A DNA stretch of 64,000 nucleotides from Robiginitomaculum sp. (lineage in GTDB: Bacteria; Pseudomonadota; Alphaproteobacteria; Caulobacterales; Maricaulaceae), in NCBI GenBank assembly GCA_021776565.1, contig JAJFFQ010000024.1, positions 1-64,000 of the forward strand, written 5' to 3'. Under the pieces are notes generated by a model, which had not been told where the DNA came from, ran no database searches, and saw nothing but the letters and a program-made list of their open reading frames with translations. Positions within the stretch are counted from its first letter, which is position 1. Every line of letters starts with the position of its first letter. The position numbers and the translations under genes were made by a program. This document shows positions 1-64,000 of this stretch, in pieces.

Positions 1-37
1 AAATTCATCGCGCCCTTCAGGGTTTGGCGAAAAAGGC

Positions 38-105
38 CAATCTGCGGCGTAAATTTTCCTTGAATAGGGATAAACCTGTCCTTCGTCGAATTTACTGGCA
101 TCTTA
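38..105 (+). repeat. Left arm of a 68-nt inverted repeat
   Basis: This arm matches the reverse complement of 514-581 without gaps at 57 of 68 positions. It includes a 20-nt exact core at 57-76 (TCCTTGAATAGGGATAAACC). The two arms enclose the rpmJ promoter and gene. One reading frame through the left arm is open from the window edge to about 152, so the arm could be the tail of a truncated coding sequence, but I recognise no product. Confidence 0.8.
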
Positions 106-230
106 ACCTTCCTCGCCAAACAGAATTGCGTAATCCAATTGGGTTCAGACCCTAGTATGTTGGTGATATATGTTTTCATTTGCCAAGCATGACCGGGTTT
201 TACAGGCAAATCAATTTACAGATAATTTTG

Positions 231-259
231 TTGACATAAAAGCACTCAGGAAATACGTT
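231..259 (+). promoter_or_regulatory. Sigma-70-type promoter of rpmJ
   Basis: An exact TTGACA -35 (231-236) is followed by a 17-nt spacer and TACGTT (254-259). The start would be near 266, giving a leader of about 50 nt that contains a terminator-like hairpin before rpmJ. The assignment rests on sequence match only. Confidence 0.5.
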
Positions 260-272
260 CCGCGCCTTGATG

Positions 273-302
273 AAACCCGCCCGCCTTGGTGCGGGGTTTT
301 TA
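273..302 (+). terminator. GC hairpin plus T-run inside the rpmJ leader
   Basis: AAACCCGC pairs with GCGGGGTTT across a short loop and runs into TTTTT, the shape of an intrinsic terminator. It lies between the rpmJ promoter and the rpmJ start codon. It may end upstream transcription or attenuate rpmJ; the sequence alone does not decide. Confidence 0.5.
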
Positions 303-318
303 TATGAAACATAGTCCG

Positions 319-444
319 ATGAAAGTCAGAAGTTCGCTTAAATCTTTGAAAAACCGTCATCGCGATTGCAAGGTTGTGCGCCGTAAGGGCCGTGTCTATG
401 TGATTAACAAGACTGACCCGCGTTTCAAAGCCCGCCAAGGTTAA
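319..444 (+). CDS. rpmJ: 50S ribosomal protein bL36
   Basis: A 41-codon gene encodes the small basic large-subunit protein bL36. The N-terminus [16 protein letters not shown] and the segment [19 protein letters not shown] are characteristic. It is the longer, 41-residue proteobacterial form. It has a single Cys (Cys17) and so lacks the Cys/His zinc-binding set of the short form. An in-frame ATG at 304 would add five residues, but 319 gives the conserved start. The gene stands alone, with its own promoter and a hairpin-containing leader, inside a long inverted repeat. The strand opposite carries a 75-codon shadow frame that is not real. Confidence 0.93.
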
Positions 445-513
445 TACTGTTTAACGATAAACCCCAGGGTCAGGCCTCATTACTATCATACAATTCTGTC
501 TGTCATATCAGTA

Positions 514-581
514 TAAGATGCAAGCAAAGTGGACGATGGACCGGTTTATCCCTATTCAAGGACAGTTTGCGATGCAGATTG
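514..581 (-). repeat. Right arm of a 68-nt inverted repeat
   Basis: The reverse complement of this segment matches 38-105 at 57 of 68 positions. The rest of the 445-728 gap, between rpmJ and the aldolase, shows no convincing gene or terminator. Confidence 0.8.
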
Positions 582-728
582 TACTGAGATGACATACCGT
601 AACGGCAATGCATGTTTTGTGCCTGAATACGTCGAAAGGCTTTGAAAATGAACCACATTTCCTGCACCCTTTCTCCTGTTCAGTCAAAAAACCTGCTCTT
701 GCAGAATGGATGATATTAAGGGGCTGGC

Positions 729-1373
729 CTAGCTTTCACGCCCGTATTTACAGGTTTTCATTTTTTTCAACACCTGATCCATTTGCGTATCGGTCAAGGT
801 TTTTGGCGTGCCAATTTGCAAGGCACCCCAATACTGGTGCGCCAGTGTTTCCACCTCGCGCGCCAGCCACAATGCCTTATCCAGGCTGGCGCCACAGGCA
901 ATCATACCGTGATGAGCCATCAGGCAGGCAAACCGTTCATCAAGGGCTTCAAGCACATAATCACTAAGCTCCTGCGAGCCAAAAGTTGCATACGGGCAGC
1001 AACGAATATCCTTCCCGCCAGCCACCGTCACCATATAATGCACTGCCGGTATGGGTTTTGCCAACAGCGCCAGCATGGTGGCGTAAGTAGCGTGGGTGTG
1101 AACCACAGCGTTTATGTCTGGCCGGGCCGCCAAAATATCACGGTGAAAGCGCCATTCACTTGACGGAGTATGCAGCCCTTGCGCCGTGCCACCCATATGC
1201 AGAAGTACGATGTCTTCTGGTTTCATCTGATCGTAGGGCATAGCCGAAGGCGTTATCAGCAAACCATCGCCAAAACGCACGCTCACATTACCCGCCATAC
1301 CCTGGTTAAGCCCCGATGCGTTCATGGCAAGACAAGTTTTTATAATAGTAGATCGTAAGCCTTGTTCATTCAT
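729..1373 (-). CDS. Class II aldolase/adducin family protein (FucA-like)
   Basis: A 214-residue zinc-dependent aldolase of the L-fuculose-phosphate aldolase fold. The catalytic set of E. coli FucA is present at identical numbering: Glu73, and zinc ligands His92 and His94 (VHTH) and His155 (MAHHGM). It starts 5 bp after the SDR stop codon and is probably co-transcribed with it. mtnA lies in the divergent operon 1.2 kb away, so the plausible substrate is 5-(methylthio)ribulose-1-phosphate or 5-deoxyribulose-1-phosphate, cleaved to DHAP and an aldehyde as in the DHAP shunt of Rhodospirillum rubrum and some E. coli. That substrate is inferred. Other sugar-phosphate aldolase or epimerase roles are possible. 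Confidence 0.85.
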   Translation of the reverse strand: MNEQGLRSTIIKTCLAMNASGLNQGMAGNVSVRFGDGLLITPSAMPYDQMKPEDIVLLHMGGTAQGLHTPSSEWRFHRDILAARPDINAVVHTHATYATMLALLAKPIPAVHYMVTVAGGKDIRCCPYATFGSQELSDYVLEALDERFACLMAHHGMIACGASLDKALWLAREVETLAHQYWGALQIGTPKTLTDTQMDQVLKKMKTCKYGRES

Positions 1374-1378
1374 AACAA

Positions 1379-2182
1379 CTACCAGTTTGCCCCGCTCAAC
1401 ATACCACCATCAACAACTATATTACTGCCGCTTACCCAAGCACTCATGGGTGAGACGAGATAAAGCACCGCCATAGCCACATCTTCGGGCTTGCCTAATC
1501 GGCCAAGAGGTGCCGATGCCTTCCAGCGCGCCACGCCTTCGGGCCAGTCTTCATCCAGCCTCGGGCGGGTAATCAGACCGGGCGATATTGCATTTACACG
1601 AATACCTTGCGAACCATATTCCAGTGCCGCCCCGCGAGTGAATTGCAGCAAAGCCGCCTTGGCACTGGCATAATGGGCATGACCTGCCGCCGGGGCCAAT
1701 CCTTCGATAGAGGCAATGTTGACGATTGCGCCGGGTGTTTTACCCGCAATCAATGATGCACATACAGCCTGGGTCAGGGCAAAGGCGCTATCCAGCGTTG
1801 CGGCAAACATGGCGCGCCAGTCATCAAGGCTTAACGATTGCAGCGCCTTTACATCCTGCCGGGCGGCATTATTGACCAGAATATCCGGTATGAACCCTGC
1901 CTTGCTTGCTCTCTCAACAAGGTTTGTTGCCATGCCCGGCGCGCTTAAGTCACAGGACAAGATCAGTGCTTGGCCTCCATTGTCGCGTATCTCTTTGGCA
2001 AGAATTTCTACCATATCAATGTTGTTAAAAGCATGCAGAACTGTTTTTGCGCCCACCTCTGCCAACCTTAGGGCAATGCTTTGCCCGATGCCGCCACTGG
2101 CCCCAGAGATAAGAGCGGTATGACCGGAAAGGTCGAGAAATGTGTCAGGTTTCATATTCATAGCAGTGCGCCTAATTGTCAT
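1379..2182 (-). CDS. Short-chain dehydrogenase/reductase (SDR)
   Basis: A 267-residue classical SDR. The nucleotide-binding motif GASGGIG is at residues 27-33, NNAA at 104-107, and the catalytic Ser158, Tyr171 (YASAK) and Lys175 are all present, so it should be an active NAD(P)-dependent oxidoreductase. It is the first gene of the aldolase operon and divergent from cupin-mtnA. A role in reducing the aldehyde released by the aldolase is a guess from context. The start at 2182 has an AAGG-type ribosome site; in-frame ATGs at 2161 and 2155 are alternatives. Confidence 0.85.
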   Translation of the reverse strand: MTIRRTAMNMKPDTFLDLSGHTALISGASGGIGQSIALRLAEVGAKTVLHAFNNIDMVEILAKEIRDNGGQALILSCDLSAPGMATNLVERASKAGFIPDILVNNAARQDVKALQSLSLDDWRAMFAATLDSAFALTQAVCASLIAGKTPGAIVNIASIEGLAPAAGHAHYASAKAALLQFTRGAALEYGSQGIRVNAISPGLITRPRLDEDWPEGVARWKASAPLGRLGKPEDVAMAVLYLVSPMSAWVSGSNIVVDGGMLSGANW

Positions 2183-2222
2183 ATTTGACCTTGGCGGGCA
2201 AATCCCGATAAAGCTTTATCTC

Positions 2223-2600
2223 ATGAATAAAACACAATCTGCAAAAATATTTCATACGAACAATCAGGAATTCTGGACTGATGAGCGTTGTTACATTTCT
2301 GAACTAGTCAATGATAATGCCTGCCCTGATGTTTCGTTGGCGCTGGGGCGTGTTGAACCCGGCGTAAGTACGCAATTGCATACCATTGGCGTAGAAGAAA
2401 TTTACACAGTAAAGCGTGGGTTTGGGCAAATTGAAATTGATGGCAAATGTCTGGATATAAGCCCGGGGGATAGTGTGTGCATTGCTCCCGACCAGAGGCA
2501 ACGCATCACTAACACAGGAAAAGCAGACCTCATTTTTTACCTTTTATGTCGCCCACGCTTTGTTCCTGAAACCTATAAAAATCTGGAAAACTCATCATGA
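2223..2600 (+). CDS. Small cupin-fold protein
   Basis: A 125-residue single-domain cupin. Motif 1 is partial: QLHTIGVEEIYTVKRG keeps one His (53) and the glutamates. Motif 2, PGDSVCIAPDQRQRITN, has Arg where the metal-binding His normally sits, so metal binding may be altered or lost. The start is the ATG at 2223 rather than the longer frame at 2142, which would run into the divergent SDR gene. It overlaps mtnA by ATGA, implying translational coupling and a linked role, perhaps as a sugar-binding or isomerising accessory. Function unknown. Confidence 0.75.
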   Translation: MNKTQSAKIFHTNNQEFWTDERCYISELVNDNACPDVSLALGRVEPGVSTQLHTIGVEEIYTVKRGFGQIEIDGKCLDISPGDSVCIAPDQRQRITNTGKADLIFYLLCRPRFVPETYKNLENSS

Positions 2601-3703
2601 AGGTCAACGGCACGCCCATGCGCACCATCTGGCTCAACGATGATGGCTGGTCCGTGGACATTATCGATCAGACCATATTTCCGTTTTCCTTTGAAACCCT
2701 GACCTTGCGTAATGTTTCCGATTGCGCGCGGGCCATTGCGCAAATGTATGTGCGCGGCGCACCCCTGATTGGTGCGACGGCAGGTTATGGCATGGCATTA
2801 GCCATGCGCGAGGATGCCACAGATGCCGGATTATCACACGCATATGACACCCTTTTGTCCACACGGCCAACGGCGATCAATCTCAAATGGGCACTGGATC
2901 GTTTCAACACGGTGTTAGCGCCTTTGGCGCCAGATGGTCGTATGCGCCGCGCTTACCGGGAAGCAACCCTGCTGTGCGACGAGGATGTGGCGGTTAATAG
3001 TGCCATTGGCAATCATGGCCTTGCGCTCATTGAGAGCATTGCCAAAACCAAAGCACCCGGCGAGGCGATCAATATCCTCACCCATTGCAATGCCGGTTGG
3101 TTAGCCACAGTGGACTGGGGTACCGCGACAGCACCGATTTACAAGGCACATGATAAAGGGGTAAACGTGCATGTGTGGGTGGATGAAACCCGGCCACGCA
3201 ATCAGGGTAATTCACTAACCGCATGGGAACTGGGCCAGCATGGCGTTCCCCACCATGTCATTGTTGATAATGCCGGTGGACATTTGATGCAACACGGGCG
3301 TGTTGATCTGGTGCTGACCGGCACGGATCGTACCTCGGCCAATGGTGATGTTTGCAATAAAATCGGCACGTATCTGAAAGCCCTTGCCGCCCGTGATAAT
3401 GACATTCCGTTTTATGTGGCCTTGCCATCTTCAACCATTGATTTTTCGCTGCATGATGGAATTGCCAATATCCCCATCGAGGAACGCTGCGGCACCGAGG
3501 TTTCTCACGTTTTAGGTCGGACAGAGGATGGCATCGTGCAACGCATGCAGCTTACTCCGGATGGCTCACCTCTGGCCAACCCCGCCTTTGATGTAACGCC
3601 CGCACGATTGGTTACAGGCCTCATTACCGAACGCGGGATTGCCAAAGCCAGCACCAATGCCTTGGCTGCGCTTTTTCCGATGCGGGCTGGCAATACGGCC
3701 TGA
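2597..3703 (+). CDS. mtnA: Methylthioribose-1-phosphate isomerase
   Basis: MtnA converts 5-methylthioribose-1-phosphate to 5-methylthioribulose-1-phosphate in methylthioadenosine recycling. The 368-residue protein has RGAPLIG (53-59), the catalytic Cys164 in THCNAG, VDETRPRNQG (195-204), catalytic Asp244 in TGTD and NKIGTY. These fit MtnA rather than the related eIF2B subunits. None of the usual downstream genes (mtnB, mtnC, mtnD) nor mtnP/mtnK is in the window; a FucA-type aldolase and an SDR sit in the divergent operon instead. The same enzyme also acts on 5-deoxyribose-1-phosphate in the DHAP shunt. Confidence 0.93.
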   Translation: MKVNGTPMRTIWLNDDGWSVDIIDQTIFPFSFETLTLRNVSDCARAIAQMYVRGAPLIGATAGYGMALAMREDATDAGLSHAYDTLLSTRPTAINLKWALDRFNTVLAPLAPDGRMRRAYREATLLCDEDVAVNSAIGNHGLALIESIAKTKAPGEAINILTHCNAGWLATVDWGTATAPIYKAHDKGVNVHVWVDETRPRNQGNSLTAWELGQHGVPHHVIVDNAGGHLMQHGRVDLVLTGTDRTSANGDVCNKIGTYLKALAARDNDIPFYVALPSSTIDFSLHDGIANIPIEERCGTEVSHVLGRTEDGIVQRMQLTPDGSPLANPAFDVTPARLVTGLITERGIAKASTNALAALFPMRAGNTA

Positions 3704-3722
3704 TGGGTCGTAAACTAAGACC

Positions 3723-4271
3723 ATGACACGATGGCTTGCTCTTATGGCGCTGGTTTTTCTGGCCAATCCTGCACCCGCCGATGAGGCTGGGTCATCCGCT
3801 TTGGATGCGCTATTGTCACAACTGACACAATCACCCAGCGAAGCTGAAGCTGAACAAATCGGCGAGGAAATATGGGCAATTTTCTTTGATTCAGGCAGCC
3901 CCACGGTGGATTTATTGCTCCAGCGAGGCATTAGCGCAGAAAAACAGGGGATGACCGACCTTGCCAGTGACTTTTTTGGTGATGTGGTCGAATTTGCCCC
4001 ACAATTTGCCGAAGGCTATAATCGCCGCGCCGGGCTGGAGTTTAAACGCGGCAAATATGATGCTGCTCTGGAAGACCTGAACAAGGCGCTGGAATTACAA
4101 CCCCGTCATTTTGGTGCGCTCACCGGCCTTGGTCTGGTGCTTGAGCGTCTGGGTGCCGAGGCGGCTGCGTATCAGGCCTATTCAGATGCCCTTGCCATCA
4201 ACCCGTTTGAGCAAACCGCCAAAGCCGGCGCAGCACGCCTTGCCTCTGCGGTTAAAGGTCGTTCGCTTTAG
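3723..4271 (+). CDS. Secreted tetratricopeptide-repeat protein
   Basis: A 182-residue protein with an N-terminal signal peptide (ALMALVFLANPAPA, cleavage near residue 19). At least two TPR units follow (residues ~85-175; KRGKYDAALEDLNKALELQP is typical). It is likely a periplasmic protein-protein interaction module. It follows mtnA by 19 bp on the same strand, so it may be read from the same transcript, but it has no obvious metabolic link. It ends 7 bp from the convergent DUF442 gene. Confidence 0.75.
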   Translation: MTRWLALMALVFLANPAPADEAGSSALDALLSQLTQSPSEAEAEQIGEEIWAIFFDSGSPTVDLLLQRGISAEKQGMTDLASDFFGDVVEFAPQFAEGYNRRAGLEFKRGKYDAALEDLNKALELQPRHFGALTGLGLVLERLGAEAAAYQAYSDALAINPFEQTAKAGAARLASAVKGRSL

Positions 4272-4278
4272 AGCAAAC

Positions 4279-4695
4279 CTAACCCAGATATGGCCTTAAA
4301 TTATTGATATCATAGCCAGCACTGGCAGCAGCGTTAATGATAGTCTCTGCCTCCATCTTACCGGCTTGAGACAGCGCCCAGACCGTGGCGGCACGAGCAC
4401 CCGCATGACAATATGCCAGTATTGGCCCAGGTGCGGTCGCCTGAACCTGTGTCAGTTCCTCGATTTGGCCGGACTGCAAACCACTATGTCGAATGGCAAT
4501 ATGGTGATAGGCAAGGCCGTGAATCTTTGTTTCAGCCTCTATATCTGTGCCTTTTGGCTGGCCCCAATTTTCCCCGTCGGGGCGGTTGTTAATAATGGTT
4601 TTATAACCTCTGGCTGCCGCCAGCGCGACATCAGCAGGTCGAATTTGCGGTGAAACGGCGTAAATTTCTGTAAGGGGGCGAATTTTCATTCCCAT
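4279..4695 (-). CDS. DUF442/TIGR01244 phosphatase-like protein (Blh-type domain)
   Basis: A 138-residue protein with the active-site-like loop YCHAGARAA: Cys96 and Arg101 in a C-X4-R arrangement, as in the DUF442 phosphatase domain of beta-lactamase-like hydrolases (Blh). In several alphaproteobacteria and Xylella this domain belongs to the BigR/SqrR sulfide-detoxification regulon. Here it stands alone, without the metallo-beta-lactamase (persulfide dioxygenase) part. It is divergent from an ArsR repressor whose cysteine spacing matches BigR. A role in sulfide/persulfide handling is inferred. Confidence 0.75.
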   Translation of the reverse strand: MGMKIRPLTEIYAVSPQIRPADVALAAARGYKTIINNRPDGENWGQPKGTDIEAETKIHGLAYHHIAIRHSGLQSGQIEELTQVQATAPGPILAYCHAGARAATVWALSQAGKMEAETIINAAASAGYDINNLRPYLG

Positions 4696-4843
4696 AATTG
4701 TCTATCCTGAAGCACTTCCGGTGATTTTAGGCTCTTTGCTCATGACATTCTCATATTTTCTTCGCTTTTTTTGCAGCCACAAGCTAGGGTCTGACTCTAA
4801 ACATCCAACGGGAGTTGGCAGTTACACATGAGTAAACGCTAAT

Positions 4844-5152
4844 ATGACTAGCATAGCACTAGAAGAAATGCAGAATAACGTTGGCAGGGCTTCGGCCTTG
4901 TTGCAAGCCATGAGCAACCCCAAGCGGTTGATGGTCTTGTGTATTCTGGCCGAAGGAGAGTGCTCTGTCGGGGCATTGGCCGAACGGGTTGAGCTGAGCC
5001 AGTCAGCATTATCACAACATTTGGCCCGACTGCGCGAAGATGGATTTGTGAAAACCCGGCGCGAAGCGCAAACAGTATACTACGGCGTTGAAAGCGGTGA
5101 GGTAAATGCTGTACTTGAAGCCTTGCACGGACTTTATTGCTCTAAGGGGTGA
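4844..5152 (+). CDS. ArsR-family repressor, BigR/SqrR-like
   Basis: A 102-residue winged-helix repressor. The recognition helix region is LSQSALSQHLARLREDGFV (51-69). Cys33 and Cys99 are 66 residues apart, the spacing of the persulfide-sensing pair in SqrR (Cys41/Cys107) and BigR (Cys42/Cys108); a third Cys is at 40. This suggests a redox or sulfide sensor controlling the divergent DUF442 gene. The leader at 4804-4817 contains a small CCAAC/GTTGG hairpin. I see no clear operator palindrome. The start ATG at 4844 lacks a strong ribosome site; Met9 is an alternative. The 3' end overlaps the FkbM gene by 11 bp, tail to tail. Confidence 0.82.
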   Translation: MTSIALEEMQNNVGRASALLQAMSNPKRLMVLCILAEGECSVGALAERVELSQSALSQHLARLREDGFVKTRREAQTVYYGVESGEVNAVLEALHGLYCSKG

Positions 5153-5975
5153 GCTTCAAAATCGCATTTTTGCGACCCTTTCCCACTTCGCAATATCCGG
5201 CGTTTTGCGCCAAATTCAGACAATCCACCGCCCAGTTATCATTGCGCTCAATGATGAACATTTTAGGTAACCGCGCTGGCGGACAGGTTTCAAAGAAGGT
5301 CGGCAAAACCTGGTCTTCCGCCCCCTCAATATCAATTTTTATGGCATCGGCACGCTGGATTTTATGCCTGTCCATCAACGCCAACAACGCCATTGTAGGC
5401 ACAGGCGCGGTTTCATTGCCGAGATTGCGACCCCGAGGAGCAAAGCCACTGGCACCGCGATTTTCATGAACGATATTCAACACAGCAACACCCGGGCCAT
5501 CTGATAACGCCGTACCTTCATGAATAATTTGCCCTAACCCGGCTGCAGTGCAGTTAAACCGCAGTCGTCTGGCCATTTCGCCTTGGGGTTCCACCGCAAT
5601 AACTCTGGCTTGCTTGCCCGCCATCCCGGCCACAAACAGCGAGTAAAACCCGGCATTTGCACCAATATCGATAAAGACAAACTTTGAATGGATAATTCGG
5701 GACAAAGCGGCACGCTCGTCCACATCAAAAAATTGCGGCATGAAAGCCACACGCTTTTCGGTTAAATTATCATGCAGGTGAAAACGAACCGGCACGTCAA
5801 ATGTGATTAAATCCAGAGGTCTATCCAGTCCAGCCATTACCAGGCGACGCAATAACCCTGCCCCCAATCGTCCCAACCTGTTCCTCGGCATGGCGCGTGA
5901 CCAGCCAATCAGGCGATTATTAAAACCATTGGGGGCATAGGTTCCCCAGGGAAGGTCATTTTCATCATTTGTCAT
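5142..5975 (-). CDS. FkbM-family SAM-dependent methyltransferase
   Basis: A 277-residue methyltransferase. The SAM motif FIDIGANAGFYSLF, the following VIAVEPQ and the downstream DAIKIDIEGAEDQVL are diagnostic of the FkbM family, which O-methylates sugars and other small molecules. The start chosen is ATG 5975 (MTNDENDLPWG), overlapping the btuD stop by 11 bp. A longer frame to 6011 runs further into btuD and is less likely. Though last in the B12 operon by position, it has no known part in B12 uptake; its substrate is unknown. Confidence 0.85.
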   Translation of the reverse strand: MTNDENDLPWGTYAPNGFNNRLIGWSRAMPRNRLGRLGAGLLRRLVMAGLDRPLDLITFDVPVRFHLHDNLTEKRVAFMPQFFDVDERAALSRIIHSKFVFIDIGANAGFYSLFVAGMAGKQARVIAVEPQGEMARRLRFNCTAAGLGQIIHEGTALSDGPGVAVLNIVHENRGASGFAPRGRNLGNETAPVPTMALLALMDRHKIQRADAIKIDIEGAEDQVLPTFFETCPPARLPKMFIIERNDNWAVDCLNLAQNAGYCEVGKGRKNAILKLTP

Positions 5976-6702
5976 CCACCAAGTATCCGCGTTTATCAAA
6001 GGCAAGGCCATAGGCGGCGGTGAAGGATTTGGCAGTCAACACTTTTCCCGGCGCACCATCTTCGCCAATAATACCCTCATTCAAAAATACCAACCGGTCA
6101 CAATAACGCGCCGCCAAGGGCAGGTCATGCAAAGCACAAAGCACACTGGTTCCGGCCTGTGCGCGGGCGTGCAAAATACCCATAATGCGGTGCTGCTGGG
6201 CTGGATCCAGTGCATTGCTCGGCTCATCGACCAGCACGACCGGCGTTTGTGCGCAAAGCGCACGAGCCAACAACACCCGGCTTCGCTCACCACCGGACAG
6301 CGTGTTGATTGTTCGTGATGCAAGTCGATCAACGGCACACGCTTGCATGGTGTTTTCTACCGCCGCCTCATCCTCTGCCACACTTGATGCACTGGCATAA
6401 CGGCCAAGCCGGACAAGATCACGTACCTGCATAGCCCAGTGTACCGGGCCATTTTGCGGCAAATAAGTTATTCGCCGCGCCCGGTCTCGCAATGTTAATT
6501 CAACCAAGGATATATCATTGACATAAACCGCTCCTGTTGTGGGCGCCAACAACCCCATAATCATGCGCAGCAAAGTGGTTTTTCCCGCACCGTTTGGGCC
6601 AACAAGACCGGTAAGGCCGGAACCAAAACTGATATTGATGCCATTGAGAATCGATGCACCACCCGGCCCCCCATAGATATTTTCAAGACATACGACCGTC
6701 AT
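5965..6702 (-). CDS. btuD: Vitamin B12 ABC transporter ATP-binding protein
   Basis: A 245-residue ATPase of the FecCD/BtuCD importer class. Walker A GPNGAGKT is at 35-42, Q-loop Gln83, signature LSGGE 135-139, Walker B VVLVDE 155-160 and the H-loop His192. It powers cobalamin import across the inner membrane through BtuC. The ATG at 6702 overlaps the btuC stop (ATGA); the open frame extends upstream but only over btuC. Operon btuB-btuF-btuC-btuD, controlled by the upstream cobalamin riboswitch. Confidence 0.9.
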   Translation of the reverse strand: MTVVCLENIYGGPGGASILNGINISFGSGLTGLVGPNGAGKTTLLRMIMGLLAPTTGAVYVNDISLVELTLRDRARRITYLPQNGPVHWAMQVRDLVRLGRYASASSVAEDEAAVENTMQACAVDRLASRTINTLSGGERSRVLLARALCAQTPVVLVDEPSNALDPAQQHRIMGILHARAQAGTSVLCALHDLPLAARYCDRLVFLNEGIIGEDGAPGKVLTAKSFTAAYGLAFDKRGYLVDDK

Positions 6703-7682
6703 GGAAACGCCCGCCTGTGCCGAACAACCAGAAAAAGAAAAAACGGGGCGCCCAGCAAAGCTGTAGTTACGCCAAGGTATAATGGTGTACCAGGGCCACC
6801 AAGAAGTCGAGCCAGCATATCCGCGCCTAAAAGCAAAAATGCCCCGGCAAATGCTGATGGCACAATTAACGCACCAGGCTTTGCCCCTAAAAATGGTCGC
6901 AACAAATGCGGTGCTGCCAAGCCTATAAAGCCAATAGCACCCGACACGGCAACACCGGAGCCGACGCAAAGCAGCGTTCCGGTCACCACCAATTGCCCTG
7001 TGCGCGCTGGCGAAACCCCAAGGCTACGTGCTGTGTCCTCACCAAGGCTAAGAGCATTAAGCGCAGCGCCGGATAGCCCAAGAATTCCGATACCCAAAAC
7101 AACAAGTGGCGCGGCAAAGGCCAACTCATTAAAACTGCGATCAGCCACCGAACCCATCAGCCAATAAGCAATTTCTGACAAGGCCCAGGGATTAGGCGAA
7201 AGGTTCATTAAAAGCGCGGTTAACGCCACACTAAGCGAAGACAATGCCACCCCGCCAAGGATTACGCTGGTGATCGACGCTTCATCACGAGCCAGCAATA
7301 GTAATACGGCAGCAGCAACCCCTGCACCAGCCATGGCCGCGGCAGGTAAAACCCAGAACGAGGCTGCCGCCGCTCCAAAATAAAGTGCCGCAACGGCACC
7401 CAGACCGGCAGTGGCTGAAATACCGACAATCCCCGGATCGGCCAACGGGTTGCGTAAATAACCTTGCAAGGCGGCGCCCGAGGCACCAAGCCCCGCACCG
7501 ACAAACAGGGCAAGCAGCGTTCGGGGCAGCCGAATTTGCCAAAACACCAGCATCCGGGCTGGATCGCCCTGATGAGTTAAGGCGTCAAAAAACTGCGCCG
7601 GGCTGTAAGACAAGTCCCCCAACATCAAAGAGGTCGTACCCATAATTAACAAACTGGCAAAACCAACAAGCCCGACCTTCAT
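6699..7682 (-). CDS. btuC: Vitamin B12 ABC transporter permease
   Basis: A 327-residue FecCD-type permease with about nine to ten hydrophobic segments. The early segment RLPRTLLALFVGAGLG followed by ALQGYLRNPLADP is the hallmark of the family. It forms the inner-membrane channel that takes cobalamin from BtuF. The start overlaps the btuF stop by ATGA and the end overlaps btuD by ATGA, so the three transporter genes are translationally coupled. B12 rather than siderophore specificity is inferred from the riboswitch and the BtuB-like receptor. Confidence 0.9.
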   Translation of the reverse strand: MKVGLVGFASLLIMGTTSLMLGDLSYSPAQFFDALTHQGDPARMLVFWQIRLPRTLLALFVGAGLGASGAALQGYLRNPLADPGIVGISATAGLGAVAALYFGAAAASFWVLPAAAMAGAGVAAAVLLLLARDEASITSVILGGVALSSLSVALTALLMNLSPNPWALSEIAYWLMGSVADRSFNELAFAAPLVVLGIGILGLSGAALNALSLGEDTARSLGVSPARTGQLVVTGTLLCVGSGVAVSGAIGFIGLAAPHLLRPFLGAKPGALIVPSAFAGAFLLLGADMLARLLGGPGTPLYLGVTTALLGAPFFLFLVVRHRRAFP

Positions 7683-8527
7683 GGCCTGTCTCCCTGCTTT
7701 AATCGCCTTAGCGCACCGGCTATTTCCTCTGTTGCCTCAATCAGATGCGGGCCGGCACAAACCCAGTGGCGGGCAGGGATGTTTACCGTTGGTACGTTTT
7801 TTAACATCTTTGCCAGTAACGGGTGGCGGCTGCGTATATCAACCACACTGGGATAACCGTTATTAAAAAAACTGGTCAGGATCAGGTCGGGTGGAGCAAG
7901 TGCGAGTTTTTCAAGTGGTATTCTCCCCCATCCCTTTATGCCCAGCGTCTCGCCATGGTTAATCCCGCCAGCAGCTACAATGGCCTGGTCGACAAATACA
8001 CCCGAACCGGCACTGGCCCCACCAGGGGCAAGATATAAAACCCTGGGGCGTGCAAGGTTCGGTTTGGGTTTTTCCTGCATGACAGCAAGCCGGGTCTTGA
8101 TTTCATCAATACGCTGTTGCGCGACGCCCTGACGGTTCAGCGCCGCACCCAGAGTTTCAAAATTGGTAAAGATACCTGTGAAGTCTTCCGTCCAGTTCAG
8201 GGAAATTACCGCCGCTCCTGCATTTTGCACGGCCCGGGCCGCACGCACCGGGTCGCCCGGCCCCATGACAACAACATCAGGGTCTAGGGCCACAAGACTT
8301 TCTGCGTCGGCACGGCCAAAATTTTTAACGCGCAAGGGGTTTGGTGCAGAAGATAGTTTCGTATTGGCCTGCCATGATAGGGCCGTTATATTTTGAGGCT
8401 CTGCCAGTGCCAGAACGTAAGCATCGCCACACAGACTAGTCGAGACAATGCGCGCCGGTGCGGCAAAGGCCACGCCCGCAAACATTATCGCTATAAAGGC
8501 AAAAATGATCGCTCTAGAACTTTGCAC
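7679..8527 (-). CDS. btuF: Periplasmic cobalamin-binding protein
   Basis: A 282-residue class III solute-binding protein. A signal peptide (AIIFAFIAIMFAGVAFA) precedes the PARIVSTSLCGDAYVLAL segment typical of BtuF/FepB-like proteins. I place the start at GTG 8527: it has a GGGGGA ribosome site about 6 nt upstream and overlaps the btuB end by 14 nt. The open frame to 8635 would add a non-signal extension inside btuB. It delivers cobalamin to BtuCD. Confidence 0.87.
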   Translation of the reverse strand: MQSSRAIIFAFIAIMFAGVAFAAPARIVSTSLCGDAYVLALAEPQNITALSWQANTKLSSAPNPLRVKNFGRADAESLVALDPDVVVMGPGDPVRAARAVQNAGAAVISLNWTEDFTGIFTNFETLGAALNRQGVAQQRIDEIKTRLAVMQEKPKPNLARPRVLYLAPGGASAGSGVFVDQAIVAAGGINHGETLGIKGWGRIPLEKLALAPPDLILTSFFNNGYPSVVDIRSRHPLLAKMLKNVPTVNIPARHWVCAGPHLIEATEEIAGALRRLKQGDRP

Positions 8528-10379
8528 GAATTCCCCCGTATATTCCCCGACCCTGCCCGGCAAACCCGAAGACTTCGCTATAGGCTTCATCCAGTAAATT
8601 ATCGCCGCGCAAATAAAGCTGTATATGTTCTCCAATATCGTAATGTGCTGTGCCGTGAACCAGCGTATAGGCGTTCAACGTGATTGTGGAAAAACTGCCA
8701 AAGTCCGTATCTGTCATTTTTCCGTTATGATCCGCGCCCAACGAAATTCCAAAAGGCTGATTGGCAGGTTGCCAATGTATACTTGTTGAGGCGAGAAATT
8801 TTGGCCGCCTTATCTCGCGAACATTGCTTTGGCTGGTATGTTGTAGCGTCAGTGAGCCATCAAGCGTTAGTGCGCCGGATACCGGCCAGCTTCCTTCGAT
8901 TTCCAAACCCCGGCGACGACTTTTGCCAACCCTGTTGCGAGCCGTTGCGGGGAAGGCACCAAAGTCGGTAAAAATCTCGTTCATTAGGCGGGACGAATAA
9001 CCGCTTAGTGACAGTTTGGCTGGCCCGATGTCCTGATCCCAACCCAGCTCAAACCCGGTAGACTTTTCAGTTTCCAGTTCCGGATTTCCAACAAAAAACC
9101 CAGGAAAAAACCCGAATAATTCAAAAAACCCTGGATTTTTAATACCCTGACCCACGGATGCCCGAAGACGCCCACCTAGCGGTACAAAAGCATAAGCCGC
9201 GCCCACACGCCACGTATTGGCATTAGCAAATAATGAGTGTGTATCACGACGCGCCGAAGCGTTTAAGACCAGGTCATGGCTCACCAGACGATAATCTGCC
9301 GCCAGCGCATAACCGGTATTGCGACGTTTCTGGTTTTGAAACGCCCCCCGCCCACCATCATTTTTATAAATTTCGCGCTCACCCTCACCCAATATTGTGA
9401 AATGGTGAGCCGTTTTTCCCGTGTCCCAGTCAGCATTTATTTGATAAGAGAGTTGCGTGCGAAACCCGTTAGCACGACTGTTGTCATCTACATCCTGCGT
9501 GGTCGTATAGGTGGATTTAAGCGCATGGTTGACATGCCCGTTATGACTCTGCGCCGTAAGTTCTGCCAGTGCATCAAACTGGTTTTGCCGCAAAAGCCGC
9601 AGTACATCATCAAGGCGTCCATCAAAGTCGGTGTCGGCATCAAACTCGCTTTTGCTGCGAGTATAACGGCTGCGGGTTTTCAACGCTACCCTTGCTCCTA
9701 ACGGCGCGTCAAACCCGGTCAATGCACTGAAGTTATCATAGCCATCCCTGTCTCCGCCAGTGCCGGATACATCATAGCCATCACTGGTTCCGTAGCTGGC
9801 ATTGCCGAACAAACGCGCCTTGCCAAGCTGCATTTGCCCATTGGCCCCGGTGCGAAAGCTTTCAAAAGATCCATATTCTGCAAAACTACCGGCGGTGTTT
9901 TTTGTCTTGGCTGGCGTTGTCACAAAATTGATGACGCCGCCTATGGCATCGCTGCCCCAAAGTGCCGATTGCTCGCCGCGCAACACCTCGACCCGGGAAA
10001 TACCGCTTGATGGCATCGTGTTAAAAGAAAACGCGCCGGTAAACGGGTTGGACGCTTCTATGCCATCGATAAGCACCAGCACATGATTGGCCTCAGAGCC
10101 ACGAAGGCGCACCTGGGTAAGCGCGCCCGCAGGGCCGGAACGGTTCACCGCCGCGCCTGGCACAGCGCGCAAGGCATCGGCGACTAAAACTATGCCCAGC
10201 GCCTGCAAGTCCTCATCGGTAAGCACGCTGACCGCTGCTGTAACTTCCTTGCGCGCAATAGGCGTCCGCGACCCTATGATAATCATTTTATCGTCATCAG
10301 AACTGTCCTCAGCAATTGTTGAGGTGGGCAATGCCAATGCGAATACCGAAAGTGTCAACCCTGTGTTTTTATAAAACAA
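8514..10379 (-). CDS. btuB: TonB-dependent vitamin B12 outer-membrane receptor
   Basis: A 621-residue TonB-dependent receptor. It has a signal peptide ending near TIAEDS, a TonB-box-like stretch around residue 31, a plug domain (VLTDEDLQALG, GDNLLDEAYSEVFG near the end) and a beta-barrel ending in a terminal Phe (GGIRAKF). The start is TTG 10379: GGAG lies 7 nt upstream and no in-frame ATG exists before the signal peptide. A cobalamin riboswitch sits about 135 nt upstream, which supports B12 as the ligand. It is the first gene of the btuBFCD operon. Confidence 0.9.
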   Translation of the reverse strand: MFYKNTGLTLSVFALALPTSTIAEDSSDDDKMIIIGSRTPIARKEVTAAVSVLTDEDLQALGIVLVADALRAVPGAAVNRSGPAGALTQVRLRGSEANHVLVLIDGIEASNPFTGAFSFNTMPSSGISRVEVLRGEQSALWGSDAIGGVINFVTTPAKTKNTAGSFAEYGSFESFRTGANGQMQLGKARLFGNASYGTSDGYDVSGTGGDRDGYDNFSALTGFDAPLGARVALKTRSRYTRSKSEFDADTDFDGRLDDVLRLLRQNQFDALAELTAQSHNGHVNHALKSTYTTTQDVDDNSRANGFRTQLSYQINADWDTGKTAHHFTILGEGEREIYKNDGGRGAFQNQKRRNTGYALAADYRLVSHDLVLNASARRDTHSLFANANTWRVGAAYAFVPLGGRLRASVGQGIKNPGFFELFGFFPGFFVGNPELETEKSTGFELGWDQDIGPAKLSLSGYSSRLMNEIFTDFGAFPATARNRVGKSRRRGLEIEGSWPVSGALTLDGSLTLQHTSQSNVREIRRPKFLASTSIHWQPANQPFGISLGADHNGKMTDTDFGSFSTITLNAYTLVHGTAHYDIGEHIQLYLRGDNLLDEAYSEVFGFAGQGRGIYGGIRAKF

Positions 10380-10399
10380 GATAATTCTCCGTTGTTCAG

Positions 10400-10415
10400 A
10401 CCCACAAATGTGGGT
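10400..10415 (-). other. Perfect short hairpin between riboswitch and btuB
   Basis: ACCCAC-AAAT-GTGGGT is a 6-bp perfect stem about 20 nt upstream of the btuB ribosome site. It may belong to the riboswitch expression platform. It has no T-run, so translational rather than terminator control would be expected. Confidence 0.45.
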
Positions 10416-10513
10416 AAGGCGACAAACCCGCCCAAAAGCGAGTGGTTACAATTTGTCGTCACAACGAAAAACTTCGCGCCAGAACCCTGTTCCCGGGGCC
10501 AAGCGGACGGCGT

Positions 10514-10700
10514 CATCGGCAGGTCTTCCGACTCACGGCTCGAACACATCTGACTTGCCTTCCCGGAAACACCTCAATGATGTTTTCCAGTGGCCTTGAG
10601 CGTCGATGCTCACCGTTTACGGCTGCGGGTACAGTTGTGGTTTTGGAATAAATTCCGCACCACATTCCCTATTACCTTGTGCTCTCACACAAGACCGATG
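10514..10700 (-). ncRNA. Cobalamin (B12) riboswitch
   Basis: Read on the minus strand it has the conserved core GGGAAT-GGTG near the 5' side, ACCCGCAGCCGTAA for the ACTGTNNCCCGC region, GGCCACTGG (the B12 box, GCCACTG) and CGGGAAGGC near the 3' end. The closing stem P1 forms between CGGTCTT (5') and AAGACC-TG-CCG (3'). In this class cobalamin binding represses the downstream gene, here btuB. The predicted transcription start coincides with the 5' end of the aptamer. Confidence 0.95.
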
Positions 10701-10705
10701 CGAGC

Positions 10706-10734
10706 CTGATACGTCAGAGGTGCGGCCTACGCAA
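10706..10734 (-). promoter_or_regulatory. Promoter of the btuBFCD operon
   Basis: On the minus strand TTGCGT (10734-10729), a 17-nt spacer and TATCAG (10711-10706) make a sigma-70-type promoter. The start would be near 10699, exactly where the riboswitch begins, which supports the call. Confidence 0.55.
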
Positions 10735-10879
10735 GCCATGCGCTTCAAATACCAATAAGGTGAACAGGCTCGCCCATGGATAATCTGTTCACGAAGTTGT
10801 GAAGCTCCTTACGAAAACCTAACTGGCGTGTTCATTGTGATTTAAGCACGGTGCGCGTTCAACATAAGGAATACTTATC

Positions 10880-11476
10880 ATGAAACCCGGATTTACCCGT
10901 ACCAACCTGCTAACCAGTGCCATTGTCCTTGCCAGCGCCTATGTAACCACACCTGCCATGGCGGCAGATACCTACGTTATTGATGCCAGCCACACTCAGG
11001 TGTTTTTTATTGTCGAGCGTTTTGGCTTTAACAATACCATTGGCTCTTTTACCGACGTTAAAGGCACACTGGTTCTGGATGAGGACAATCCGGCCAATTC
11101 AAGCGTTAATGTAAAGATCAAGACAAACAGTCTTTGGTCTGGTCATGCTGAACGTGAAAAACATGTCAAAGGCAAATTTTGGCTCAATGTTGAAGAATTT
11201 CCCACAATTACATTTACGTCAACAAAAGTGATTCTTGATGGTGAGAAAAACGCCAAGGTGACCGGCGATCTGACCATATGGGGCAAAACACAACCCGCCG
11301 TTCTTGACGTAACCCTGAACAAGATCGGCATGGATCGCGCCACCAAGAAGAACGCCGCGGGGTTTTCTGCCATGACTAAAATCAACCGTTCTGACTACGG
11401 ACATACCATTGCCGCGCCCATGGTCGGCGATGAAGTTATGATTAAAATTGAGGCACTGTCCCACTTGCAGGACTAA
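10880..11476 (+). CDS. YceI family periplasmic protein
   Basis: A 198-residue lipocalin-like protein. A signal peptide (AIVLASAYVTTPAMA) is followed by the family start ADTYVIDASHTQVFF. The typical segments KGTLVLDEDNP, HVKGKFWLNVEEFP and TGDLTIWGKTQP follow. YceI proteins bind long hydrophobic isoprenoids in a beta-barrel pocket; the ligand here is unknown. AAGGA lies upstream of the ATG. It is divergent from the btuB riboswitch; nothing else links them. Confidence 0.88.
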   Translation: MKPGFTRTNLLTSAIVLASAYVTTPAMAADTYVIDASHTQVFFIVERFGFNNTIGSFTDVKGTLVLDEDNPANSSVNVKIKTNSLWSGHAEREKHVKGKFWLNVEEFPTITFTSTKVILDGEKNAKVTGDLTIWGKTQPAVLDVTLNKIGMDRATKKNAAGFSAMTKINRSDYGHTIAAPMVGDEVMIKIEALSHLQD

Positions 11477-11519
11477 AAACGATCTGGCCGTGGGCAATTG
11501 CCTTTGCTAGTCTGCCACC

Positions 11520-13235
11520 ATGGCCAGACGTGTACTAAAACCAAACCCTGAACCAACCGCCGCAGAGCGTGCGGTTATTAGCGCCGCCATGACCGGGGAG
11601 GTTGCTAATTTTACGGCCAAATCAGCACCGCCAGTTCTGCGGGCCGAGGTATTACGCCGCATTATCACCGGTCTTGCCCAGAGGGGTCGAAAAAAAGCGG
11701 ATACAGTTGCCCCGCGCGGTGTTCGTATTAAATCCGCAATTATTGAGGGCGAGCTTGATCTTTCAGGCTGGCCGGGGCGGGCCGATGACCCATCCCGCCC
11801 GCTACCAACACTTGAGTTGGAAAACTGCACTCTTGATAGCCCGCTATATCTGGATGAAAGCCATATTAACAGTTTGTCGTTTATCGGGTGCAGGCTTGCT
11901 ATGCTTTCTGCAGGTAGCGCGCACATAAAGGGGTCGGTGCGACTAAATGGTTCAAAGGTAAAAGGTGCCGATGACCGACTGTCCGGCGCCCACCATGCGC
12001 TTGATTTTGCCGGCGCAAAAATTGGTGGCAACGTCATGCTTCGCCCACACAAGGGGTGCCGTTTTGAAGTTCACAGCGAAGTTACGTTTTTAGGCGCGCA
12101 AATACACGGTGCTTTTAACGCCAATGGCGCACTATTATGCAACGCAAACGGCATTGCATTGAACTTCACTCGCATTGACGTCCGAAATAGTGTCTTTCTC
12201 ACCAGAGAAAACAATTACCGCTTTGAAGCCAAAGGTGAGGTGCGATGCTGGATCGCGCAAATCGGTGGCCAATTTGCCTTCCATGGCGCCCTGTTACAAA
12301 ACAGGGACGGCGTGGCGCTCAGCTTTAATGGTGCAACCATCCGGGGCAATTTGTTTTTACTGCCTTCCGATAACGGCACGCCATTTACTGTAGAAGGAGA
12401 CATACACTTAACGGGTACGCGCATAGAATCCAACCTGCTCTCAAGAAACATTAAAATGAAGGGTGTTTTTGATGCCCGCAGTGCACATATTAGCGCCCTC
12501 TTTGACGACCCCGTATCTGGCTGGCCCCGGCAAAATGGCCATTTACGCCTTTCTGGCCTGACTTATGAGCGTTTACACAGCAATACGGATGATGATCGTG
12601 ACCTGGTTTTTACCCACCGCCTTGACTGGATAAAGGGGCAATATAAAGACCCTGAACGGCCAACCTGTGCCGAGTTTGACCCTCAACCCTTTAATCAATA
12701 TGCGAAAATTTTGCGTGATCGGGGTCAGGTTGATGATGCGGATCGCGTGTTAATAGAAATGCGCGAGATGCGTCTTAAGGCACACGTTGATCGTTCCTCC
12801 ATGCACTTTTTTCAAAAGTTTCTGGGGCTAACCTCCCGGTTTGGTTATTCCGGTATCCGGGCGGTTATGACGTTGGCTATCTGGGTGTTAATGGGCACCA
12901 TTATGTATGGCACACACGCCTTTATGGGAAACTTTGGCCCCGCCGAAGACGTTGTGCGGGGCCAGCACCAGACAATGCTGGACACTCGCGTGAGCATACC
13001 TGGCGTGATCCAGACCCGAACCCGTGGCTGCCCCGGTATGATTGCGCCGCTATACGCCATAGACACCTTGTTGCCGGTGGTTGAGTTAGGTCAACGTCGC
13101 GCCTGTGCCTTTGATCCACAAGGCACGCTGGGAGCACCCCTTTGGCGCACCCTTGATCTTTTTTACGCGCTTATCGGGGCAATTCTTTTCGCCATTACCG
13201 TGGTAACCCTGACCGGGCTTGTGCGCGAGGATTAA
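11520..13235 (+). CDS. Beta-helix-like repeat protein with C-terminal membrane domain
   Basis: A 571-residue protein resembling entries that databases call membrane-associated oxidoreductase, a name I would not rely on, since no redox cofactor motif is visible. Residues ~55-330 hold irregular repeats of the form GAxIxG (FAGAKIGGNVML, LGAQIHGAFNANGA, FNGATIRGNLFLL), suggesting a right-handed beta-solenoid. A charged linker follows, then a membrane segment near 438-458 (MTLAIWVLMGTIMYG). An extracytoplasmic loop contains two cysteines (TRGCPGM, RRACAFDP), and a last membrane segment lies near 545-567. It stands alone 43 bp after yceI. Function unknown. Confidence 0.75.
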   Translation: MARRVLKPNPEPTAAERAVISAAMTGEVANFTAKSAPPVLRAEVLRRIITGLAQRGRKKADTVAPRGVRIKSAIIEGELDLSGWPGRADDPSRPLPTLELENCTLDSPLYLDESHINSLSFIGCRLAMLSAGSAHIKGSVRLNGSKVKGADDRLSGAHHALDFAGAKIGGNVMLRPHKGCRFEVHSEVTFLGAQIHGAFNANGALLCNANGIALNFTRIDVRNSVFLTRENNYRFEAKGEVRCWIAQIGGQFAFHGALLQNRDGVALSFNGATIRGNLFLLPSDNGTPFTVEGDIHLTGTRIESNLLSRNIKMKGVFDARSAHISALFDDPVSGWPRQNGHLRLSGLTYERLHSNTDDDRDLVFTHRLDWIKGQYKDPERPTCAEFDPQPFNQYAKILRDRGQVDDADRVLIEMREMRLKAHVDRSSMHFFQKFLGLTSRFGYSGIRAVMTLAIWVLMGTIMYGTHAFMGNFGPAEDVVRGQHQTMLDTRVSIPGVIQTRTRGCPGMIAPLYAIDTLLPVVELGQRRACAFDPQGTLGAPLWRTLDLFYALIGAILFAITVVTLTGLVRED

Positions 13236-13283
13236 GGGGGTTGAAGGTCGTGCACGTGTGCAAAGAATGTTTTGGGCCAGACT

Positions 13284-13370
13284 CGTGCTCATATAGCGAA
13301 GCGATAGCACCCAATAGCACAAGAATCACGTGCTCATATAGCGAGGTTTACCGTCGCGATAGCACAAGAA
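13284..13370. repeat. Two copies of a hairpin-forming repeat beside tRNA-Gly
   Basis: CGTGCTCATATAGCGA occurs at 13284-13299 and 13329-13344. Each copy is followed by GCGATAGCAC (13301-13310 and 13356-13365), whose AGCAC pairs back with GTGCT. TAGCACAAGAA also occurs twice (13315-13325, 13360-13370). The arrangement is a tandem pair of palindromic units directly 3' of the tRNA gene. Confidence 0.8.
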
Positions 13371-13373
13371 AAA

Positions 13374-13448
<75 letters not shown>

Positions 13449-13556
13449 ATCCAATTGGGTAGATATGCCCGGCACTGCCGAACAGGCGGGCGTTATTGCG
13501 TAAAGCGCCTTACAATGCAAGAGAGGGCCAATAGTTATTATCAGTGGGGATTATCC

Positions 13557-14063
13557 ATGGCTGCAACACGGGCTGAACTATTTGCTTTTTTGGATGATTT
13601 GAACATAAAGCACACCAGTACGGATCACCGACCGGTTTTTACCGTTGAGGAGGGCGTGGACATCAAGGCGACGCTGTCCGGCGGGCATACAAAGAATCTT
13701 TTTTTGAAAGACAAGAGGGGAGCGTTGATCCTTATCAGCGCACTGGACAGCACTGAAATTCGCCTCAACCAGCTACATAAAGCCCTGTGCTGTGCACGGC
13801 TATCCTTTGGCCGAGCCGAGCTGATGGAAGACGTGTTGGGCGTTACCCCCGGGTCAGTTACCGCCTTTGCGCTTATCAACGACCAGCCAGCACGTGTTCG
13901 GTTTATTCTCGATGCAGCCTTGATGGCGCATAAAGAAGTCAATTTTCATCCATTGAAAAATGATGCCACCACCACAATTGCTAGCGATGGTCTCCTGCAC
14001 TTTGCACGCGCCACAGGCCATGAACCCGAGATGGTAGATTTTACTACATTAACCGATGGTTGA
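13557..14063 (+). CDS. YbaK/ProX-type aminoacyl-tRNA deacylase
   Basis: A 168-residue single-domain editing protein that hydrolyses mischarged aminoacyl-tRNA (Ala-tRNAPro or similar) in trans. Family features include [14 protein letters not shown] (~42-55) with the conserved Lys, and [13 protein letters not shown] (~101-113). The start is ATG 13557, with GGGGA 7 nt upstream; the longer frame begins inside the tRNA flank. The exact misacylated substrate (ProXp-ala versus YbaK-Cys type) cannot be told from this view. Confidence 0.87.
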
Positions 14064-14123
14064 AACACTTGCGCGTCACCGTCGTACGGCCCATCTTTAC
14101 CTGATAATAAATGGAGCGATTAA

Positions 14124-15047
14124 ATGAGCCTGTTTGGAAACGCCAGCGCACCTCCCGGTGGCGCAGGCGACAGCGATCTTGTTAAAGACAGCAGCGACGC
14201 AAGCTTTGTTGCCGATGTTGTTGAAGCTTCAAAAACAACGCCTGTAATTGTTGATTTCTGGGCGCCATGGTGCGGCCCTTGTCGCCAGCTTGGCCCGGCC
14301 ATTGAGCGCGTCGTCAAAGCCAGTAACGGCGCGGTAAAACTGGTCAAGGTCAATATAGATGAAAACCCGGGCGTGGCCGGGCAAATGCAGGTTAAATCCA
14401 TTCCTGCCGTTTTTGCCTTCAAGGATGGCCAGCCCGTAGACGGCTTTATGGGTGCCCAACCAGAAAGCCAGATCAAAGCCTTTGTTGATCGCCTCACCGG
14501 CGAAACCGATGTTGGCAAAGAAGCCGATGCCCTGGTGGTCAGAGCCAAAGAGTCGCTTGATCTGGGTGATGTTGGTGGTGCCGCACAAGATTTTGCCGGT
14601 GCCTTGCAGATTGATCCGCAAAATGTTGCTGCGCTGGCAGGCATGGCACGTTGCTATTTGCAAAACAATGATGTGGACGGAGCCAATGCTCTGCTTGCGG
14701 GTCTGGATGACCTTGCTAAAAAACATGCCGATGTCATTAGCGTTATGGCGGCCATAGAGCTTGCAAATTCTGGCAATGAAAACGAAGCAGATACAACCGC
14801 GCTTACCACCAAAATAAAAGATAATCCTGACGATCTTGATGCACGGTTTTGCCTGGCAAAGTCTTTAAGCACTTCAGGCGATATGGATGGCGCGATGGAG
14901 CATCTTTTATATAGCATTGCCCGTGATAAAGACTGGGATGGTGGCAATGCGCGTCAGTTGCTCTTGAAGCTTTTTGAAGCCGCCGGGCCAACATCCAAAT
15001 TTGCGGTCCATGGCCGAAAACAACTTTCCTCGCTTCTTTTCAGCTAA
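14124..15047 (+). CDS. Thioredoxin-TPR co-chaperone (CnoX/YbbN family)
   Basis: A 307-residue protein with an N-terminal thioredoxin domain and a C-terminal TPR-like helical region (~135-305; [20 protein letters not shown]). The active site [13 protein letters not shown] keeps both cysteines, unlike E. coli YbbN. This matches the Caulobacter-type CnoX, which combines holdase activity with redox activity under oxidative or bleach stress. It is followed 11 bp later by a Trm112-like gene, a pairing often seen in alphaproteobacteria. Confidence 0.88.
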
Positions 15048-15058
15048 GGTTACAGATC

Positions 15059-15253
15059 ATGGACAAGGATCAGAAAAAACGAGAGCCAGATCCAAAAATG
15101 CTGGAACTTCTGGTTTGCCCACTCACACATGGGCCTTTGGTTTATGACCGCAAAAAAAGTGAACTTGTTTCCAAAAAAGCAAAACTTGCCTTTCCCATAC
15201 GCGAGGGTGTCCCCATTATGCTGGTTGAAGAAGCCCGAACGTTAGAGAGTTAA
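15059..15253 (+). CDS. Trm112/YcaR-like small protein (UPF0434)
   Basis: A 64-residue protein with the family segments [16 protein letters not shown] and [17 protein letters not shown]. Only one Cys (in VCPLT) is left of the Trm112 zinc site, as is usual in the bacterial YcaR group. It probably has a small adaptor role. It lies 11 bp after the thioredoxin-TPR gene and is likely in the same operon. The following gap to 15530 holds only a weak ACTTG/CAAGT hairpin. Confidence 0.85.
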
Positions 15254-15530
15254 GGGCAAACCAAGTGAGGGACACTTGTTAACGACTTGCGCTCCTCAAG
15301 TATATTTGTTCCGCAAACACTCCTTTTTTGCCGTGCCAAAACAAGGAAAAAACGCCTCTCCACGCCTGATAAAAAACCGCCAACAAATTGAACATGTTTA
15401 AATTTATTGCGGCTGTTTTGGCTTACTTGTTGATTAAACAAGATAAATTTCCGAAACAAAATTGGGGAATTCGATTATAATACCCCCACGCCTGTGCTAT
15501 AGAACCGTTCGTTTGGTTAAGGAGATTATC

Positions 15531-16037
15531 ATGAGCAAGACCTACAAACAGCCAGGGTTTCTAGCCGCATTTTTCGGGTTCAAAAGAATGGTTTCCCCGG
15601 TTTTTATAAGGCTTTTCTATTATCTTGGCTTACTGGCCATCATTGCCGGAGCCGTTGCCGCCTTGATGGGAAAAGGCCCGGTTTATGACGAACTTATGCA
15701 AACCGGTCTCAATATCGGCGGCGCTGTTGGATACTATATTGCCGTTGTTCTGGTCTCCTTGATTATCATCCTGATCTGGCGGTTTTATTGCGAATTACTG
15801 ATTGTATTGTTTTCCATATTTAACAGGCTGGGCGATATTTCTGCAGCACTGCAGGATCACAATGTGGCCAGCCCACCACCGCCCGCTCCCGTAATAGCGC
15901 CTGTTCCCGCGCCAGTTGAAATCCATGAAGAAGCCCAGAGCGAAGATAAAGAAGCGGCAGAAGAAACCGGTGAAGACACCCCCGACGAGGCTAACACTGA
16001 AGAAACGAATGCCGAAGACGACGCCAAGGATGATTAG
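15531..16037 (+). CDS. DUF4282 membrane protein with acidic tail
   Basis: A 168-residue protein. The conserved DUF4282 part (residues ~8-108) starts with FLAAFFGFKRMVSPVFI and has two membrane segments (RLFYYLGLLAIIAGAVAAL and YYIAVVLVSLIIILIW). A proline-rich stretch (PPPPAPVIAPVPAP) and a strongly Glu/Asp-rich C-terminus follow. The start is ATG 15531 with GGAG upstream. Function unknown; the acidic tail may be a protein-binding region. Confidence 0.8.
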   Translation: MSKTYKQPGFLAAFFGFKRMVSPVFIRLFYYLGLLAIIAGAVAALMGKGPVYDELMQTGLNIGGAVGYYIAVVLVSLIIILIWRFYCELLIVLFSIFNRLGDISAALQDHNVASPPPPAPVIAPVPAPVEIHEEAQSEDKEAAEETGEDTPDEANTEETNAEDDAKDD

Positions 16038-16041
16038 GCTT

Positions 16042-16078
16042 ATGGGCCGTTTGAGGGCGTTCACCCTTAAGCGGCCAT
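16042..16078. terminator. Long hairpin between convergent DUF4282 and clpB genes
   Basis: ATGGGCCGTTTGAGGG pairs, with two bulges, with CCCTTAAGCGGCCAT across a 6-nt loop. It covers the clpB stop codon. It lacks a clear T-run on either side, so it may be a weak bidirectional terminator or an mRNA 3'-end stabiliser. Confidence 0.45.
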
Positions 16079-18658
16079 CTGTTCCAGAGCTTTACCATTA
16101 AAGGTCAATTTACCGTCGGCAACACTTATTTTGATCTGGTCGCCATCATTGACGACACCCTCCAGTATTAGTTTGGCCATTGGGTCTTGCAGTTGTTTCT
16201 GGATCACCCGCTTTAATGGCCTGGCTCCATAGGCCGGATCATAACCCTGCTCGCCAATCCAGGTGCGCGCTTCATCGTCCAGTTCTATGGCGATGTTGCG
16301 ATCCACCAAAAGCGTCAATAAACGCCGCATCTGAATATCGACTATACCGGCCATGTGCTCAGGTTTCAGCCTGTGAAAGAGAATTATCTCATCTACGCGG
16401 TTCAAAAACTCTGGTCGGAAATGGCCTCTTACGGCACCCATGACCGCTTCGCGGCTATCCTGGGCAGACTGTGATGAGGCGGCTGCCAAGTGTTGCGCGC
16501 CCAAATTGGAGGTCATGATAATCAAGGCGTTACGAAAATCTACTGTGCGCCCTTGTCCATCGGTCAGGCGACCGTCATCAAGCACCTGTAATAACACATT
16601 AAAAACATCCGGGTGAGCCTTTTCAATCTCATCCAGTAAAATGACCTGATAGGGTCGGCGGCGCACCGCTTCGGTGAGCGCGCCACCCTCTTCATAACCA
16701 ATATAGCCTGGCGGCGCACCGATCATGCGGCTAACCGAGTGTTTTTCCATATATTCAGACATGTCCAGGCGAGTGATGGCGTGTTCATCATCAAACATAA
16801 ACTCTGCCAGCGCCTTGGTTAGCTCTGTTTTGCCAACTCCGGTCGGGCCTAAAAACATGAAAGACCCGATAGGTTTGGCCGGGTCAGACAATCCGGCGCG
16901 CGCCCGACGCACCGCGTCTGATACAGCCGTTAGCGCCTCGTCCTGCCCGATTACCCGCCCCCTTAGCATATCTTCCATTGCCAGCAGTTTTTCGCGTGTT
17001 CCTTCGAGCATTTTTTCCACCGGAACACCTGTCCAGCGGGAAACTATGGCGGCAACTTGCTCTGCATCGACCACTTCAAGAGCAACGCCTTGCTCGCTCT
17101 GTTCCTGCTCTTGTAACAAGGCGTCTTCAAGTTGCGGGATGCGGCCATATTTTATTTCGGAGGCACGCGCCCAATCGCCATTGCGCTCGGCTTCTGCCAA
17201 TTCATTACGCAACAGCTCCAGTGCTTCCTTGGCCTTGGTCGCATCTGCCAGACGGTTTTTTTCAGCGCGCCAGGCACCGCCCAGTTCTGCCGACTGCGCG
17301 TCCAGTTCGATAATCTGGGTTTCAAGTTTTTCAAGGCGTTGTTTTGAAGCCTCATCGCTTTCCTTGCGCAAGGCCTCTGCTTCTATATGGGCTTGCACCA
17401 ACCGACGATCGACCTCATCCAACGCTTCTGGCTTTGAGTCTATCTGCATACGCAAGCGCGAGGCCGCCTCATCCATCAAATCTATGGCCTTGTCGGGTAA
17501 AAACCGATCTGTGATATAGCGTGTGGACAATGACGTTGCGGCCACAAGCGCGCTATCGGCAATACGCACGCCATGGTGAACCTCATATTTATCTTTCAAG
17601 CCACGCAAAATAGAGATTGTGTCCTCTGCATTTGGTTCCTCAACCATCACAGGCTGGAACCTACGCGCCAATGCGGCATCTTTTTCCACATGTTTACGAT
17701 ATTCATCCAGCGTCGTTGCGCCAATGGCGTGCAATTCCCCGCGCGCTAATGCAGGTTTGAGCAAGTTGGACGCATCCATGGCACCATCTGATTTACCCGC
17801 GCCCACAAGCGTGTGCATCTCATCGATAAACAGAATTATCTCACCCTCGCCGGCCTGTACCTCATTGATGACCGCCTTCAGGCGTTCTTCAAATTCACCA
17901 CGGTATTTGGCACCGGCGATCAATGCGCCCATATCCAGAGATAACAGTTTCTTGTTTTTCAAACCCTCTGGCACATCACCATTGATGATGCGCAACGCCA
18001 AACCCTCGGCGATCGCGGTTTTGCCAACACCCGGCTCACCAATAAGCACCGGATTGTTTTTTGTTCGGCGCGAGAGCACCTGAATGGTTCTGCGAATTTC
18101 CTCATCACGCCCGATAATCGGATCAAGTTTACCCACACGGGCTGCCTTAGTGAGGTCATTGGTATATTTTTTTAGAGCATCATAAGCCTGTTCAGCAGTA
18201 GCGGTATCAGCAGAGCGACCCTTGCGTATCTCATTTATGGCCTGATTAAGTTTTTGTGCAGTCAGTCCTGCATTTTTGAGAATCTCTGCTGTTTTTGCCT
18301 CCTTGGTAAGACATAGCGCCAGTAAAACCCGCTCCACCGTGACAAAGCTATCACCCGCTTTTTGCGCTGCTTCCTCTGCTGTCTGTAACACCCTGGCGGT
18401 ATCTGCTGACATATAGATACGCCCATCACCGCCCTCTATTTTTGGCAATTTGAAGAGCTGTTCATTTACGTCCTGCAAGGCTTGTTCAGGCTGCCCTCCT
18501 GCGGCACGCATGAGGTTTGCACCAAGGCCTTGCACATCATCCAGCAGACTTTTCAGCAAGTGTTCGGGCGTAAACTGTTGATGCCCTGCCGCCAGCGCCT
18601 GGGTTTGTGCAGCCTGGATCATACCCTTGGCACGATCAGAAAATTTTTCTATATCCAT
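16067..18658 (-). CDS. clpB: ATP-dependent disaggregase ClpB
   Basis: An 863-residue Hsp100 disaggregase that works with DnaK on aggregated proteins. It has a Clp-N domain (residues 1-~145; [13 protein letters not shown]), a first AAA+ domain with Walker A GEPGVGKT near 205, a long coiled-coil middle domain (~400-530, absent from ClpA), and a second AAA+ domain with GPTGVGKT near 605. The length matches the family. It reads opposite to the DUF4282 gene at its 3' end. The 5' region carries a possible heat-shock promoter. Confidence 0.96.
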
Positions 18659-18719
18659 AAAACCCTCTGTTTTTCTAGCGTTATCGGCCTTTGATTATTT
18701 GAGCACGAATGTATCAGCG

Positions 18720-18747
18720 AGATGGCAACCCCTTTACCGGGCAAGAT
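18720..18747 (-). promoter_or_regulatory. Possible RpoH-type promoter of clpB
   Basis: On the minus strand CTTGCCC, 13 nt, then CCATCT resembles the sigma-32 pattern (CTTG...CCAT). It lies about 65 nt before the clpB start. ClpB is a classic RpoH target; the match here is partial. Confidence 0.35.
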
Positions 18748-18823
18748 ATGTAAGTGCTGTGTTCAGATTACACTTAGTGTATCTTTTTTGCAACACAAGG
18801 GGTTTGATGACCAATGCATGGTA

Positions 18824-19696
18824 TTAGCCATTTTGCCGCAGGATCGCCGAACCTGTTACCACCAGCCCATCCCGGTACCGGCGACTGGCACGGAGTTGTG
18901 TGCCGTTATTCAGGGTCAGGTATATATCGCCACTGCCAATTGGCATAGTTTCAGCAATAGCTTCCGCATTGACCAGGCGGGTGCGGTGAATACGAAGCGC
19001 CGATACACCCGCCGCCTCCAATTGCTTTTGCAATGCACCAAGGCTGGTGCGCACCAAGTGCTGACCAGCGTTTGTAAAAACATCCACGTAATTTCCCGCC
19101 GCTTCTCCATAAATAAAATCTTCGCCTCTGATGTGGATGGTGCGCGCCCCACACTTTAAGGCCAAACGACCTGTTTTTTTTGCATCAACCCTTGCTGTTT
19201 CCAGTTCGCGTGCTTGCTCTGCCATAGCTCGAACGGCATAAAGAGCGCCAATAACCAGAAAATACGTACCCAAATCCTTGCGATATTCATAAATAATTTC
19301 GCGTAATACATCGCCAAAAAAAACGTAATTTGAGTCCAGTAAAATTGGCCATGCCATTTTACGTAATGCCACCATGGCGCTGATATGAAATGCTGAAAAG
19401 ACAAAGCTGCCCAAAACATGAAACGCGATAGATCGTAACCAATTATCCGGGGTAAACACAAGCGTTCTAGTGGCACGTGCAATAATGGGAAATGTCGCCA
19501 GAGCGGCTACCAGACTGCTAATCTCGGTAATCCATGGTCTAAACCCCGGCGGCAGAGCGCCTTCTTTTACTGCCTCCATCTGGACAGAAGAAATGTTGAC
19601 CAGAGTGAAGCAGAGGCCCACAACAGCAACCCAAAACCAAACCTTTAATTCGAGCTGTATTTCACGTTTTTGTATGTCTTCGCGCACAGTACCCAT
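18824..19696 (-). CDS. Membrane-anchored LytTR-domain regulator
   Basis: A 290-residue protein. The N-terminal half has about four membrane helices (VWFWVAVVGLCFTLVNI, ISSLVAALATFPIIA, SIAFHVLGSFVFSAFHIS, YFLVIGALYAVRAM). The C-terminal LytTR DNA-binding domain (~185-285; RTIHIRGEDFIYGEAAGNYV, ALRIHRTRLVNAEAI) follows. Such proteins are thought to sense signals in the membrane and bind DNA directly. It is divergent from an acyltransferase gene, a pairing seen elsewhere in alphaproteobacteria, which suggests it regulates that neighbour. AGGAAG precedes the ATG. Confidence 0.85.
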   Translation of the reverse strand: MGTVREDIQKREIQLELKVWFWVAVVGLCFTLVNISSVQMEAVKEGALPPGFRPWITEISSLVAALATFPIIARATRTLVFTPDNWLRSIAFHVLGSFVFSAFHISAMVALRKMAWPILLDSNYVFFGDVLREIIYEYRKDLGTYFLVIGALYAVRAMAEQARELETARVDAKKTGRLALKCGARTIHIRGEDFIYGEAAGNYVDVFTNAGQHLVRTSLGALQKQLEAAGVSALRIHRTRLVNAEAIAETMPIGSGDIYLTLNNGTQLRASRRYRDGLVVTGSAILRQNG

Positions 19697-19900
19697 AATC
19701 TTCCTATACGAAGCGGCAACGCTTTTGACTAGAGTTCAGACTCATTCACATTACGTTTACCACCTGGCCCGAATTTAACGCCTTTTAGCCCTTGCGCATG
19801 CCGTTTGAACCAAACCAGGGCCGGTTAAACCTTTGTCCGTGACCACCCCCTTTCTTTGTGTGCTTTGGCATAAAGTCACCAACACGTGCAGGGGTTTGTT

Positions 19901-21076
19901 ATGGGTTTTGCTTATCAAACGGGTCGCCGGTATGATCTGGACTGGTTGCGTATCATCGCTTTTGGAATTTTGATTTTCTACCATATCGGCATGTATTACG
20001 TGACCTGGGGATGGCACATCAAAAGCCCCTATGCTGGCCCCTGGCTGGAGCCTTTTATGCGCCTGGTCAATCCGTGGCGTCTGTCTTTGTTGTTTTTTAT
20101 ATCGGGTCTGGCGGCCCGTTTCATGCTGGACAAGGTTTCACGTGAAACCTTTGCCAAAGAGCGTCTATGGCGTTTATTTATCCCGTTATTCATTGGCATG
20201 CAGTTCATTGTTGCACCGCAAACATATTATCAATTCTTGCACGCGGGCATCATAGAGCCGGGGTTCTGGGCATTTTTTGGAAACTACGCCAACCCTGATT
20301 TTGCCTTTCCTGGCACAACCACACCAACCTGGAACCATTTATGGTATGTGACCTACCTTCTGGTCTATTCATTCCTGCTGGTTGGTCTTGCCCCGTGGTT
20401 AAAGATGCTGTCTGACGGCCCGATTGGGCGGTTTGTGACAAAGCTGCCCGCCTGGGTTCTAACGTTAATGTTACCGGTAATACCGCTTCTTATCGTCCGC
20501 TTTACCCTGACGCCACATTGGCCAACCACCCATAATCTTGTTTCTGACTGGGCCAATCATGCCACCAGCTTTTTTATATTTTTGCTCGGCTATCAAATTG
20601 CCAAATCACAAAACTTTTGGCTGGCTATCGATAAAGTGCGGCTTTGGTCTTTGGGTTTTTCTCTGGCGCTTATTATCCCGCTTTCTTTTTTATGGGTGCC
20701 GTGGGACGGGTTTGTGGATTGGGTTGGACAAGACCCGAAAAGAGCGATTTTGCTGTTTGCCGCACGCGCTGGGCGTGTTTTATACGCATGGTTTGCCATC
20801 GCCACGCTTTTGGGTTTTGCGCAACGGGTTTTGAACAAGCCAAACAAGGCATTATCCTATTTAACTTCGATGGTTTTTCCTTATTACATTTTGCACCAAA
20901 CCCTGATAATCGTTATTGCCTACCCATTAAGCAAAATGGCGCTTGGTCTACCCTTGGAAGCCGCTGGCGTGATTTTTGGTACCGTTGCTGGATGTGTTTT
21001 AATCAGTGAACTTCTTATCAAGCGGGTTGCCCTTCTAAGGGTATTCTTTGGTATGAAAGCCAGGCCAAAACCTTAA
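19901..21076 (+). CDS. Acyltransferase family 3 / OpgC-like membrane protein
   Basis: A 391-residue integral membrane acyltransferase with about ten hydrophobic segments. The N-terminal RRYDLDWLRIIAFGILIFYH has the catalytic His of the acyltransferase-3 fold. It resembles the glucan succinyl-transfer protein OpgC/MdoC group. Its likely role is O-acylation of a periplasmic or surface glycan. The start is ATG 19901 with AGGGG upstream; GTG 19886 is an alternative. A parS-like palindrome lies inside the gene at 20132-20151. The 204-bp gap to the LytTR gene shows no other gene. Confidence 0.82.
   Translation: MGFAYQTGRRYDLDWLRIIAFGILIFYHIGMYYVTWGWHIKSPYAGPWLEPFMRLVNPWRLSLLFFISGLAARFMLDKVSRETFAKERLWRLFIPLFIGMQFIVAPQTYYQFLHAGIIEPGFWAFFGNYANPDFAFPGTTTPTWNHLWYVTYLLVYSFLLVGLAPWLKMLSDGPIGRFVTKLPAWVLTLMLPVIPLLIVRFTLTPHWPTTHNLVSDWANHATSFFIFLLGYQIAKSQNFWLAIDKVRLWSLGFSLALIIPLSFLWVPWDGFVDWVGQDPKRAILLFAARAGRVLYAWFAIATLLGFAQRVLNKPNKALSYLTSMVFPYYILHQTLIIVIAYPLSKMALGLPLEAAGVIFGTVAGCVLISELLIKRVALLRVFFGMKARPKP
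20132..20151. other. Degenerate parS-like palindrome
   Basis: AAGGTTTCACGTGAAACCTT is a perfect 20-bp palindrome containing the inner 14 bp of parS (GTTTCACGTGAAAC); only the outermost T/A of the 16-bp consensus differ. It lies in the coding sequence of the acyltransferase, about 37 kb from the predicted origin. Confidence 0.6.
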
Positions 21077-21140
21077 CCAGCATTGGCGTTTAACTCTGAG
21101 CAGGATAAAAGGTATTCTCAACACTGTTTTGGAGAGTCTC

Positions 21141-21908
21141 ATGCTTGCGCTATTTACCCTGGAAAATCTGTTTACTCTTTTGATGCTGGTCGCCTTGCAA
21201 GCCGTGCTGGGCTTTGACAACCTTCTTTATATTTCTATCGAGTCAAAACGTGTGGAAAAGCGTCATCAGGCCTTTGTCCGCCAGGCCGGCATCGGCATTG
21301 CCATCCTGTTTCGGATTGTGCTTTTGTTCGTTGTTCTGCACATGGTCAGTGCGTTTTCTGCACCGCTTTTTGATTTGCGTCTGGATGGTGTTTTTGAAGG
21401 TTCGTTCACCATCCATAGCTTGATTACTTTGCTTGGCGGCGGGTTTATCATTTATACAGCCACCAAAGAAATCAGCCATTTGCTGCTTGTCGAAGACCTT
21501 GAAGGAGAGACAAAACCAAAAGGCTCAATGTTCAAGGCGTTGTTCTGGATTGTGACTATGAATTTGGTGTTTTCCTTCGATTCAATCCTGTCGGCTATGG
21601 CTCTGTCTGATGTATTCATCATTATGGCCACAGCCATAGTTCTGTCCGGGATCATGATGATCTGGCTTTCTGATTATGTTGCGACGTTTTTGGAGAAGAA
21701 CCGCATGTATGAGGTGATGGGGCTTTTCATTCTTTTTCTGGTTGGTGTTTTGCTGGTTACCGAAGGCGGCCATCTGGCACACATTCAGCTTTTCAACTTC
21801 ACGGTTGAAGCCATGAGCAAAACCACCTTCTACTTTGTTCTGGCCGTAATTATTATGACCGATGTTATCCAGAACCTGTTCCGGAAAAAGAACCCGTCTG
21901 GGGCCTAA
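21141..21908 (+). CDS. TerC-family membrane protein
   Basis: A 255-residue protein with about seven membrane segments. The conserved acidic membrane motifs are GFDNLLYIS (~27-35) and NLVFSFDSILSAMAL. TerC-family proteins are implicated in metal (notably manganese) export or membrane metal homeostasis. The start is ATG 21141, with GGAGAG 4-9 nt upstream; the frame also opens at TTG 21129. It ends against the ahcY terminator. Confidence 0.87.
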   Translation: MLALFTLENLFTLLMLVALQAVLGFDNLLYISIESKRVEKRHQAFVRQAGIGIAILFRIVLLFVVLHMVSAFSAPLFDLRLDGVFEGSFTIHSLITLLGGGFIIYTATKEISHLLLVEDLEGETKPKGSMFKALFWIVTMNLVFSFDSILSAMALSDVFIIMATAIVLSGIMMIWLSDYVATFLEKNRMYEVMGLFILFLVGVLLVTEGGHLAHIQLFNFTVEAMSKTTFYFVLAVIIMTDVIQNLFRKKNPSGA

Positions 21909-21939
21909 AAAAGCCCGCACCATATTTTGACGCGGGCTT
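21905..21939 (-). terminator. Intrinsic terminator of ahcY
   Basis: AAGCCCGC pairs with GCGGGCTT around a 13-nt loop. On the minus strand the stem is followed by TTTTTT, about 30 nt beyond the ahcY stop. It also lies at the terC stop codon, so it may serve both convergent genes. Confidence 0.85.
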
Positions 21940-21968
21940 AAGTCAGATTTCATAAATATAGGTTGGCC

Positions 21969-23264
21969 TTAATACCGGTACGCATCGCCCTTGAACGGGC
22001 CGGTTACGGGAACACCGATATAATCGGCCTGTTCGTCTGAAAGCACGGTCAGGTCAGCGTTCAGTTTACCCAAATGCAGACGCGCAACCTTTTCATCCAG
22101 ATGTTTGGGCAGGGTGTAAACCTGGTTTTCATATTTGCTGCCGTGCTTCCATAACTCGATCTGTGCCAGGGTCTGGTTGGTAAAGCTGGCTGACATGACA
22201 AAGCTGGGGTGGCCTGTGGCATTACCCAAATTTACCAGACGGCCTTCTGATAACAATAAAATCCGGTTTCCACTGGGCAGGTCAATCATATCAACCTGCG
22301 GCTTGATGTTCGTCCATTTGTAGTTTTTCATATCAGCAACAGCGATTTCATTATCGAAATGTCCGATATTACAAACAATGGCCATGTCTTTTAAGGCGCG
22401 CATGTGGTCGGCGGTAACAATGTCTTTATTGCCAGTTGTGGTCACGATAATGTCCACGTTGGCCACTACATCATCCAGACGGCGCACCTCAAAACCATCC
22501 ATGGCCGCTTGCAGGGCGCAAATGGGGTCAATTTCGGTAACGATAACCCGGGCACCAGAACCAGCCAGACTTTGGGCAGAGCCTTTACCAACATCGCCAT
22601 ACCCGCAAACCACGGCGACCTTGCCGGCCATCATCACGTCTGTGCCACGCCGAATGGCATCAACCAGGCTCTCGCGACAACCATATTTGTTATCGAACTT
22701 TGATTTGGTTACGCTGTCATTGACATTGATTGCCGGTATTTTCAGCGTGCCTTTCTTGGCCATTTCATAAAGACGGTGAACGCCTGTGGTGGTTTCCTCG
22801 GAAACGCCGACTATGTCCTCCAGAAGCTCCGGGTGCTTTTCGTGCAGCATCAAGGTCAGATCACCACCATCATCCAGCAAAATGTTTGGCGTCCACCCGT
22901 TTGGCCCCTTTATGGTTTGCTCGATGCACCATTCATATTCTTCTTCGGTTTCGCCTTTCCAGGCAAACACAGGAACGCCCGTTGCCGCGATAGCCGCAGC
23001 CGCCTGATCCTGGGTTGAAAAAATGTTACACGATGACCAGCGCACCTCGGCACCAAGCGCGGTCAGGGTTTCAATCAGCACAGCCGTTTGAATGGTCATG
23101 TGCAGACAACCGGTAATTCGGGCGCCTTGCAAGGGCTGTTCGTTTGCATATTCTTTTCTTGTGGCCATAAGGCCTGGCATTTCTATTTCAGCAATATCAA
23201 TTTCTTTTCGGCCCCATTCGGCCAGGTTAATGTCTTTGACTTTATAATCATCGTTCACAGGCAT
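21969..23264 (-). CDS. ahcY: Adenosylhomocysteinase (SAH hydrolase)
   Basis: A 431-residue NAD-dependent enzyme that splits S-adenosylhomocysteine to adenosine and homocysteine, relieving product inhibition of methyltransferases. Visible motifs are [12 protein letters not shown], the NAD-binding [20 protein letters not shown] and the C-terminal KGDAYRY (Lys and Tyr contact NAD of the neighbouring subunit). The start is ATG 23264, with AGGA upstream. A 26-bp palindrome lies about 130 nt upstream. Confidence 0.96.
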
Positions 23265-23391
23265 GTGCGTATTCCTAATTCTCATCGGCATGATGGCAAA
23301 GGCGGTGAGGAAAGCCGTCATCCAAACGCGCGGGAGGGTTTTGGCCCAGTGTCGGCGCTGGCTATAACAATGCTCGAGCGCCCTGACAAGT

Positions 23392-23417
23392 AGGATATAA
23401 GGATATCTTTATGTCCT
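23392..23417. promoter_or_regulatory. 26-bp palindrome upstream of ahcY
   Basis: AGGATATAAGGAT / ATCTTTATGTCCT is an inverted repeat centred on GATATC, with 22 of 26 positions symmetrical. It lies between ahcY and the divergent membrane-protein gene. ArsR-type repressor sites look like this. SahR, a known SAH-responsive ArsR regulator of ahcY in proteobacteria, is a candidate, but no sahR gene is evident here. Confidence 0.6.
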
Positions 23418-23519
23418 GAAATTTGCGGCCCTCATTTTTTGCCGCTCCAAAATTCCCCATAATGGAGTCATTCGTTTTATTAGGGGTAAAAGTCATATAA
23501 CGTCTATTATGGGGGTAAT

Positions 23520-24545
23520 ATGAGTGTGCTTTCACCACATTTAAGGGAACAGGCGTTCGGGCGCAGGGTTGTGTGTTATACCTTGCAGGACGTGAAAATA
23601 GTTGCGCCACCACCAAACAGTGAAAATTCATCAGAACTGGCTTTGCGGGCTGCTGATGGCTCCATAGAGCTTGTTGACGCAGAGAAATGGACTGTTTCAC
23701 AAACAGAGGGGGATATTATAACGCTGGTTATGCTTTCGCCCCTTAAGGGTAAGCGAACATTTCTGGCATCCCTTATCAACCGCACCCGGCGCGAGCGCCA
23801 ACACCTTTCGCCGTTATCAACCTTGCTGCGCAATGCCCGCGTTAGCCGTGGTCTTGGTTGGTGGTTAAGCTTTCTATTTCTTGCTGCCGCAGCCTTTATT
23901 ACCGAAACGGGCCTTTCTGCACAATTATTTTCAAAACACCTGGAGTTTGTTGAAAACTATACCTCTGGACAAATGGCATCGGTTTTCAACTTCTTTTCAC
24001 ACCCTCTTGATAATGTTTTTAATTGGTTATCAACCACGCTTTTACCTATATGGCCAAGCCAGACATCTTCAAGCTTTGGCTCTTTGCAAGATCACGGTGC
24101 AATTGCGCTAATTGCCATAATAATGATGATTATTATTTTATTGTCCCGCAATATGCGCCCCCTGACCGTGGCCCTTCTGGTGACCTGCCTTTTTGTTCTG
24201 AAAATTCGTCTTTTTGGTTTTGGCAGCGCGCAAGGCTCTGTTTTGCTTTGGTATGCACCATTGCTTGCGCTGCTTGTCCTGACCGGAGCTATAAATCGAC
24301 TACGGGATCAATGGCGCATGAATATCCGTCTTTCAGCAATTTGCAAAAGCCAGTTATCACAACCTCTGCCAGAAAGCATGATTATTAAAGAATCGCCCCC
24401 ACCACCGCATTTGGGTATGAATGGCAACAACACGTTAAACGGCATTGATTTACCTGAGCTTGATGAACAACCAGCAAAAACGCCTGATAAAACCGGGAAC
24501 ATGATCTATAGGGGCAATTCAGATGACCTGACATCTCATTTTTGA
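23520..24545 (+). CDS. Unrecognised membrane protein
   Basis: 341 residues; I recognise no family. The first ~110 residues are soluble and mixed in character. Five to six hydrophobic segments follow (WWLSFLFLAAAAFI near 115-128, then four closely spaced ones at ~193-260 such as AIALIAIIMMIIILL and GSVLLWYAPLLALLVLTG). The C-terminal ~80 residues are soluble and Pro/Asn-rich, with no repeat. A strong GGGGG ribosome site precedes the ATG. It is divergent from ahcY, sharing the palindrome region, and is followed by a hairpin terminator. Coding reality is supported by length, ribosome site and terminator. Confidence 0.65.
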   Translation: MSVLSPHLREQAFGRRVVCYTLQDVKIVAPPPNSENSSELALRAADGSIELVDAEKWTVSQTEGDIITLVMLSPLKGKRTFLASLINRTRRERQHLSPLSTLLRNARVSRGLGWWLSFLFLAAAAFITETGLSAQLFSKHLEFVENYTSGQMASVFNFFSHPLDNVFNWLSTTLLPIWPSQTSSSFGSLQDHGAIALIAIIMMIIILLSRNMRPLTVALLVTCLFVLKIRLFGFGSAQGSVLLWYAPLLALLVLTGAINRLRDQWRMNIRLSAICKSQLSQPLPESMIIKESPPPPHLGMNGNNTLNGIDLPELDEQPAKTPDKTGNMIYRGNSDDLTSHF

Positions 24546-24582
24546 AAATCAGGCGGGGGATTATAGTTTTTCAACAAAAAAG

Positions 24583-24615
24583 AGGGCCAGCGCACGAAGC
24601 GCCAGCCCTTTTTAA
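24583..24615. terminator. Bidirectional hairpin terminator
   Basis: AGGGCCAGCGC and GCGCCAGCCCT form a stem with a small symmetric internal loop and an ACGAA apex. It is followed by TTTTT on the plus strand and TTTTTT on the minus strand. It can end the membrane-protein gene and the hisS transcript. Confidence 0.75.
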
Positions 24616-24746
24616 GGTCGGTCGATGAGGGACGTTTCCTCCCCGAAAACGCCGAACGAAGCGTCAGACGCCTCATTTGAAGCCATCTTTGAGGAGGGAG
24701 CAGGCAGAGTCAAGTCAGCGCCATGAATTGGTAATAATTGCAACCC

Positions 24747-26225
24747 TTAGGTGAGCGCCTCGTTAATCATTGCCAGTAGGGTTTTTCGTGGGCCGGTAAC
24801 CTGAGCCGGGCGACCTTCCCGCCATTCTTTGTTATCCTTGATGTTTCCCGACATTTGTTGACCCAACACCAGGTTTTTAACGGTAACCTCGCCTTTGGCG
24901 CGCTCATCCTCGCCAATAATGACCACCGCCGGGGCGTGGCGTTTGTCGGCATATTTCATTTGCGCTTTCATGCCGCTACCACCCATATACACTTCGGCGC
25001 GGATGCCATTTGCGCGAAGCTCCTCTGCCATGGCAAAGTAATGCACCATCTGATCGGCCTCAAGCGCCAGAACAACCACCGGGCCGCGCGGGGCAGTACC
25101 CAGGCGCCCAATCCCATGCAATGCGGCGGCTAAGCGTGAAACCCCGAAAGAGAACCCGGTGGCTGGCACCGGCTGGCCACGAAACCGGGCAATCAGGTCG
25201 TCATAACGCCCACCGCCGCCGGCAGAGCCAAAGCGCACTCGCTGACCCTTCTCATTAAGCGTTTCTATAAGCAAATCGGCCTCAAACACCGGCCCTGTGT
25301 AATAACCAAGGCCGCGCACTATGGATGGATCGATTATGGTGCGGCCATCACCATAACCACAGGCTTGCAATAACGCGACAATGGCCCGCAATTCGCCCAA
25401 ACCTTCAGCACCTTTTTGGGAAACGCCCATAAGAGGCTCCAACGCCGATAATGTGTTGTCCAAATCGTTGGCCCCGGCCCGAGTATAGGCCAGCACGGCG
25501 GTTATGCCTTTGGCATCCAGACCCGCACCTTTGGTAAAATCACCGGAACTGTCCTTGCGACCCTCCCCCAAAAGCCGCGCCACAGCCTCTGGCCCCAACC
25601 GGTCAAGCTTGTCTATTGCGCGCAAGGTTCTCAGTTTTTGCACAGCACCTTCGTCCGTTTCCGGTACGCCTGTATTACCAAGCACCGCATCAAGCAGTTT
25701 GCGATTATTAACCCGGATGACGTATTCGCCATGGGCGAGACCCGCCGCCGCCATGACATCGGCGGCCAGCATAATCATTTCGGCATCGGCAGCCATGCCC
25801 GGCGCGCCAATTGTGTCGGCGTCAATTTGAATAAATTCGCGAAACCGGCCAGGGCCGGGCTTTTCATTGCGCCAGACCGGCCCGACAGCAAAGCGCCGCA
25901 GGGGTTTGGGCAACGGGTCATAGTTTTCGGCTACAAAGCGCGCCAAAGGTGCGGTCAGGTCATAGCGCAGAGCCATCCATTGATCGTCATCATCGGTAAA
26001 AGCAAAAACACCCTCATTGGGCCGATCATCATCGGGCAAAAACTTGCCCAGACAATCCGCATATTCCAGCGCCGGTGTTGCCAGCAATTCAAAACCATGG
26101 CTGGCATACACATCTGCCGCCGCGCTGATAAGTGCTGTTTCTGCACTGGCCAAGGCACCGAAGCGGTCTTCAAGCCCCTTGGGCCGTCTGGCTTTGGGGC
26201 GAAAGGATTTGGTTTTCTTACTCAT
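24747..26225 (-). CDS. hisS: Histidine-tRNA ligase
   Basis: A 492-residue class II synthetase. Motif 2 is GPVWRNEKPGPGRFREF. The histidine-binding segment LGYYTGPVFEA and the GGGRYDDLI loop are present. The C-terminal anticodon-binding domain (ALEADQMVHYFAMAEELRANGIRAEVY) follows. Length and sequence type match the long alphaproteobacterial HisRS. The ATG overlaps the pgi stop (ATGA), so the two are coupled. The 200-bp gap after it contains a terminator and several possible hairpins, with no gene. Confidence 0.94.
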   Translation of the reverse strand: MSKKTKSFRPKARRPKGLEDRFGALASAETALISAAADVYASHGFELLATPALEYADCLGKFLPDDDRPNEGVFAFTDDDDQWMALRYDLTAPLARFVAENYDPLPKPLRRFAVGPVWRNEKPGPGRFREFIQIDADTIGAPGMAADAEMIMLAADVMAAAGLAHGEYVIRVNNRKLLDAVLGNTGVPETDEGAVQKLRTLRAIDKLDRLGPEAVARLLGEGRKDSSGDFTKGAGLDAKGITAVLAYTRAGANDLDNTLSALEPLMGVSQKGAEGLGELRAIVALLQACGYGDGRTIIDPSIVRGLGYYTGPVFEADLLIETLNEKGQRVRFGSAGGGGRYDDLIARFRGQPVPATGFSFGVSRLAAALHGIGRLGTAPRGPVVVLALEADQMVHYFAMAEELRANGIRAEVYMGGSGMKAQMKYADKRHAPAVVIIGEDERAKGEVTVKNLVLGQQMSGNIKDNKEWREGRPAQVTGPRKTLLAMINEALT

Positions 26226-27796
26226 AGTGGTTTTGTAATTCGCTCAATCAAGGCTGTCGTTGAAGGGTCAATACCGTCTGTATCAGCGTTTTCAAGGCGG
26301 CCTTGCAGGTCGAGCGCGACATGCTTGCCTAACTCTACCCCCCATTGGTCAAACGGGTTAACGCCGCAGAGCACGGCTAGTGTCACCGTTTCATGCTCAT
26401 AAAAGGCCAGCAACGCACCCAGGCAGAAGGGCGAAAGCGCATCAAGTAATAATGTCGTTGAAGGGCGATTGCCGGGCATGGTCTTCTGCGGCTCTATATT
26501 GTCACCTTGCGTGCCGATCATCAAAGCGCGCGATTGGCCCAGCATGTTGGCCAGCACACCCCTGTGCTGCGAAGGGTTATGTTCCTGGTCTTGCACAAAT
26601 CCGATAAAGTCGACCGGCACTGGATGTCGCCCTTGATGAAGGTGTTGAAAGAAGGCGTGTTGAGCGTTGGTGCCCTCTGCACCAAAAACAATCGGAGACG
26701 CCGCATGGTCGGCAGGCGCACCAGCGGCCTGAACGCTTTTGCCGTTTGATTCCATAATCAATTGTTGCAGATATGACGGTAACAGGGCCAATCTTGAGGC
26801 ATAAGGCACAATGGCACGGGTTTGCATGCCAAGAAAATTCTGATTCCAGTACGATATAAGACCAGACAGGAGCGGGGCGTTGGTGCGAACAGGTGTATTT
26901 AAGGCGTGGGTATCCATAGCCGCCGCACCAGCCAACACCTCATCAAAGGCACCCTCCTTCAGTCCTGCCATCAAACTTAATCCAACAGCAGACCACAACG
27001 AATATCGACCACCCACCCAGTCATACATGGTAAAAACATTATCTGGCGCGATGCCAAACTCACGAATTGCAGCAAGGTTTGAAGAAACCGCAATCATATG
27101 CTTTGAAGATGCGTTTTCACCCAAATGCTGAACCAGCCAGGCCCGCGCCACATTGGCGTTGGCCAGGGTTTCACGGGTAGAGAAGGTCTTGGATACAACC
27201 ACAACCATGGTTGTTTCAGGATCACAGCCCTCCAGCGCATCATTTATATCAGCCGCATCAAGATTGGCAGCAAAACGCAAGGTAATACCGGGTGCGCTAA
27301 AGCGACGAAGAGCTTGCGCCAGCAAACGCGGGCCAAGGTCTGAGCCACCAATACCGACATGCACCAAAGTGCTGATCGGTCTTCCGGTGATGCCCTTGAT
27401 CTTTCCTGCACGAAGTTTGTTTGCAAAAAGGCGCATTTTATTGCGTTCTGCCTCCACCAGCGGGGCAATGGTTTTACCCTGGGCCAGAGAACGGGCACCC
27501 TCAGGCGCACGCAAAGCCATATGTTGTGCCGCTCGGCTCTCTGATGTGTTCACCGTATCACCCGCCCTCATGCGGGCAAAAAAGCCGGTTAAGTCGCGCA
27601 GTTCAGCCAATTTCAAAAGACAGTCGAGTGCTTTTTTATCAATCCTTTGTTTTGAAAAATCAGCAAACATGCCCGGAGCCTGAATACCCAGGTTATTTAT
27701 CCGTTGCGGGTCATCGTCGAACACTGTCACCAAAGCGTGTGTTGACAAGCGTGCCGCCAGATCAGAAAGCTCAACCATGATAGACTTTTCATTCAT
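26222..27796 (-). CDS. pgi: Glucose-6-phosphate isomerase
   Basis: A 524-residue phosphoglucose isomerase of glycolysis/gluconeogenesis. Signatures are VHVGIGGSDLGPRLL, VVVSKTFSTRETLAN, YDWVGGRYSLWSAVGLSL and, near the C-terminus, NPFDQWGVELGK. The start is ATG 27796; ATG 27778 is an alternative, and the frame upstream crosses the divergent gene. It is coupled to hisS by an ATGA overlap. Confidence 0.95.
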   Translation of the reverse strand: MNEKSIMVELSDLAARLSTHALVTVFDDDPQRINNLGIQAPGMFADFSKQRIDKKALDCLLKLAELRDLTGFFARMRAGDTVNTSESRAAQHMALRAPEGARSLAQGKTIAPLVEAERNKMRLFANKLRAGKIKGITGRPISTLVHVGIGGSDLGPRLLAQALRRFSAPGITLRFAANLDAADINDALEGCDPETTMVVVVSKTFSTRETLANANVARAWLVQHLGENASSKHMIAVSSNLAAIREFGIAPDNVFTMYDWVGGRYSLWSAVGLSLMAGLKEGAFDEVLAGAAAMDTHALNTPVRTNAPLLSGLISYWNQNFLGMQTRAIVPYASRLALLPSYLQQLIMESNGKSVQAAGAPADHAASPIVFGAEGTNAQHAFFQHLHQGRHPVPVDFIGFVQDQEHNPSQHRGVLANMLGQSRALMIGTQGDNIEPQKTMPGNRPSTTLLLDALSPFCLGALLAFYEHETVTLAVLCGVNPFDQWGVELGKHVALDLQGRLENADTDGIDPSTTALIERITKPL

Positions 27797-27824
27797 ACGT
27801 TCTTTTCCCGCGCCGTGGCAGGCA

Positions 27825-28373
27825 ATGCAAGAGGTTAACAAGGTGGTCCTCAGGGTTTTTACGAAACTGAAAAGTAAGTGCGTGGCTATTGTCACCGCAC
27901 TTTTGATTTTTACCTCTCCTGTATTTGCTAATGACCTTGCGAGTGATTTTGCGCAATTTCAAACCCAGGCACAAACACTGGAGGAGGCTGCTAAAACAGC
28001 TTTTACAACGGCCAGCACGCACCCATTCGCACCACCAGAGGCCTTCGATCTTGCCGGCGGGTTTGCCCGTGGAGTTATAGATTTTAGCGATCTGGCTAGT
28101 AGTTTAGTCGCGCAATTGGTGGCAAAGAACGGGCCAAAGGATTTGACCTGCATTTATCGCGGCATGGCTGAAGATGCAAAACTGCGCCTTGCCGCTTTGC
28201 AACGGGCAAAAAACGCTGGTGAGCAGGCCGGTATGTTAAAAGATATGATGGCGCTGTTTGCAGATGCCATTGCGGTGACCCCTGACAATAAAAGCGCCCT
28301 GACAAATCATCATGATGAAGGAACAGGGCAATGCGCCTATGCACAGGATCAAAAAATTGAAAACCTGCGCTAG
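27825..28373 (+). CDS. Exported protein of unknown function
   Basis: About 182 residues, not recognised. The N-terminus is signal-peptide-like (KCVAIVTALLIFTSPVFAND). The mature part is alpha-helical in character and Ala/Gln-rich, with a pair of Cys (LTCIYRGMAED and GQCAYAQDQ) that could form a disulfide. The start is uncertain: GTG 27843 has GAGG 8 nt upstream, and ATG 27825 has a poor site. It begins close to the pgi start on the other strand. Confidence 0.6.
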   Translation: MQEVNKVVLRVFTKLKSKCVAIVTALLIFTSPVFANDLASDFAQFQTQAQTLEEAAKTAFTTASTHPFAPPEAFDLAGGFARGVIDFSDLASSLVAQLVAKNGPKDLTCIYRGMAEDAKLRLAALQRAKNAGEQAGMLKDMMALFADAIAVTPDNKSALTNHHDEGTGQCAYAQDQKIENLR

Positions 28374-28510
28374 TGCGCCCTCACGGTAAAAGCAATAAGC
28401 GCCGCAGCCGCTAATGCGGCGGCAAAAGCAATGCGCAATAACAAGAATAACTGACGATGTGTCGGGCCGGGCATACACGTATGATTCCATAACACATCAA
28501 TTCTGACCAT
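28370..28510 (-). CDS. Possible small membrane protein
   Basis: A 46-codon frame (or 34 from ATG 28474). Its second half is one hydrophobic helix rich in Ala and Leu (LFLLLRIAFAAALAAAALIA) with basic flanks, ending TVRAH. It starts about 20 bp after the dsbD stop and could be the last gene of that operon. The ribosome site is weak, and the tail overlaps the convergent gene by 4 bp. It may be chance. Confidence 0.35.
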   Translation of the reverse strand: MVRIDVLWNHTCMPGPTHRQLFLLLRIAFAAALAAAALIAFTVRAH

Positions 28511-28530
28511 GTGGCGCTTTACCGCGCCGT

Positions 28531-30573
28531 TCAGCGTTCGATGGCGGTAATCACCATGCCTTCGGTTAATAGCTGTGGAAGTATTTGCGGTATTTCCTCA
28601 CCCGGATGATACACAAGATAAAGCGGCACACCGGCGCGACCATGTTTGGCCAGCTCGCGCGCAATATCAGCATTGCGGTTTGTCCAGTCGCCCACAAGAT
28701 AAACCGCATTGGCTTTTTTGAAGGCACGGCTTACTTTTTTGCTGGAAAGCGCCAGACGCTCATTAACCTGGCAGGTCACACACCAACTAGCCGTGAAATC
28801 AACAAAAACCACATGACCCTCTGCCTGTAGCTCTGCCACCCGACCCGGTGTCCATGTTTGTGGCTCCAGCGCGCTGGCATCCTTGCCATTAAGTCCTGAC
28901 CACAGCACCCATATAATGGCAAATCCGGCAATAATGGCGCTGGTTTTACCGGCACGTTTACCTCTGGCCGCCCAAATGGCAAATGTGATAAGCACCATGG
29001 CCGCAAGAACAGCGGCAACACCGATGGAACCGGCCTGTCCGTCCAAAACCCAGACCAACCAGACAGAAGCAGCAAACATGGGAAAGGCCATCAACTGCCC
29101 AAAGCGAACCATCCAGTCACCGGGTTTGGGTAGCAGACGCAAGAGAGAAGGAAAAAAACTAAGCGCAAAAAATGGTGCACCAAAACCAAGCCCCAGTGCA
29201 GTAAAAACGCTGAGGGTTACAACGGCGCCCTGAGTCAGTGTAAACCCAAGCGCCCACCCCATCGCCGGTGCCGTGCACGGCGATGCCACCACCACCGCCA
29301 GAACACCGGTGAAAAACGCACCAGTATTCCCGCCAGAGCCAGTCAGCGTATTGCCCATGCCCATGAAACGGTTGCCAAAATGCAAAAACCCCAACAACAT
29401 CAGGCCCAGAACAAAAAACAATAGTGCCAGTGCCGCGACAAATGGCGGGAATTGCAACTGAAACCCCCAACCGATTTGCTGCCCAGAAGCCTTGAGCGCG
29501 ATAAGCAACCCACCAAGGGCGAGAAATGAGATCAGCACCCCGGCAAGAAACAAAACCCCGTGGCGGCGAATTTCGCTGGCCTCATCATGGGCGCGGGTTA
29601 CAAAGTTCATGGCCTTCATGGAGAGCACCGGAAAAACGCACGGCATCAGATTGAGGATAACCCCGCCAATGAAAGCAAACAGCAAAGCCTGTAATAATGC
29701 GCCTTTGCCCTGAGTGCCAGAATTTGCGCCGGGCAGGGTATCTGCCCCAGAACCCGCTGGTGCAGCACCGGGTTGCACCGTCAAAGCAGTCGCTTTTCCA
29801 CCAATTGTCAAAATGCCTTTGATTGGCCCGCTCAAACCGTCCTTGGCGCGAAAGCCGGGCTTCGTCCACAAAGTAAAACCACTTGTCCCGTGCGAGATAA
29901 GCTGTGGTTCTGCATGACGCACCGCGCCGGTATCTATCGGGAAAAAATAGGCCTGTTTGGTGTTTTGCAAACCCGGCCCGGCAAAGCTGTAGGTCAGGGT
30001 TTCACCCTTTAGTGTTGCGCCAGTTTGAATGCCGTTGTCGGGCTTTGCCAGTTTGGTAATGGCCGTTTTTGCGACCTTGTCCCATTCAGCGTTAGCAATG
30101 GTGTTTGCGCCAGTTTGTACAGTGAAGGTGAAGCGGCCCTCTTCAGGGATACAAATATCCTCGCAAACCAGCCAGGTGATATAGGCGTCAAAGGTGAGGG
30201 ATTGCCCAAAGGCCAGATCAGCATCGGCCTGCAAAGGCACGATATAAACAGCCTCACCTTCATAACCATAATTAACCAGCGGCCCCAGGGCGATAGTGCT
30301 GGGCACGGGCCATTGTATATCACCTGCAGTGATGCCCTTGGGAAGCGTCCAGTTTATACGGGTTGGTTCTCCGGCATCGCCCGGGTTGATCCAGTAGGTG
30401 TGCCAATGCTCGCGAATATCCATTTTCAGGACAGCATTAAAACTATCTCCTGGGGCGATAGTTCTGACATCCGCCTCTAATTGCGCGGTTACGTTTTCCG
30501 TTGTGGCGATACTGGCTGCTGCTTGCGTACCCCAAAATGTAAACAAGGCAAATATGGCCCATAAAACGCGCAT
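28531..30573 (-). CDS. Thiol:disulfide interchange protein, DsbD/ScsB type
   Basis: A 680-residue protein that carries electrons across the inner membrane to the periplasm. After a signal peptide comes an N-terminal DsbD-type periplasmic domain with two cysteines in LVCEDICIPEEG. Eight or so membrane helices contain the paired redox cysteines (MPCVFPVLSMKAMNF and ASPCTAPAMGWALGF). The C-terminal thioredoxin-like domain carries ASWCVTCQVNE. The ATG at 30573 has GGAG 8 nt upstream. Whether it acts mainly in cytochrome c maturation or in reductive repair is not shown by context. Confidence 0.88.
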   Translation of the reverse strand: MRVLWAIFALFTFWGTQAAASIATTENVTAQLEADVRTIAPGDSFNAVLKMDIREHWHTYWINPGDAGEPTRINWTLPKGITAGDIQWPVPSTIALGPLVNYGYEGEAVYIVPLQADADLAFGQSLTFDAYITWLVCEDICIPEEGRFTFTVQTGANTIANAEWDKVAKTAITKLAKPDNGIQTGATLKGETLTYSFAGPGLQNTKQAYFFPIDTGAVRHAEPQLISHGTSGFTLWTKPGFRAKDGLSGPIKGILTIGGKATALTVQPGAAPAGSGADTLPGANSGTQGKGALLQALLFAFIGGVILNLMPCVFPVLSMKAMNFVTRAHDEASEIRRHGVLFLAGVLISFLALGGLLIALKASGQQIGWGFQLQFPPFVAALALLFFVLGLMLLGFLHFGNRFMGMGNTLTGSGGNTGAFFTGVLAVVVASPCTAPAMGWALGFTLTQGAVVTLSVFTALGLGFGAPFFALSFFPSLLRLLPKPGDWMVRFGQLMAFPMFAASVWLVWVLDGQAGSIGVAAVLAAMVLITFAIWAARGKRAGKTSAIIAGFAIIWVLWSGLNGKDASALEPQTWTPGRVAELQAEGHVVFVDFTASWCVTCQVNERLALSSKKVSRAFKKANAVYLVGDWTNRNADIARELAKHGRAGVPLYLVYHPGEEIPQILPQLLTEGMVITAIER

Positions 30574-30662
30574 CTGTAAAACTCCAAAGGTCAATTTTAC
30601 GCCCTATAGCGCCCATGGGGCGTCTTGGGCAGACCCCCTCGCGCAGTTGTGAAATAAAACAC

Positions 30663-32267
30663 TTATTTCTTTACCAAATCACCCGCTAATGCCCGCTCGA
30701 TAAGCGCAATGGTTTCTGCAACACCATAAATGGCAATGAAGGAACCAAACCTCGGCCCCTGACTTTGGCCCAGCAACACCTCATACAAGGCCTGAAACCA
30801 CAGGCGCAAATTTTCAAATTCATGCGCCTTGCCCACGGCAAAAACCAGAGTTTGCAGATCAGATGCCTCCGTCTCTGCTCCATGCTCGCGCAATTGCGAG
30901 GCAAGGTCAGCAAACGCCGCGTGTTCCTTGTCATTGGGTGCACGATAGGTTTTGGTTGGTTTAACAAAATCCTCGTAATAGCGAATGGCGTAACCGGCCA
31001 AATGATCCAGAAGCGGATGCGTATTTGATGTGGCTTCGGGGGCGTAGCGCGAAATAAAGCCCCACAGCGCGTGCTTGTTTTCGACATTGGCTGCACTAAC
31101 CAGGTTAAGTAAAAGCGCGAATGAAATAGGCGAACTGGCCTCTGGCACCTCGCCATTATGGATATGCCAGACGGGGTTGGAAAGGCGCTGAGCATTGTCC
31201 TGAGAATGATATGCGGCCAGATGCTGCAAATACTCATCTACGGTTTTGGGAATCACATCAAAATAAAGCTTCTTGGCCACGCGGGGTTTTTGGAACTGAT
31301 ACAGCGACAGGCTTTCTTGCGGTGCGTAGGTCAGCCATTCTTCGACCGAAATGCCATTGCCCTTGGATTTTGATATTTTTTCGCCCTTTTCATCCAGAAA
31401 CAACTCATAGACATATTGTGTGGGCGGACGCACGCCGAGGATTTTGCAAATTCTGGAATAGATCGGGGCATTGTCCTGATGATCCTTGCCGAACATTTCA
31501 AAATCAACGCCCAGGGCTGCCCAGCGCATACCAAAATCCGGCTTCCATTGTAGTTTGGTATGCCCGCCAGTGACCAGGATGCTGGTCTCTGTACCATCCT
31601 CATCATCAAAGGTGATGGTTCCGGCGCTGGCATCCACAGACTTCATTGGCACATAAAGCACCCGGCCAGTTGTTGGCGATATGGGCAAAAAGGGCGAATA
31701 TGTTGCGCGGCGCTCCTCGCCCAGTGTGGGCAGCATCACCGCCATGATCTCGTCAAATTTTTCAAGCGTGCGGCGCAACATCGCGTCATAGACACCGGAT
31801 TTATAAAGTTCAGTGGCTGAGAGAAATTCATACTCAAAACCAAAACTGTCGAGAAAGGCCCGAAGACGGGCATTATTATGGTGTGCGAAGCTTTCATATT
31901 CGTTGGAAAACGGGTCTGGCACAGCAGTCAGCGGTTTGCCCAGATGTGTGGCAAGGGTTTCCTGATTGGGCACATTACCCGGCACTTTGCGCATGCCGTC
32001 CATATCGTCAGAGACACAGATCATCCGCGTGGAAATTTTATCATCGGTCAGCACATGAAACGCATGGCGCACCATGGACGTGCGCACCACTTCGCCAAAC
32101 GTGCCAATATGCGGCAGTCCCGATGGGCCATAGCCAGTTTCAAATACCACCGGGCCGTCTTTGGGCTGTCCGGCGCGCTGCATTTGTTCCAGCCGTTTGA
32201 GCAAGGCGCGGGCCTGCTCAAAGGGCCAAGCCTTGTTGGTGGCGGCAAGATCAGAAATATCAGACAT
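30663..32267 (-). CDS. lysS: Lysine-tRNA ligase, class I
   Basis: A 534-residue class I LysRS, the archaeal-type enzyme found in alphaproteobacteria and spirochaetes instead of the usual class II LysRS. The HIGH-like motif is [11 protein letters not shown] and the KMSKS-like motif KISKSKGNG, both class I signatures. GGAG lies 9 nt before the ATG. The upstream 249-bp gap has competing hairpins that could form part of its leader. Confidence 0.93.
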
Positions 32268-32354
32268 GAACGAGGCTCCGAAACTAACTGCCGGAGGTAA
32301 ACACGCCGTGCGATATGGTCAAGCGTTCAGCGCCTGTGGGTTCGGTAAAACTGG

Positions 32355-32405
32355 ATCACCCGAATGAATTGGGTGATGGTATTCTGTGTTATCACCTCAT
32401 ATGAG
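32355..32405. other. Competing hairpins and palindrome upstream of lysS/nfuA
   Basis: ATCACCC (32355-32361) pairs with GGGTGAT (32371-32377). That second strand can instead pair with ATCACC (32391-32396), so two exclusive hairpins share one arm. A perfect palindrome CTCATATGAG (32396-32405) overlaps the last arm. The element lies about 90 nt upstream of lysS on the minus strand and about 110 nt upstream of nfuA on the plus strand. Confidence 0.6.
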
Positions 32406-32481
32406 CAATCATCTTCTCACACTCCACCTTGAAGCCACGCTGGCCCTTCGCCATCTTCAGGGGTATAGGACATAGCCTGAT

Positions 32482-32490
32482 TGGTATAAT
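32482..32490 (+). promoter_or_regulatory. Extended -10 promoter of nfuA
   Basis: TGGTATAAT is an exact extended -10 element 27 nt before the nfuA start. No good -35 is seen at 16-18 nt, as is usual for extended -10 promoters. The leader would be about 20 nt. Confidence 0.5.
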
Positions 32491-32516
32491 TGCGCACAAG
32501 GACAAGTGAGAGAAAA

Positions 32517-33080
32517 ATGTTTATTGAAACCCAGTCCACGCCAAACCCGGCAACACTGAAATTCCTGCCCGGGCGAGAGGTGTCACCCTCCGGGGTGCAT
32601 GATTATCGCGATGTCGAGGCGGCCAAGACGTCGCCCCTGGCACAAACGCTTTTTGCCCAGGGCGGCGTTCGTGGCGTATTTTTAGGTTCCGATTTCATTG
32701 CCATCACCAAAGAGGAAGATCAGGAATGGCCCCATCTGAAACCGGCATTACTTGGGGCCATCATGGATCATTTCCAGTCTGGCGCACCGGTGTTGACCGG
32801 CGAGGGGACGGGTGCAGACGAAGAAGAATATGAAGGCGAAACCGCCGAAATTGTTGCCCAGATCAAGGAGCTGATCGACACCCGCGTTCGCCCCGCCGTG
32901 GCCCGTGATGGTGGCGACATTGTTTTTCAGCGTTTTGACGTAGACACAGGTCTGGTTTATTTACATATGCGCGGCGCGTGTGCTGGTTGCCCGTCTTCAT
33001 CAATGACGCTGAAACACGGCATTGAGAACTTGCTGAAACATTATGTGCCTGAGGTCAGTGCCGTCGAACAGGCTTTTTAG
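32517..33080 (+). CDS. Iron-sulfur carrier protein, Nfu family
   Basis: A 187-residue Nfu-type Fe-S carrier. The N-terminal Nfu domain (IETQSTPNPATLKFLPG) is followed by an acidic linker. The C-terminal NifU-like domain has the cluster-binding CxxC in RGACAGCPSSSMTLKHGIE. It hands clusters to apo-enzymes. The start is ATG 32517; a longer frame begins at 32490 inside the promoter. It precedes a nitroreductase-type gene by 14 bp. Confidence 0.92.
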   Translation: MFIETQSTPNPATLKFLPGREVSPSGVHDYRDVEAAKTSPLAQTLFAQGGVRGVFLGSDFIAITKEEDQEWPHLKPALLGAIMDHFQSGAPVLTGEGTGADEEEYEGETAEIVAQIKELIDTRVRPAVARDGGDIVFQRFDVDTGLVYLHMRGACAGCPSSSMTLKHGIENLLKHYVPEVSAVEQAF

Positions 33081-33094
33081 AGGAAGAAAATTCT

Positions 33095-33697
33095 ATGGCC
33101 AACCCCCTTGCCGATCTCACCTTTGACCAGCTCTTTCGCAAAGCGCGCACCGCCAATGCCTGGCAGGATCTGGATGTGCCAGAGGTCATGGTGCGAGCCA
33201 TTTATGACCTGATGAAATGGGGGGCCACCAGCGCCAATATAAGCCCGGCACGGTTTTTATGGATACATTCTGATGCCGCCAGGGCACGACTGAAACCACA
33301 TCTGATGGAAGGCAATGTTCCCAAGGTGCTTGGCGCACCGTGGACGGTTATTATTGCCTGGGATGAAAAATTTGAAGACAAGGTGCCTGAACTATTCCCC
33401 CATAACCCCGGAGCCAGGGACTGGTTTACCGATCCTGATGCCCATTTTGACGCCGCTTTTCGCAACGGCACCCTGCAAGGCGCGTATCTGATGTTGGCAG
33501 CGCGCGCCCTGGGGCTGGATTGCGGGCCAATGTCAGGCTTTGACAACAAGGCGGTGGATGCCGAATTTTTTGCGGGCGATGTAAAAATGAAACACTGGGC
33601 GTCAAACTTCATCTGTGCCATTGGTTATGGTGATGATGCGGCTTTGTTTGACCGCTCGCCGCGTCTTGCTTTTGATGACGCCAACACCACCCTCTGA
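33095..33697 (+). CDS. Nitroreductase-family protein, RutE/HadB-like
   Basis: A 200-residue FMN-dependent reductase of the malonic-semialdehyde reductase (RutE) group: WGATSANISPARFLWI (~42-57) binds FMN, and GTLQGAYLMLAARALGLDCGPMSGFD is the family core. In E. coli RutE acts in pyrimidine breakdown. No other rut gene is nearby, so a general 3-oxo acid or quinone reductase role is equally possible. It lies between nfuA and tsaB on the same strand. Confidence 0.85.
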   Translation: MANPLADLTFDQLFRKARTANAWQDLDVPEVMVRAIYDLMKWGATSANISPARFLWIHSDAARARLKPHLMEGNVPKVLGAPWTVIIAWDEKFEDKVPELFPHNPGARDWFTDPDAHFDAAFRNGTLQGAYLMLAARALGLDCGPMSGFDNKAVDAEFFAGDVKMKHWASNFICAIGYGDDAALFDRSPRLAFDDANTTL

Positions 33698-33706
33698 GGT
33701 GCCTCA

Positions 33707-34363
33707 ATGGCACTCTTGCTGATTGATACCAGCACTGCCCGTTGCGCAGTCCTTGTGCGCACAGGCGGGGCCAGTCTCCAGAGGATTGAAACAGGTGTGC
33801 GTGGACAGGATGCCCGCCTGGCCCCCATGGTTCATGACATACTTGACGAGGCCGGGCTTGTCCCGACTGATATTGAACGCATTGGCGTCATTATCGGCCC
33901 CGGTGCGTTTACCGGTGTACGCATTGGTGTTGCCTTTGCACGAGGGTTGGGGCTGACCCTTGGTAAACCCGTGACAGGCATAAACGCGCTGGACGTTTTT
34001 GCACTTGGAGGTGATGCTGGTGAGTATCGAGCCGGAGTGTGCGATGTTGGTCGTGGTGAGATCGTGTTTCGTCTGGCCAGAAGCGGTGTGTTGCAAGGCA
34101 AGTATGAAATTGTTTCGGTGGACGATGCCGTATTACAGATAACCGCCTTTGGGGCAGGTCATCCGGTTCATCTGGCCGGGTCTGCTGCACACCAGATCAG
34201 CAATGATGTTTTGTGCGATACGGGTCAACATGATCTGGATTTAGAGCGCGTTGCCACCCTCCTGCACGCCAGCGCACTACCGGTACTGGACGCTCTTCCC
34301 TGGTATCATCGCCCGCCGGACGCCAAATTACCTGCCAAATTATCAGGCAGCGCCATCCCGTGA
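33707..34363 (+). CDS. tsaB: tRNA threonylcarbamoyladenosine biosynthesis protein TsaB
   Basis: A 218-residue partner of TsaD in making the t6A37 modification of ANN-decoding tRNAs. The N-terminal LLIDTSTARCAV and the GVIIGPGAFTGVRIGVAFARGL region are typical of this pseudo-ASKHA protein. It overlaps rimI (GTGA), the usual alphaproteobacterial arrangement tsaB-rimI-fur-miaB. Confidence 0.93.
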   Translation: MALLLIDTSTARCAVLVRTGGASLQRIETGVRGQDARLAPMVHDILDEAGLVPTDIERIGVIIGPGAFTGVRIGVAFARGLGLTLGKPVTGINALDVFALGGDAGEYRAGVCDVGRGEIVFRLARSGVLQGKYEIVSVDDAVLQITAFGAGHPVHLAGSAAHQISNDVLCDTGQHDLDLERVATLLHASALPVLDALPWYHRPPDAKLPAKLSGSAIP

Positions 34364-34800
34364 GCACAGTGCGGATTATCAAGGCAGAGATGAGCCATGC
34401 CGCCATGCTGGCACAATTACACAAGGCTTCTTTCAATCCTGCATGGGATGAGGACGCCATTATCTCACTATTGACGAGCAGTACAATGGCCTGGCTTGGC
34501 TATATCGACGATCAACCATCGGGATTTGTTATCATCCGCATAGCTGCAGATGAGGCAGAGATATTGAGCATTGCTGTTTTGCCGGACGCGCGCCAGCACG
34601 GGTTGGGGCGCACGCTTTTGACAACCGCATTTGAGGGCGCTGTTCAAAGCGGTGCTATATCCATGTTTTTGGAAGTGGCTCGCAGCAATGAACCTGCGTG
34701 CCAGCTTTATGAAAGTGTCGGCTTTGCGCATATCGGCGTTCGCGAGCGTTATTACTCCAATGATGAAGACGCGCTTGTTTTTAGGCGTTCACTGGTGTGA
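34360..34800 (+). CDS. rimI: Ribosomal protein alanine N-acetyltransferase (RimI)
   Basis: A 146-residue GNAT acetyltransferase. It has AEILSIAVLPDARQHGLGRTLL (the acetyl-CoA-binding Q/R-x-x-G-x-G/A loop) and the C-terminal VARSNEPACQLYESVGF motif of RimI. It acetylates the N-terminal Ala of ribosomal protein bS18. The GTG start overlaps the tsaB stop. Confidence 0.9.
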   Translation: MSTVRIIKAEMSHAAMLAQLHKASFNPAWDEDAIISLLTSSTMAWLGYIDDQPSGFVIIRIAADEAEILSIAVLPDARQHGLGRTLLTTAFEGAVQSGAISMFLEVARSNEPACQLYESVGFAHIGVRERYYSNDEDALVFRRSLV

Positions 34801-34864
34801 TGTTTGGGTGCGCGGGGATGGACAAAAGCAGCTTTTGACACCAGTAAAGAAGGGTTAGCCATTT

Positions 34865-35287
34865 ATGGGAGACTTCGTGCCTAATCGTCTGGAAGAACAG
34901 TGTGTGCAAAAAGGCATGCGCATGACCGAACAACGCCGGATCATAGCGCGTGTTCTTAGTCAGGCCGAAGACCACCCGAATGCCGAAGAACTGTATGCCC
35001 GCGCCCTGGCGCTGGATCCCAACATGTCTCTGGCAACGGTCTATCGCACCGTGCGTCTTTTTGAAGATGCCGGCATTATTACCCGTCATGATTTTGGCGA
35101 TGGCCGGGCACGGTTTGAAGAACTTCCCGACAGCCATCATGACCATCTGATTGATGTAAAGACCGGCGAGGTTATCGAGTTCGTAGATGAAGAAATTGAA
35201 AAACTACAGGAAAAAATTGCCAAAAAACTCGGCTACAAGCTGGTAGATCATCGCCTTGAGCTTTACGGAATAAGGGACAAGTCCTGA
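34865..35287 (+). CDS. Fur-family metal-responsive regulator (Fur/Mur type)
   Basis: A 140-residue Fur-fold repressor. The winged helix runs over ~15-80 (MRMTEQRRIIARVLSQ; SLATVYRTVRLFEDAG) and the dimerisation/metal domain contains SHHDHLIDVKTGEVIEF. The CxxC that normally follows HHDHLI is replaced by VKT, so no structural zinc site of that kind is present. This is common in alphaproteobacterial Fur/Mur. Manganese (Mur) versus iron sensing cannot be decided here. It lies between rimI and miaB. Confidence 0.87.
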   Translation: MGDFVPNRLEEQCVQKGMRMTEQRRIIARVLSQAEDHPNAEELYARALALDPNMSLATVYRTVRLFEDAGIITRHDFGDGRARFEELPDSHHDHLIDVKTGEVIEFVDEEIEKLQEKIAKKLGYKLVDHRLELYGIRDKS

Positions 35288-35290
35288 CCA

Positions 35291-36643
35291 ATGTCTGGCT
35301 CTAAAAAACGCGTCTATATCAAAACTTTTGGCTGTCAGATGAATGTTTATGATTCTGCACAAATGGCCAACCTGTTGCACGGGGTGGGTTATGATGAAGT
35401 AACCACCGCCGAAGACGCCGATCTGGTGGTGCTTAACACCTGCCATATTCGCGAAAAGGCCGCAGAGAAAGTTTATTCTGATCTTGGCCGACTGCGCCAG
35501 ATCAAAGAAGCGCGCGGCGACCATGAAGCCCCTATGCAAATCGCCGTCGCCGGGTGTGTTGCCCAGGCCGAAGGGGCCGAGATCAAACGTCGTGCGCCGG
35601 TGGTGGACTATGTGGTTGGCCCACAAAGCTACCAACGTTTACCACAAATGCTTGCTGGAGAAGCAGAAACGCTAGCCACGGACTTTGCCGTTGACGAGAA
35701 ATTTGAACGTCTGGCCCAAAAACGCAGTCAGCAAGGGCCAGCCGCTTTTGTAACCGTGCAGGAAGGTTGCGACAAGTTTTGCTCATTCTGTGTGGTACCC
35801 TATACACGTGGTGCAGAACATTCGCGCAGCGCCGGGCAGATCAGTGCCGAAGTGCGCGCTTTGGCACGTCACGGGGTGCGCGAGGTCACACTGCTTGGTC
35901 AAAACGTCAACGCCTGGGCCGCGACAAGCCCAAACGGGAAAGGCGGCTGGGGGTTGGGTCAACTGATCCGCCATCTGGCACAAATCGACGGGTTGGATCG
36001 TATTCGCTACACCACCTCACATCCACGCGACATGGATGATAATTTGATTGCTGCTCATGGTGAAATTGACGTGCTCATGCCCTATTTGCATCTACCGGTG
36101 CAATCGGGATCCAATCGAGTGCTTAAGGCGATGAACCGTGGCCATAGCATGGATGACTATAAGCGTATTATTGATAAAATTCGCCGTAAACGCCCGGATA
36201 TCGCTCTGTCTGGCGATTTTATTGTCGGGTTTCCAGGCGAAACCAATGCGGACTTTGAGGCAACCATGCAAGCTGTGCGCGATATTGGTTATGCTTCTGC
36301 ATATTCGTTCAAATACTCGCGCCGCCCCGGCACGCCGGGGGCAAAGATAAAAGATCAAGTACCCGAAGAGATTAAAGTGGAGCGTCTGGCAATTTTACAA
36401 GATTTGCTGGTCACCCAGCAGATCGGTTTTAATGCCGGCCTTACGGGGCGCACCTTACCGGTTTTGTTTGAAAAACCGGGGCGGCACGAGGGGCAGGTTT
36501 GCGGGCGCAGTCCTTATCTGCAAAGTGTTTTTGTGCAAGGCCCGACATCATTGATCGGCAGCATTCAAGATGTGGACATCACCGGGGCTGGCCGCAATGC
36601 ACTCACCGGAAATTTATCTCGGGAGGTCGTGACAACAGCGTGA
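35291..36643 (+). CDS. miaB: tRNA-2-methylthio-N6-dimethylallyladenosine synthase
   Basis: A 450-residue radical-SAM methylthiotransferase acting on i6A37 of tRNA. The N-terminal UPF0004 domain has cysteines for the auxiliary 4Fe-4S cluster (TFGCQMN, NTCHIRE, VAGCVAQ). The radical-SAM CxxxCxxC is in [18 protein letters not shown]-terminal TRAM domain follows. It is 3 bp after fur and overlaps phoH (GTGA). Confidence 0.96.
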
Positions 36644-37593
36644 GCAAAACCATGCGTATAGTCCTTGAAACTCCCGCTCTTGCTGCTGATGTTTGCGGCG
36701 TAAATAGTGAAAACCTCGTGCTTGTTGAACAGGCCTTTGATGTGCTCATCGATGCGCCAGGTGACGGGTTTGCTGTGCATGGCCCATCAACGGGGCAACG
36801 CAAGGCCATTGATGTTCTGAAAACCCTTGTTGTTGAGGCACAGGCGGGCAAAAGCCCTGATGCGGCCAGCGTGCGTGCCGCTATTATTTTTGCTAAAAAG
36901 GGAGATGGTTTTAACGCCAAAGACGGTTTTCACGTACCCCGCGCCCGGCGTCTTATCAGCCCGCGAACGCCGGCACAAAAAACCTATTTGAACCTACTAA
37001 AGGGTGCTGATGCTGATCTTGTGTTTGGTGTTGGCCCGGCCGGTACGGGGAAAACATTTCTGGCAGTGTGTTACGGCGCAACGTTGCTGGCGGCCCGTAA
37101 AATTGACAAGTTAATTATTGCCCGCCCGGCCGTTGAGGCTGGTGAGCGCCTGGGATTTCTTCCCGGTGCTCTGGAAGAAAAAATTGACCCTTATATGCTC
37201 CCTGTCTGGGATGCACTTGATGTTGCCCTAGGGCAGGAAATGGTGCTGAAACGCCGTGCTGAAGGACGCATAGAGGTCGCGCCCCTTGCCTTTATGCGCG
37301 GGCGCACACTCAGCCACGCATTTGTTATAATGGACGAAGCCCAAAATGCCACAACCGGCCAGATGCAAATGGTCTTGACCCGCCTTGGTGAGGGTAGCCG
37401 GATGGTGGTAACCGGTGATCCCAGTCAATCGGATTTACCAAACGGGCAGCTTTCCGGTCTGTCTCACGCGCTGGGCGTGCTGGACGGTGTGAGGGGCTGT
37501 GCTGTTTCACGATTTACACAAAAAGATGTGGTGCGACACCCATTGGTGGCGCGTATTGTTGCCGCTTATGAAAACGCAGGGCGACCAGGTTGA
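36640..37593 (+). CDS. PhoH-family ATPase (PhoH-like)
   Basis: A 317-residue PhoH-like protein. Walker A is [11 protein letters not shown] (~128-138) and Walker B is FVIMDEAQN. It is usually found with ybeY and implicated in RNA/ribosome metabolism. The start GTG 36640 overlaps the miaB stop; ATG 36652 is the alternative. It overlaps ybeY (TGATG). Confidence 0.9.
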
Positions 37594-38090
37594 TGGACAA
37601 CGAAGAACGTGAAATTGACGTGCGTATTTCTGGCAAAAACTGGAACCCGGATGTTGAAAAAGCTGAAATGCTGGTGCGCGACGTTTTGGATGCCCTTGAA
37701 GCAAGACTTGGCCCGCTGCACGCCGGTGTTTTGGAGGTTTGGTTTGCCACTGACAATGACTTACAGGCATTGAATCATACGTTTCGTAGTAAAAACATGC
37801 CAACCAATGTACTTTCTTTTTCCCCTCCGACCGACCTACAATCTGGTTTTGGTCAGTGTTTGGGTCAGCTGGCACTTGCCGATGGGGTTTGCGTCCAAGA
37901 GGCCAACGCGCGCAGTGTGACGCTCGAGGATCATGCTTGTCATCTTGTCCTACATGGACTGTTGCACCTGGAGGGTTATGACCATGAAACCGATGCTGAT
38001 GCTAAAACAATGGAAACAATAGAGTGCGCCGTTATGAAGGCGCTTGATTTGCATGACCCATACTCGGTCAGAGGAGAGGCGCATGTCTGA
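37593..38090 (+). CDS. ybeY: Endoribonuclease YbeY
   Basis: A 165-residue metal-dependent RNase in 16S rRNA maturation and ribosome quality control. The zinc motif HGLLHLEGYDHETD (HGxxHLxGYDH) is complete, and SKNMPTNVLSFSPP is the second family signature. The ATG overlaps the phoH stop, and the 3' end overlaps corC by 8 bp. Confidence 0.95.
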   Translation: MDNEEREIDVRISGKNWNPDVEKAEMLVRDVLDALEARLGPLHAGVLEVWFATDNDLQALNHTFRSKNMPTNVLSFSPPTDLQSGFGQCLGQLALADGVCVQEANARSVTLEDHACHLVLHGLLHLEGYDHETDADAKTMETIECAVMKALDLHDPYSVRGEAHV

Positions 38091-38889
38091 ACAAAATATC
38101 GGGTTTTTCGCAAAGCTGTTTTCAAGACAGTCTGCTGTCCCTTCTGTGCCTGACGAAGACGCGCAAGAACTAATTGATAATGCTACGGCGTTTGATCTGG
38201 TGCGTATCGACGATCTAATGGTGCCGCGCGCTGATATTGTTGCGGTAAACTCTGATGTCAGTCTTGGTGAACTGGCCCGTGCGTTTATTCAATCGTCACA
38301 TTCGCGTCTCCCGGTTTATCACGACACGCTCGACGATCCGCGCGGCATGGTTCACATCAAGGATGTTTTGCGGTTTCTCGTCCCAGAAAATGGCACACCT
38401 GCAGATACCGGGGCAAAAGTTCTCGAACAAATTATTCGACCCGTTCTTTTTACACCGCCCAGCATGTATGCTGATGATCTGATGTTAAAAATGCAAAGCA
38501 CCCACATTCATATGGCGCTGGTCGTGGATGAATATGGCGGCACAGATGGTCTGGCGACCCTTGAAGATATTGTTGAACAAATCGTTGGCAAAATAGAAGA
38601 CGAGCACGACGGTGAGGCCCCATCACTAACCAGGCTGGAGGATGGTAAATGGGATGCCGATGCCCGCGTTTCCATTGAAGAGCTTGAAGAAGCAAGCGGC
38701 ATCGCCCTTGTTCGGGGCGAAGATGAAGATGACGTAGATACGCTGGGAGGGCTGGTGTTTCAACTGGCTGGGCGAGTTCCCCAACGTGGTGAAATTCTAA
38801 AACACCCTGCAGGTCTTGAGTTTGAAGTTATGGAAGCTGATCCGCGCCGCCTGCGCCGCCTTCTGGTTCGCCATCACCATGAGGGATAA
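38083..38889 (+). CDS. CBS-domain transporter-associated protein (CorC/YbeX family)
   Basis: A 268-residue cytoplasmic protein with two CBS domains (~43-170; IDDLMVPRADIVAV, MALVVDEYGGTDGLATLEDIVEQIVG) and a C-terminal CorC_HlyC domain (DTLGGLVFQLAGRVPQRGE). YbeX/CorC proteins are linked to magnesium efflux and ribosome maturation. It lies in the phoH-ybeY-corC-lnt order, overlapping both neighbours. Confidence 0.9.
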   Translation: MSEQNIGFFAKLFSRQSAVPSVPDEDAQELIDNATAFDLVRIDDLMVPRADIVAVNSDVSLGELARAFIQSSHSRLPVYHDTLDDPRGMVHIKDVLRFLVPENGTPADTGAKVLEQIIRPVLFTPPSMYADDLMLKMQSTHIHMALVVDEYGGTDGLATLEDIVEQIVGKIEDEHDGEAPSLTRLEDGKWDADARVSIEELEEASGIALVRGEDEDDVDTLGGLVFQLAGRVPQRGEILKHPAGLEFEVMEADPRRLRRLLVRHHHEG

Positions 38890-40477
38890 TATCGTCATCA
38901 TTATATGGCAGAAAATTACAGCTCTGCACGCCTACACTTCTGGCGTGCGTGGCTGGCGTGCGCACCTTATGGCGTTTGTTGCCGGTGCCGCGGGCGTATT
39001 GGGGCAAGCACCATTTCATCTGTGGCCAATGGCCTTGCTTTCTATGGTGGTTCTTGTCTGGCTTCTGGATGGAGCTTTTTCCGGGCCGGAACCCATCCGC
39101 GCCGGCGCCGCACGGGCATTCAGTTTTGCTTATGGGCAATTTTTCGCCGGGCTTTACTGGATCGGCTCCGCCTTCATAAGCCGAGGCCCGGAATATATTC
39201 CGCTTATGCCCTTTGCCTTAGCTTTACTTATGGCTGGTCTGGCGCTCATCTGGGCCGTGGCCGGCGCCATAGCCGTGCGGTTCTGGTGTCTGGATCAGCG
39301 CCGTATCGCCGTATTTGCTCTGACTTTTTTCGGTGCCGAGTGGGTCAGGGGGCATTTTCTCACCGGATTTCCATGGAACTTGCCGGGCATGGTATGGAAC
39401 CCCGGTGGCACCATATCTCAATCGGCATCTGTTTTTGGTATATGGGGCTTGTCGCTTGTTACGCTTTTTGTGTTTGCAGCTCCGGCTGCTTTAATGGGCA
39501 GGGCGCGCACGTTCTGGTGGCGAGCCTTACCAACCATCATGGGTCTTGGGTTGTTTACCGTTGCGTTTGTCTACGGCGTGAACCGGTTGTCTAATGCTGG
39601 CACAGGAGAACAACCCGGCGTGCGGTTGCGGGTGGTTCAATCAAACATCGATCAGCGCGAAAAATGGAACCCTGAAAACCGGGAAGCCGTATTGGAGCAT
39701 TATTTACGCATATCGACCGCCTTGCCCCTGGACAAGGTCAGCCACGTTATCTGGCCTGAAGGCGCATTACCAACCTTGCTTCTGGAAGACAGCCATGCGC
39801 TGGATCGTATTGCTGAAACGTTTCGGGACGGGCCGGTGCTTATTACCGGCCTGACAAGGCGAGAGCGCGCCGGTAATGGTGAAACGCTGTATCGTAATTC
39901 TCTTATTGCCCTTAGTTTTGCTGATGGGTTACCTCGGGTAGAGACGGTTTACGACAAGCACCACCTTGTGCCTTTTGGTGAATACATGCCTTTTGCGGAT
40001 GTGGTTGCCCGGTTGGGGGTCGAGAGCCTTGCTGTTCTTGGTGATGGTTACACACCCGGGCCAGCGCCCTCCAGCATGCAAATTGCCGATCTGCCGGTTT
40101 TCTCACCGCAAATTTGTTATGAAATCGCCTATTCCGGCTTTACTCCCAGAGATGAGGGACGGCCAGACTGGATTCTCAACATTTCCAATGATTCCTGGTT
40201 TGGCTCAACCACCGGCCCCTATCAACACCTCGACCATTCGCGGTTTCGCGCTATAGAAGAAGGGCTACCCGTGGTTCGTTCCGTCAGCTCAGGGATTGCC
40301 GGTGTTATTGACCCCTTTGGTCGGATGCGCGTTCGTCTTGACCGCAAGGCTGACCGGGCCGTTGATACAGCTATCCCCTTGCCGCTGGCTGCCCCCATTA
40401 ACAAGCGCTTTGGCGGGTTGTTCGTTTTATTCTTGGTGGGGGTGTTATTCTTGTTTAGGTTTTTACACGCTCGATAA
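38879..40477 (+). CDS. lnt: Apolipoprotein N-acyltransferase
   Basis: A 532-residue inner-membrane enzyme adding the third acyl chain to lipoproteins. About seven membrane segments precede a nitrilase-type domain. The catalytic triad is visible as Glu in IWPEGALP, Lys in VYDKHHLVPFGEY and Cys in SPQICYE. The ATG at 38879 overlaps the corC stop by 11 bp. The open frame to 38816 lies wholly within corC. Confidence 0.94.
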   Translation: MRDNIVIIIWQKITALHAYTSGVRGWRAHLMAFVAGAAGVLGQAPFHLWPMALLSMVVLVWLLDGAFSGPEPIRAGAARAFSFAYGQFFAGLYWIGSAFISRGPEYIPLMPFALALLMAGLALIWAVAGAIAVRFWCLDQRRIAVFALTFFGAEWVRGHFLTGFPWNLPGMVWNPGGTISQSASVFGIWGLSLVTLFVFAAPAALMGRARTFWWRALPTIMGLGLFTVAFVYGVNRLSNAGTGEQPGVRLRVVQSNIDQREKWNPENREAVLEHYLRISTALPLDKVSHVIWPEGALPTLLLEDSHALDRIAETFRDGPVLITGLTRRERAGNGETLYRNSLIALSFADGLPRVETVYDKHHLVPFGEYMPFADVVARLGVESLAVLGDGYTPGPAPSSMQIADLPVFSPQICYEIAYSGFTPRDEGRPDWILNISNDSWFGSTTGPYQHLDHSRFRAIEEGLPVVRSVSSGIAGVIDPFGRMRVRLDRKADRAVDTAIPLPLAAPINKRFGGLFVLFLVGVLFLFRFLHAR

Positions 40478-40638
40478 ACCATGTCTTGTTAAACACTCGG
40501 GCCAACACGCTTACGTAGAAAAAATTATTGCAACAACCTGTGCGGGAATTTGGTTGAACGCGTTTACAGAAAGACCTATTGGAGCATATCAACCACTCCT
40601 GATTAAACTCAAGGGGTGGTTAACGATCGGGGTGTTTT

Positions 40639-41049
40639 GTGACAGAACGTTCAGCCAATCCAGTTGATATCCACGTGGGTGCGCGGGTGCGCTTGCGCCG
40701 CCTTATGCTGCGTATGAGCCAGGACAAGCTTGGTGAAACCCTTGGTGTCACCTTTCAGCAAATTCAAAAATATGAACGCGGGGCCAACCGTGTTAGTGCC
40801 AGCCGCTTATGGGGTATGGCTGATGTTCTTAATGTACCAATTCAGTATTTTTTTGAAGGCCTGGCCGAACAAGCCTTAACGGGCGGGTTTTCTGATAATG
40901 ACCAAACGCCAATGGTTTATGACTTTATAAACTCACCTGACGGCGTACAACTTGCTGCTGCTTTTTCACGCATTACTGACGCCAAGGTTCGTCGCCAGGT
41001 ACTGCAGCTGGTTCGTGCCCTTTCTGGCGAAACCGAGGCAGAAAGCTGA
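40639..41049 (+). CDS. XRE-family transcriptional regulator
   Basis: A 136-residue protein. The Cro/CI helix-turn-helix is at ~12-70 (GARVRLRRLMLRMSQDKLGETLGVTFQQIQ in two parts: MSQDKLGETLGVT and QQIQKYERGANRVS). A helical C-terminal part follows. This small regulator type follows lnt in many alphaproteobacteria, normally followed by metK, which is absent here. GTG start with GGGG about 8 nt upstream. The 160-bp gap before it has no gene. Confidence 0.88.
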   Translation: MTERSANPVDIHVGARVRLRRLMLRMSQDKLGETLGVTFQQIQKYERGANRVSASRLWGMADVLNVPIQYFFEGLAEQALTGGFSDNDQTPMVYDFINSPDGVQLAAAFSRITDAKVRRQVLQLVRALSGETEAES

Positions 41050-41076
41050 CCTGCTAGATCGTTTTATTATATCAGA

Positions 41077-41511
41077 TTAAAACTTTATCGAGGACTCGAT
41101 GCGAACCACAGGTTCGTTTTCACCGGGCATAACCGGTAGCACCCGATCTCGCGGCGTGGAGATTCTAAGATCACCCGGCGCGCCAAAACTCAGGCTGCCA
41201 CCCAGGCGTATTCTGGGGCTGAGGTCAAAATATGCGCCCGCGCTAACGCGATCCATATTTTCAAAGGCCGTGTCCTTAACATCAAGATTGACGGTAACGC
41301 CCCACTTGCTGTTGGCTGGAATGGCAACGCCCGTTGAGCGCATTGGCATGATCGGACGTTCTTCTTCTCGGGTTTCATCACGTACCGTGAAAGCGCGGTT
41401 CCAGGGCAAGGCGGAGTTAGCAATGCGCACACCTTCTGCATCGTCAGACAAACCTGGTCTGGCGAAAACGCAGAGGGTCATTATGACCAATATGAGTTGC
41501 AAGTGCTTCAT
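41077..41511 (-). CDS. NtrZ-like periplasmic protein
   Basis: A 144-residue protein with a signal peptide (LQLILVIMTLCVFARPG). A C-terminal region (SAGAYFDLSPRIRLGGSLSFG and the ending VVRIESSIKF) resembles NtrZ, the Caulobacter periplasmic negative regulator of the NtrY sensor kinase. No ntrX/ntrY gene is in the window. The start at ATG 41511 gives a normal signal peptide; GTG 41538 is the alternative. It is convergent with the XRE gene. Confidence 0.62.
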   Translation of the reverse strand: MKHLQLILVIMTLCVFARPGLSDDAEGVRIANSALPWNRAFTVRDETREEERPIMPMRSTGVAIPANSKWGVTVNLDVKDTAFENMDRVSAGAYFDLSPRIRLGGSLSFGAPGDLRISTPRDRVLPVMPGENEPVVRIESSIKF

Positions 41512-41583
41512 GCCTTGCCCGATCCTCTTTTTTAACACCCCACCAAAACATTCTTTGATGGTGCAGTCTAATATGTTTTTATC

Positions 41584-41615
41584 AAAATTGTGTTAAATTC
41601 TAAAACGAATTTTGA
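41584..41615. promoter_or_regulatory. A/T-rich inverted repeat
   Basis: CAAAATT (41584-41590) and AATTTTG (41609-41615) are exact inverted 7-mers across 18 A/T-rich bases. They lie upstream of the NtrZ-like gene and ahead of the hairpin-rich region. This is a possible operator or promoter region; no regulator is identified. Confidence 0.35.
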
Positions 41616-41683
41616 TTAGATTAAAACAAACCTCTTTAGCTTAAACACTAACGTGACGATTCGGCCACAACCGCACAACCGAC

Positions 41684-41897
41684 ATGGGGCTGTAACAGCT
41701 GTGACCGACCGCGAGCAGCCCCATCCCCCGGACGCCTGTAATTTTCATAGAACGAAGCCGAATAATGGGTCAAGACAAAAGAAAGGGTCTGGCTTGTGGT
41801 TCTTTTGGTTTGTGTCCCATGAGCAACAGCTTATTAGGGGTGGTTGCGTGAAAATGGTGTGCATTTTTATATTGCTGCTCTGGCCTCTATAGGCCAG
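41684..41897. other. Hairpin-rich non-coding region upstream of the DUF3576 gene
   Basis: Several stems lie in succession. ATGGGGCTG/CAGCCCCAT (41684-41692 with 41716-41724), whose loop holds the palindrome ACAGCTGT. CAAAAGAA/TTCTTTTG (41776-41783 with 41800-41807) nested in ATGGG/CCCAT (41765-41769 with 41816-41820). CTGGCC/GGCCAG (41880-41885 with 41892-41897). No frame in the 450-bp gap looks like a gene. It could be a structured leader or a small RNA. Confidence 0.5.
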
Positions 41898-41960
41898 CAT
41901 GATATATACGCTGTCAAATTATTGTTTTCAGCATCTTGCTGTTCCATACGGAGAACCTTT

Positions 41961-42428
41961 ATGCGCGCACCTGTTCGCATTGTTATCACCCTTCTTGCCA
42001 CAACGGCTCTGGTTTCCTGCTCTGCTTTTGGCTCTGGCAAGGGCCGCTCTGATACTGGTGCAAAAAAAAAGGGTGGCCTGTTTAGCCGATCTCAATCGGT
42101 TTCCGGCATTGGCGTTAACAGTTTTTTGTGGCGGGCGGCGCTTGAAACAATTGAATTTATGCCTCTCACCTCTGCAGATCCCTATGGCGGGGTAATCATA
42201 ACCGGTTGGCACAGCGACGGTAACGCCACCAATGAACGGTTCAAGGCGACAGTATATATTCTTGATACACGATTACGCGCTGATGCCATCAAGGTGTCGG
42301 TATTCAGGCAGGAATTTGACGCTAGTGGTAATTGGGTTGATGCAGATATTGATCCCGACACAGAGGTGCAGATTGAAAACGCCATTTTAACACGCGCGCG
42401 TGAGTTAAAAATTTCAACTCTGGGATAA
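41961..42428 (+). CDS. DUF3576 lipoprotein
   Basis: A 155-residue protein. The signal sequence ends in the lipobox LVSC (Cys20). The mature domain (NSFLWRAALETIEFMPLTSADPYGG, IITGWHSDGNATNERFKATVYI) is the DUF3576 family found almost only in alphaproteobacteria, typically just before leuS and lptE. GGAGAA lies 6 nt before the ATG at 41961. A role in the outer membrane or envelope is inferred from lipidation and from the neighbour lptE. Confidence 0.88.
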   Translation: MRAPVRIVITLLATTALVSCSAFGSGKGRSDTGAKKKGGLFSRSQSVSGIGVNSFLWRAALETIEFMPLTSADPYGGVIITGWHSDGNATNERFKATVYILDTRLRADAIKVSVFRQEFDASGNWVDADIDPDTEVQIENAILTRARELKISTLG

Positions 42429-42458
42429 ACCACAACATATTGAAAACCCTGGTTTATA

Positions 42459-45005
42459 ATGACTATTTACAATCACTCAGAAAGCGAACAAAAATGGCAA
42501 CGCGTTTGGGACGATGCCAATACATTTCGCACCGACCATCACGCGCCTGATCAGAAAAAAGCCTATGTGCTGGAAATGTTTCCGTACCCCTCCGGGCGGA
42601 TACATATGGGCCATGTGCGCAATTATGCCATGGGCGACGTAATTGCCCGCTATCGTCTGGCCAACGGGTTTTCCGTGCTGCACCCTATGGGTTGGGACGC
42701 CTTTGGCATGCCCGCGGAAAACGCGGCAATGGCACATAACGTTCACCCCAAAGCCTGGACCTACAGCAACATTGCAGCCATGCGCGAACAGATGCAACGA
42801 CTTGGCTTTGCGCTTGACTGGAACCGGGAGTTTGCAACCTGTGATCCTGAGTATTACGGCCAACAGCAAAAAATCTTTCTGGCTTTTTGGAAAGCCGGCC
42901 TGGTTTATCGGAAGTCCTCAAAAGTAAACTGGGATCCGGTCGACCAAACCGTTCTTGCCAATGAACAGGTCATAGACGGGCGTGGTTGGCGCTCTGGTGC
43001 TCTGGTTGAGAGTCGCAAGCTCACACAATGGTTTTTCAAAATCACCAATTATACGCAAAGTCTGTTGGATGGTTTGCAATCTCTGGATCGTTGGCCTGAA
43101 AAAGTGAAAACCATGCAAGCCAACTGGATTGGACGGTCAGAGGGTTTACAGTTTCACTTTTCCATAACTGACAAAACACCGTGTGAAGACTACAAAACCA
43201 TTGAGGTTTATACAACGCGCCCGGACACCCTGTTTGGAGCCAGCTTTGTCGCCCTGGCACCAGATCATCCAGTTGCTCAAAGTATGGCCCGGTCAAACCC
43301 GGCCATAAAAGAGTTTGCCGAGAAGTGTGCGCAGCTTGGCACGTCTGAAGAGGCGCTGGAGCGTGCAGACAAGGAGGGTATAGATACAGGATTGCGGGTT
43401 AAGCACCCTTTTAAAAAGGGAGAAACCCTTCCTGTGTGGATCGCCAATTTTGTCCTTATGAATTATGGGACAGGCGCAATTTTTGCGTGTCCGGCTGGCG
43501 ATCAGCGCGACCTTGATTTTGCTCGCAAATACGAACTACCGGTTATACCTGTGGTTTGCCCCAAAAACACAAACCCAGATGATGTGCTGGTTAATGATGT
43601 CGCCTATACCGGTGACGGCACCATGATAAATTCTGGCTTTCTTGATGGGCTTGATGTTGATGCCGCTATTATCAAGGCATCAGAGACAATAGAGGGTTAC
43701 GGTACAGGAAAGCGCACGGTTAATTACCGGCTACGTGATTGGGGTGTTTCCCGTCAACGTTATTGGGGGTGCCCGATCCCTGCGGTGCATTGCCAGAAAT
43801 GTGGTGTTGTGCCGGTTCGTGAAGACGATTTACCAATTATTTTGCCTGATGATGTTCGTTTTGACCAACCCGGCAACCCGCTACTTCGTGCACATGACTG
43901 GAAAAACACAAGCTGCCCGAAATGCGGCGGCTCTGCGGTGCGTGAAACCGACACGCTCGATACTTTTGTAGATTCCTCCTGGTATTATGCCCGGTTTTGC
44001 TCCCCGCACGCACACGAGCCTGTGGATCCAAAAGCATCGAAATATCACCTCCCTGTGGATCAGTATATTGGCGGCGTGGAACACGCTGTTTTACACCTTC
44101 TTTATGCCCGGTTTTTTACCCGGGCCATGAAGGATTGTGGCCTTCTTGAAATAGACGGTAACGAGCCTTTTTCTGGGCTGTTTACTCAAGGAATGGTTAC
44201 CCACCAGACATATAAAAATCAACACAAACAGTGGCTTTCCCCCCAAGATGTTGAGCGCAAGGGTTCTGTCTGGGTTGAAAGAAAAACGGGTGCTCCGGTT
44301 ACGGCTGGCGCCATTGAGAAAATGTCAAAATCAAAATCGAACACCATCGACCCCAAAGACATTGTTGCCCGATACGGCGCCGATGTTGCCCGTTGGTTTG
44401 TCTTATCTGATTCGCCGCCAGATCGCGACGTAGAGTGGACTGATGCCGGTGTAGAAGGTTCTAACAGGTTTATTCAAAGGGTTTGGACAAGCGCCTGTGC
44501 GGCAAATGAGGCGTCTGGATTAACAAAACCCGATGCTAAATTAACCCGTCTTTGCCACAAAACCATCAAAGCGGTCGGCGAAGACATAGAGGGGTTTGGG
44601 TTTAATCGTGCCATTGCGCGGCTTTATGATTTACTAAACGCCATACGTAAGGCAACGGGGCAAAGCAATACCGTGCCAGCCATGCGTTCGTTTGCACAAT
44701 TGCTGGCACCTTTTGCCCCACATCTGGCGGAAAGTTGTTGGGAGGTGCTTGGCGGCAAGGGCTTGGTCGCCACAGCGGGCTGGCCGGTATATGACCCGGC
44801 CCTCACCGAGGATGAAACCATCATGATGCCTGTTCAGATTAACGGTAAACGCAGAGGTGAGTTTTCAGCGCCGCGCGGCCTTGCCAAAGACAAGGTGGAA
44901 AACCTTGCCCTTGCCAACGAGGGTGCCGTTCGGGCATTAATGGGCTTGACTATCCGAAAAATAATTGTTGTTCCTGATCGCATCGTCAACATTGTGGCCA
45001 ATTAA
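42459..45005 (+). CDS. leuS: Leucine-tRNA ligase
   Basis: An 848-residue class I synthetase. The HIGH motif is in [16 protein letters not shown] (~46-61) and KMSKS in [13 protein letters not shown]. The CP1 editing insertion (~225-420, TTRPDTLFG) and zinc-type ribbons ([15 protein letters not shown]) are also present. It ends directly (0 bp) before lptE. Confidence 0.96.
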
Positions 45006-45506
45006 ATGAAACACCTGAAACCCCTTGTATCCATAACGTTTTTGTTCCTGCTAACAGCTTGTGCAGGGTTTCAGCCGCTTTATGCAGAAAACACAACCGT
45101 GCGCCGTGGATTTGAGACATTAAGCCTGACGCCCATTGACGGTCGGATCGGTTTTCTTTTTTCTCAAGCCATGACAGAGCGGGGGGGAATAAAAACCGGA
45201 ACCTCTGGCCCTTATATTCTGGAGCTTCAGCTAAACAAAAGCCAGACAAACGTTGGTGTCCGCGTTGATGATGTTTCAACACGGGCGCGACTAACCCTTA
45301 GCTCATCGTATCTGGTGCGTGACCGGAATGGAAAAATTGCCCATCAAGGCACTGCTGAAAGTTTTACAGCCTTTGATTTTCCAGATGAGCCTTATGGTGC
45401 GCTCTCTGCAGAGCGGGACGCCGAACAAAGCGCATCCCTTATTCTTGCGGAAAAGGTCTTGACTGATTTAGCCGTGTTTTTTGCCAGCCTTCCAGAAAAC
45501 TCTTGA
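45006..45506 (+). CDS. lptE: LPS-assembly lipoprotein LptE
   Basis: A 166-residue lipoprotein (lipobox LTAC, Cys19) with the family start AGFQPLYAEN. It plugs the LptD barrel in outer-membrane LPS export. The arrangement leuS-lptE-holA is conserved in proteobacteria and supports the call more than the divergent sequence does. It overlaps holA (TTGA). Confidence 0.87.
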   Translation: MKHLKPLVSITFLFLLTACAGFQPLYAENTTVRRGFETLSLTPIDGRIGFLFSQAMTERGGIKTGTSGPYILELQLNKSQTNVGVRVDDVSTRARLTLSSSYLVRDRNGKIAHQGTAESFTAFDFPDEPYGALSAERDAEQSASLILAEKVLTDLAVFFASLPENS

Positions 45507-46549
45507 AGCTCTCTGCTGGCGCAACTACCCGGTTTTTGAAAAACCCCGACCCCAACATCTGTGTTGTTCTTGTTTATGGACCGGACTATGGTTTGATTAA
45601 AGAGCGGTCACAGAGCATAAGCCACACCCATTTGGGTGATGCACCAGGCTCGTTTTCTCAAACCATACTCACTGATACAGACATCAAAACAGACCCCGCA
45701 TGTCTGCAAGATGCCTTTTGTGCCCTACCCCTTGGCGGCGGCCCCAGAGTTGTACGCCTTAAAACCAGCGCGGAGTTGTTCGTCAAGCCGTTGAAGGCTT
45801 TACTGGCCTCCCTTGATGGCAAACAAATCATACCCGCCGCCTTGCTTCTCATTGAGGCTGGTGATTTAGGCCCACGCTCGCCCCTGCGCAAATGCGTTGA
45901 ACAAGACAAAACCCACGCCGTTACCTTGGCCTGTTATGCCCCTGACTTGCGTGATTTGCGCGACCTTGCCACGAAGGCCGCACAAACCCATAACCTTGGT
46001 TTTGCCGATGGGGCTTTGGATTTTCTGATAAGCCATTTGCCACCAGACCGGGCGATTGCGCACTCTGAGGTAGAAAAGCTTGTGCTATACACCTCTCAAG
46101 GTGATGTTGGCATAATAGAGATCCCAGACGTACGGGCAATTGTTGCCGATTCTCTCAATCACAACCTTGATGTTTTTACCTCTGCTGTCGCCGACGGTGC
46201 GGCGCAGCGCACAGACCAACTTTTAGGTCAGGCACTAGAGGCCGGGCAATCACCCATTGCTTTGCTGCGGGCGCTGCAACGATATTTTTTACGGCTTAGT
46301 GAAGCCAAAGCGTCCGTTGCCGGTGGGCGGGATATTAAATCAGCCATGGCGGGTTTGCGGCCCCCTGTGTTTTTTGCTTACCAAAACGCCTTTTCGCGCC
46401 AGCTTTCCTCCTGGAGCCTGCCGACGCTTGAAAGCGTTATAGAACACTGCCTTGCCACAGAACGTGCCATGAAGAAAAGCGGCGCGCATCCAGAAAATTT
46501 AATTGCCAGACTCGTTATTAAAATTAGCACCATGGGTGGTCGAACTTAA
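45503..46549 (+). CDS. holA: DNA polymerase III subunit delta
   Basis: A 348-residue clamp-loader subunit. It has the family N-terminus ending FLKNPDPNICVVLVYGPDYGLIKER, a degenerate AAA+ core and a C-terminal collar domain (GQSPIALLRALQRYFLRL). The start is TTG 45503, overlapping the lptE stop; the N-terminal match to homologues supports it. It is convergent with parB, 14 bp apart. Confidence 0.9.
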   Translation: MKLSAGATTRFLKNPDPNICVVLVYGPDYGLIKERSQSISHTHLGDAPGSFSQTILTDTDIKTDPACLQDAFCALPLGGGPRVVRLKTSAELFVKPLKALLASLDGKQIIPAALLLIEAGDLGPRSPLRKCVEQDKTHAVTLACYAPDLRDLRDLATKAAQTHNLGFADGALDFLISHLPPDRAIAHSEVEKLVLYTSQGDVGIIEIPDVRAIVADSLNHNLDVFTSAVADGAAQRTDQLLGQALEAGQSPIALLRALQRYFLRLSEAKASVAGGRDIKSAMAGLRPPVFFAYQNAFSRQLSSWSLPTLESVIEHCLATERAMKKSGAHPENLIARLVIKISTMGGRT

Positions 46550-46563
46550 ATGTGGCCTGAACA

Positions 46564-47439
46564 CTATTCTTGTGTAAGGCGGCGACACAAATCATCAAGC
46601 TGCTCAAGGGTTCTGTAATTGACCTGTAGTTGACCCGCTCCATTGGCGCGGGTTTTTATGGTTACTGCCAGCCCCAGGCACCGGGTTAAATCGCCCTCTA
46701 ATGACAGTGTGTCCGGGCTTTTCTCTTTTGAGGGTTTGGTTTTTCTTCCTTTGGTTTCCAATGCGGTTTGTTTTGCTAAACTTTCTGTTTGACGAACGTT
46801 CAGGCCTTTTTTTATGATCTGGGCCGCTAAGTCTTCGGGGTCTGTGGCGGTGATTATCGCTCGTCCGTGACCAGCGCTAAGCAAGCCCTCACTAATCTGC
46901 TCTTGAATTGATGCCGGTAAGTTCAAAAGCCGTATCGCATTTGCAATTGCCGCACGGCTTTTGCCGATCACCCGTGCGATATCTTCCTGGGTATTATTGA
47001 ATTGTTCTGATAAAACCAGAAGGCCTCGCGCTTCTTCTATGGGGTCAAGGTCGGTGCGTTGCATGTTTTCTACAAGCGCAATTTCCATAACCTCACGATC
47101 CGACAAGTCGCGCACAATAACCGGGATTTCATGTAGACGGGCGCGTTGTGCAGCCCGCCAACGGCGCTCCCCCGCCACGATTTGGTAGCCATCGCCACCC
47201 GGAATTGGCCGCACAATAATTGGTTGTAGCACCCCCTTTTCTGCTATTGAGCGCGTTAAACCCTCCATCTCTGCCTCGTCAAAATGGCGGCGTGGCTGCT
47301 CAGAGTTACGGCTAATCGTCTCAATGGGAACAACCGCGCCCCCATCAACGTTCGGGGCTGATAACACAGGGGATTCAGTTTCTCCCAAAAGCGCGGATAA
47401 ACCACGCCCCAACCTTTGTCCTTTTGGCGTGTCACTCAT
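46564..47439 (-). CDS. parB: Chromosome-partitioning protein ParB
   Basis: A 291-residue ParB/Spo0J CTPase clamp. The N-terminal RLGRGLSALLGE, the CTP-binding GERRWRAAQRA and ENMQRTDLDPIEEA boxes, a helix-turn-helix (NTQEDIARVIGKSRAAIANAI in two parts) and a C-terminal dimerisation domain are visible. It loads on parS; two exact parS sites lie 1.4 and 3.4 kb upstream. It overlaps parA (ATGA). Confidence 0.95.
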   Translation of the reverse strand: MSDTPKGQRLGRGLSALLGETESPVLSAPNVDGGAVVPIETISRNSEQPRRHFDEAEMEGLTRSIAEKGVLQPIIVRPIPGGDGYQIVAGERRWRAAQRARLHEIPVIVRDLSDREVMEIALVENMQRTDLDPIEEARGLLVLSEQFNNTQEDIARVIGKSRAAIANAIRLLNLPASIQEQISEGLLSAGHGRAIITATDPEDLAAQIIKKGLNVRQTESLAKQTALETKGRKTKPSKEKSPDTLSLEGDLTRCLGLAVTIKTRANGAGQLQVNYRTLEQLDDLCRRLTQE

Positions 47440-48239
47440 AATGCCCTCACCTTGTCTTCACGGCGGATAACCTCGCTTGCCAGGCGCATATAGGCCTTGC
47501 TACCCGCACATTTGTAATCGTAGATCAACGCAGGCTTACCATAGGATGGCGCTTCTGAAACACGCACATTGCGCGGAATCACGGTTTTATAAACCTTATC
47601 ACCAAAGTGTGCGCGTACATCGTCTGAAACCTGTTTTGATAAATTGTTTCGAGGATCATACATGGTAAGAACCAGGCCCTGGATTTCCAGTTGCGGGTTA
47701 AGGTTGCCTCGAACCAGATCCACCGTGCGCAAAAGCTGACTAAGCCCCTCCAATGCAAAAAACTCACATTGTAATGGCACCAAAAGTGCGTCTGCCGCCG
47801 TTAAGGCATTGACAGTCACCACGTTCAATGACGGTGGACAGTCAATCAAAACATACTGGTACTCGCTGTTTTTTCTTAAGGTTTGCAGGGCGTCCTTTAA
47901 TCGGTGTGAGCGCCGGGGCGCGTTGGCAAGCTCCAGCTCTGCCCCGGCCAGATCTGCCTCGGCGGGCGCAATGTGCAGTCCCGGAACAGCTGTATGAACG
48001 ATTGCTTTTTCTATGGACACTTGACGCACCAGCACGTCATAGGTTGTCGTGTGTCTCATAGCGTGGTCTATACCAAGGCCTGTAGAGGCGTTACCTTGCG
48101 GATCAATATCCAAAATCAGGGTTTTTTTACCAATGGCACACAGCGCCGTTGCCAGGTTTATTGTCGTGGTGGTTTTACCAACGCCGCCCTTTTGGTTGGC
48201 AATAGCAATAATCCGCGTGTTTATTGGCGATTCAGACAC
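47436..48239 (-). CDS. parA: Chromosome-partitioning ATPase ParA
   Basis: A 267-residue Walker-type ATPase. The deviant Walker A KGGVGKTT is at 17-24, and Walker A' ILDIDPQGNASTGLG and IDCPPSLNVVTVNAL follow. It drives ParB-parS segregation. GTG start with GGGAAG upstream, overlapping the rsmG stop by 8 bp. Operon mnmG-rsmG-parA-parB. Confidence 0.95.
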   Translation of the reverse strand: MSESPINTRIIAIANQKGGVGKTTTTINLATALCAIGKKTLILDIDPQGNASTGLGIDHAMRHTTTYDVLVRQVSIEKAIVHTAVPGLHIAPAEADLAGAELELANAPRRSHRLKDALQTLRKNSEYQYVLIDCPPSLNVVTVNALTAADALLVPLQCEFFALEGLSQLLRTVDLVRGNLNPQLEIQGLVLTMYDPRNNLSKQVSDDVRAHFGDKVYKTVIPRNVRVSEAPSYGKPALIYDYKCAGSKAYMRLASEVIRREDKVRAL

Positions 48240-48861
48240 GGTCAGCTTCCCATATTTTCAAAATTGTTGCGTTTTTGTCTGTCAGACTTGGTATAGATTG
48301 ATAGCGCAGAGTCCAGCCGCGTTGTGCTTCGTCTATCTCTTTTATTACACCAGCCCCCTTTGAAAACAACCGCAGTGTTTTTGGCCCTGCAAACGGTGCC
48401 GATAGCGTCAACAGTTTGTATAGTGGGGCCAGAGCGCGCGCGGTTATTACGTCATACGGTTTCGGCGGCATTTTTTCCATGCGATCACAAACCACCTCTG
48501 CCTTTGCGCCTGTTTTTTGAATGCACGTGCGTAAAAAGGCTGCCTTTTTTGCATTAGACTCAACCATGACCATGGTTAAGTTTGTGTCCTCCATGCGCAT
48601 CAAGGCTATTGCCAGCCCCGGGAACCCCGCACCAGAACCCAAGTCTATCCAGTTTTTTGCCGTGTTTGGTGCCATTTTGGCCAGCTGGGCGCTATCCAGT
48701 GCGTGGCGTAGCCAAAAGCCCTGCACGGTGTTGGGTGAAACCAGGTTTATCTTCTTGGACCATTTTTGCAACAAGTCGTGCCAAATATCAAACCGGGTCA
48801 GTGTTTCACGTGAAACATCTAGTGTTTTGGCAAACAACTGGCGGTCGTTTTGCGTATTCAT
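48232..48861 (-). CDS. rsmG: 16S rRNA (guanine527-N7)-methyltransferase
   Basis: A 209-residue methyltransferase (GidB). The SAM motif is [16 protein letters not shown], followed by [13 protein letters not shown] and [14 protein letters not shown]. The start overlaps the mnmG stop (ATGA). A consensus parS is embedded in codons for the early segment VSRETL. Confidence 0.94.
48802..48817. other. parS centromere site (exact 16-bp consensus)
   Basis: TGTTTCACGTGAAACA, identical to the consensus parS bound by ParB, within the rsmG coding sequence. It lies about 1.4 kb from parB and 8.3 kb from the predicted origin. Confidence 0.95.
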
Positions 48862-50732
48862 GCGGTTTTTTTGCGCGTCTCGCGCCTCACATAATGTGAA
48901 AGCAATGCCAGTGCGCCGGGAGACACCCCCTCCAGCCGCCCCGCCTGCCCCATGGTCTCTGGCTGTGCCTTAATGAGCTTTTCTCGCGCCTCATTAGATA
49001 GCCCTGTAATGGCGTTATAATTCAGGTCGTCGGGCAGGCGGCGGTGTTCTTCGCGACGAAATCGCTTTACGTCACGTTGCTGGCGCTCAAGATATCCCGA
49101 GTACAGGGCGTCTGTTGAAAGCTGAATTGCTGTTTTTTGGTCTGTCGTGGCAAGCTTTGGCCAGGCTTGTACCACATCTTCCCAGCCCATATCCGGGTAG
49201 GCCAAAATATCAAGCGCGCTGCGCCGCACACCGTCCTGATTGACCCTGATTCCCAGACGAAGCAGTTCTTGCGGTGTTTTATCTCTCTTTTCAGCCAGCG
49301 CACGGGCATTATCCAGCCTGGTGAGCTTTTCTTCAAATACTGTTTTTCGCTCAGCTCCAACACAGCCAAGCGCAAGACCAACAGGGGTTAATCGTTGGTC
49401 TGCATTATCTGCGCGCAGGCTAAGTCGGTATTCTGCGCGCGATGTATACATGCGATACGGCTCACTAACGCCATGACTGGTCAAATCGTCGACCATAACG
49501 CCCAAATATGCCTGGCTGCGGTCTGGCACAAATGGCGATGATCCACTCGCAAATAACGCCGCGTTCAAGCCTGCCAACAAGCCTTGTGCGGCGGCCTCTT
49601 CATAGCCGGTTGTGCCGTTAATTTGTCCCGCCAGATAAAGCCCGGTAACGCTTTTAACCTGTAGGCTGGCGCGCAAGGCTCTTGGGTCAACATAATCATA
49701 TTCTATAGCGTAACCATAACGGTGAACGCGCACATTCTCCAGGCCCGTCATGGTTTTCAGAAATTCATCCTGCACCTTTGCGGGCAATGATGTAGATATT
49801 CCGTTTGGATAAACGTGTGGACTATCAAGACCTTCTGGCTCCAAAAACACTTGATGGCCATCCTTGTCGGCAAAGCGGGTGATTTTTTCCTCTATGGATG
49901 GGCAATAACGCGGGCCTGGCCCGCTAATATTTCCGCTTCCCGCCGCAGAAAGCATCAGGTTTTTCGCAATAATCTTGTGGGTTTTTGTGTTTGTCCAGCT
50001 TATGGCACAGGCAATTTGTGGCACTATGATTTTGCCTGTTAAAAAAGACAGGGGTGTTGGCTCTTCGTCTGCCGTCTGCATTTCAAGTGTCGACCAATTT
50101 ATGCTGTCTTTGAAAAGCCGCGCTGGTGTGCCGGTTTTAAGTCGCCCCATTGGCAAGTTAAGGCTTGCCAGCGTCTGCGCCAGACCTGTGGACGGCGCCT
50201 CACCAAACCGGCCCGCTGGCTCTTGTTCGCCGCCCCTGTGAATAATACCATTAAGAAACGTGCCGGTCGTCAGCACCACAGAAGCACAGGCATGTCGTCT
50301 GCCACTGGCACAAAGCACGGCACAAACCGCCTTGTCTTTAATTTCTATATCTTCCACGCGGTCTTCGCAGGTGTGTAGCCCTTCTTGCTCGGCAATAAGG
50401 TGTGCCATGGCGGCTTTATATAGCTTGCGATCTGATTGAGTGCGCGGCCCCTGTACCGCCGGGCCTTTGCTGCGATTAAGCAGACGAAATTGAATTCCAG
50501 AGGCATCTGCTGCCCTGCCCATCAAACCGTCAAGCGCGTCAATTTCGCGAACCAGATGCCCTTTGCCTATGCCACCGATAGCCGGGTTGCACGACATTTG
50601 TCCAAAATCATCTGCGTTTGGGCTAATCAGCAATACACTTGCACTCAAGCGCGCGGCCGCAGCCGCTGCTTCACAGCCTGCGTGTCCGCCGCCAATGACA
50701 ACAACGTCCCAGGTTTTGCTGGTTTCTAACAT
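48858..50732 (-). CDS. mnmG: tRNA uridine-5-carboxymethylaminomethyl modification enzyme MnmG
   Basis: A 624-residue FAD enzyme (GidA) that with MnmE modifies wobble U34. The dinucleotide motif [13 protein letters not shown] is near the N-terminus. [20 protein letters not shown] and [13 protein letters not shown] follow. The C-terminal helical domain is present. The start ATG 50732 best matches the homologues; ATG 50747 and 50765 are alternatives. Confidence 0.94.
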
Positions 50733-50811
50733 TTTTCTGCCGCGCATTTCCAAGGCGCGCTCCATAGCCGCATCAGAGGCATATGTCGAATCCGCTATCT
50801 GGTTGCGGCCC

Positions 50812-50835
50812 GCATTGTTTCACGTGAAACAATGC
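50812..50835. other. parS site within a 24-bp perfect palindrome
   Basis: The exact 16-bp parS lies at 50816-50831. The symmetry extends four more bases on each side (GCAT...ATGC). It is intergenic, between mnmG and mnmE, and 6 kb from the predicted origin. Confidence 0.95.
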
Positions 50836-50837
50836 TG

Positions 50838-52196
50838 TTATTTACCAATACAAAATGTACTGAAAATTTTGCCCAGAATTTCTTCTGTCCCTGCTTCGCC
50901 TGTAATTTCTCCCAATGCCGCGCCCGCCTCCCTTAAATGCTCCCCGGCCAATTCCGGGCGCGCGCCAAGCTGTTGCATCGCATGAACCAGCGCAAACGTC
51001 GTGTTTTCTATAGCTTGTTTGTGGCGCATCCTCGTCATGCTGGGGGCCTCCTGGCAACCCAGCATCTCAATGATTCGCTTCTCCAGAGCAGATATCAGCG
51101 CGTCCACGCCCTCACCGCTTGTGGCTGATATGCGGTGCGTTTTCACCAAAATGCCCAAGGCAATATCTGGCACACATTCGTTATCGTTTACTTTGTCTTG
51201 CTTGTTGAAAACAACATAATCCCCATCGTGCAACAGTGCTGTGATATGCTCTAAATCTGCGGCTGGTTGAGTAATATCAACAACCATAATGCGAATGTCT
51301 GCTGCTTCTGCGGCCGTTTTTGCGCGTTTGATGCCCTCTTTTTCTATGTTGTGTGTTATCTCTCTTATTCCGGCCGTATCGGCCAACTCAACCAAAAACC
51401 CACCCATATCAAGGCGTACCCGTACAACATCTCTTGTTGTGCCCGGCTCATCAGAAACAATGGCGGCCTCTTCTCCTGCCAAGCGGTTTAGAAGTGTGGA
51501 CTTTCCTGCGTTAGCCGGGCCGATGAGAACAATGCTTAGTCCATCCCGAATGCGCATCCCCCGTGTGCTGTCATCCAGATGCGCGTCCAAACACGAAACC
51601 AGCGCCGTCATTTTTGGTTTAATCGCCTTCAGGGCATCTGCGAGCACGTCTTCCTCTTCAGGAAAGTCTATGCACGCCTCTATTTGTGCCCGGATCATGC
51701 CCAGGTCTTCCCGCCAACCCCCATACAATGCGCCAAGATCGCCGCGCAGTTGTCGTTGGGCCTGTTCTAGCTGTCCCTGGGTTTGCGCATCAATAATATC
51801 AGCCACAGCCTCCGCCTGAACCAGATCAAGCTTACCGTTCTCAAAAGCGCGTCTGGTAAACTCCCCCGGGCCGGCGGGTGTTGCACCGGCGGCCAAAAGC
51901 GCGCTTGAGGCCGCCTCTGTTACCGCCAGACCCCCATGAAGGTGTAACTCAAATACATCTTCACCGGTATAGCTGGCAGGGCCGGGGAACCACAGCACAA
52001 GCGGGCGATCAAACGGCGCTGTTTCGTTTTTGGAATAAATAGGCGCAAGGCTGGCTCTGCGCGGTAAAAAACCCTCTCGCCCGGTAAGGGTGTGCAAAAT
52101 TTCTTTTGCATTACTGCCACTTACGCGCATTACTGCCAAGCCAGACCGGCCGGGCAGCGTGGCCAGAGCAAAAACGGTTGATTGAAAAAGACTCAC
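50838..52196 (-). CDS. mnmE: tRNA modification GTPase MnmE
   Basis: A 452-residue GTPase (TrmE). An N-terminal tetrahydrofolate-binding domain (GPASYTGEDVFELHLHGG) is followed by a helical domain and the inserted G domain (IGPANAGKSTLLNRLAG; DEPGTTRDVV). The invariant C-terminal FCIGK is present. The start is GTG 52196, overlapping the DUF6489 stop; the longer frame to 52280 lies within that gene. Confidence 0.94.
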   Translation of the reverse strand: MSLFQSTVFALATLPGRSGLAVMRVSGSNAKEILHTLTGREGFLPRRASLAPIYSKNETAPFDRPLVLWFPGPASYTGEDVFELHLHGGLAVTEAASSALLAAGATPAGPGEFTRRAFENGKLDLVQAEAVADIIDAQTQGQLEQAQRQLRGDLGALYGGWREDLGMIRAQIEACIDFPEEEDVLADALKAIKPKMTALVSCLDAHLDDSTRGMRIRDGLSIVLIGPANAGKSTLLNRLAGEEAAIVSDEPGTTRDVVRVRLDMGGFLVELADTAGIREITHNIEKEGIKRAKTAAEAADIRIMVVDITQPAADLEHITALLHDGDYVVFNKQDKVNDNECVPDIALGILVKTHRISATSGEGVDALISALEKRIIEMLGCQEAPSMTRMRHKQAIENTTFALVHAMQQLGARPELAGEHLREAGAALGEITGEAGTEEILGKIFSTFCIGK

Positions 52197-52438
52197 GGCT
52201 TGTCGGCTGTCGCGCCCTTCGTCGCGCCAGACACGAGGTCCATAAACTGTTCGCTCATTTTTCCGCCAACCGACATCCACTGTCCCATCAGAGCGTCAGG
52301 AGAAATGTCTGCAAGGTTTTCCTGCATTCTTTTGGTCATTTCTTCTGTAAGCGCCTCATTAAGCCCCTGAACATCTGGCAGACCAAAAAACGTTCTTGCT
52401 TCTTGCGGTGTGCAGGAAATATCAATTTTAACCTTCAT
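52193..52438 (-). CDS. DUF6489 family small protein
   Basis: An 81-residue protein starting MKVKIDISCTPQEARTFFG, typical of a short alphaproteobacterial family located beside mnmE. It is helical and amphipathic (EEMTKRMQENLADISPDALM). ATG 52438 has AGGAAA upstream. It is coupled to mnmE by a GTGA overlap. Function unknown. The 460-bp gap to rho contains a 24-bp palindrome and a hairpin but no convincing gene. Confidence 0.82.
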   Translation of the reverse strand: MKVKIDISCTPQEARTFFGLPDVQGLNEALTEEMTKRMQENLADISPDALMGQWMSVGGKMSEQFMDLVSGATKGATADKP

Positions 52439-52811
52439 GGCGTTTCCTATCATCGTTGTTCAGCATCTAGCCCCATATCCCGCCCAAATCAAGAACCGTG
52501 CCCCGTTTCTGACCCACTCATAAAGCTCAAGGCCCTGGTGGTATATTCACAGGGTGTCTTGCCCCACCCAACCAACACCCGCACTAGAGGTGTTGTTTTG
52601 CAGCGGGTTTTGGTGTTTTTGATGTAAGCACCGGTATTACCGATATTGCCACGAGCACTACCGCCCTTCGCAATCTTCCCGCATGTAATGATGTTCTTGG
52701 CACATTAAGGTCTTGCCTTAGTGGAACGCTTGCCTGTCTTTCCTCTACTCGCACAGACGCTGATGTGTCGGTTTTTTGCTGCCTGTGTTTTTGTCTCTTG
52801 CTGGTTGTACT

Positions 52812-52835
52812 CTGGCCATACCGCGGTATGGCCAG
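52812..52835. other. 24-bp perfect palindrome downstream of rho
   Basis: The half-site CTGGCCATACCG is followed immediately by its exact complement (CGGTATGGCCAG). No T-run follows on either strand, so it is not a standard terminator. Confidence 0.9.
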
Positions 52836-52856
52836 GCCCACCAAAAGAGAAGCAAC

Positions 52857-52877
52857 GCCCCCTCGCTGGGGCAACCA
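52857..52877 (-). terminator. Possible rho terminator hairpin
   Basis: On the minus strand GCCCC-AGCGAG-GGGGC forms about 25 nt after the rho stop, followed by a moderately T-rich stretch (TTCTCTTTT) after a few bases. Weak evidence. Confidence 0.4.
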
Positions 52878-52898
52878 GCAATTAACCGCTTCGCGAAA

Positions 52899-54257
52899 TT
52901 ATGTGTTCATGCTTTCAAAAAACTCGTTGTTGTCTTTGGTTTGGCGTAGTTTTTCGAGCAAAAACTCTATCGCGTCTGTCGTCCCCATGGGGTTGAGTAT
53001 GCGCCGCAGAACAAACATTTTTTGTAGAACGTCTTTTGATACCAACAGCTCTTCCTTACGAGTACCCGACTTGGTCACATCAATCGCCGGAAAGACGCGT
53101 TTGTCTGAAACCTTGCGATCCAGGACAATTTCCGAGTTGCCCGTTCCTTTGAACTCTTCAAAGATGTCCTCATCCATGCGCGAGCCGGTTTCAACCAGCG
53201 CGGTTGAAATAATACTTAAAGAGCCACCGTTTTCTATGTTTCGTGCTGCGCCAAAAAACCGCTTTGGTCGCTGCAGAGCATTCGCATCAACACCGCCGGT
53301 AAGCACCTTGCCAGACGACGGAACCACTGTGTTATACGCGCGCCCCAGCCGGGTTATGGAATCCAGTAAAATTACAACATCGCGACCATGCTCTACCAGA
53401 CGTTTCGCTTTTTCTATAACCATTTCAGCCACTTGTACGTGCCTTGTCGCTGGTTCATCAAAGGTGGAAGAAACAACCTCACCCCTAACCGAGCGTTGCA
53501 TGTCGGTAACCTCCTCGGGTCTTTCGTCGATCAGCAATACGATAAGAAAACACTCGGGGTGGTTGGCTTCTATGGCGTGTGCAATGTTTTGCAATAGTAC
53601 TGTTTTGCCGGTTCTTGGCGGCGCAACAATCAGGGCGCGTTGGCCTTTCCCCAGTGGGGCAACAATATCAATAACGCGGCCCGACCGGTCTTTTATTGTG
53701 GGATCCAGCGTTTCCATTTTCATTTGTTCGTCGGGATAAAGCGGCGTCAGATTATCAAAAACGACTTTATGACGGGCCTTTTCCGGCTCTTCAAAGTTTA
53801 TTTTTGTGGTTTTTACTAGGGCAAAATAACGCTCCCCGCCACGCGGGCTGCGTATTTCGCCCTCTACTGTATCTCCGGTGCGCAAGCCCTGCTTGCGGAT
53901 CTGGGTTGGGCTTACGTAAATATCGTCCGGGCCGGCAAGGTAGTTGGCCTCTGGCGAGCGCAAAAATCCAAACCCGTCCAACAGGGTTTCCAGGACGCCA
54001 TCGCCATGGATTTCAACGTCTCTTTCTGCAAGGTCTTTGAGGATAGCAAACATCATATCCTGCTTGCGCATGGTCGAGGCGTTTTCGATCTCCAGGGATT
54101 CTGCAAGTTTCAGAAGGTCTTTAGGGTCTTTTTCTTTTAGCTCCTGCAAGGTCATGCGAAGCATGCCTTCCGGGCGTTTTTTTTCTATAGCCTCTATGTC
54201 ATTTTCTTCTGACGCTTCGACTTCTGTTGTTGCTTCGTTTTGGTCTTCCACAGACAT
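52899..54257 (-). CDS. rho: Transcription termination factor Rho
   Basis: A 452-residue hexameric RNA helicase. The OSF/RNA-binding part contains DGFGFLRS and [13 protein letters not shown]. Walker A is [12 protein letters not shown] and Walker [17 protein letters not shown]- and R-loop regions follow. An acidic N-terminal extension (~30 residues, [14 protein letters not shown]) precedes the usual start. ATG 54257 has GGAG 11 nt upstream; TTG 54296 lacks a ribosome site. The 217-bp leader upstream holds no assured feature. Confidence 0.95.
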
Positions 54258-54474
54258 TTTCGCTGAGGCTCCTTTGGTTTTCTTGCCGCTTGTCAAAATG
54301 CACGCAATAGCGCTTTAAAAACAAGTTTGCTTTATGTTTTGGGTAATTGGCGGCAGAGCATTTTCGATCGCCGCCTCAAGAGGGCCTCTAAAAGCATGTC
54401 CCGCCTTTGTCGTCAAGCGTGCTTGTGGCCCGTGATTATTAACCTGGTTGTTGGTCAACGGGATTGTGAAGATA

Positions 54475-54936
54475 TTAGCGTAGCCAAACTGTGGCAATCA
54501 AAACAATGATTATCATTAGCAAAGCAGGCAGCTCGTTAAGAATGCGCCACTGCTTTTGCGTTAATGGCCTCTCCCCTTTGGAAAACTGTTTGCGCGCATA
54601 AGCAAAATAATGATGAAGGCCGGTCATTATGCTTACCAGAGTAAACTTAAACAGCCACGGCCCTTGTAAAAAAATACTCCAGCCCCCGGCGCGCTCTGCA
54701 TTTGAAATAATCAGCAGTATTCCAAAAATCCATGTCAGCACAAAGGCGGGATTCATGATTATACGCAACAATCTGTGCTCTTGGGTTATAAGGCTTGCCT
54801 CTAATTCTCCCCCTTTTTCCGCATTAAAATGGTATATGAAAAGACGCGGTAAATAGAGAAGGCCTGCCATCCAGGCAATAACGCTAATTATGTGCCCGGC
54901 CCGCCAGTAATCATAGTTTTGTGCAATAAAATTCAT
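54475..54936 (-). CDS. hemJ: Protoporphyrinogen oxidase HemJ
   Basis: A 153-residue membrane protein with four hydrophobic helices. The conserved GHIISVIAWMAGLLYLPRLF carries the heme-ligand His, and KFTLVSIMTGLHHYFA follows. HemJ is the oxygen-independent protoporphyrinogen IX oxidase of most alphaproteobacteria. ATG 54936 overlaps the hemH stop. It forms an operon with hemH and hemE. Confidence 0.9.
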   Translation of the reverse strand: MNFIAQNYDYWRAGHIISVIAWMAGLLYLPRLFIYHFNAEKGGELEASLITQEHRLLRIIMNPAFVLTWIFGILLIISNAERAGGWSIFLQGPWLFKFTLVSIMTGLHHYFAYARKQFSKGERPLTQKQWRILNELPALLMIIIVLIATVWLR

Positions 54937-55904
54937 CCCCGACCTTCTTTCATGGCCCTCACGGCAAGATTTCCAAGACAAGCAATATAGTTTGGTTCAA
55001 CCCCCAAGGCCGGCACGCGTAAATACGTTTTTATCCCAAATTCTTTTGCCTTTTGTTTATAGTCTATATCCAGCTCTACCAAGGTTTCTATATGTTCAGA
55101 TACAAAGGCTATCGGCACGAGCAAGACGATTTTTCCGTCATTACCTGCCTTTTGCAGCGCCTCTAGCGTGGATGGCCCTATCCATTTTAATGGCCCAACC
55201 TTGCTTTGATACGCAATATCAATGTTATTTAGGCCTTTGGGTAGTTTTTTGGCGATTGCTGCACAACTTTTTTCTATGTGTTTCTGGTATGGATCACCAG
55301 CATTTATGGTTTTTTCCGGCAACCCGTGCGCAGACATAATAATGCGGGTGTTTTTTGGTGAGCCATGCTTTTTGTAAAAGGCGGTAATTTTGTTCACATG
55401 GGCTTGAATAAAGTTTTTGTCATCGGCGTATTCAAGAATACTTACTTCACAAGGAATGTCTTTGCTTGTTTTCATCCATTCTTTGATAAAGCTTCCTGTC
55501 GTTGTGGTTGAAAATTGCGGGTATAAAGGCAGGAGGATAATTTTTGTGGCACCCCAGGCTTTTATGTTTTTTTGCACGGCCTGAATTTCTGGAGACCAGT
55601 ATCGCATGGCAACAAAGCACTTGATATTTTCGTTTGGCAGTGCGTTGTGAAGATAATTTTGCACAGCCTCTGACTGTTTCTTGCTTTCTTTGAGGATTGG
55701 CGATTTTCCGCCCATATGAGCGTAATTTAATCTGGATGTTTTTTCCCTGCGGCGGCTGATAAGTTCTGCCAATAAACATCTTAAGGGGTTGGGAAGGTTG
55801 ATGATCGCCTTATCAGCAAATAAATTGCGTAAAAATGGCCGAACGCTTTCAAGACGGTCTGGGCCGCCAAGATTAAATAAAACAATGGCGGTTTTCTCTT
55901 TCAC
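54933..55904 (-). CDS. hemH: Ferrochelatase
   Basis: A 323-residue enzyme inserting iron into protoporphyrin IX. Motifs are VLFNLGGPD at the start, IMSAHGLPEKTINAGDPY with the catalytic His, and VPIAFVSEHIETLVELDIDY with the second His and Glu. It overlaps hemE (ATGA) and hemJ. Lysine-rich and A/T-richer codon use than genes farther from the origin region is apparent by eye. Confidence 0.95.
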   Translation of the reverse strand: MKEKTAIVLFNLGGPDRLESVRPFLRNLFADKAIINLPNPLRCLLAELISRRREKTSRLNYAHMGGKSPILKESKKQSEAVQNYLHNALPNENIKCFVAMRYWSPEIQAVQKNIKAWGATKIILLPLYPQFSTTTTGSFIKEWMKTSKDIPCEVSILEYADDKNFIQAHVNKITAFYKKHGSPKNTRIIMSAHGLPEKTINAGDPYQKHIEKSCAAIAKKLPKGLNNIDIAYQSKVGPLKWIGPSTLEALQKAGNDGKIVLLVPIAFVSEHIETLVELDIDYKQKAKEFGIKTYLRVPALGVEPNYIACLGNLAVRAMKEGRG

Positions 55905-56938
55905 CTGGTTTCTTTCACCAATTGTACCAAACGTTCAACATGCTCTATCGGTGTGTCCGGTGTAATTCCATGACCAAGGTTGAAAATATGTGCTCTCCCA
56001 GAAAAGTTTTTTTTCACCCGGTCGACCTCACTTTGTAGTGCCGCGCCACCAACACGTAAAACGGCCGGATCCAGATTGCCCTGAAGCACTGTTTCTTTAG
56101 GTAGGTTTTGACTAAACCAAACGCCGTCCTGTGCCTGATCCAGCGCCAGTGCCGTGATCCCTGTTTCATTGGCATATCTCACAGCCAGCCCCCCACAACC
56201 ACGGGGAAACCCGATGATTGGCAGATAAACACCACGCTCTCTTAGACCAGCGACGATGTTTTTTGCCGGGCGGATAATAAACCGCTCAAAAAATGGCTCT
56301 GGTAGCCCCTCTGCCCATGATTCAAACAACTTTAGAACTTCTGCCCCTGCTTTTGCTTGCATGTGCAAATAATCAATGCTGGCCTCAACCAGAATATCCA
56401 GCAATCGATCAAATTCATCTGGGTTTTGCCAGGCCCACAGACGGGATCTCCATTTATCTTTTGATCCGCCTCCCTCTATCATATAGGTTGCCACCGTCCA
56501 TGGCGCGCCGGCAAAGCCAATAAGCGCAACCTTGTCCGCCAGTGCACTCTGGACACGGGCCAAGGCATCCCCAACGGCACTTAATTTATCCAGTGACCAG
56601 GCTCGCTCCATTTTTAATAACGATTGACCTGGTTTTAAGGGGCGCATTTTTGGCCCCTCACCCGCAACAAAACGTACATCGCGCTCCATGGCAAAGGGGA
56701 TCAATAAAATATCGGCAAAAATGATGGCTGCATCTAAATCAAACCGGCGAAGGGGCTGTAGCGTAGCTTCACTAGCCGTTTTTGGGTTAAGACAAAAATC
56801 CACAAAAGAAGATGATTCAGCACGTAATTTTCGGTATTCAGGTAAATAACGTCCAGCCTGTCGCATGATCCATATTGGTGGAATAGTGCTTGTTTGCCCC
56901 ATAAGGGTTTGTAAAAGGGGTTTTGAAGGAACGCCCAT
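55901..56938 (-). CDS. hemE: Uroporphyrinogen decarboxylase
   Basis: A 345-residue enzyme decarboxylating uroporphyrinogen III. Motifs are PIWIMRQAGRYLPEYR near the N-terminus, GFAGAPWTVATYMIEGGGSKD and the late GFPRGCGG. The start is ATG 56938; the in-frame ATG at 56944 is an alternative. Its 5' side faces the predicted origin, the same orientation as hemE at Caulobacter Cori. Confidence 0.95.
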   Translation of the reverse strand: MGVPSKPLLQTLMGQTSTIPPIWIMRQAGRYLPEYRKLRAESSSFVDFCLNPKTASEATLQPLRRFDLDAAIIFADILLIPFAMERDVRFVAGEGPKMRPLKPGQSLLKMERAWSLDKLSAVGDALARVQSALADKVALIGFAGAPWTVATYMIEGGGSKDKWRSRLWAWQNPDEFDRLLDILVEASIDYLHMQAKAGAEVLKLFESWAEGLPEPFFERFIIRPAKNIVAGLRERGVYLPIIGFPRGCGGLAVRYANETGITALALDQAQDGVWFSQNLPKETVLQGNLDPAVLRVGGAALQSEVDRVKKNFSGRAHIFNLGHGITPDTPIEHVERLVQLVKETR

Positions 56939-56944
56939 GACCAT

Positions 56945-57276
56945 ATCTTTCCATCATTATATTATTTAAATTTATTGTTGTTTTTACGCTGTGAACAATC
57001 AGGAAAAAACAGGTTTTTACAAGGTTTTGCAGTTTTTTGCACACGATAATAACAAAACCCCAGCAAGAAAACTGGAAAAACAACAAAAAAAACAAAATCC
57101 TACCATAAAAGGAAAAAAAACATACATATTTCACATGAAAACAATTAACAGAGAAAAAAATCATAAAACATGGGGCAAAGACCAGGTTAATCCAGTAAGG
57201 AAAAACCAATCGCGCAATAACTGCAACAAACAAAGGCTTGTTAACACTTTATTAACGATTTAGGCAGGAGCCAAAA
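56945..57276. other. Predicted chromosome replication origin (oriC)
   Basis: A 332-bp A/T-rich gap between divergent hemE and ppsR, the location of Cori in Caulobacter (hemE/RP001). It contains long A-runs on the plus strand (57076-57175). DnaA-box-like sites are TTGTTCACA (minus, 56990-56998) and TTTTGCACA (plus, 57035-57043). An exact CtrA-type site lies at 57241-57255. Genes on both sides point outward, and parAB/parS are close. dnaA itself is not in the window, as is usual in this class. Confidence 0.75.
57241..57255. promoter_or_regulatory. CtrA-type site TTAA-N7-TTAA
   Basis: TTAACACTTTATTAA matches the CtrA consensus exactly, 21 bp before the ppsR start and within the predicted origin. 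In Caulobacter, CtrA bound at such sites blocks initiation; here it might also control ppsR. Confidence 0.6.
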
Positions 57277-58131
57277 ATGAGTGATCGAGAAAGACCACAA
57301 GGATATTATGTGCACTTGCATTTGGTCTCGGATGCTACGGGCGAAACCCTGACTGGAATTATGCGGGCAGCAAGCGCACAGTTTCGATCTCTTATTCCCA
57401 TAGAGCACACGCACGTTCTAACGCGCTCAGAAAAACAGCTGGATCACGCGTTTGAGGAAATAGATGCGGCGCCCGGCATTGTTATGTATACAATGGTCAA
57501 TGAGAGCCAGCGCCAACGCCTGGTAGGGTTTTGTGAAGATCGCTCTATCCCTTGTATAGATGTTCTTGGGCCAATTTTACATACCTTAAGCCAATATCTG
57601 GGGGTACCGGTAAGCCATGAAACCGGCGCGCAACACATTCAGGACGAAGACTATCATCAACGGATCAATGCACTGAACTTTGCCATGGCACACGATGACG
57701 GCCTTTCCCCGCAAAGGATTAACCAGGCCGACGTAATATTACTGGGTGTAAGCCGAACATCCAAAACACCAACCTGTGTGTATCTTGCAAACCGTGGGAT
57801 TAAGGCAGCAAACATTCCTATTGTTGGCAAGATAGAGCCGCCAGAAACACTGACTGGATTAAAGCAAACCCCTTTGCTTGTTGGTTTGACTATAAGCCCC
57901 CGCCGCCTTGTTCAAATTCGCCGAAACCGGTTATTAAGCTTGAATGAACACCGGCCAAGCGAATATATTAGTGAGGCCGCAGTGCGCGAAGAAATTATTT
58001 TTGCCAAAAGATTGTTTGCCAGATACGGCTGGCCAACAATTGATGTTACCAGGCGCTCGATAGAAGAGACATCGGCGAAAATTATGTCTTTACTGGCCGC
58101 CCGATCAAATGAAAGCCACGCCGGACAGTGA
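57277..58131 (+). CDS. ppsR: Pyruvate, water dikinase regulatory protein (DUF299)
   Basis: A 284-residue bifunctional kinase/pyrophosphorylase controlling PEP synthase (or PPDK) by threonine phosphorylation. The N-terminal LVSDATGETL and the P-loop GVSRTSKTPTCVYLANRG (~155-172) are diagnostic. This is the RP001-type gene that flanks the origin in Caulobacter and Rickettsia. It is the first gene of a tightly overlapping operon ppsR-maf-aroE-coaE-dnaQ. Confidence 0.93.
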   Translation: MSDRERPQGYYVHLHLVSDATGETLTGIMRAASAQFRSLIPIEHTHVLTRSEKQLDHAFEEIDAAPGIVMYTMVNESQRQRLVGFCEDRSIPCIDVLGPILHTLSQYLGVPVSHETGAQHIQDEDYHQRINALNFAMAHDDGLSPQRINQADVILLGVSRTSKTPTCVYLANRGIKAANIPIVGKIEPPETLTGLKQTPLLVGLTISPRRLVQIRRNRLLSLNEHRPSEYISEAAVREEIIFAKRLFARYGWPTIDVTRRSIEETSAKIMSLLAARSNESHAGQ

Positions 58132-58733
58132 TGAAAAAAAAGACGCCACCAAAAATCATTCTTGGATCAACAAGTTCAATCCGTAAGGCCATATTAAAAA
58201 ATGCAGGCTTGGGTTTTGTTGTCCGAAAGCCCAGGGTGGATGAAAAGGCGCTAAGAAACGCGACCACAATTAAAAACGCACAAGAAATGAGCGCCTTTCT
58301 GGCCCAAAAAAAGGCCTTGAGCATCAAAGCCGACCCACGAGACCTGATTATTGGTTCAGACCAAATACTGGAATTTGAAAACGACCAATATGCTAAGGCG
58401 CAAACGCTGGAAGAGGCAAAAAAACGCCTGCGGATATTTTCAGGGAAGCACCATTTTTTGGTCGGCACAACGGTGTTGGCCAAAAACGGCAAAATAATCT
58501 GGTGTCACCAAGCCCGGTCGCGCATGATTGTGAGAAAACTGAGTGAAAAAAACATTGATACTTATATTGAAAGAGTCGGCGAAGGAATTTTGGCAAGCGT
58601 GGGGTGCTATGAGGTCGAGGGGTTGGGCATTACGCTTTTTAAAAACATAGAGGGTGACTTTTTTTCTGTGCTGGGCCTGCCCCTGTTGCCTTTGTTGAAA
58701 GCATTACGAGAGCAGGGGGCCAGCCCTATATGA
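58131..58733 (+). CDS. Maf-like nucleotide pyrophosphatase
   Basis: A 200-residue Maf/YceF/YhdE-type nucleoside triphosphate pyrophosphatase that cleans modified or non-canonical nucleotides. The N-terminal ILGSTSSIRKAIL corresponds to the substrate loop, LIIGSDQILEFE to the catalytic Asp region. The start is ATG 58131, overlapping the ppsR stop (TGATG); GTG 58128 is an alternative. The subclass is not assigned. Confidence 0.87.
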   Translation: MKKKTPPKIILGSTSSIRKAILKNAGLGFVVRKPRVDEKALRNATTIKNAQEMSAFLAQKKALSIKADPRDLIIGSDQILEFENDQYAKAQTLEEAKKRLRIFSGKHHFLVGTTVLAKNGKIIWCHQARSRMIVRKLSEKNIDTYIERVGEGILASVGCYEVEGLGITLFKNIEGDFFSVLGLPLLPLLKALREQGASPI

Positions 58734-59587
58734 CAATAAACCCAGAGCAGAAAAAACACGCATGTGTCATTGGTGATCCGATAGCGCACTCATTATCACC
58801 GCTTTTACATCAAGCCTGGATTAAGGCTCTGGGATTAAATGCCAGCTATGAGGGCCACCGGGTTAAACCTGAGCTGTTTTGTCAGGGCGTAGATGCGCTT
58901 TTTGCCAGACCGGGCTTTGTTGGTATGAACATTACACTGCCACACAAAAGCGCGGCACTAAAATTAGCAAACAAGGCAAGTGAAAGCGCGAAAAAAGCTG
59001 GTGCTGCAAACTTGTTAATACGTAAAAACGGAACGCTTTACGCAGACAATATGGACATAGAGGGTTTTTGCTCACCTTTGTTGAGGATGCGCGGACAGGC
59101 AGAGTGGAAAAACAAAAAAACGGTCATTATTGGGGCCGGCGGAGCGGCCCGCGCGGCGCTGGTTGGCGCATTAAAACTAGACCCCGGCGCAATCACACTA
59201 TTAAGCCGGACAGACGAGCGAACGAGGGCGCTAGCCGATGAGTTTGACCACAGGGTAACCGCCGCATTGTGGGCAAGGCGTGAGGACGAGCTTTTGGGCG
59301 CAGCCTTGTTGGTCAACGCCAGCGCCGGAGGAATGAAGGGCAAGGAGGGCCTTGATCTATCGTTGCACCGACTGGGCCGAGGCGCGCTGGTTTATGACCT
59401 GGTCTATACGCCTTTGAAAACAAGGCTTTTATTGCAAGCACAGGACAGGGGGTTTTCTATTCTGGGCGGTCTGGATATGCTTATCGCCCAGGCCCGACCG
59501 TCGTTTGAGATGTTTTATGGAACGCCGCCCCCCGAAGATAATGATGTGAAAAAGGTATTAATGAAGGCCCTTGGAGAACACGGATGA
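58730..59587 (+). CDS. aroE: Shikimate dehydrogenase
   Basis: A 285-residue NADPH enzyme of the aromatic amino-acid pathway. The N-terminal GDPIAHSLSPLLHQAW binds shikimate, and MNITLPHKSAAL holds the catalytic Lys. The nucleotide loop is GAGGAARAALVGAL, and GGLDMLIAQA is near the end. It overlaps maf and coaE, each by ATGA. Confidence 0.94.
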   Translation: MTINPEQKKHACVIGDPIAHSLSPLLHQAWIKALGLNASYEGHRVKPELFCQGVDALFARPGFVGMNITLPHKSAALKLANKASESAKKAGAANLLIRKNGTLYADNMDIEGFCSPLLRMRGQAEWKNKKTVIIGAGGAARAALVGALKLDPGAITLLSRTDERTRALADEFDHRVTAALWARREDELLGAALLVNASAGGMKGKEGLDLSLHRLGRGALVYDLVYTPLKTRLLLQAQDRGFSILGGLDMLIAQARPSFEMFYGTPPPEDNDVKKVLMKALGEHG

Positions 59588-60219
59588 TAATTTTGGGGCT
59601 AACCGGCTCAATAGGCATGGGAAAAACCACCACCGCCGGGTTGTTTGCAAAAGAAGGAATACCTGTTTTTGACGCCGATGAAACGGTGCACCACCTTTAT
59701 CAAAACAATGAGGCGATAATTGAGGCAATAGACACACTTCTTCCCGGCGTGAAGATAAAAGGAAAAATAGACAGACAAAAGCTCGCGCGTTTGATGCGGG
59801 GAGAAAAGGAAAAACTGTTCGCGCTGGAGAAAATTGTTCACCCGGCAGTAGAAAAAGCGCGCAAAACATGGTTGCAAAAAACAGAAACCGCGGGCCACAA
59901 AATGGTTCTCTATGATATTCCCCTGCTCTTTGAAACGGGTGGTGAAACAAGGGTGGACAAGGTAATCGTGGTAAGCGCGCCCAGGGAAACTCAAAAACAG
60001 CGCGTTTTATCTCGCGCGGGCATGACCGAAGAGCGGCTGGCACACATTTTATCCCGACAAATGCCGGATAAAGAAAAACGAAACCGAGCAGATTATATCA
60101 TCGATACGTCAAAGGGCCTTGAAGATGCGGCCCAGCAAGTGCAAAGCATATTACAACAGTTAGCAGACAAGGCGCAGGCGGACACAGGGTCGGCCCTGAA
60201 AGGCAACAATGTCCCGTGA
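59584..60219 (+). CDS. coaE: Dephospho-CoA kinase
   Basis: A 211-residue last enzyme of coenzyme A synthesis. The P-loop is [18 protein letters not shown] (~3-20) and the substrate loop [21 protein letters not shown] follows. The order aroE-coaE-dnaQ next to the origin is typical of alphaproteobacteria. It overlaps dnaQ by 11 bp. Confidence 0.94.
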
Positions 60220-60904
60220 AATAGTGTTTGATACCGAGACAACGGGCCTGAAACCCTTCAAAGGAGACCGCATCACGGAAATCGGGTGTGTGGAGGTTGT
60301 TGACCTTCTGCCAACAGGCAAGACGTTTCGTCGCTATGTTAACCCCGAACGAGATGTGCCAGAAGAGGTTGTTCGGATCACCGGGTTGACCACAGAGTTT
60401 TTAGCCGACAAACCGATTTTTTCAGAAATAGTCGACGACTTTCTGGAGTTTGTAGATAACAGCAAGCTGGTCGCCCACAACGCTAGATTTGACCGTGATT
60501 TCATCAATGTTGAGCTTACCAGGCTAGAGCGCACACCGCTTGAGGACAAAAGATTCATAGACACGTTGCGTATCGCCCGCAAAAAATTTCCTGGGGCATA
60601 CAACTCCCTGGACGCCCTGTGCAAGCGGTTTTCAGTAAACCTTTCCGAACGATCCCTACACGGCGCGCTTTTGGACGCCAAACTGCTCGCAGAGGTATAT
60701 CTGGAGCTTAATGGCGGGCGTGAGCGCAAGCTTGATCTTGATCCTCGTAAAAAACATCAGGCAAAGCGAAGCGAGCCTACGGCACAAGACATGCGAAGAG
60801 AAATAATAGCAATTACAGCGCCACTGAATGACGCCCAGCGCAAGGAGCACCGTGAGCTTCTTGAGGAAATCGGCGAAAACGCCGTTTGGAATAAATACCT
60901 ATAA
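60209..60904 (+). CDS. dnaQ: DNA polymerase III subunit epsilon
   Basis: A 231-residue proofreading 3'-5' exonuclease of the replicase. The DEDDh residues are visible: FDTETTGL (ExoI), [13 protein letters not shown] (ExoII) and [14 protein letters not shown] (ExoIII, with His and Asp). It is the last gene of the ppsR operon, convergent with secB, 6 bp apart. Confidence 0.94.
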
Positions 60905-60910
60905 GGGGCC

Positions 60911-61417
60911 TTAGGCGTTTCCTGCAGGCGGGTCACCGGCGCTGGCGTCCTGTGCGGCCTGTTGTTCCAGCCCGGCACGATAAACAGCAGCAAAATCAAT
61001 TGGCTCCAGGGGCAAGGCAGGAAAGCCACCGTCCTGGGTTAAGTCAGATATAATTCTGCGAGCATAAGGAAACAGCAGACGCGTACACTCAATGTGTAAA
61101 ATGGCCCCCAGGCTTTCTTCCGGGACGCCCTCTACCGCAAACAGGCCGCAATACACCAGCTCAAGCAGAAAAACAGTTTTGTCTTCGCGGGCCGCTTTTA
61201 CCGAAATTGATAAAGAAACCTCATAAATGTTCTCTTGTGCGCTATGCGCGCCAACGCCAATTTCCAGTTCAATTGCGGGGGTTGGCCCGTTTTGCAGGCT
61301 TGCAGGCGCGTTAGGGTTTTCAAAGGAAAGGTCTTTTGTGTACTGGGTAAGCATCCGCAATTGCGGGGCTTGTGCGGCGGGGTCTTGGGCCGGGGGCGTT
61401 GGGGTCTCGTCACTCAT
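60911..61417 (-). CDS. secB: Protein-export chaperone SecB
   Basis: A 168-residue tetrameric chaperone delivering preproteins to SecA. LRMLTQYTKDLSFENPNAP near the start and LLFPYARRIISDLTQDGGFPALPLEPIDF near the end (here in shortened form) are the family's key segments. The longer acidic/proline ends are usual in alphaproteobacteria. It is divergent from the Tim44-type gene. Confidence 0.94.
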   Translation of the reverse strand: MSDETPTPPAQDPAAQAPQLRMLTQYTKDLSFENPNAPASLQNGPTPAIELEIGVGAHSAQENIYEVSLSISVKAAREDKTVFLLELVYCGLFAVEGVPEESLGAILHIECTRLLFPYARRIISDLTQDGGFPALPLEPIDFAAVYRAGLEQQAAQDASAGDPPAGNA

Positions 61418-61543
61418 TTTTCTAGCTCGTTATTATCAGGTGTGCGGGCTGCTAGCACGCTGTGTGTTTTGCGGCAAGCTTCGGGCTGACTTCCCTGCCG
61501 AAAACCCCCTATACTATACCCAGAACCAAAAAGGACGTTTTTT

Positions 61544-62170
61544 ATGGCCCTTATGCAGATTATCATTTTTGCCGCAATAGCCGGGTTTGTGCTCATAAAG
61601 CTTTATAATGTATTGGGCAAAGACATCGGCGCGCCGCCCCAAAACCCGGCGCGCATTGGCTCACCAGTTCCGGGCGCAACAAAACCAGCCCCTCCGACGC
61701 AATTACGGCCCGCCTTTACCGGCCCGGCAGCTGCAGGGCTTGAGGCCATTCACGCCGCAGATAGCGAATTTGAACCACAAGACTTTCTTGCGGGCGCGCG
61801 TGTGGCCTATGAGTTGGTCGTTGAGGCTTATTCCAACGGTGATAAAAAAACCTTGAAAAACCTTTTGCAACGGGATGTTTATTCTAGATACGAAGAGGCA
61901 ATAAACACACGGGAAGAAAAAGACCAGGAGCTTGATATAGAGATCATTCGCATTAAAAAGGCGGAGATTAAGGAGGCCTCATTACAAGGCAGGGAAGCAA
62001 AGGTTGTGGTGTCGTTTTCGGCTGAGATCTCTACAAGAGAAAGCTGCGCGTCCACGCCAGATGACATTCGCGTCGAGAGCGCATCGACCACAGAAGAGTG
62101 GGCGTTTGTTCGTCAGGTTCGCGCCCGCGACCCAAACTGGAAGCTTGCCAGTGTAGAAACGCTAGTTTGA
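61544..62170 (+). CDS. Tim44/TimA-family membrane-associated adaptor
   Basis: A 208-residue protein with one N-terminal membrane helix (MQIIIFAAIAGFVLIKLYNVLG), a proline-rich linker and a C-terminal Tim44-like domain (FLAGARVAYELVVEAYSNGDKKTLKNLL in two parts; EEWAFVRQVRARDPNWKLASVE). It is related to the mitochondrial TIM44 import subunit, but its bacterial role is less clear. The order secB-timA-mltA-smr is conserved in alphaproteobacteria. It ends 8 bp before mltA. Confidence 0.88.
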   Translation: MALMQIIIFAAIAGFVLIKLYNVLGKDIGAPPQNPARIGSPVPGATKPAPPTQLRPAFTGPAAAGLEAIHAADSEFEPQDFLAGARVAYELVVEAYSNGDKKTLKNLLQRDVYSRYEEAINTREEKDQELDIEIIRIKKAEIKEASLQGREAKVVVSFSAEISTRESCASTPDDIRVESASTTEEWAFVRQVRARDPNWKLASVETLV

Positions 62171-62178
62171 GCGGGGCT

Positions 62179-63447
62179 ATGCAAGCCCCGATACGCCCCC
62201 TTGTCTTCTGTTTGGTTCTTGTTGGTTGCGCGAGCGGGCCACAAAACCCAAAGGAAGAATTACCCAAGACACCGCAACAGACCGTCGCCACTCAACCAGC
62301 GCCAAAAGAAAAACAAGCAGACACAAGAGAAGAAAAGAGTGACTTTGACGACGTTCGTCCATCTACCCACAGCTCTGTCCAACATGGCTTTTCAATGCTG
62401 CCTGGGTGGAAAGAGGCAGATCAAACAGCGGCGCTAACGGCCTTTTTACGATCGTGCTCCATTTTTTCCAAAAACTGGAACGCGGCGGCCAAGTGGAAAC
62501 AGGCGTGTGAGGTTGCAGGGGGTGTGGAGCACAATAAAGACGCCGCCCGCATGTTTTTTGAGCAAAGCTTTATTCCCCAAAAGCTTGCCCTCCCCGGAGG
62601 TGGCAAGGGATTGCTGACGGCCTATTATGAGCCAGAGCTGAGTGTTCGGCGTGTGCAAGATCCGGGGTTTGATGAACCAATTTTTGCAAGACCGCCAGGC
62701 TTGATAACCGTGGACCTAAAAAGGTTTGATGCCGACGGCGCAAGTAGCCGCAAGGTTATGGGGCGAGTGAAGGACGGGCTTCTGGTGCCTTATTTTTCAC
62801 GCGCAGAAATTAAAAAAAGAGATGGAACGGTTTTGGCCTGGGGCGCGGCAGCGGACGTATTTTTTTTACAGATACAAGGCTCCGGGCGGCTTCGCTTTGA
62901 GGATGGCCACACAATGCGGGCGGCGTTTGCCGGGCATAATGGGCACCCCTACACCTCCATAGGGCGTATATTGCTTAACGAGGGCGAACTGGAACCCGGG
63001 AAGGCCTCAAAAGGCGCCATAGAAAAATGGATGCAAGATGCTGGGCCAGAAAAGGCCAACATCTTAATGAGCCGTAACAAGCGATATGTTTTCTTTGAAA
63101 TAAAACCGGTGAATGACCCGGAGCTTGGCCCGACAGGAACCCAGGGCGCGGCTTTAACTGCGGGGGCCTCACTGGCTGTAGACCCGGATTTATATCCTTT
63201 TGGCACGCCCATATGGGTAGAGACACGCCTTCCGCGCGACGAAACAGACTGGAAGGGCGAAAAAACACAATTTTTAGCCATTGCCCAGGACACTGGCGGC
63301 GCAATAAACGGCCCTATGCGTGGCGATCTGTTTATTGGCTCAGGACTAAAAGCCGGACGCCGGGCCGGAATTGTAAAACATGGCGCACATTGGTGGGCGC
63401 TGATCCCTCGCGCGGCGGTAGAGAGACCGGGCGAGCCAAAATCATGA
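62179..63447 (+). CDS. mltA: Membrane-bound lytic transglycosylase A
   Basis: A 422-residue lipoprotein (lipobox LVGC) that cleaves peptidoglycan to 1,6-anhydro-muropeptides. Motifs are GLLTAYYEPEL, FFLQIQGSGRLRF (~232-244) and the catalytic-Asp loop AIAQDTGGAINGPMRGDLF. The start is ATG 62179; the longer frame lies in the preceding gene. It overlaps smr (ATGA). Confidence 0.93.
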   Translation: MQAPIRPLVFCLVLVGCASGPQNPKEELPKTPQQTVATQPAPKEKQADTREEKSDFDDVRPSTHSSVQHGFSMLPGWKEADQTAALTAFLRSCSIFSKNWNAAAKWKQACEVAGGVEHNKDAARMFFEQSFIPQKLALPGGGKGLLTAYYEPELSVRRVQDPGFDEPIFARPPGLITVDLKRFDADGASSRKVMGRVKDGLLVPYFSRAEIKKRDGTVLAWGAAADVFFLQIQGSGRLRFEDGHTMRAAFAGHNGHPYTSIGRILLNEGELEPGKASKGAIEKWMQDAGPEKANILMSRNKRYVFFEIKPVNDPELGPTGTQGAALTAGASLAVDPDLYPFGTPIWVETRLPRDETDWKGEKTQFLAIAQDTGGAINGPMRGDLFIGSGLKAGRRAGIVKHGAHWWALIPRAAVERPGEPKS

Positions 63448-63986
63448 CCCGCCCCCCCAAGGGGCCAGACGCCGGGCAAGAATTATGGGAGCGCGTGAAG
63501 GGGACGGTTTCTCCCCTGAAGAACAAGAAAGGCGCAAAACAAACCGATCAACAAACAAAAACAACAATAGAGCAAACACAACAAGATCGCCCACCCTCAT
63601 CCCCACGCCCACGGGCCAAGCCAGGCCGCCCTGCGACATTGGCACCATATGCGGAGCCGGAAGACCGATCGTCTCACAAAACCATCCGGCGTGGACGGGT
63701 GGAGGCGCAAGCCCGCATAGACCTGCACGGCAAAAACCAAGATGAGGCAAAAACACACCTGCTGCACCGTCTGGAAAGACACTATGAAGATCGTTTGCGC
63801 ACCATTCTGGTCATTACCGGGCGTGGTGAAAAAGACCAGGGGGTGTTGCGCACAAGCTTGCCTGGCTGGTTAAAGGAGGGCGGTTTCCATGCTGTTGTTT
63901 CAGGTTTTGCACCCGCCCATACGCGCCATGGCGGCAAGGGGGCCTGGTATGTGTTTTTAAGAAAAGACAGAAAGACTATAAAATAA
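63444..63986 (+). CDS. Smr-domain protein
   Basis: A 180-residue protein. The first ~85 residues are polar, Gln/Lys/Pro-rich and likely disordered. The C-terminal Smr domain (~90-175) has the DLHGKNQDEA and LVITGRGEKDQGVLR motifs of the MutS2-type nuclease/RNA-binding fold. It is translationally coupled to mltA. Target unknown. The window ends 14 bp later. Confidence 0.9.
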   Translation: MTRPPKGPDAGQELWERVKGTVSPLKNKKGAKQTDQQTKTTIEQTQQDRPPSSPRPRAKPGRPATLAPYAEPEDRSSHKTIRRGRVEAQARIDLHGKNQDEAKTHLLHRLERHYEDRLRTILVITGRGEKDQGVLRTSLPGWLKEGGFHAVVSGFAPAHTRHGGKGAWYVFLRKDRKTIK

Positions 63987-64000
63987 ACTTGGAAAGGTCG

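Follow-up and report, generated by a model that had tools for sequence, protein, structure and literature searches.

HetL, Qnr, MfpA and other pentapeptide-repeat beta-helices are soluble proteins made of regular pentapeptides. Among the papers listed by searches of the open-licence literature, neither the gene family treated here nor the use of pentapeptide-repeat solenoids as cytosolic modules of membrane pores was found described. In a section of PMC7159879, pentapeptide repeats are presented as superstructure-forming domains. The window analysed in this study is a 64,000-nucleotide stretch of Robiginitomaculum sp. (contig JAJFFQ010000024.1, positions 1 to 64,000). As listed below, one of its genes encodes a 571-aa protein which resembles HetL (3du1) in its predicted right-handed beta-helix but differs from HetL, Qnr, and MfpA in being irregular and membrane-bound. 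I propose, with a probability of roughly 40%, that it is a solenoid-controlled, channel-like membrane protein lacking the K+ filter.

11520..13235, + strand: whole gene, an ORF with an ATG start, encoding a 571-aa membrane protein with a pentapeptide-like solenoid and two transmembrane helices (2TM)
11715..12554, + strand: predicted right-handed beta-solenoid, strands in residues 67-343, confident in residues 101-320 (AF2, VIA-align, PF13576)
12672..12785, + strand: helical hairpin coupling segment, residues 385-422, resembling the junction of pentapeptide 2TM proteins (model, alignment)
12843..12848, + strand: G442-Y443 ahead of TM1, the G-Y/F motif (35-row alignment)
12849..12905, + strand: TM1, hydropathy peak at residues 444-462
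13029..13031, + strand: C504, outer-loop cysteine before the conserved segment (35-row alignment)
13053..13094, + strand: loop segment Y512-D515-P519-G524-Q525 (YxxDxxxPxxxxGQ), conserved, falling where 2TM channels have their pore helix and filter (alignment)
13104..13106, + strand: C529, outer-loop cysteine after the conserved segment (35-row alignment)
13167..13223, + strand: TM2, hydropathy peak at residues 550-568

The gene is a real ORF and belongs to a conserved but patchily distributed family. Its relatives in six other genomes of the genus are 63-76% identical to the 571-aa protein, and one of these copies has a disrupted end. The one close relative with a name, in Robiginitomaculum sp. 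OFTM333, is 76% identical. With the 571-aa protein as a query, matches were found in 12 of 41 genomes, namely 10 of the 18 genomes of the genus (its own included) plus G019 and G021. In the class-wide search, 13 of 289 genomes matched, its own included and part of them weakly. A C-terminal profile matched 16 of 398 genomes of the phylum; among these matches, L117, L118, and L119 are loci of other groups, and L115 and L116 are giant relatives. Further relatives lie on records of Streptomyces, Rhodococcus, Nonomuraea, Rhizobium, Shinella, Microvirga, Roseomonas, and Acaryochloris. The relatives are 473 to 858 aa in length, contig-cut copies excluded. A family profile (A2) was built from 28 of 30 family ORFs, excluding L057 with its disrupted end and L064, which consists of the N-terminal part only. 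The family has no match in PADLOC. Phage origin of the gene was rejected, as family matches were absent both from phage sequences and from four viral-contig scans. Three promoter-like sites were found, none of them on the + strand (3.2 in shuffles), together with seven terminator-like sites versus 4.8 in shuffles (sd 2.4).

Some copies have unusual structures. In genome G012, the reading frame of the copy (L057 7626-9293, + strand) is disrupted near the C-terminus, and the tail matches in another frame. Genome G017 has a diverged second copy in two pieces (L063 160-1311, + strand, and L064 104-1465, - strand), which appear to be a single gene interrupted by two contig ends. The giant relatives (L115 6790-11241 and L116 6537-10985, both on the - strand) are about 1,480 aa in length, match Pentapeptide_3, and resemble the family at their C-terminal membrane end.

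The first-pass annotation had described the protein as a beta-solenoid with irregular GAxIxG repeats, joined to two membrane helices with a disulfide-capable outer loop, and each element of this description held. GAxIxG is present three times in residues 61-345, a count that none of 2000 shuffles attains (mean 0.06), and the looser [AGS]x[ILVFM]xG seven times, a number reached by 17 of 2000 shuffles. The repeats were rightly called irregular because a loose tandem-pentapeptide pattern is not enriched in the 571-aa protein (975 of 2000 shuffles reach it). The autocorrelation of hydrophobicity is highest at lags of 21 residues (0.19) and 11 residues (0.187), while 95% of the shuffled maxima are below 0.170. 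The right-handed beta-helix expected from an AlphaFold-type model was obtained. Two sequences, the 571-aa protein and its relative L050, served as the input, and the mean pLDDT values of the five models were 61.0, 56.7, 52.6, 35.9, and 33.2. The best model is a beta-solenoid with 10-residue-block pLDDT values of 84-94 over residues 101-300, except for one block at 63, and of 73-75 over residues 301-320.

In VIA-align, the solenoid model matched right-handed beta helices. HetL was found at Z 18.1 (rmsd 2.9, 229 residues), tied with right-handed beta-helix enzymes. No channel was among the matches, but the rows cover residues 15-373 only and are uninformative on the membrane part. Foldseek gave no match for the solenoid model in the PDB at E<=1e-3 (best E 0.012), and the likeness to Qnr and MfpA was seen only among its weak rows. 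The Pentapeptide_3 family (PF13576) matched the 571-aa protein at 17 bits, below the cutoff of 27; across the family, matches at E<=0.1 were obtained for 21 of 28 members, and for 6 of the 28 they reached E<=6e-6. Sequence searches of the PDB gave weak matches only: a tail fibre (E 0.0063), a designed protein (0.022), MCBG-like proteins (0.025-0.048), a reaction-centre chain (0.1), and haemagglutinins (from E 0.18). The solenoid is predicted to be cytosolic.

Is the protein an oxidoreductase, as certain database records of its relatives state? The first-pass annotation had seen no oxidoreductase motif and regarded the name, which it called common for such proteins, as misleading. The absence of the motif was borne out: GxGxxG/A and CxxC do not occur in the 571-aa protein, and no oxidoreductase family exceeded the cut-off in Pfam and NCBIfam scans of 28 members. 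The claim of a common name stood only in part. Relatives lie on 29 plasmid records, counting that of the query itself; three carry the oxidoreductase name, 15 are hypothetical, and 11 are unannotated under the match. Thus, the name is used for 3 of the 18 annotated plasmid relatives, all in Streptomyces. These three align with the 571-aa protein, with 90-93% of the query aligned at 23-24% identity, and differ in name only. Besides these three annotations, a match to PF17954, the C-terminal cupin domain of quercetinase, may be cited for an oxidoreductase (residues 228-268 of the 571-aa protein; E 0.026). However, the match has 15.1 bits versus a cut-off of 22.9, is limited to 41 residues within the solenoid, and was seen in just one of the 28 members; it is the sole redox-family match at E<=0.1 in the Pfam and NCBIfam scans of these members. 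Neither a redox fold nor a cofactor site, the findings that the annotation had set against its own reading, was seen in the solenoid model, and the modelled soluble part is a beta-helix. An oxidoreductase is therefore hardly credible.

As for the origin of the name, SCO6657 is listed as a "membrane-associated oxidoreductase" in a table of PMC6302529, and in that table 6657 stands beside 6-phosphogluconate dehydrogenase, glucose-6-phosphate isomerase and dehydrogenase, and transaldolase. No paper on SCO6657 was found in the open-licence literature. If SCO6657 is a relative, one might guess that the name arose from such a neighbourhood. The family of the 571-aa protein exposes this database name as misleading.

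The membrane domain was analysed with an alignment of 35 members, which omits L052 (the same gene as L050), L057, L064, L113, L115, L116, L120, and the plasmid loci L244-L248. TM-like hydropathy peaks at residues 444-462 and 550-568 correspond to the two membrane helices. P390, G442, and G553 are invariant in all 35 members, and Q389 and P519 are each kept in 34. The residue at D515 is D in 34 members and E in one, and that at Q525 is Q in 30, E in four, and V in one. From residue 423 onward, the AlphaFold model has pLDDT values below 50; the membrane domain alone, again with a two-sequence input, reached a mean of 46.8, and no structural conclusion was drawn from it. A loop hydropathy peak of at least 0.8 was found in all 32 scorable family members versus 104 of 124 control loops, and the loop hydropathy is not above that of the control loops (p 0.17; length-matched p 0.82). 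Loop hydropathy was rejected as a sign of a re-entrant helix, since the 104 control loops equally reach 0.8.

The disulfide-capable outer loop is represented by C504 and C529. Both are Cys in 11 of 35 members, and the remaining 24 show no Cys at either of the two columns (gaps account for 4 of these 48 cells). Because the 11 carriers are the rows most similar to the 571-aa protein, the Cys pair may be one gain rather than many events. The co-occurring cysteines, as well as the patchy occurrence of the gene in the genus (10 of 18 genomes), would suit a membrane sensor whose loop responds to an outer signal such as redox, pH, or envelope stress and relays it to the solenoid. However, no output domain was seen, and redox sensing cannot be the general function because 24 of the 35 relatives lack both cysteines. 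A sensor of this kind is unlikely.

Does the membrane domain resemble that of any other protein? The profile of the family C-terminus also matched pentapeptide-repeat proteins outside the family. Two of them, L117 and L118, have pentapeptides (PF00805) and an Ion_trans_2 domain (PF07885; E 1.3e-9 and 5.4e-14) with TTLGYGD, in the same order of parts. A profile, A1, was made from 26 of 27 cut C-termini (L057 was omitted; L064, L068, and L069 lack the PQP anchor). Seven pentapeptide 2TM proteins, three with TxGYGD and four without, were scored with A1, while L122 and L123 stayed outside the test. All seven, at 23.6-40.1, outscored every one of the 227 control TM hairpins (max 19.0). This rank is partly a matter of selection because L117, L118, L119, and L121 had been picked with the family's own profiles. 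L127, L182, and L198 had not been found by a family profile and scored 30.0, 28.7, and 23.6, also above all controls. The part aligned by A1 is mainly the hairpin, the GY motif, and TM1. All 11 generic K+ channels scored within the controls with either profile, and a profile from TM1 to the end raised only 1 of 18 (L119) above all controls. The control hairpins carry up to 75 residues upstream and come from 739 ORFs chosen greedily by length, some of which are perhaps not genes; ORFs matching a family profile (46) or containing a filter motif (14) were excluded.

Profiles were also compared with each other, using the family (n=35) and three groups defined here after inspection, E (n=18), D (n=3), and K (n=5). 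Group E consists of 17 of 20 profile matches plus L119; L239 and L240 were omitted, L185 was moved to group D, and L121 was not used. L122, L182, and L123 were placed by sequence among the pentapeptide predicted K+ channels. Over the full domain, the scores were 60.9 for family-E, 54.1 for family-K, 80.4 for E-K, and 38.7 for D-K, whereas the maxima with 29 control clusters were 17.7 for the family, 20.5 for E, 17.5 for K, and 20.6 for D, and reversed profiles did not exceed 16.2. The junction alone gave 48.2 for family-E and 47.4 for family-K, and with K+D included the family's junction scores span 47.4-50.0 (controls <=17.2). From TM1 to the end, family-E scored 28.4 (control max 17.6), and E-D and E-K+D scored 24.3 and 27.6 (control max 19.3). 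Family-K+D (19.4) was barely over its controls (18.3), and D-K (18.7) was over the controls of group K (15.9) but under those of group D (19.3). Family-K (16.6) and E-K (16.1) were not above controls. Thus, no direct link between the family's part from TM1 onward and K+ channels emerged from these tests. In the part after TM1 only, family-E (22.4 versus a control max of 16.8) is the one clear link; D-K (19.6) is just over both control sets (18.6 and 15.4), E-D is marginal (19.7 versus 19.3), and E-K+D (18.9) is below controls.

Judged by these profiles, the hairpin-GY-TM1 junction is similar, above all controls, to that of pentapeptide 2TM proteins including predicted K+ channels, a similarity that is new here. 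The family is tied over its whole membrane domain to the filterless group E, and by its junction to the predicted channels. A common origin of the pore half would rest on a chain with one weak link. The predicted channels (L117, L118, L122, L182, and L123) share the order of solenoid, hairpin, GYG, TM1, loop, and TM2 with the family as well as the similar junction and TM1. In contrast, their T-x-G-Y-G-D is absent from the 571-aa protein, and the direct similarity from TM1 on is not above controls. In place of a T-x-G-Y/F-G filter, the segment of the 571-aa protein reads LLPVVELGQ, and PF07885 had no match at E<=0.1 in 28 family members. In one profile alignment, YslD...Piv.lGQ falls close to yyS...Tlgygd of the channels, and the ungapped distance from Y to G agrees by inspection. 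Group E resembles the family over the whole membrane domain, also with the junction removed, but has another loop motif and another C-terminal tail and is a separate subfamily.

Group E (L224-L241, L119, and L198) lacks the filter, with a C-terminus like LALRNRFRMK in many of its members; of 192 genomes of the class, 20 match the group's profile. L185, L183, and L184 are pentapeptide 2TM proteins with YSALNMMTANPPEIG(I/V)KP replacing the K+ filter and apparently form a degenerate channel group.

The main rival explanation is a membrane-anchored scaffold or adaptor, in which cytosolic proteins would dock onto the solenoid while the two helices serve as an anchor only. The description of pentapeptide repeats as superstructure-forming domains in the above section of PMC7159879 would agree with it, as would the varying total length of the relatives (473 to 858 aa) and the ordinary loop hydropathy. 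On the other hand, the whole-domain similarity to group E and the junction similarity to predicted channels argue against a mere anchor, which would not need the conserved D515 and P519 in the outer loop. No widely shared neighbour gene was found, either. In 37 loci of 26 lineages, the sole neighbour family in at least three lineages is an AI-2E-type transporter family (named from L080), which occurs in three; the comparison omits L074, considers families in at least three lineages only, and includes several closely related lineages. The scaffold function, which the first-pass annotation had suggested, gained no positive support from these neighbours. A scaffold nevertheless keeps a substantial share of the probability, short of even odds, because the model of the membrane part is unusable, the loop hydropathy is ordinary, and part of the evidence would look the same if the channels had undergone a domain swap after TM1.

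The solenoid-controlled, channel-like protein is favoured by the solenoid model with its VIA-align match, by the profile scores exceeding the controls, including those of all seven pentapeptide 2TM proteins, and by the conservation of D515, P519, G442, and G553. The points against it are that family-K similarity from TM1 on and generic K+ channels lie within controls, that the junction similarity would be no different had the channels acquired another domain behind TM1 by a swap, that the loop hydropathy is no higher than in controls, and that the membrane part has pLDDT values mostly below 50. In the proposed mechanism, the cytosolic solenoid would be coupled via the helical hairpin and the G-Y motif to the domain of TM1, loop segment, and TM2. 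This domain may oligomerise around a central path like 2TM channels, and the YxxDxxxPxxxxGQ segment may dip back into the membrane at the position of the K+ filter. As TxGYG is missing, the protein would conduct something other than K+ or form a closed valve. The solenoid would bind a cytosolic partner or ligand and gate the membrane part. In the Cys-bearing clade, a C504-C529 disulfide might brace the outer mouth; Kir channels have a comparable disulfide flanking the pore.

The proposal may be extended to the whole family as solenoid-gated pores, with a beta-helix sensor, a coupler of hairpin and GYG, and a TM1-YxxDxxxPxxxxGQ-TM2 channel in which another permeation motif, bearing a conserved acidic residue, replaces the K+ filter; in this full form it is tentative and rather doubtful. 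It would give a testable function to an uncharacterised family of Alphaproteobacteria, actinobacterial plasmids, and one cyanobacterium, and it suggests that pentapeptide-repeat solenoids may act as cytosolic modules of membrane pores.

In the genus, a thioredoxin-TPR gene lies downstream of the family gene in all six relatives L052-L057, and YbaK-like and ClpB-like genes (by inspection) each follow in five of the six. The upstream gene is YceI-like at the locus of the 571-aa protein and in L052 (YceI 138 bits, below the cut-off of 232), and alpha/beta hydrolase-like (by inspection) in L054-L057. The genes at L058, L059, and L061 and the second copy (L063/L064) have other locations. Because of these, the kept neighbours were taken as inherited gene order, and an operon-based function was rejected.

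A different context was found on the Acaryochloris plasmid pMB04 (L247 4396-7032). The family gene, apparently split into two overlapping ORFs, is directly behind an overlapping Trypco1 gene, and both lie between caspase-nSTAND1 genes, with a transposase gene and a second Trypco1 gene intervening on one side. Trypco1 was named from conflict systems, according to a section of PMC7159879, and the locus is possibly a conflict-system context, as a single case. The family protein might then act in an immunity or cell-death system, as an effector or accessory that permeabilises the membrane upon a trigger. Since this is one locus, no such neighbours were noted in the genus of the 571-aa protein, and PADLOC and phages gave no match, such a role is quite improbable.

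A gene of the AI-2E-type transporter family is near the family gene at L061, L080, and L110, which may be chance. In the 64-kb window, the ORF at 14124-15047 (+ strand) encodes a thioredoxin domain followed by TPR-like repeats and lies near a ClpB-like gene at 16067-18658 (by inspection), and the thioredoxin-TPR/ClpB-like order is mostly kept in the genus. On the other side of the 571-aa gene, 6699-10379 (- strand) encodes a BtuC-like permease and a substrate-binding protein of an ABC importer; the 621-aa ORF at 8514-10379 beside the importer reads, on inspection only, like a TonB-dependent receptor.

Follow-up and report, generated by a model that had tools for sequence, protein, structure and literature searches.

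A probable Caulobacter-type replication origin between hemE and ppsR in Robiginitomaculum sp.

We analysed a 64,000-bp stretch of Robiginitomaculum sp. DNA (hereafter the window), comprising bases 1–64000 of the 80,027-bp contig G000:C17 in a 2.9-Mb genome of 74 contigs. The results indicate that the 332-bp gap at positions 56945–57276, which is flanked by the divergent genes hemE (− strand) and ppsR (+ strand), is very probably (roughly 93%) the bidirectional replication origin of the main chromosome and orthologous to Cori of Caulobacter. An earlier note on this DNA had placed a chromosome origin between these two genes, and its proposal is now supported by a V-shaped GC skew in a member of the same genus, by DnaA boxes found in the gap genus-wide and by a conserved CtrA site. 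Because the motifs and the local skew within the window are not decisive, it is the relatives that settle the origin call. The evidence supports directly the position, the gene pair, the base composition, the conservation of motifs and the skew switch in the same genus.

The divergent gene pair and the composition of the gap

The left boundary gene, hemE, lies at 55901–56944 (− strand; TIGR01464, 374.5 bits, cut-off 303), and the right boundary gene, ppsR, at 57277–58131 (+ strand; NF003742, 319.6 bits, cut-off 225). The latter belongs to COG1806/DUF299 and is the orthologue of CC0001 and RP001, which places the gap where a Cori-type origin is sought, between divergent hemE and COG1806/ppsR. 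Outward of hemE lie hemH and hemJ, and outward of ppsR lie maf, aroE and coaE (coaE was assigned by eye from its ORF). The profile matches agree with the earlier claim that genes point outward on both sides of the gap. Further, hemE and ppsR were adjacent and divergent in all 14 genomes checked. The named relatives are metagenome assemblies labelled 'Robiginitomaculum sp.' (Maricaulales in the NCBI taxonomy), in which PpsR is 79–84% identical. One same-genus assembly (G008) carries two copies of ppsR (L016 at G008:C2:39386–40198, and G008:C20:2784–3596; 63% and 56% identity to the ppsR of the window), and neither L016 nor L017 (G013:C105) showed a hemE gene within 1.5 kb of its ppsR; the duplication and the missing hemE may reflect contamination or a split origin region.

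The gap had been described as A/T-rich, and its A+T content of 69.0%, against a mean near 49%, is above the genome average, as expected of a Cori-type origin. The gap overlaps the most A/T-rich 332-bp stretch in the 64-kb window, and in a 1.06-Mb sample of this genome just 0.2% of 332-bp windows are at least as A/T-rich. At the hemE end of the gap, the 40-mers beginning at 56943–56948 have the highest A+T content in the window (34 of 40 positions), and the stretch at 56943–56987 is a candidate unwinding element.

DnaA boxes and the CtrA site

The two DnaA-box-like 9-mers that had been noticed in the gap are present, both weak and each with one mismatch: TTGTTCACA at 56990–56998 (− strand; one mismatch to TTATNCACA) and TTTTGCACA at 57035–57043 (+ strand). 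In the nearest relative, the box-like CTATTCACA lies at the same offset as the first of these, and TTTTACACA is aligned to the second. The exact CtrA site likewise ascribed to the gap was confirmed as one perfect predicted TTAA-N7-TTAA motif, the CtrA motif of Cori-type origins, at 57241–57256 (+ strand; TTAACACTTTATTAAC; TTAACACTTTATTAA(C)), 20 bp before the start of ppsR. Dinucleotide shuffles of the gap equalled the weak-box count in 7–10% of trials, and a shuffled gap yielded a CtrA site in 7% of trials. Because shuffles equal the motifs of the gap at these rates, a single sequence proves little; the DnaA and CtrA motifs are not significant in one sequence, and we therefore drew weight from their conservation across the genus.

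In the 15 gaps from the genus, which are related, so that box counts are not independent, we found 35 matches to TTWTNCACA compared with 1.4 expected (∼25-fold; maximum of 6 in 300 shuffles) and 12 perfect TTATCCACA boxes compared with 0.08 expected. TTAA-N7-TTAA was found 16–57 bp before ppsR in 15 of 15 genus members, where it forms the sole long conserved block of the alignment. Similarly, in other genera of the family, TTAAC-N6-TTAAC (0–1 mismatch) lies 20–28 bp before ppsR in 8 of 11 gaps (L021–L026, L028 and L029). Within the 64-kb window the TTAA-N7-TTAA motif occurs only at this site, and the 16-mer TTAACACTTTATTAAC has exactly one copy in the whole genome. The genome also encodes a CtrA orthologue (79% identity, E = 2.5e-123); the query was an approximate sequence, and a match of this strength does not depend on every letter.

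At one aligned position, TTATCCACA in three genus members (L006–L008) corresponds to TTATCCATA in the nearest relative and to ACATACATA in the window, an alignment to be read with care in a poorly conserved region. Judged from these sequences, the window origin is odd in that it lacks the canonical DnaA boxes carried by sister species or has them only in decayed form. Because the canonical boxes appear to have decayed and the CtrA site has been kept in both the window species and its nearest relative, DnaA may recognise the origin via weak or unknown sites, with the single CtrA site as the dominant specific contact, although we regard this arrangement as rather unlikely.

GC skew and the segregation locus

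The earlier note had expected the GC-skew minimum at the gap rather than at dnaA, and this is what we observed in the same genus. On contig C6 of G010 (703,591 bp), cumulative GC skew is lowest at position 496,145, and the hemE/ppsR gap, which spans 494,781–495,190, ends ∼1 kb short of this point. The skew forms a single V: all 20-kb bins before the 500-kb mark are negative and all later bins positive. By a rough estimate (a span of about 2.4 kb out of 703 kb), the chance of a skew minimum so near the gap is ∼0.3%. The dnaA gene of G010 is on another contig, C4.

Origins next to dnaA are common among bacteria, and the origin could in principle adjoin dnaA here, leaving the hemE/ppsR gap as merely a divergent promoter region; the gap must indeed also house the promoters of hemE and ppsR, and its DnaA boxes are weak in the window. 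However, the skew minimum of G010 is at hemE/ppsR, and the 20-kb stretches flanking the window genome's own dnaA (contig C28) have skews of +0.004 and +0.034, with no change of sign. Only two one-mismatch boxes and no CtrA site were found within 1.5 kb upstream of this dnaA, and its 1.5-kb flanks show neither A/T enrichment nor a cluster of DnaA boxes. Together with the marker frequency of Hyphomonas neptunium, which peaks close to hemE (PMC6650430), these results make a dnaA-adjacent origin extremely unlikely.

The assignment of the origin to the hemE/ppsR gap also has to be weighed against a reading in which the conserved CtrA site controls transcription of ppsR and is unrelated to replication, the origin being elsewhere within ∼10 kb, for example in another gap of the hemE–parAB cluster. 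The CtrA site does occupy a promoter-like position before ppsR in all genus members, and the skew minimum of G010 leaves ∼1 kb of slack. However, the strong genus-wide enrichment of DnaA boxes is in exactly the hemE/ppsR gap, this gap is the most A/T-rich in the window, and promoter and origin roles are mutually compatible; we consider this reading very improbable.

Other skew measurements were less clean. The window's own 80-kb contig has a noisy skew, with a local minimum at 57,928 and the overall minimum at 76,914, and comparison with G010:C6 indicates that rearranged blocks are in part responsible for this blurring. Positions 41,074–70,137 of the window, which span the gap, are collinear with G010:C6 477.5–508 kb. 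The block at 32,478–41,032 is inverted relative to G010:C6 329–337 kb and has a mirror-image skew (+0.061 compared with −0.070), representing either a recent inversion inside the left arm or a misassembly. The block at 742–10,207 matches G010:C6 535–545 kb in the same orientation and lies to the right of the origin there and to the left here, representing either a transposition or an assembly join. Own-genome skew was measured on stretches of contigs other than C63–C74; when the genome's own contigs were ordered on G010:C6 for whole-arm skew, too few were collinear and the signs were mixed. In a complete genome of the same family (G041), sampled outside the 104 kb between the gap and dnaA (G041:3265001–3368780), the skew was positive on one side of hemE/ppsR and negative on the other, and the switch (−0.080 left, +0.019 right) fell within the 20-kb sample containing the gap. 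In a further family genome (G039), sampled at dispersed points, hemE did not coincide with a clean switch, and the sign changed only 0.13–0.27 Mb beyond it.

The proximity of parAB and parS to the gap, also part of the earlier proposal, was upheld at distances of about 6–10 kb. The parB gene (46564–47439, − strand) matches TIGR00180 parB_part (190.8 bits, cut-off 58), and parA (47436–48239, − strand) was assigned as a ParA-type ATPase by NCBIfam matches and its position adjoining parB. Motif searching identified two exact parS palindromes, TGTTTCACGTGAAACA, at 48802–48817 and 50816–50831. Thus, parAB lies 8.7–10.4 kb and the exact parS sites 6–8 kb from the gap, as in a chromosomal ParABS centromere, where parS palindromes adjoin parAB close to the origin. 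In the parS search, which allowed up to three mismatches, none of 100 shuffles gave three matches. A third parS-like palindrome, GGTTTCACGTGAAACC, with two mismatches, is found at 20134–20149, 37 kb from the gap.

Known origins and implications for the genus

Cori of Caulobacter crescentus lies between hemE (CC3763) and CC0001/COG1806 and contains five CtrA sites, five DnaA boxes and one IHF site (PMC1914354). The position of the gap is equivalent, as had been proposed (hemE/RP001), because the same divergent gene pair encloses it, over a similar length (332 bp compared with 404 bp in Caulobacter), and both regions combine an A+T content above that of the genome with a CtrA site and DnaA-type boxes, those of the window being putative (PMC1914354). 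In contrast, the gap has one CtrA site rather than five and two degenerate DnaA boxes rather than five, and contains neither GANTC nor the IHF consensus WATCAN5WTR, the latter being a criterion applied in PMC1914354 and present in 6 of the 15 genus members. Because site numbers vary among the origins accepted in PMC1914354, we took the missing IHF site as accessory and not disqualifying.

The layout of hemE, parAB, two parS sites and CtrA in the window repeats that of H. neptunium, in which parAB is ∼7 kb from the origin with two consensus parS upstream (PMC6650430) and CtrA binding adjoins the origin by CtrA ChIP (PMC7200025). The H. neptunium origin is proven by experiment, whereas that of the window is predicted from sequence; conversely, GC skew is uninformative in H. 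neptunium but forms a clean V in G010:C6. The origin of Rickettsia prowazekii, which in PMC1914354 is a prediction only, shares the boundary genes (hemE RP885 and RP001) and a gap of similar size (384 bp; PMC1914354) but belongs to a distant lineage.

By analogy with Caulobacter and Hyphomonas, the window origin would fire as follows. DnaA would bind the two weak boxes on the hemE side of the gap, the A/T-rich DNA would then melt, and two forks would run outward past hemE and ppsR. In cells that are not replicating, phosphorylated CtrA on the single perfect site beside ppsR would restrain initiation. Newly made origins would be segregated by the nearby ParABS system.

Overall, the gap is very probably a further example of the known Caulobacter-type origin; with the origin at the same spot in Caulobacter and Hyphomonas, the earlier proposal is correct but expected, and it alters no general picture. 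It does locate the origin, and hence both replication arms, in a genus for which the named relatives identified are without exception metagenome assemblies. Further, the alignment of 15 origins, across which a single CtrA site is better preserved than any other element while DnaA boxes turn over, offers useful material for work on the maintenance of the CtrA checkpoint.
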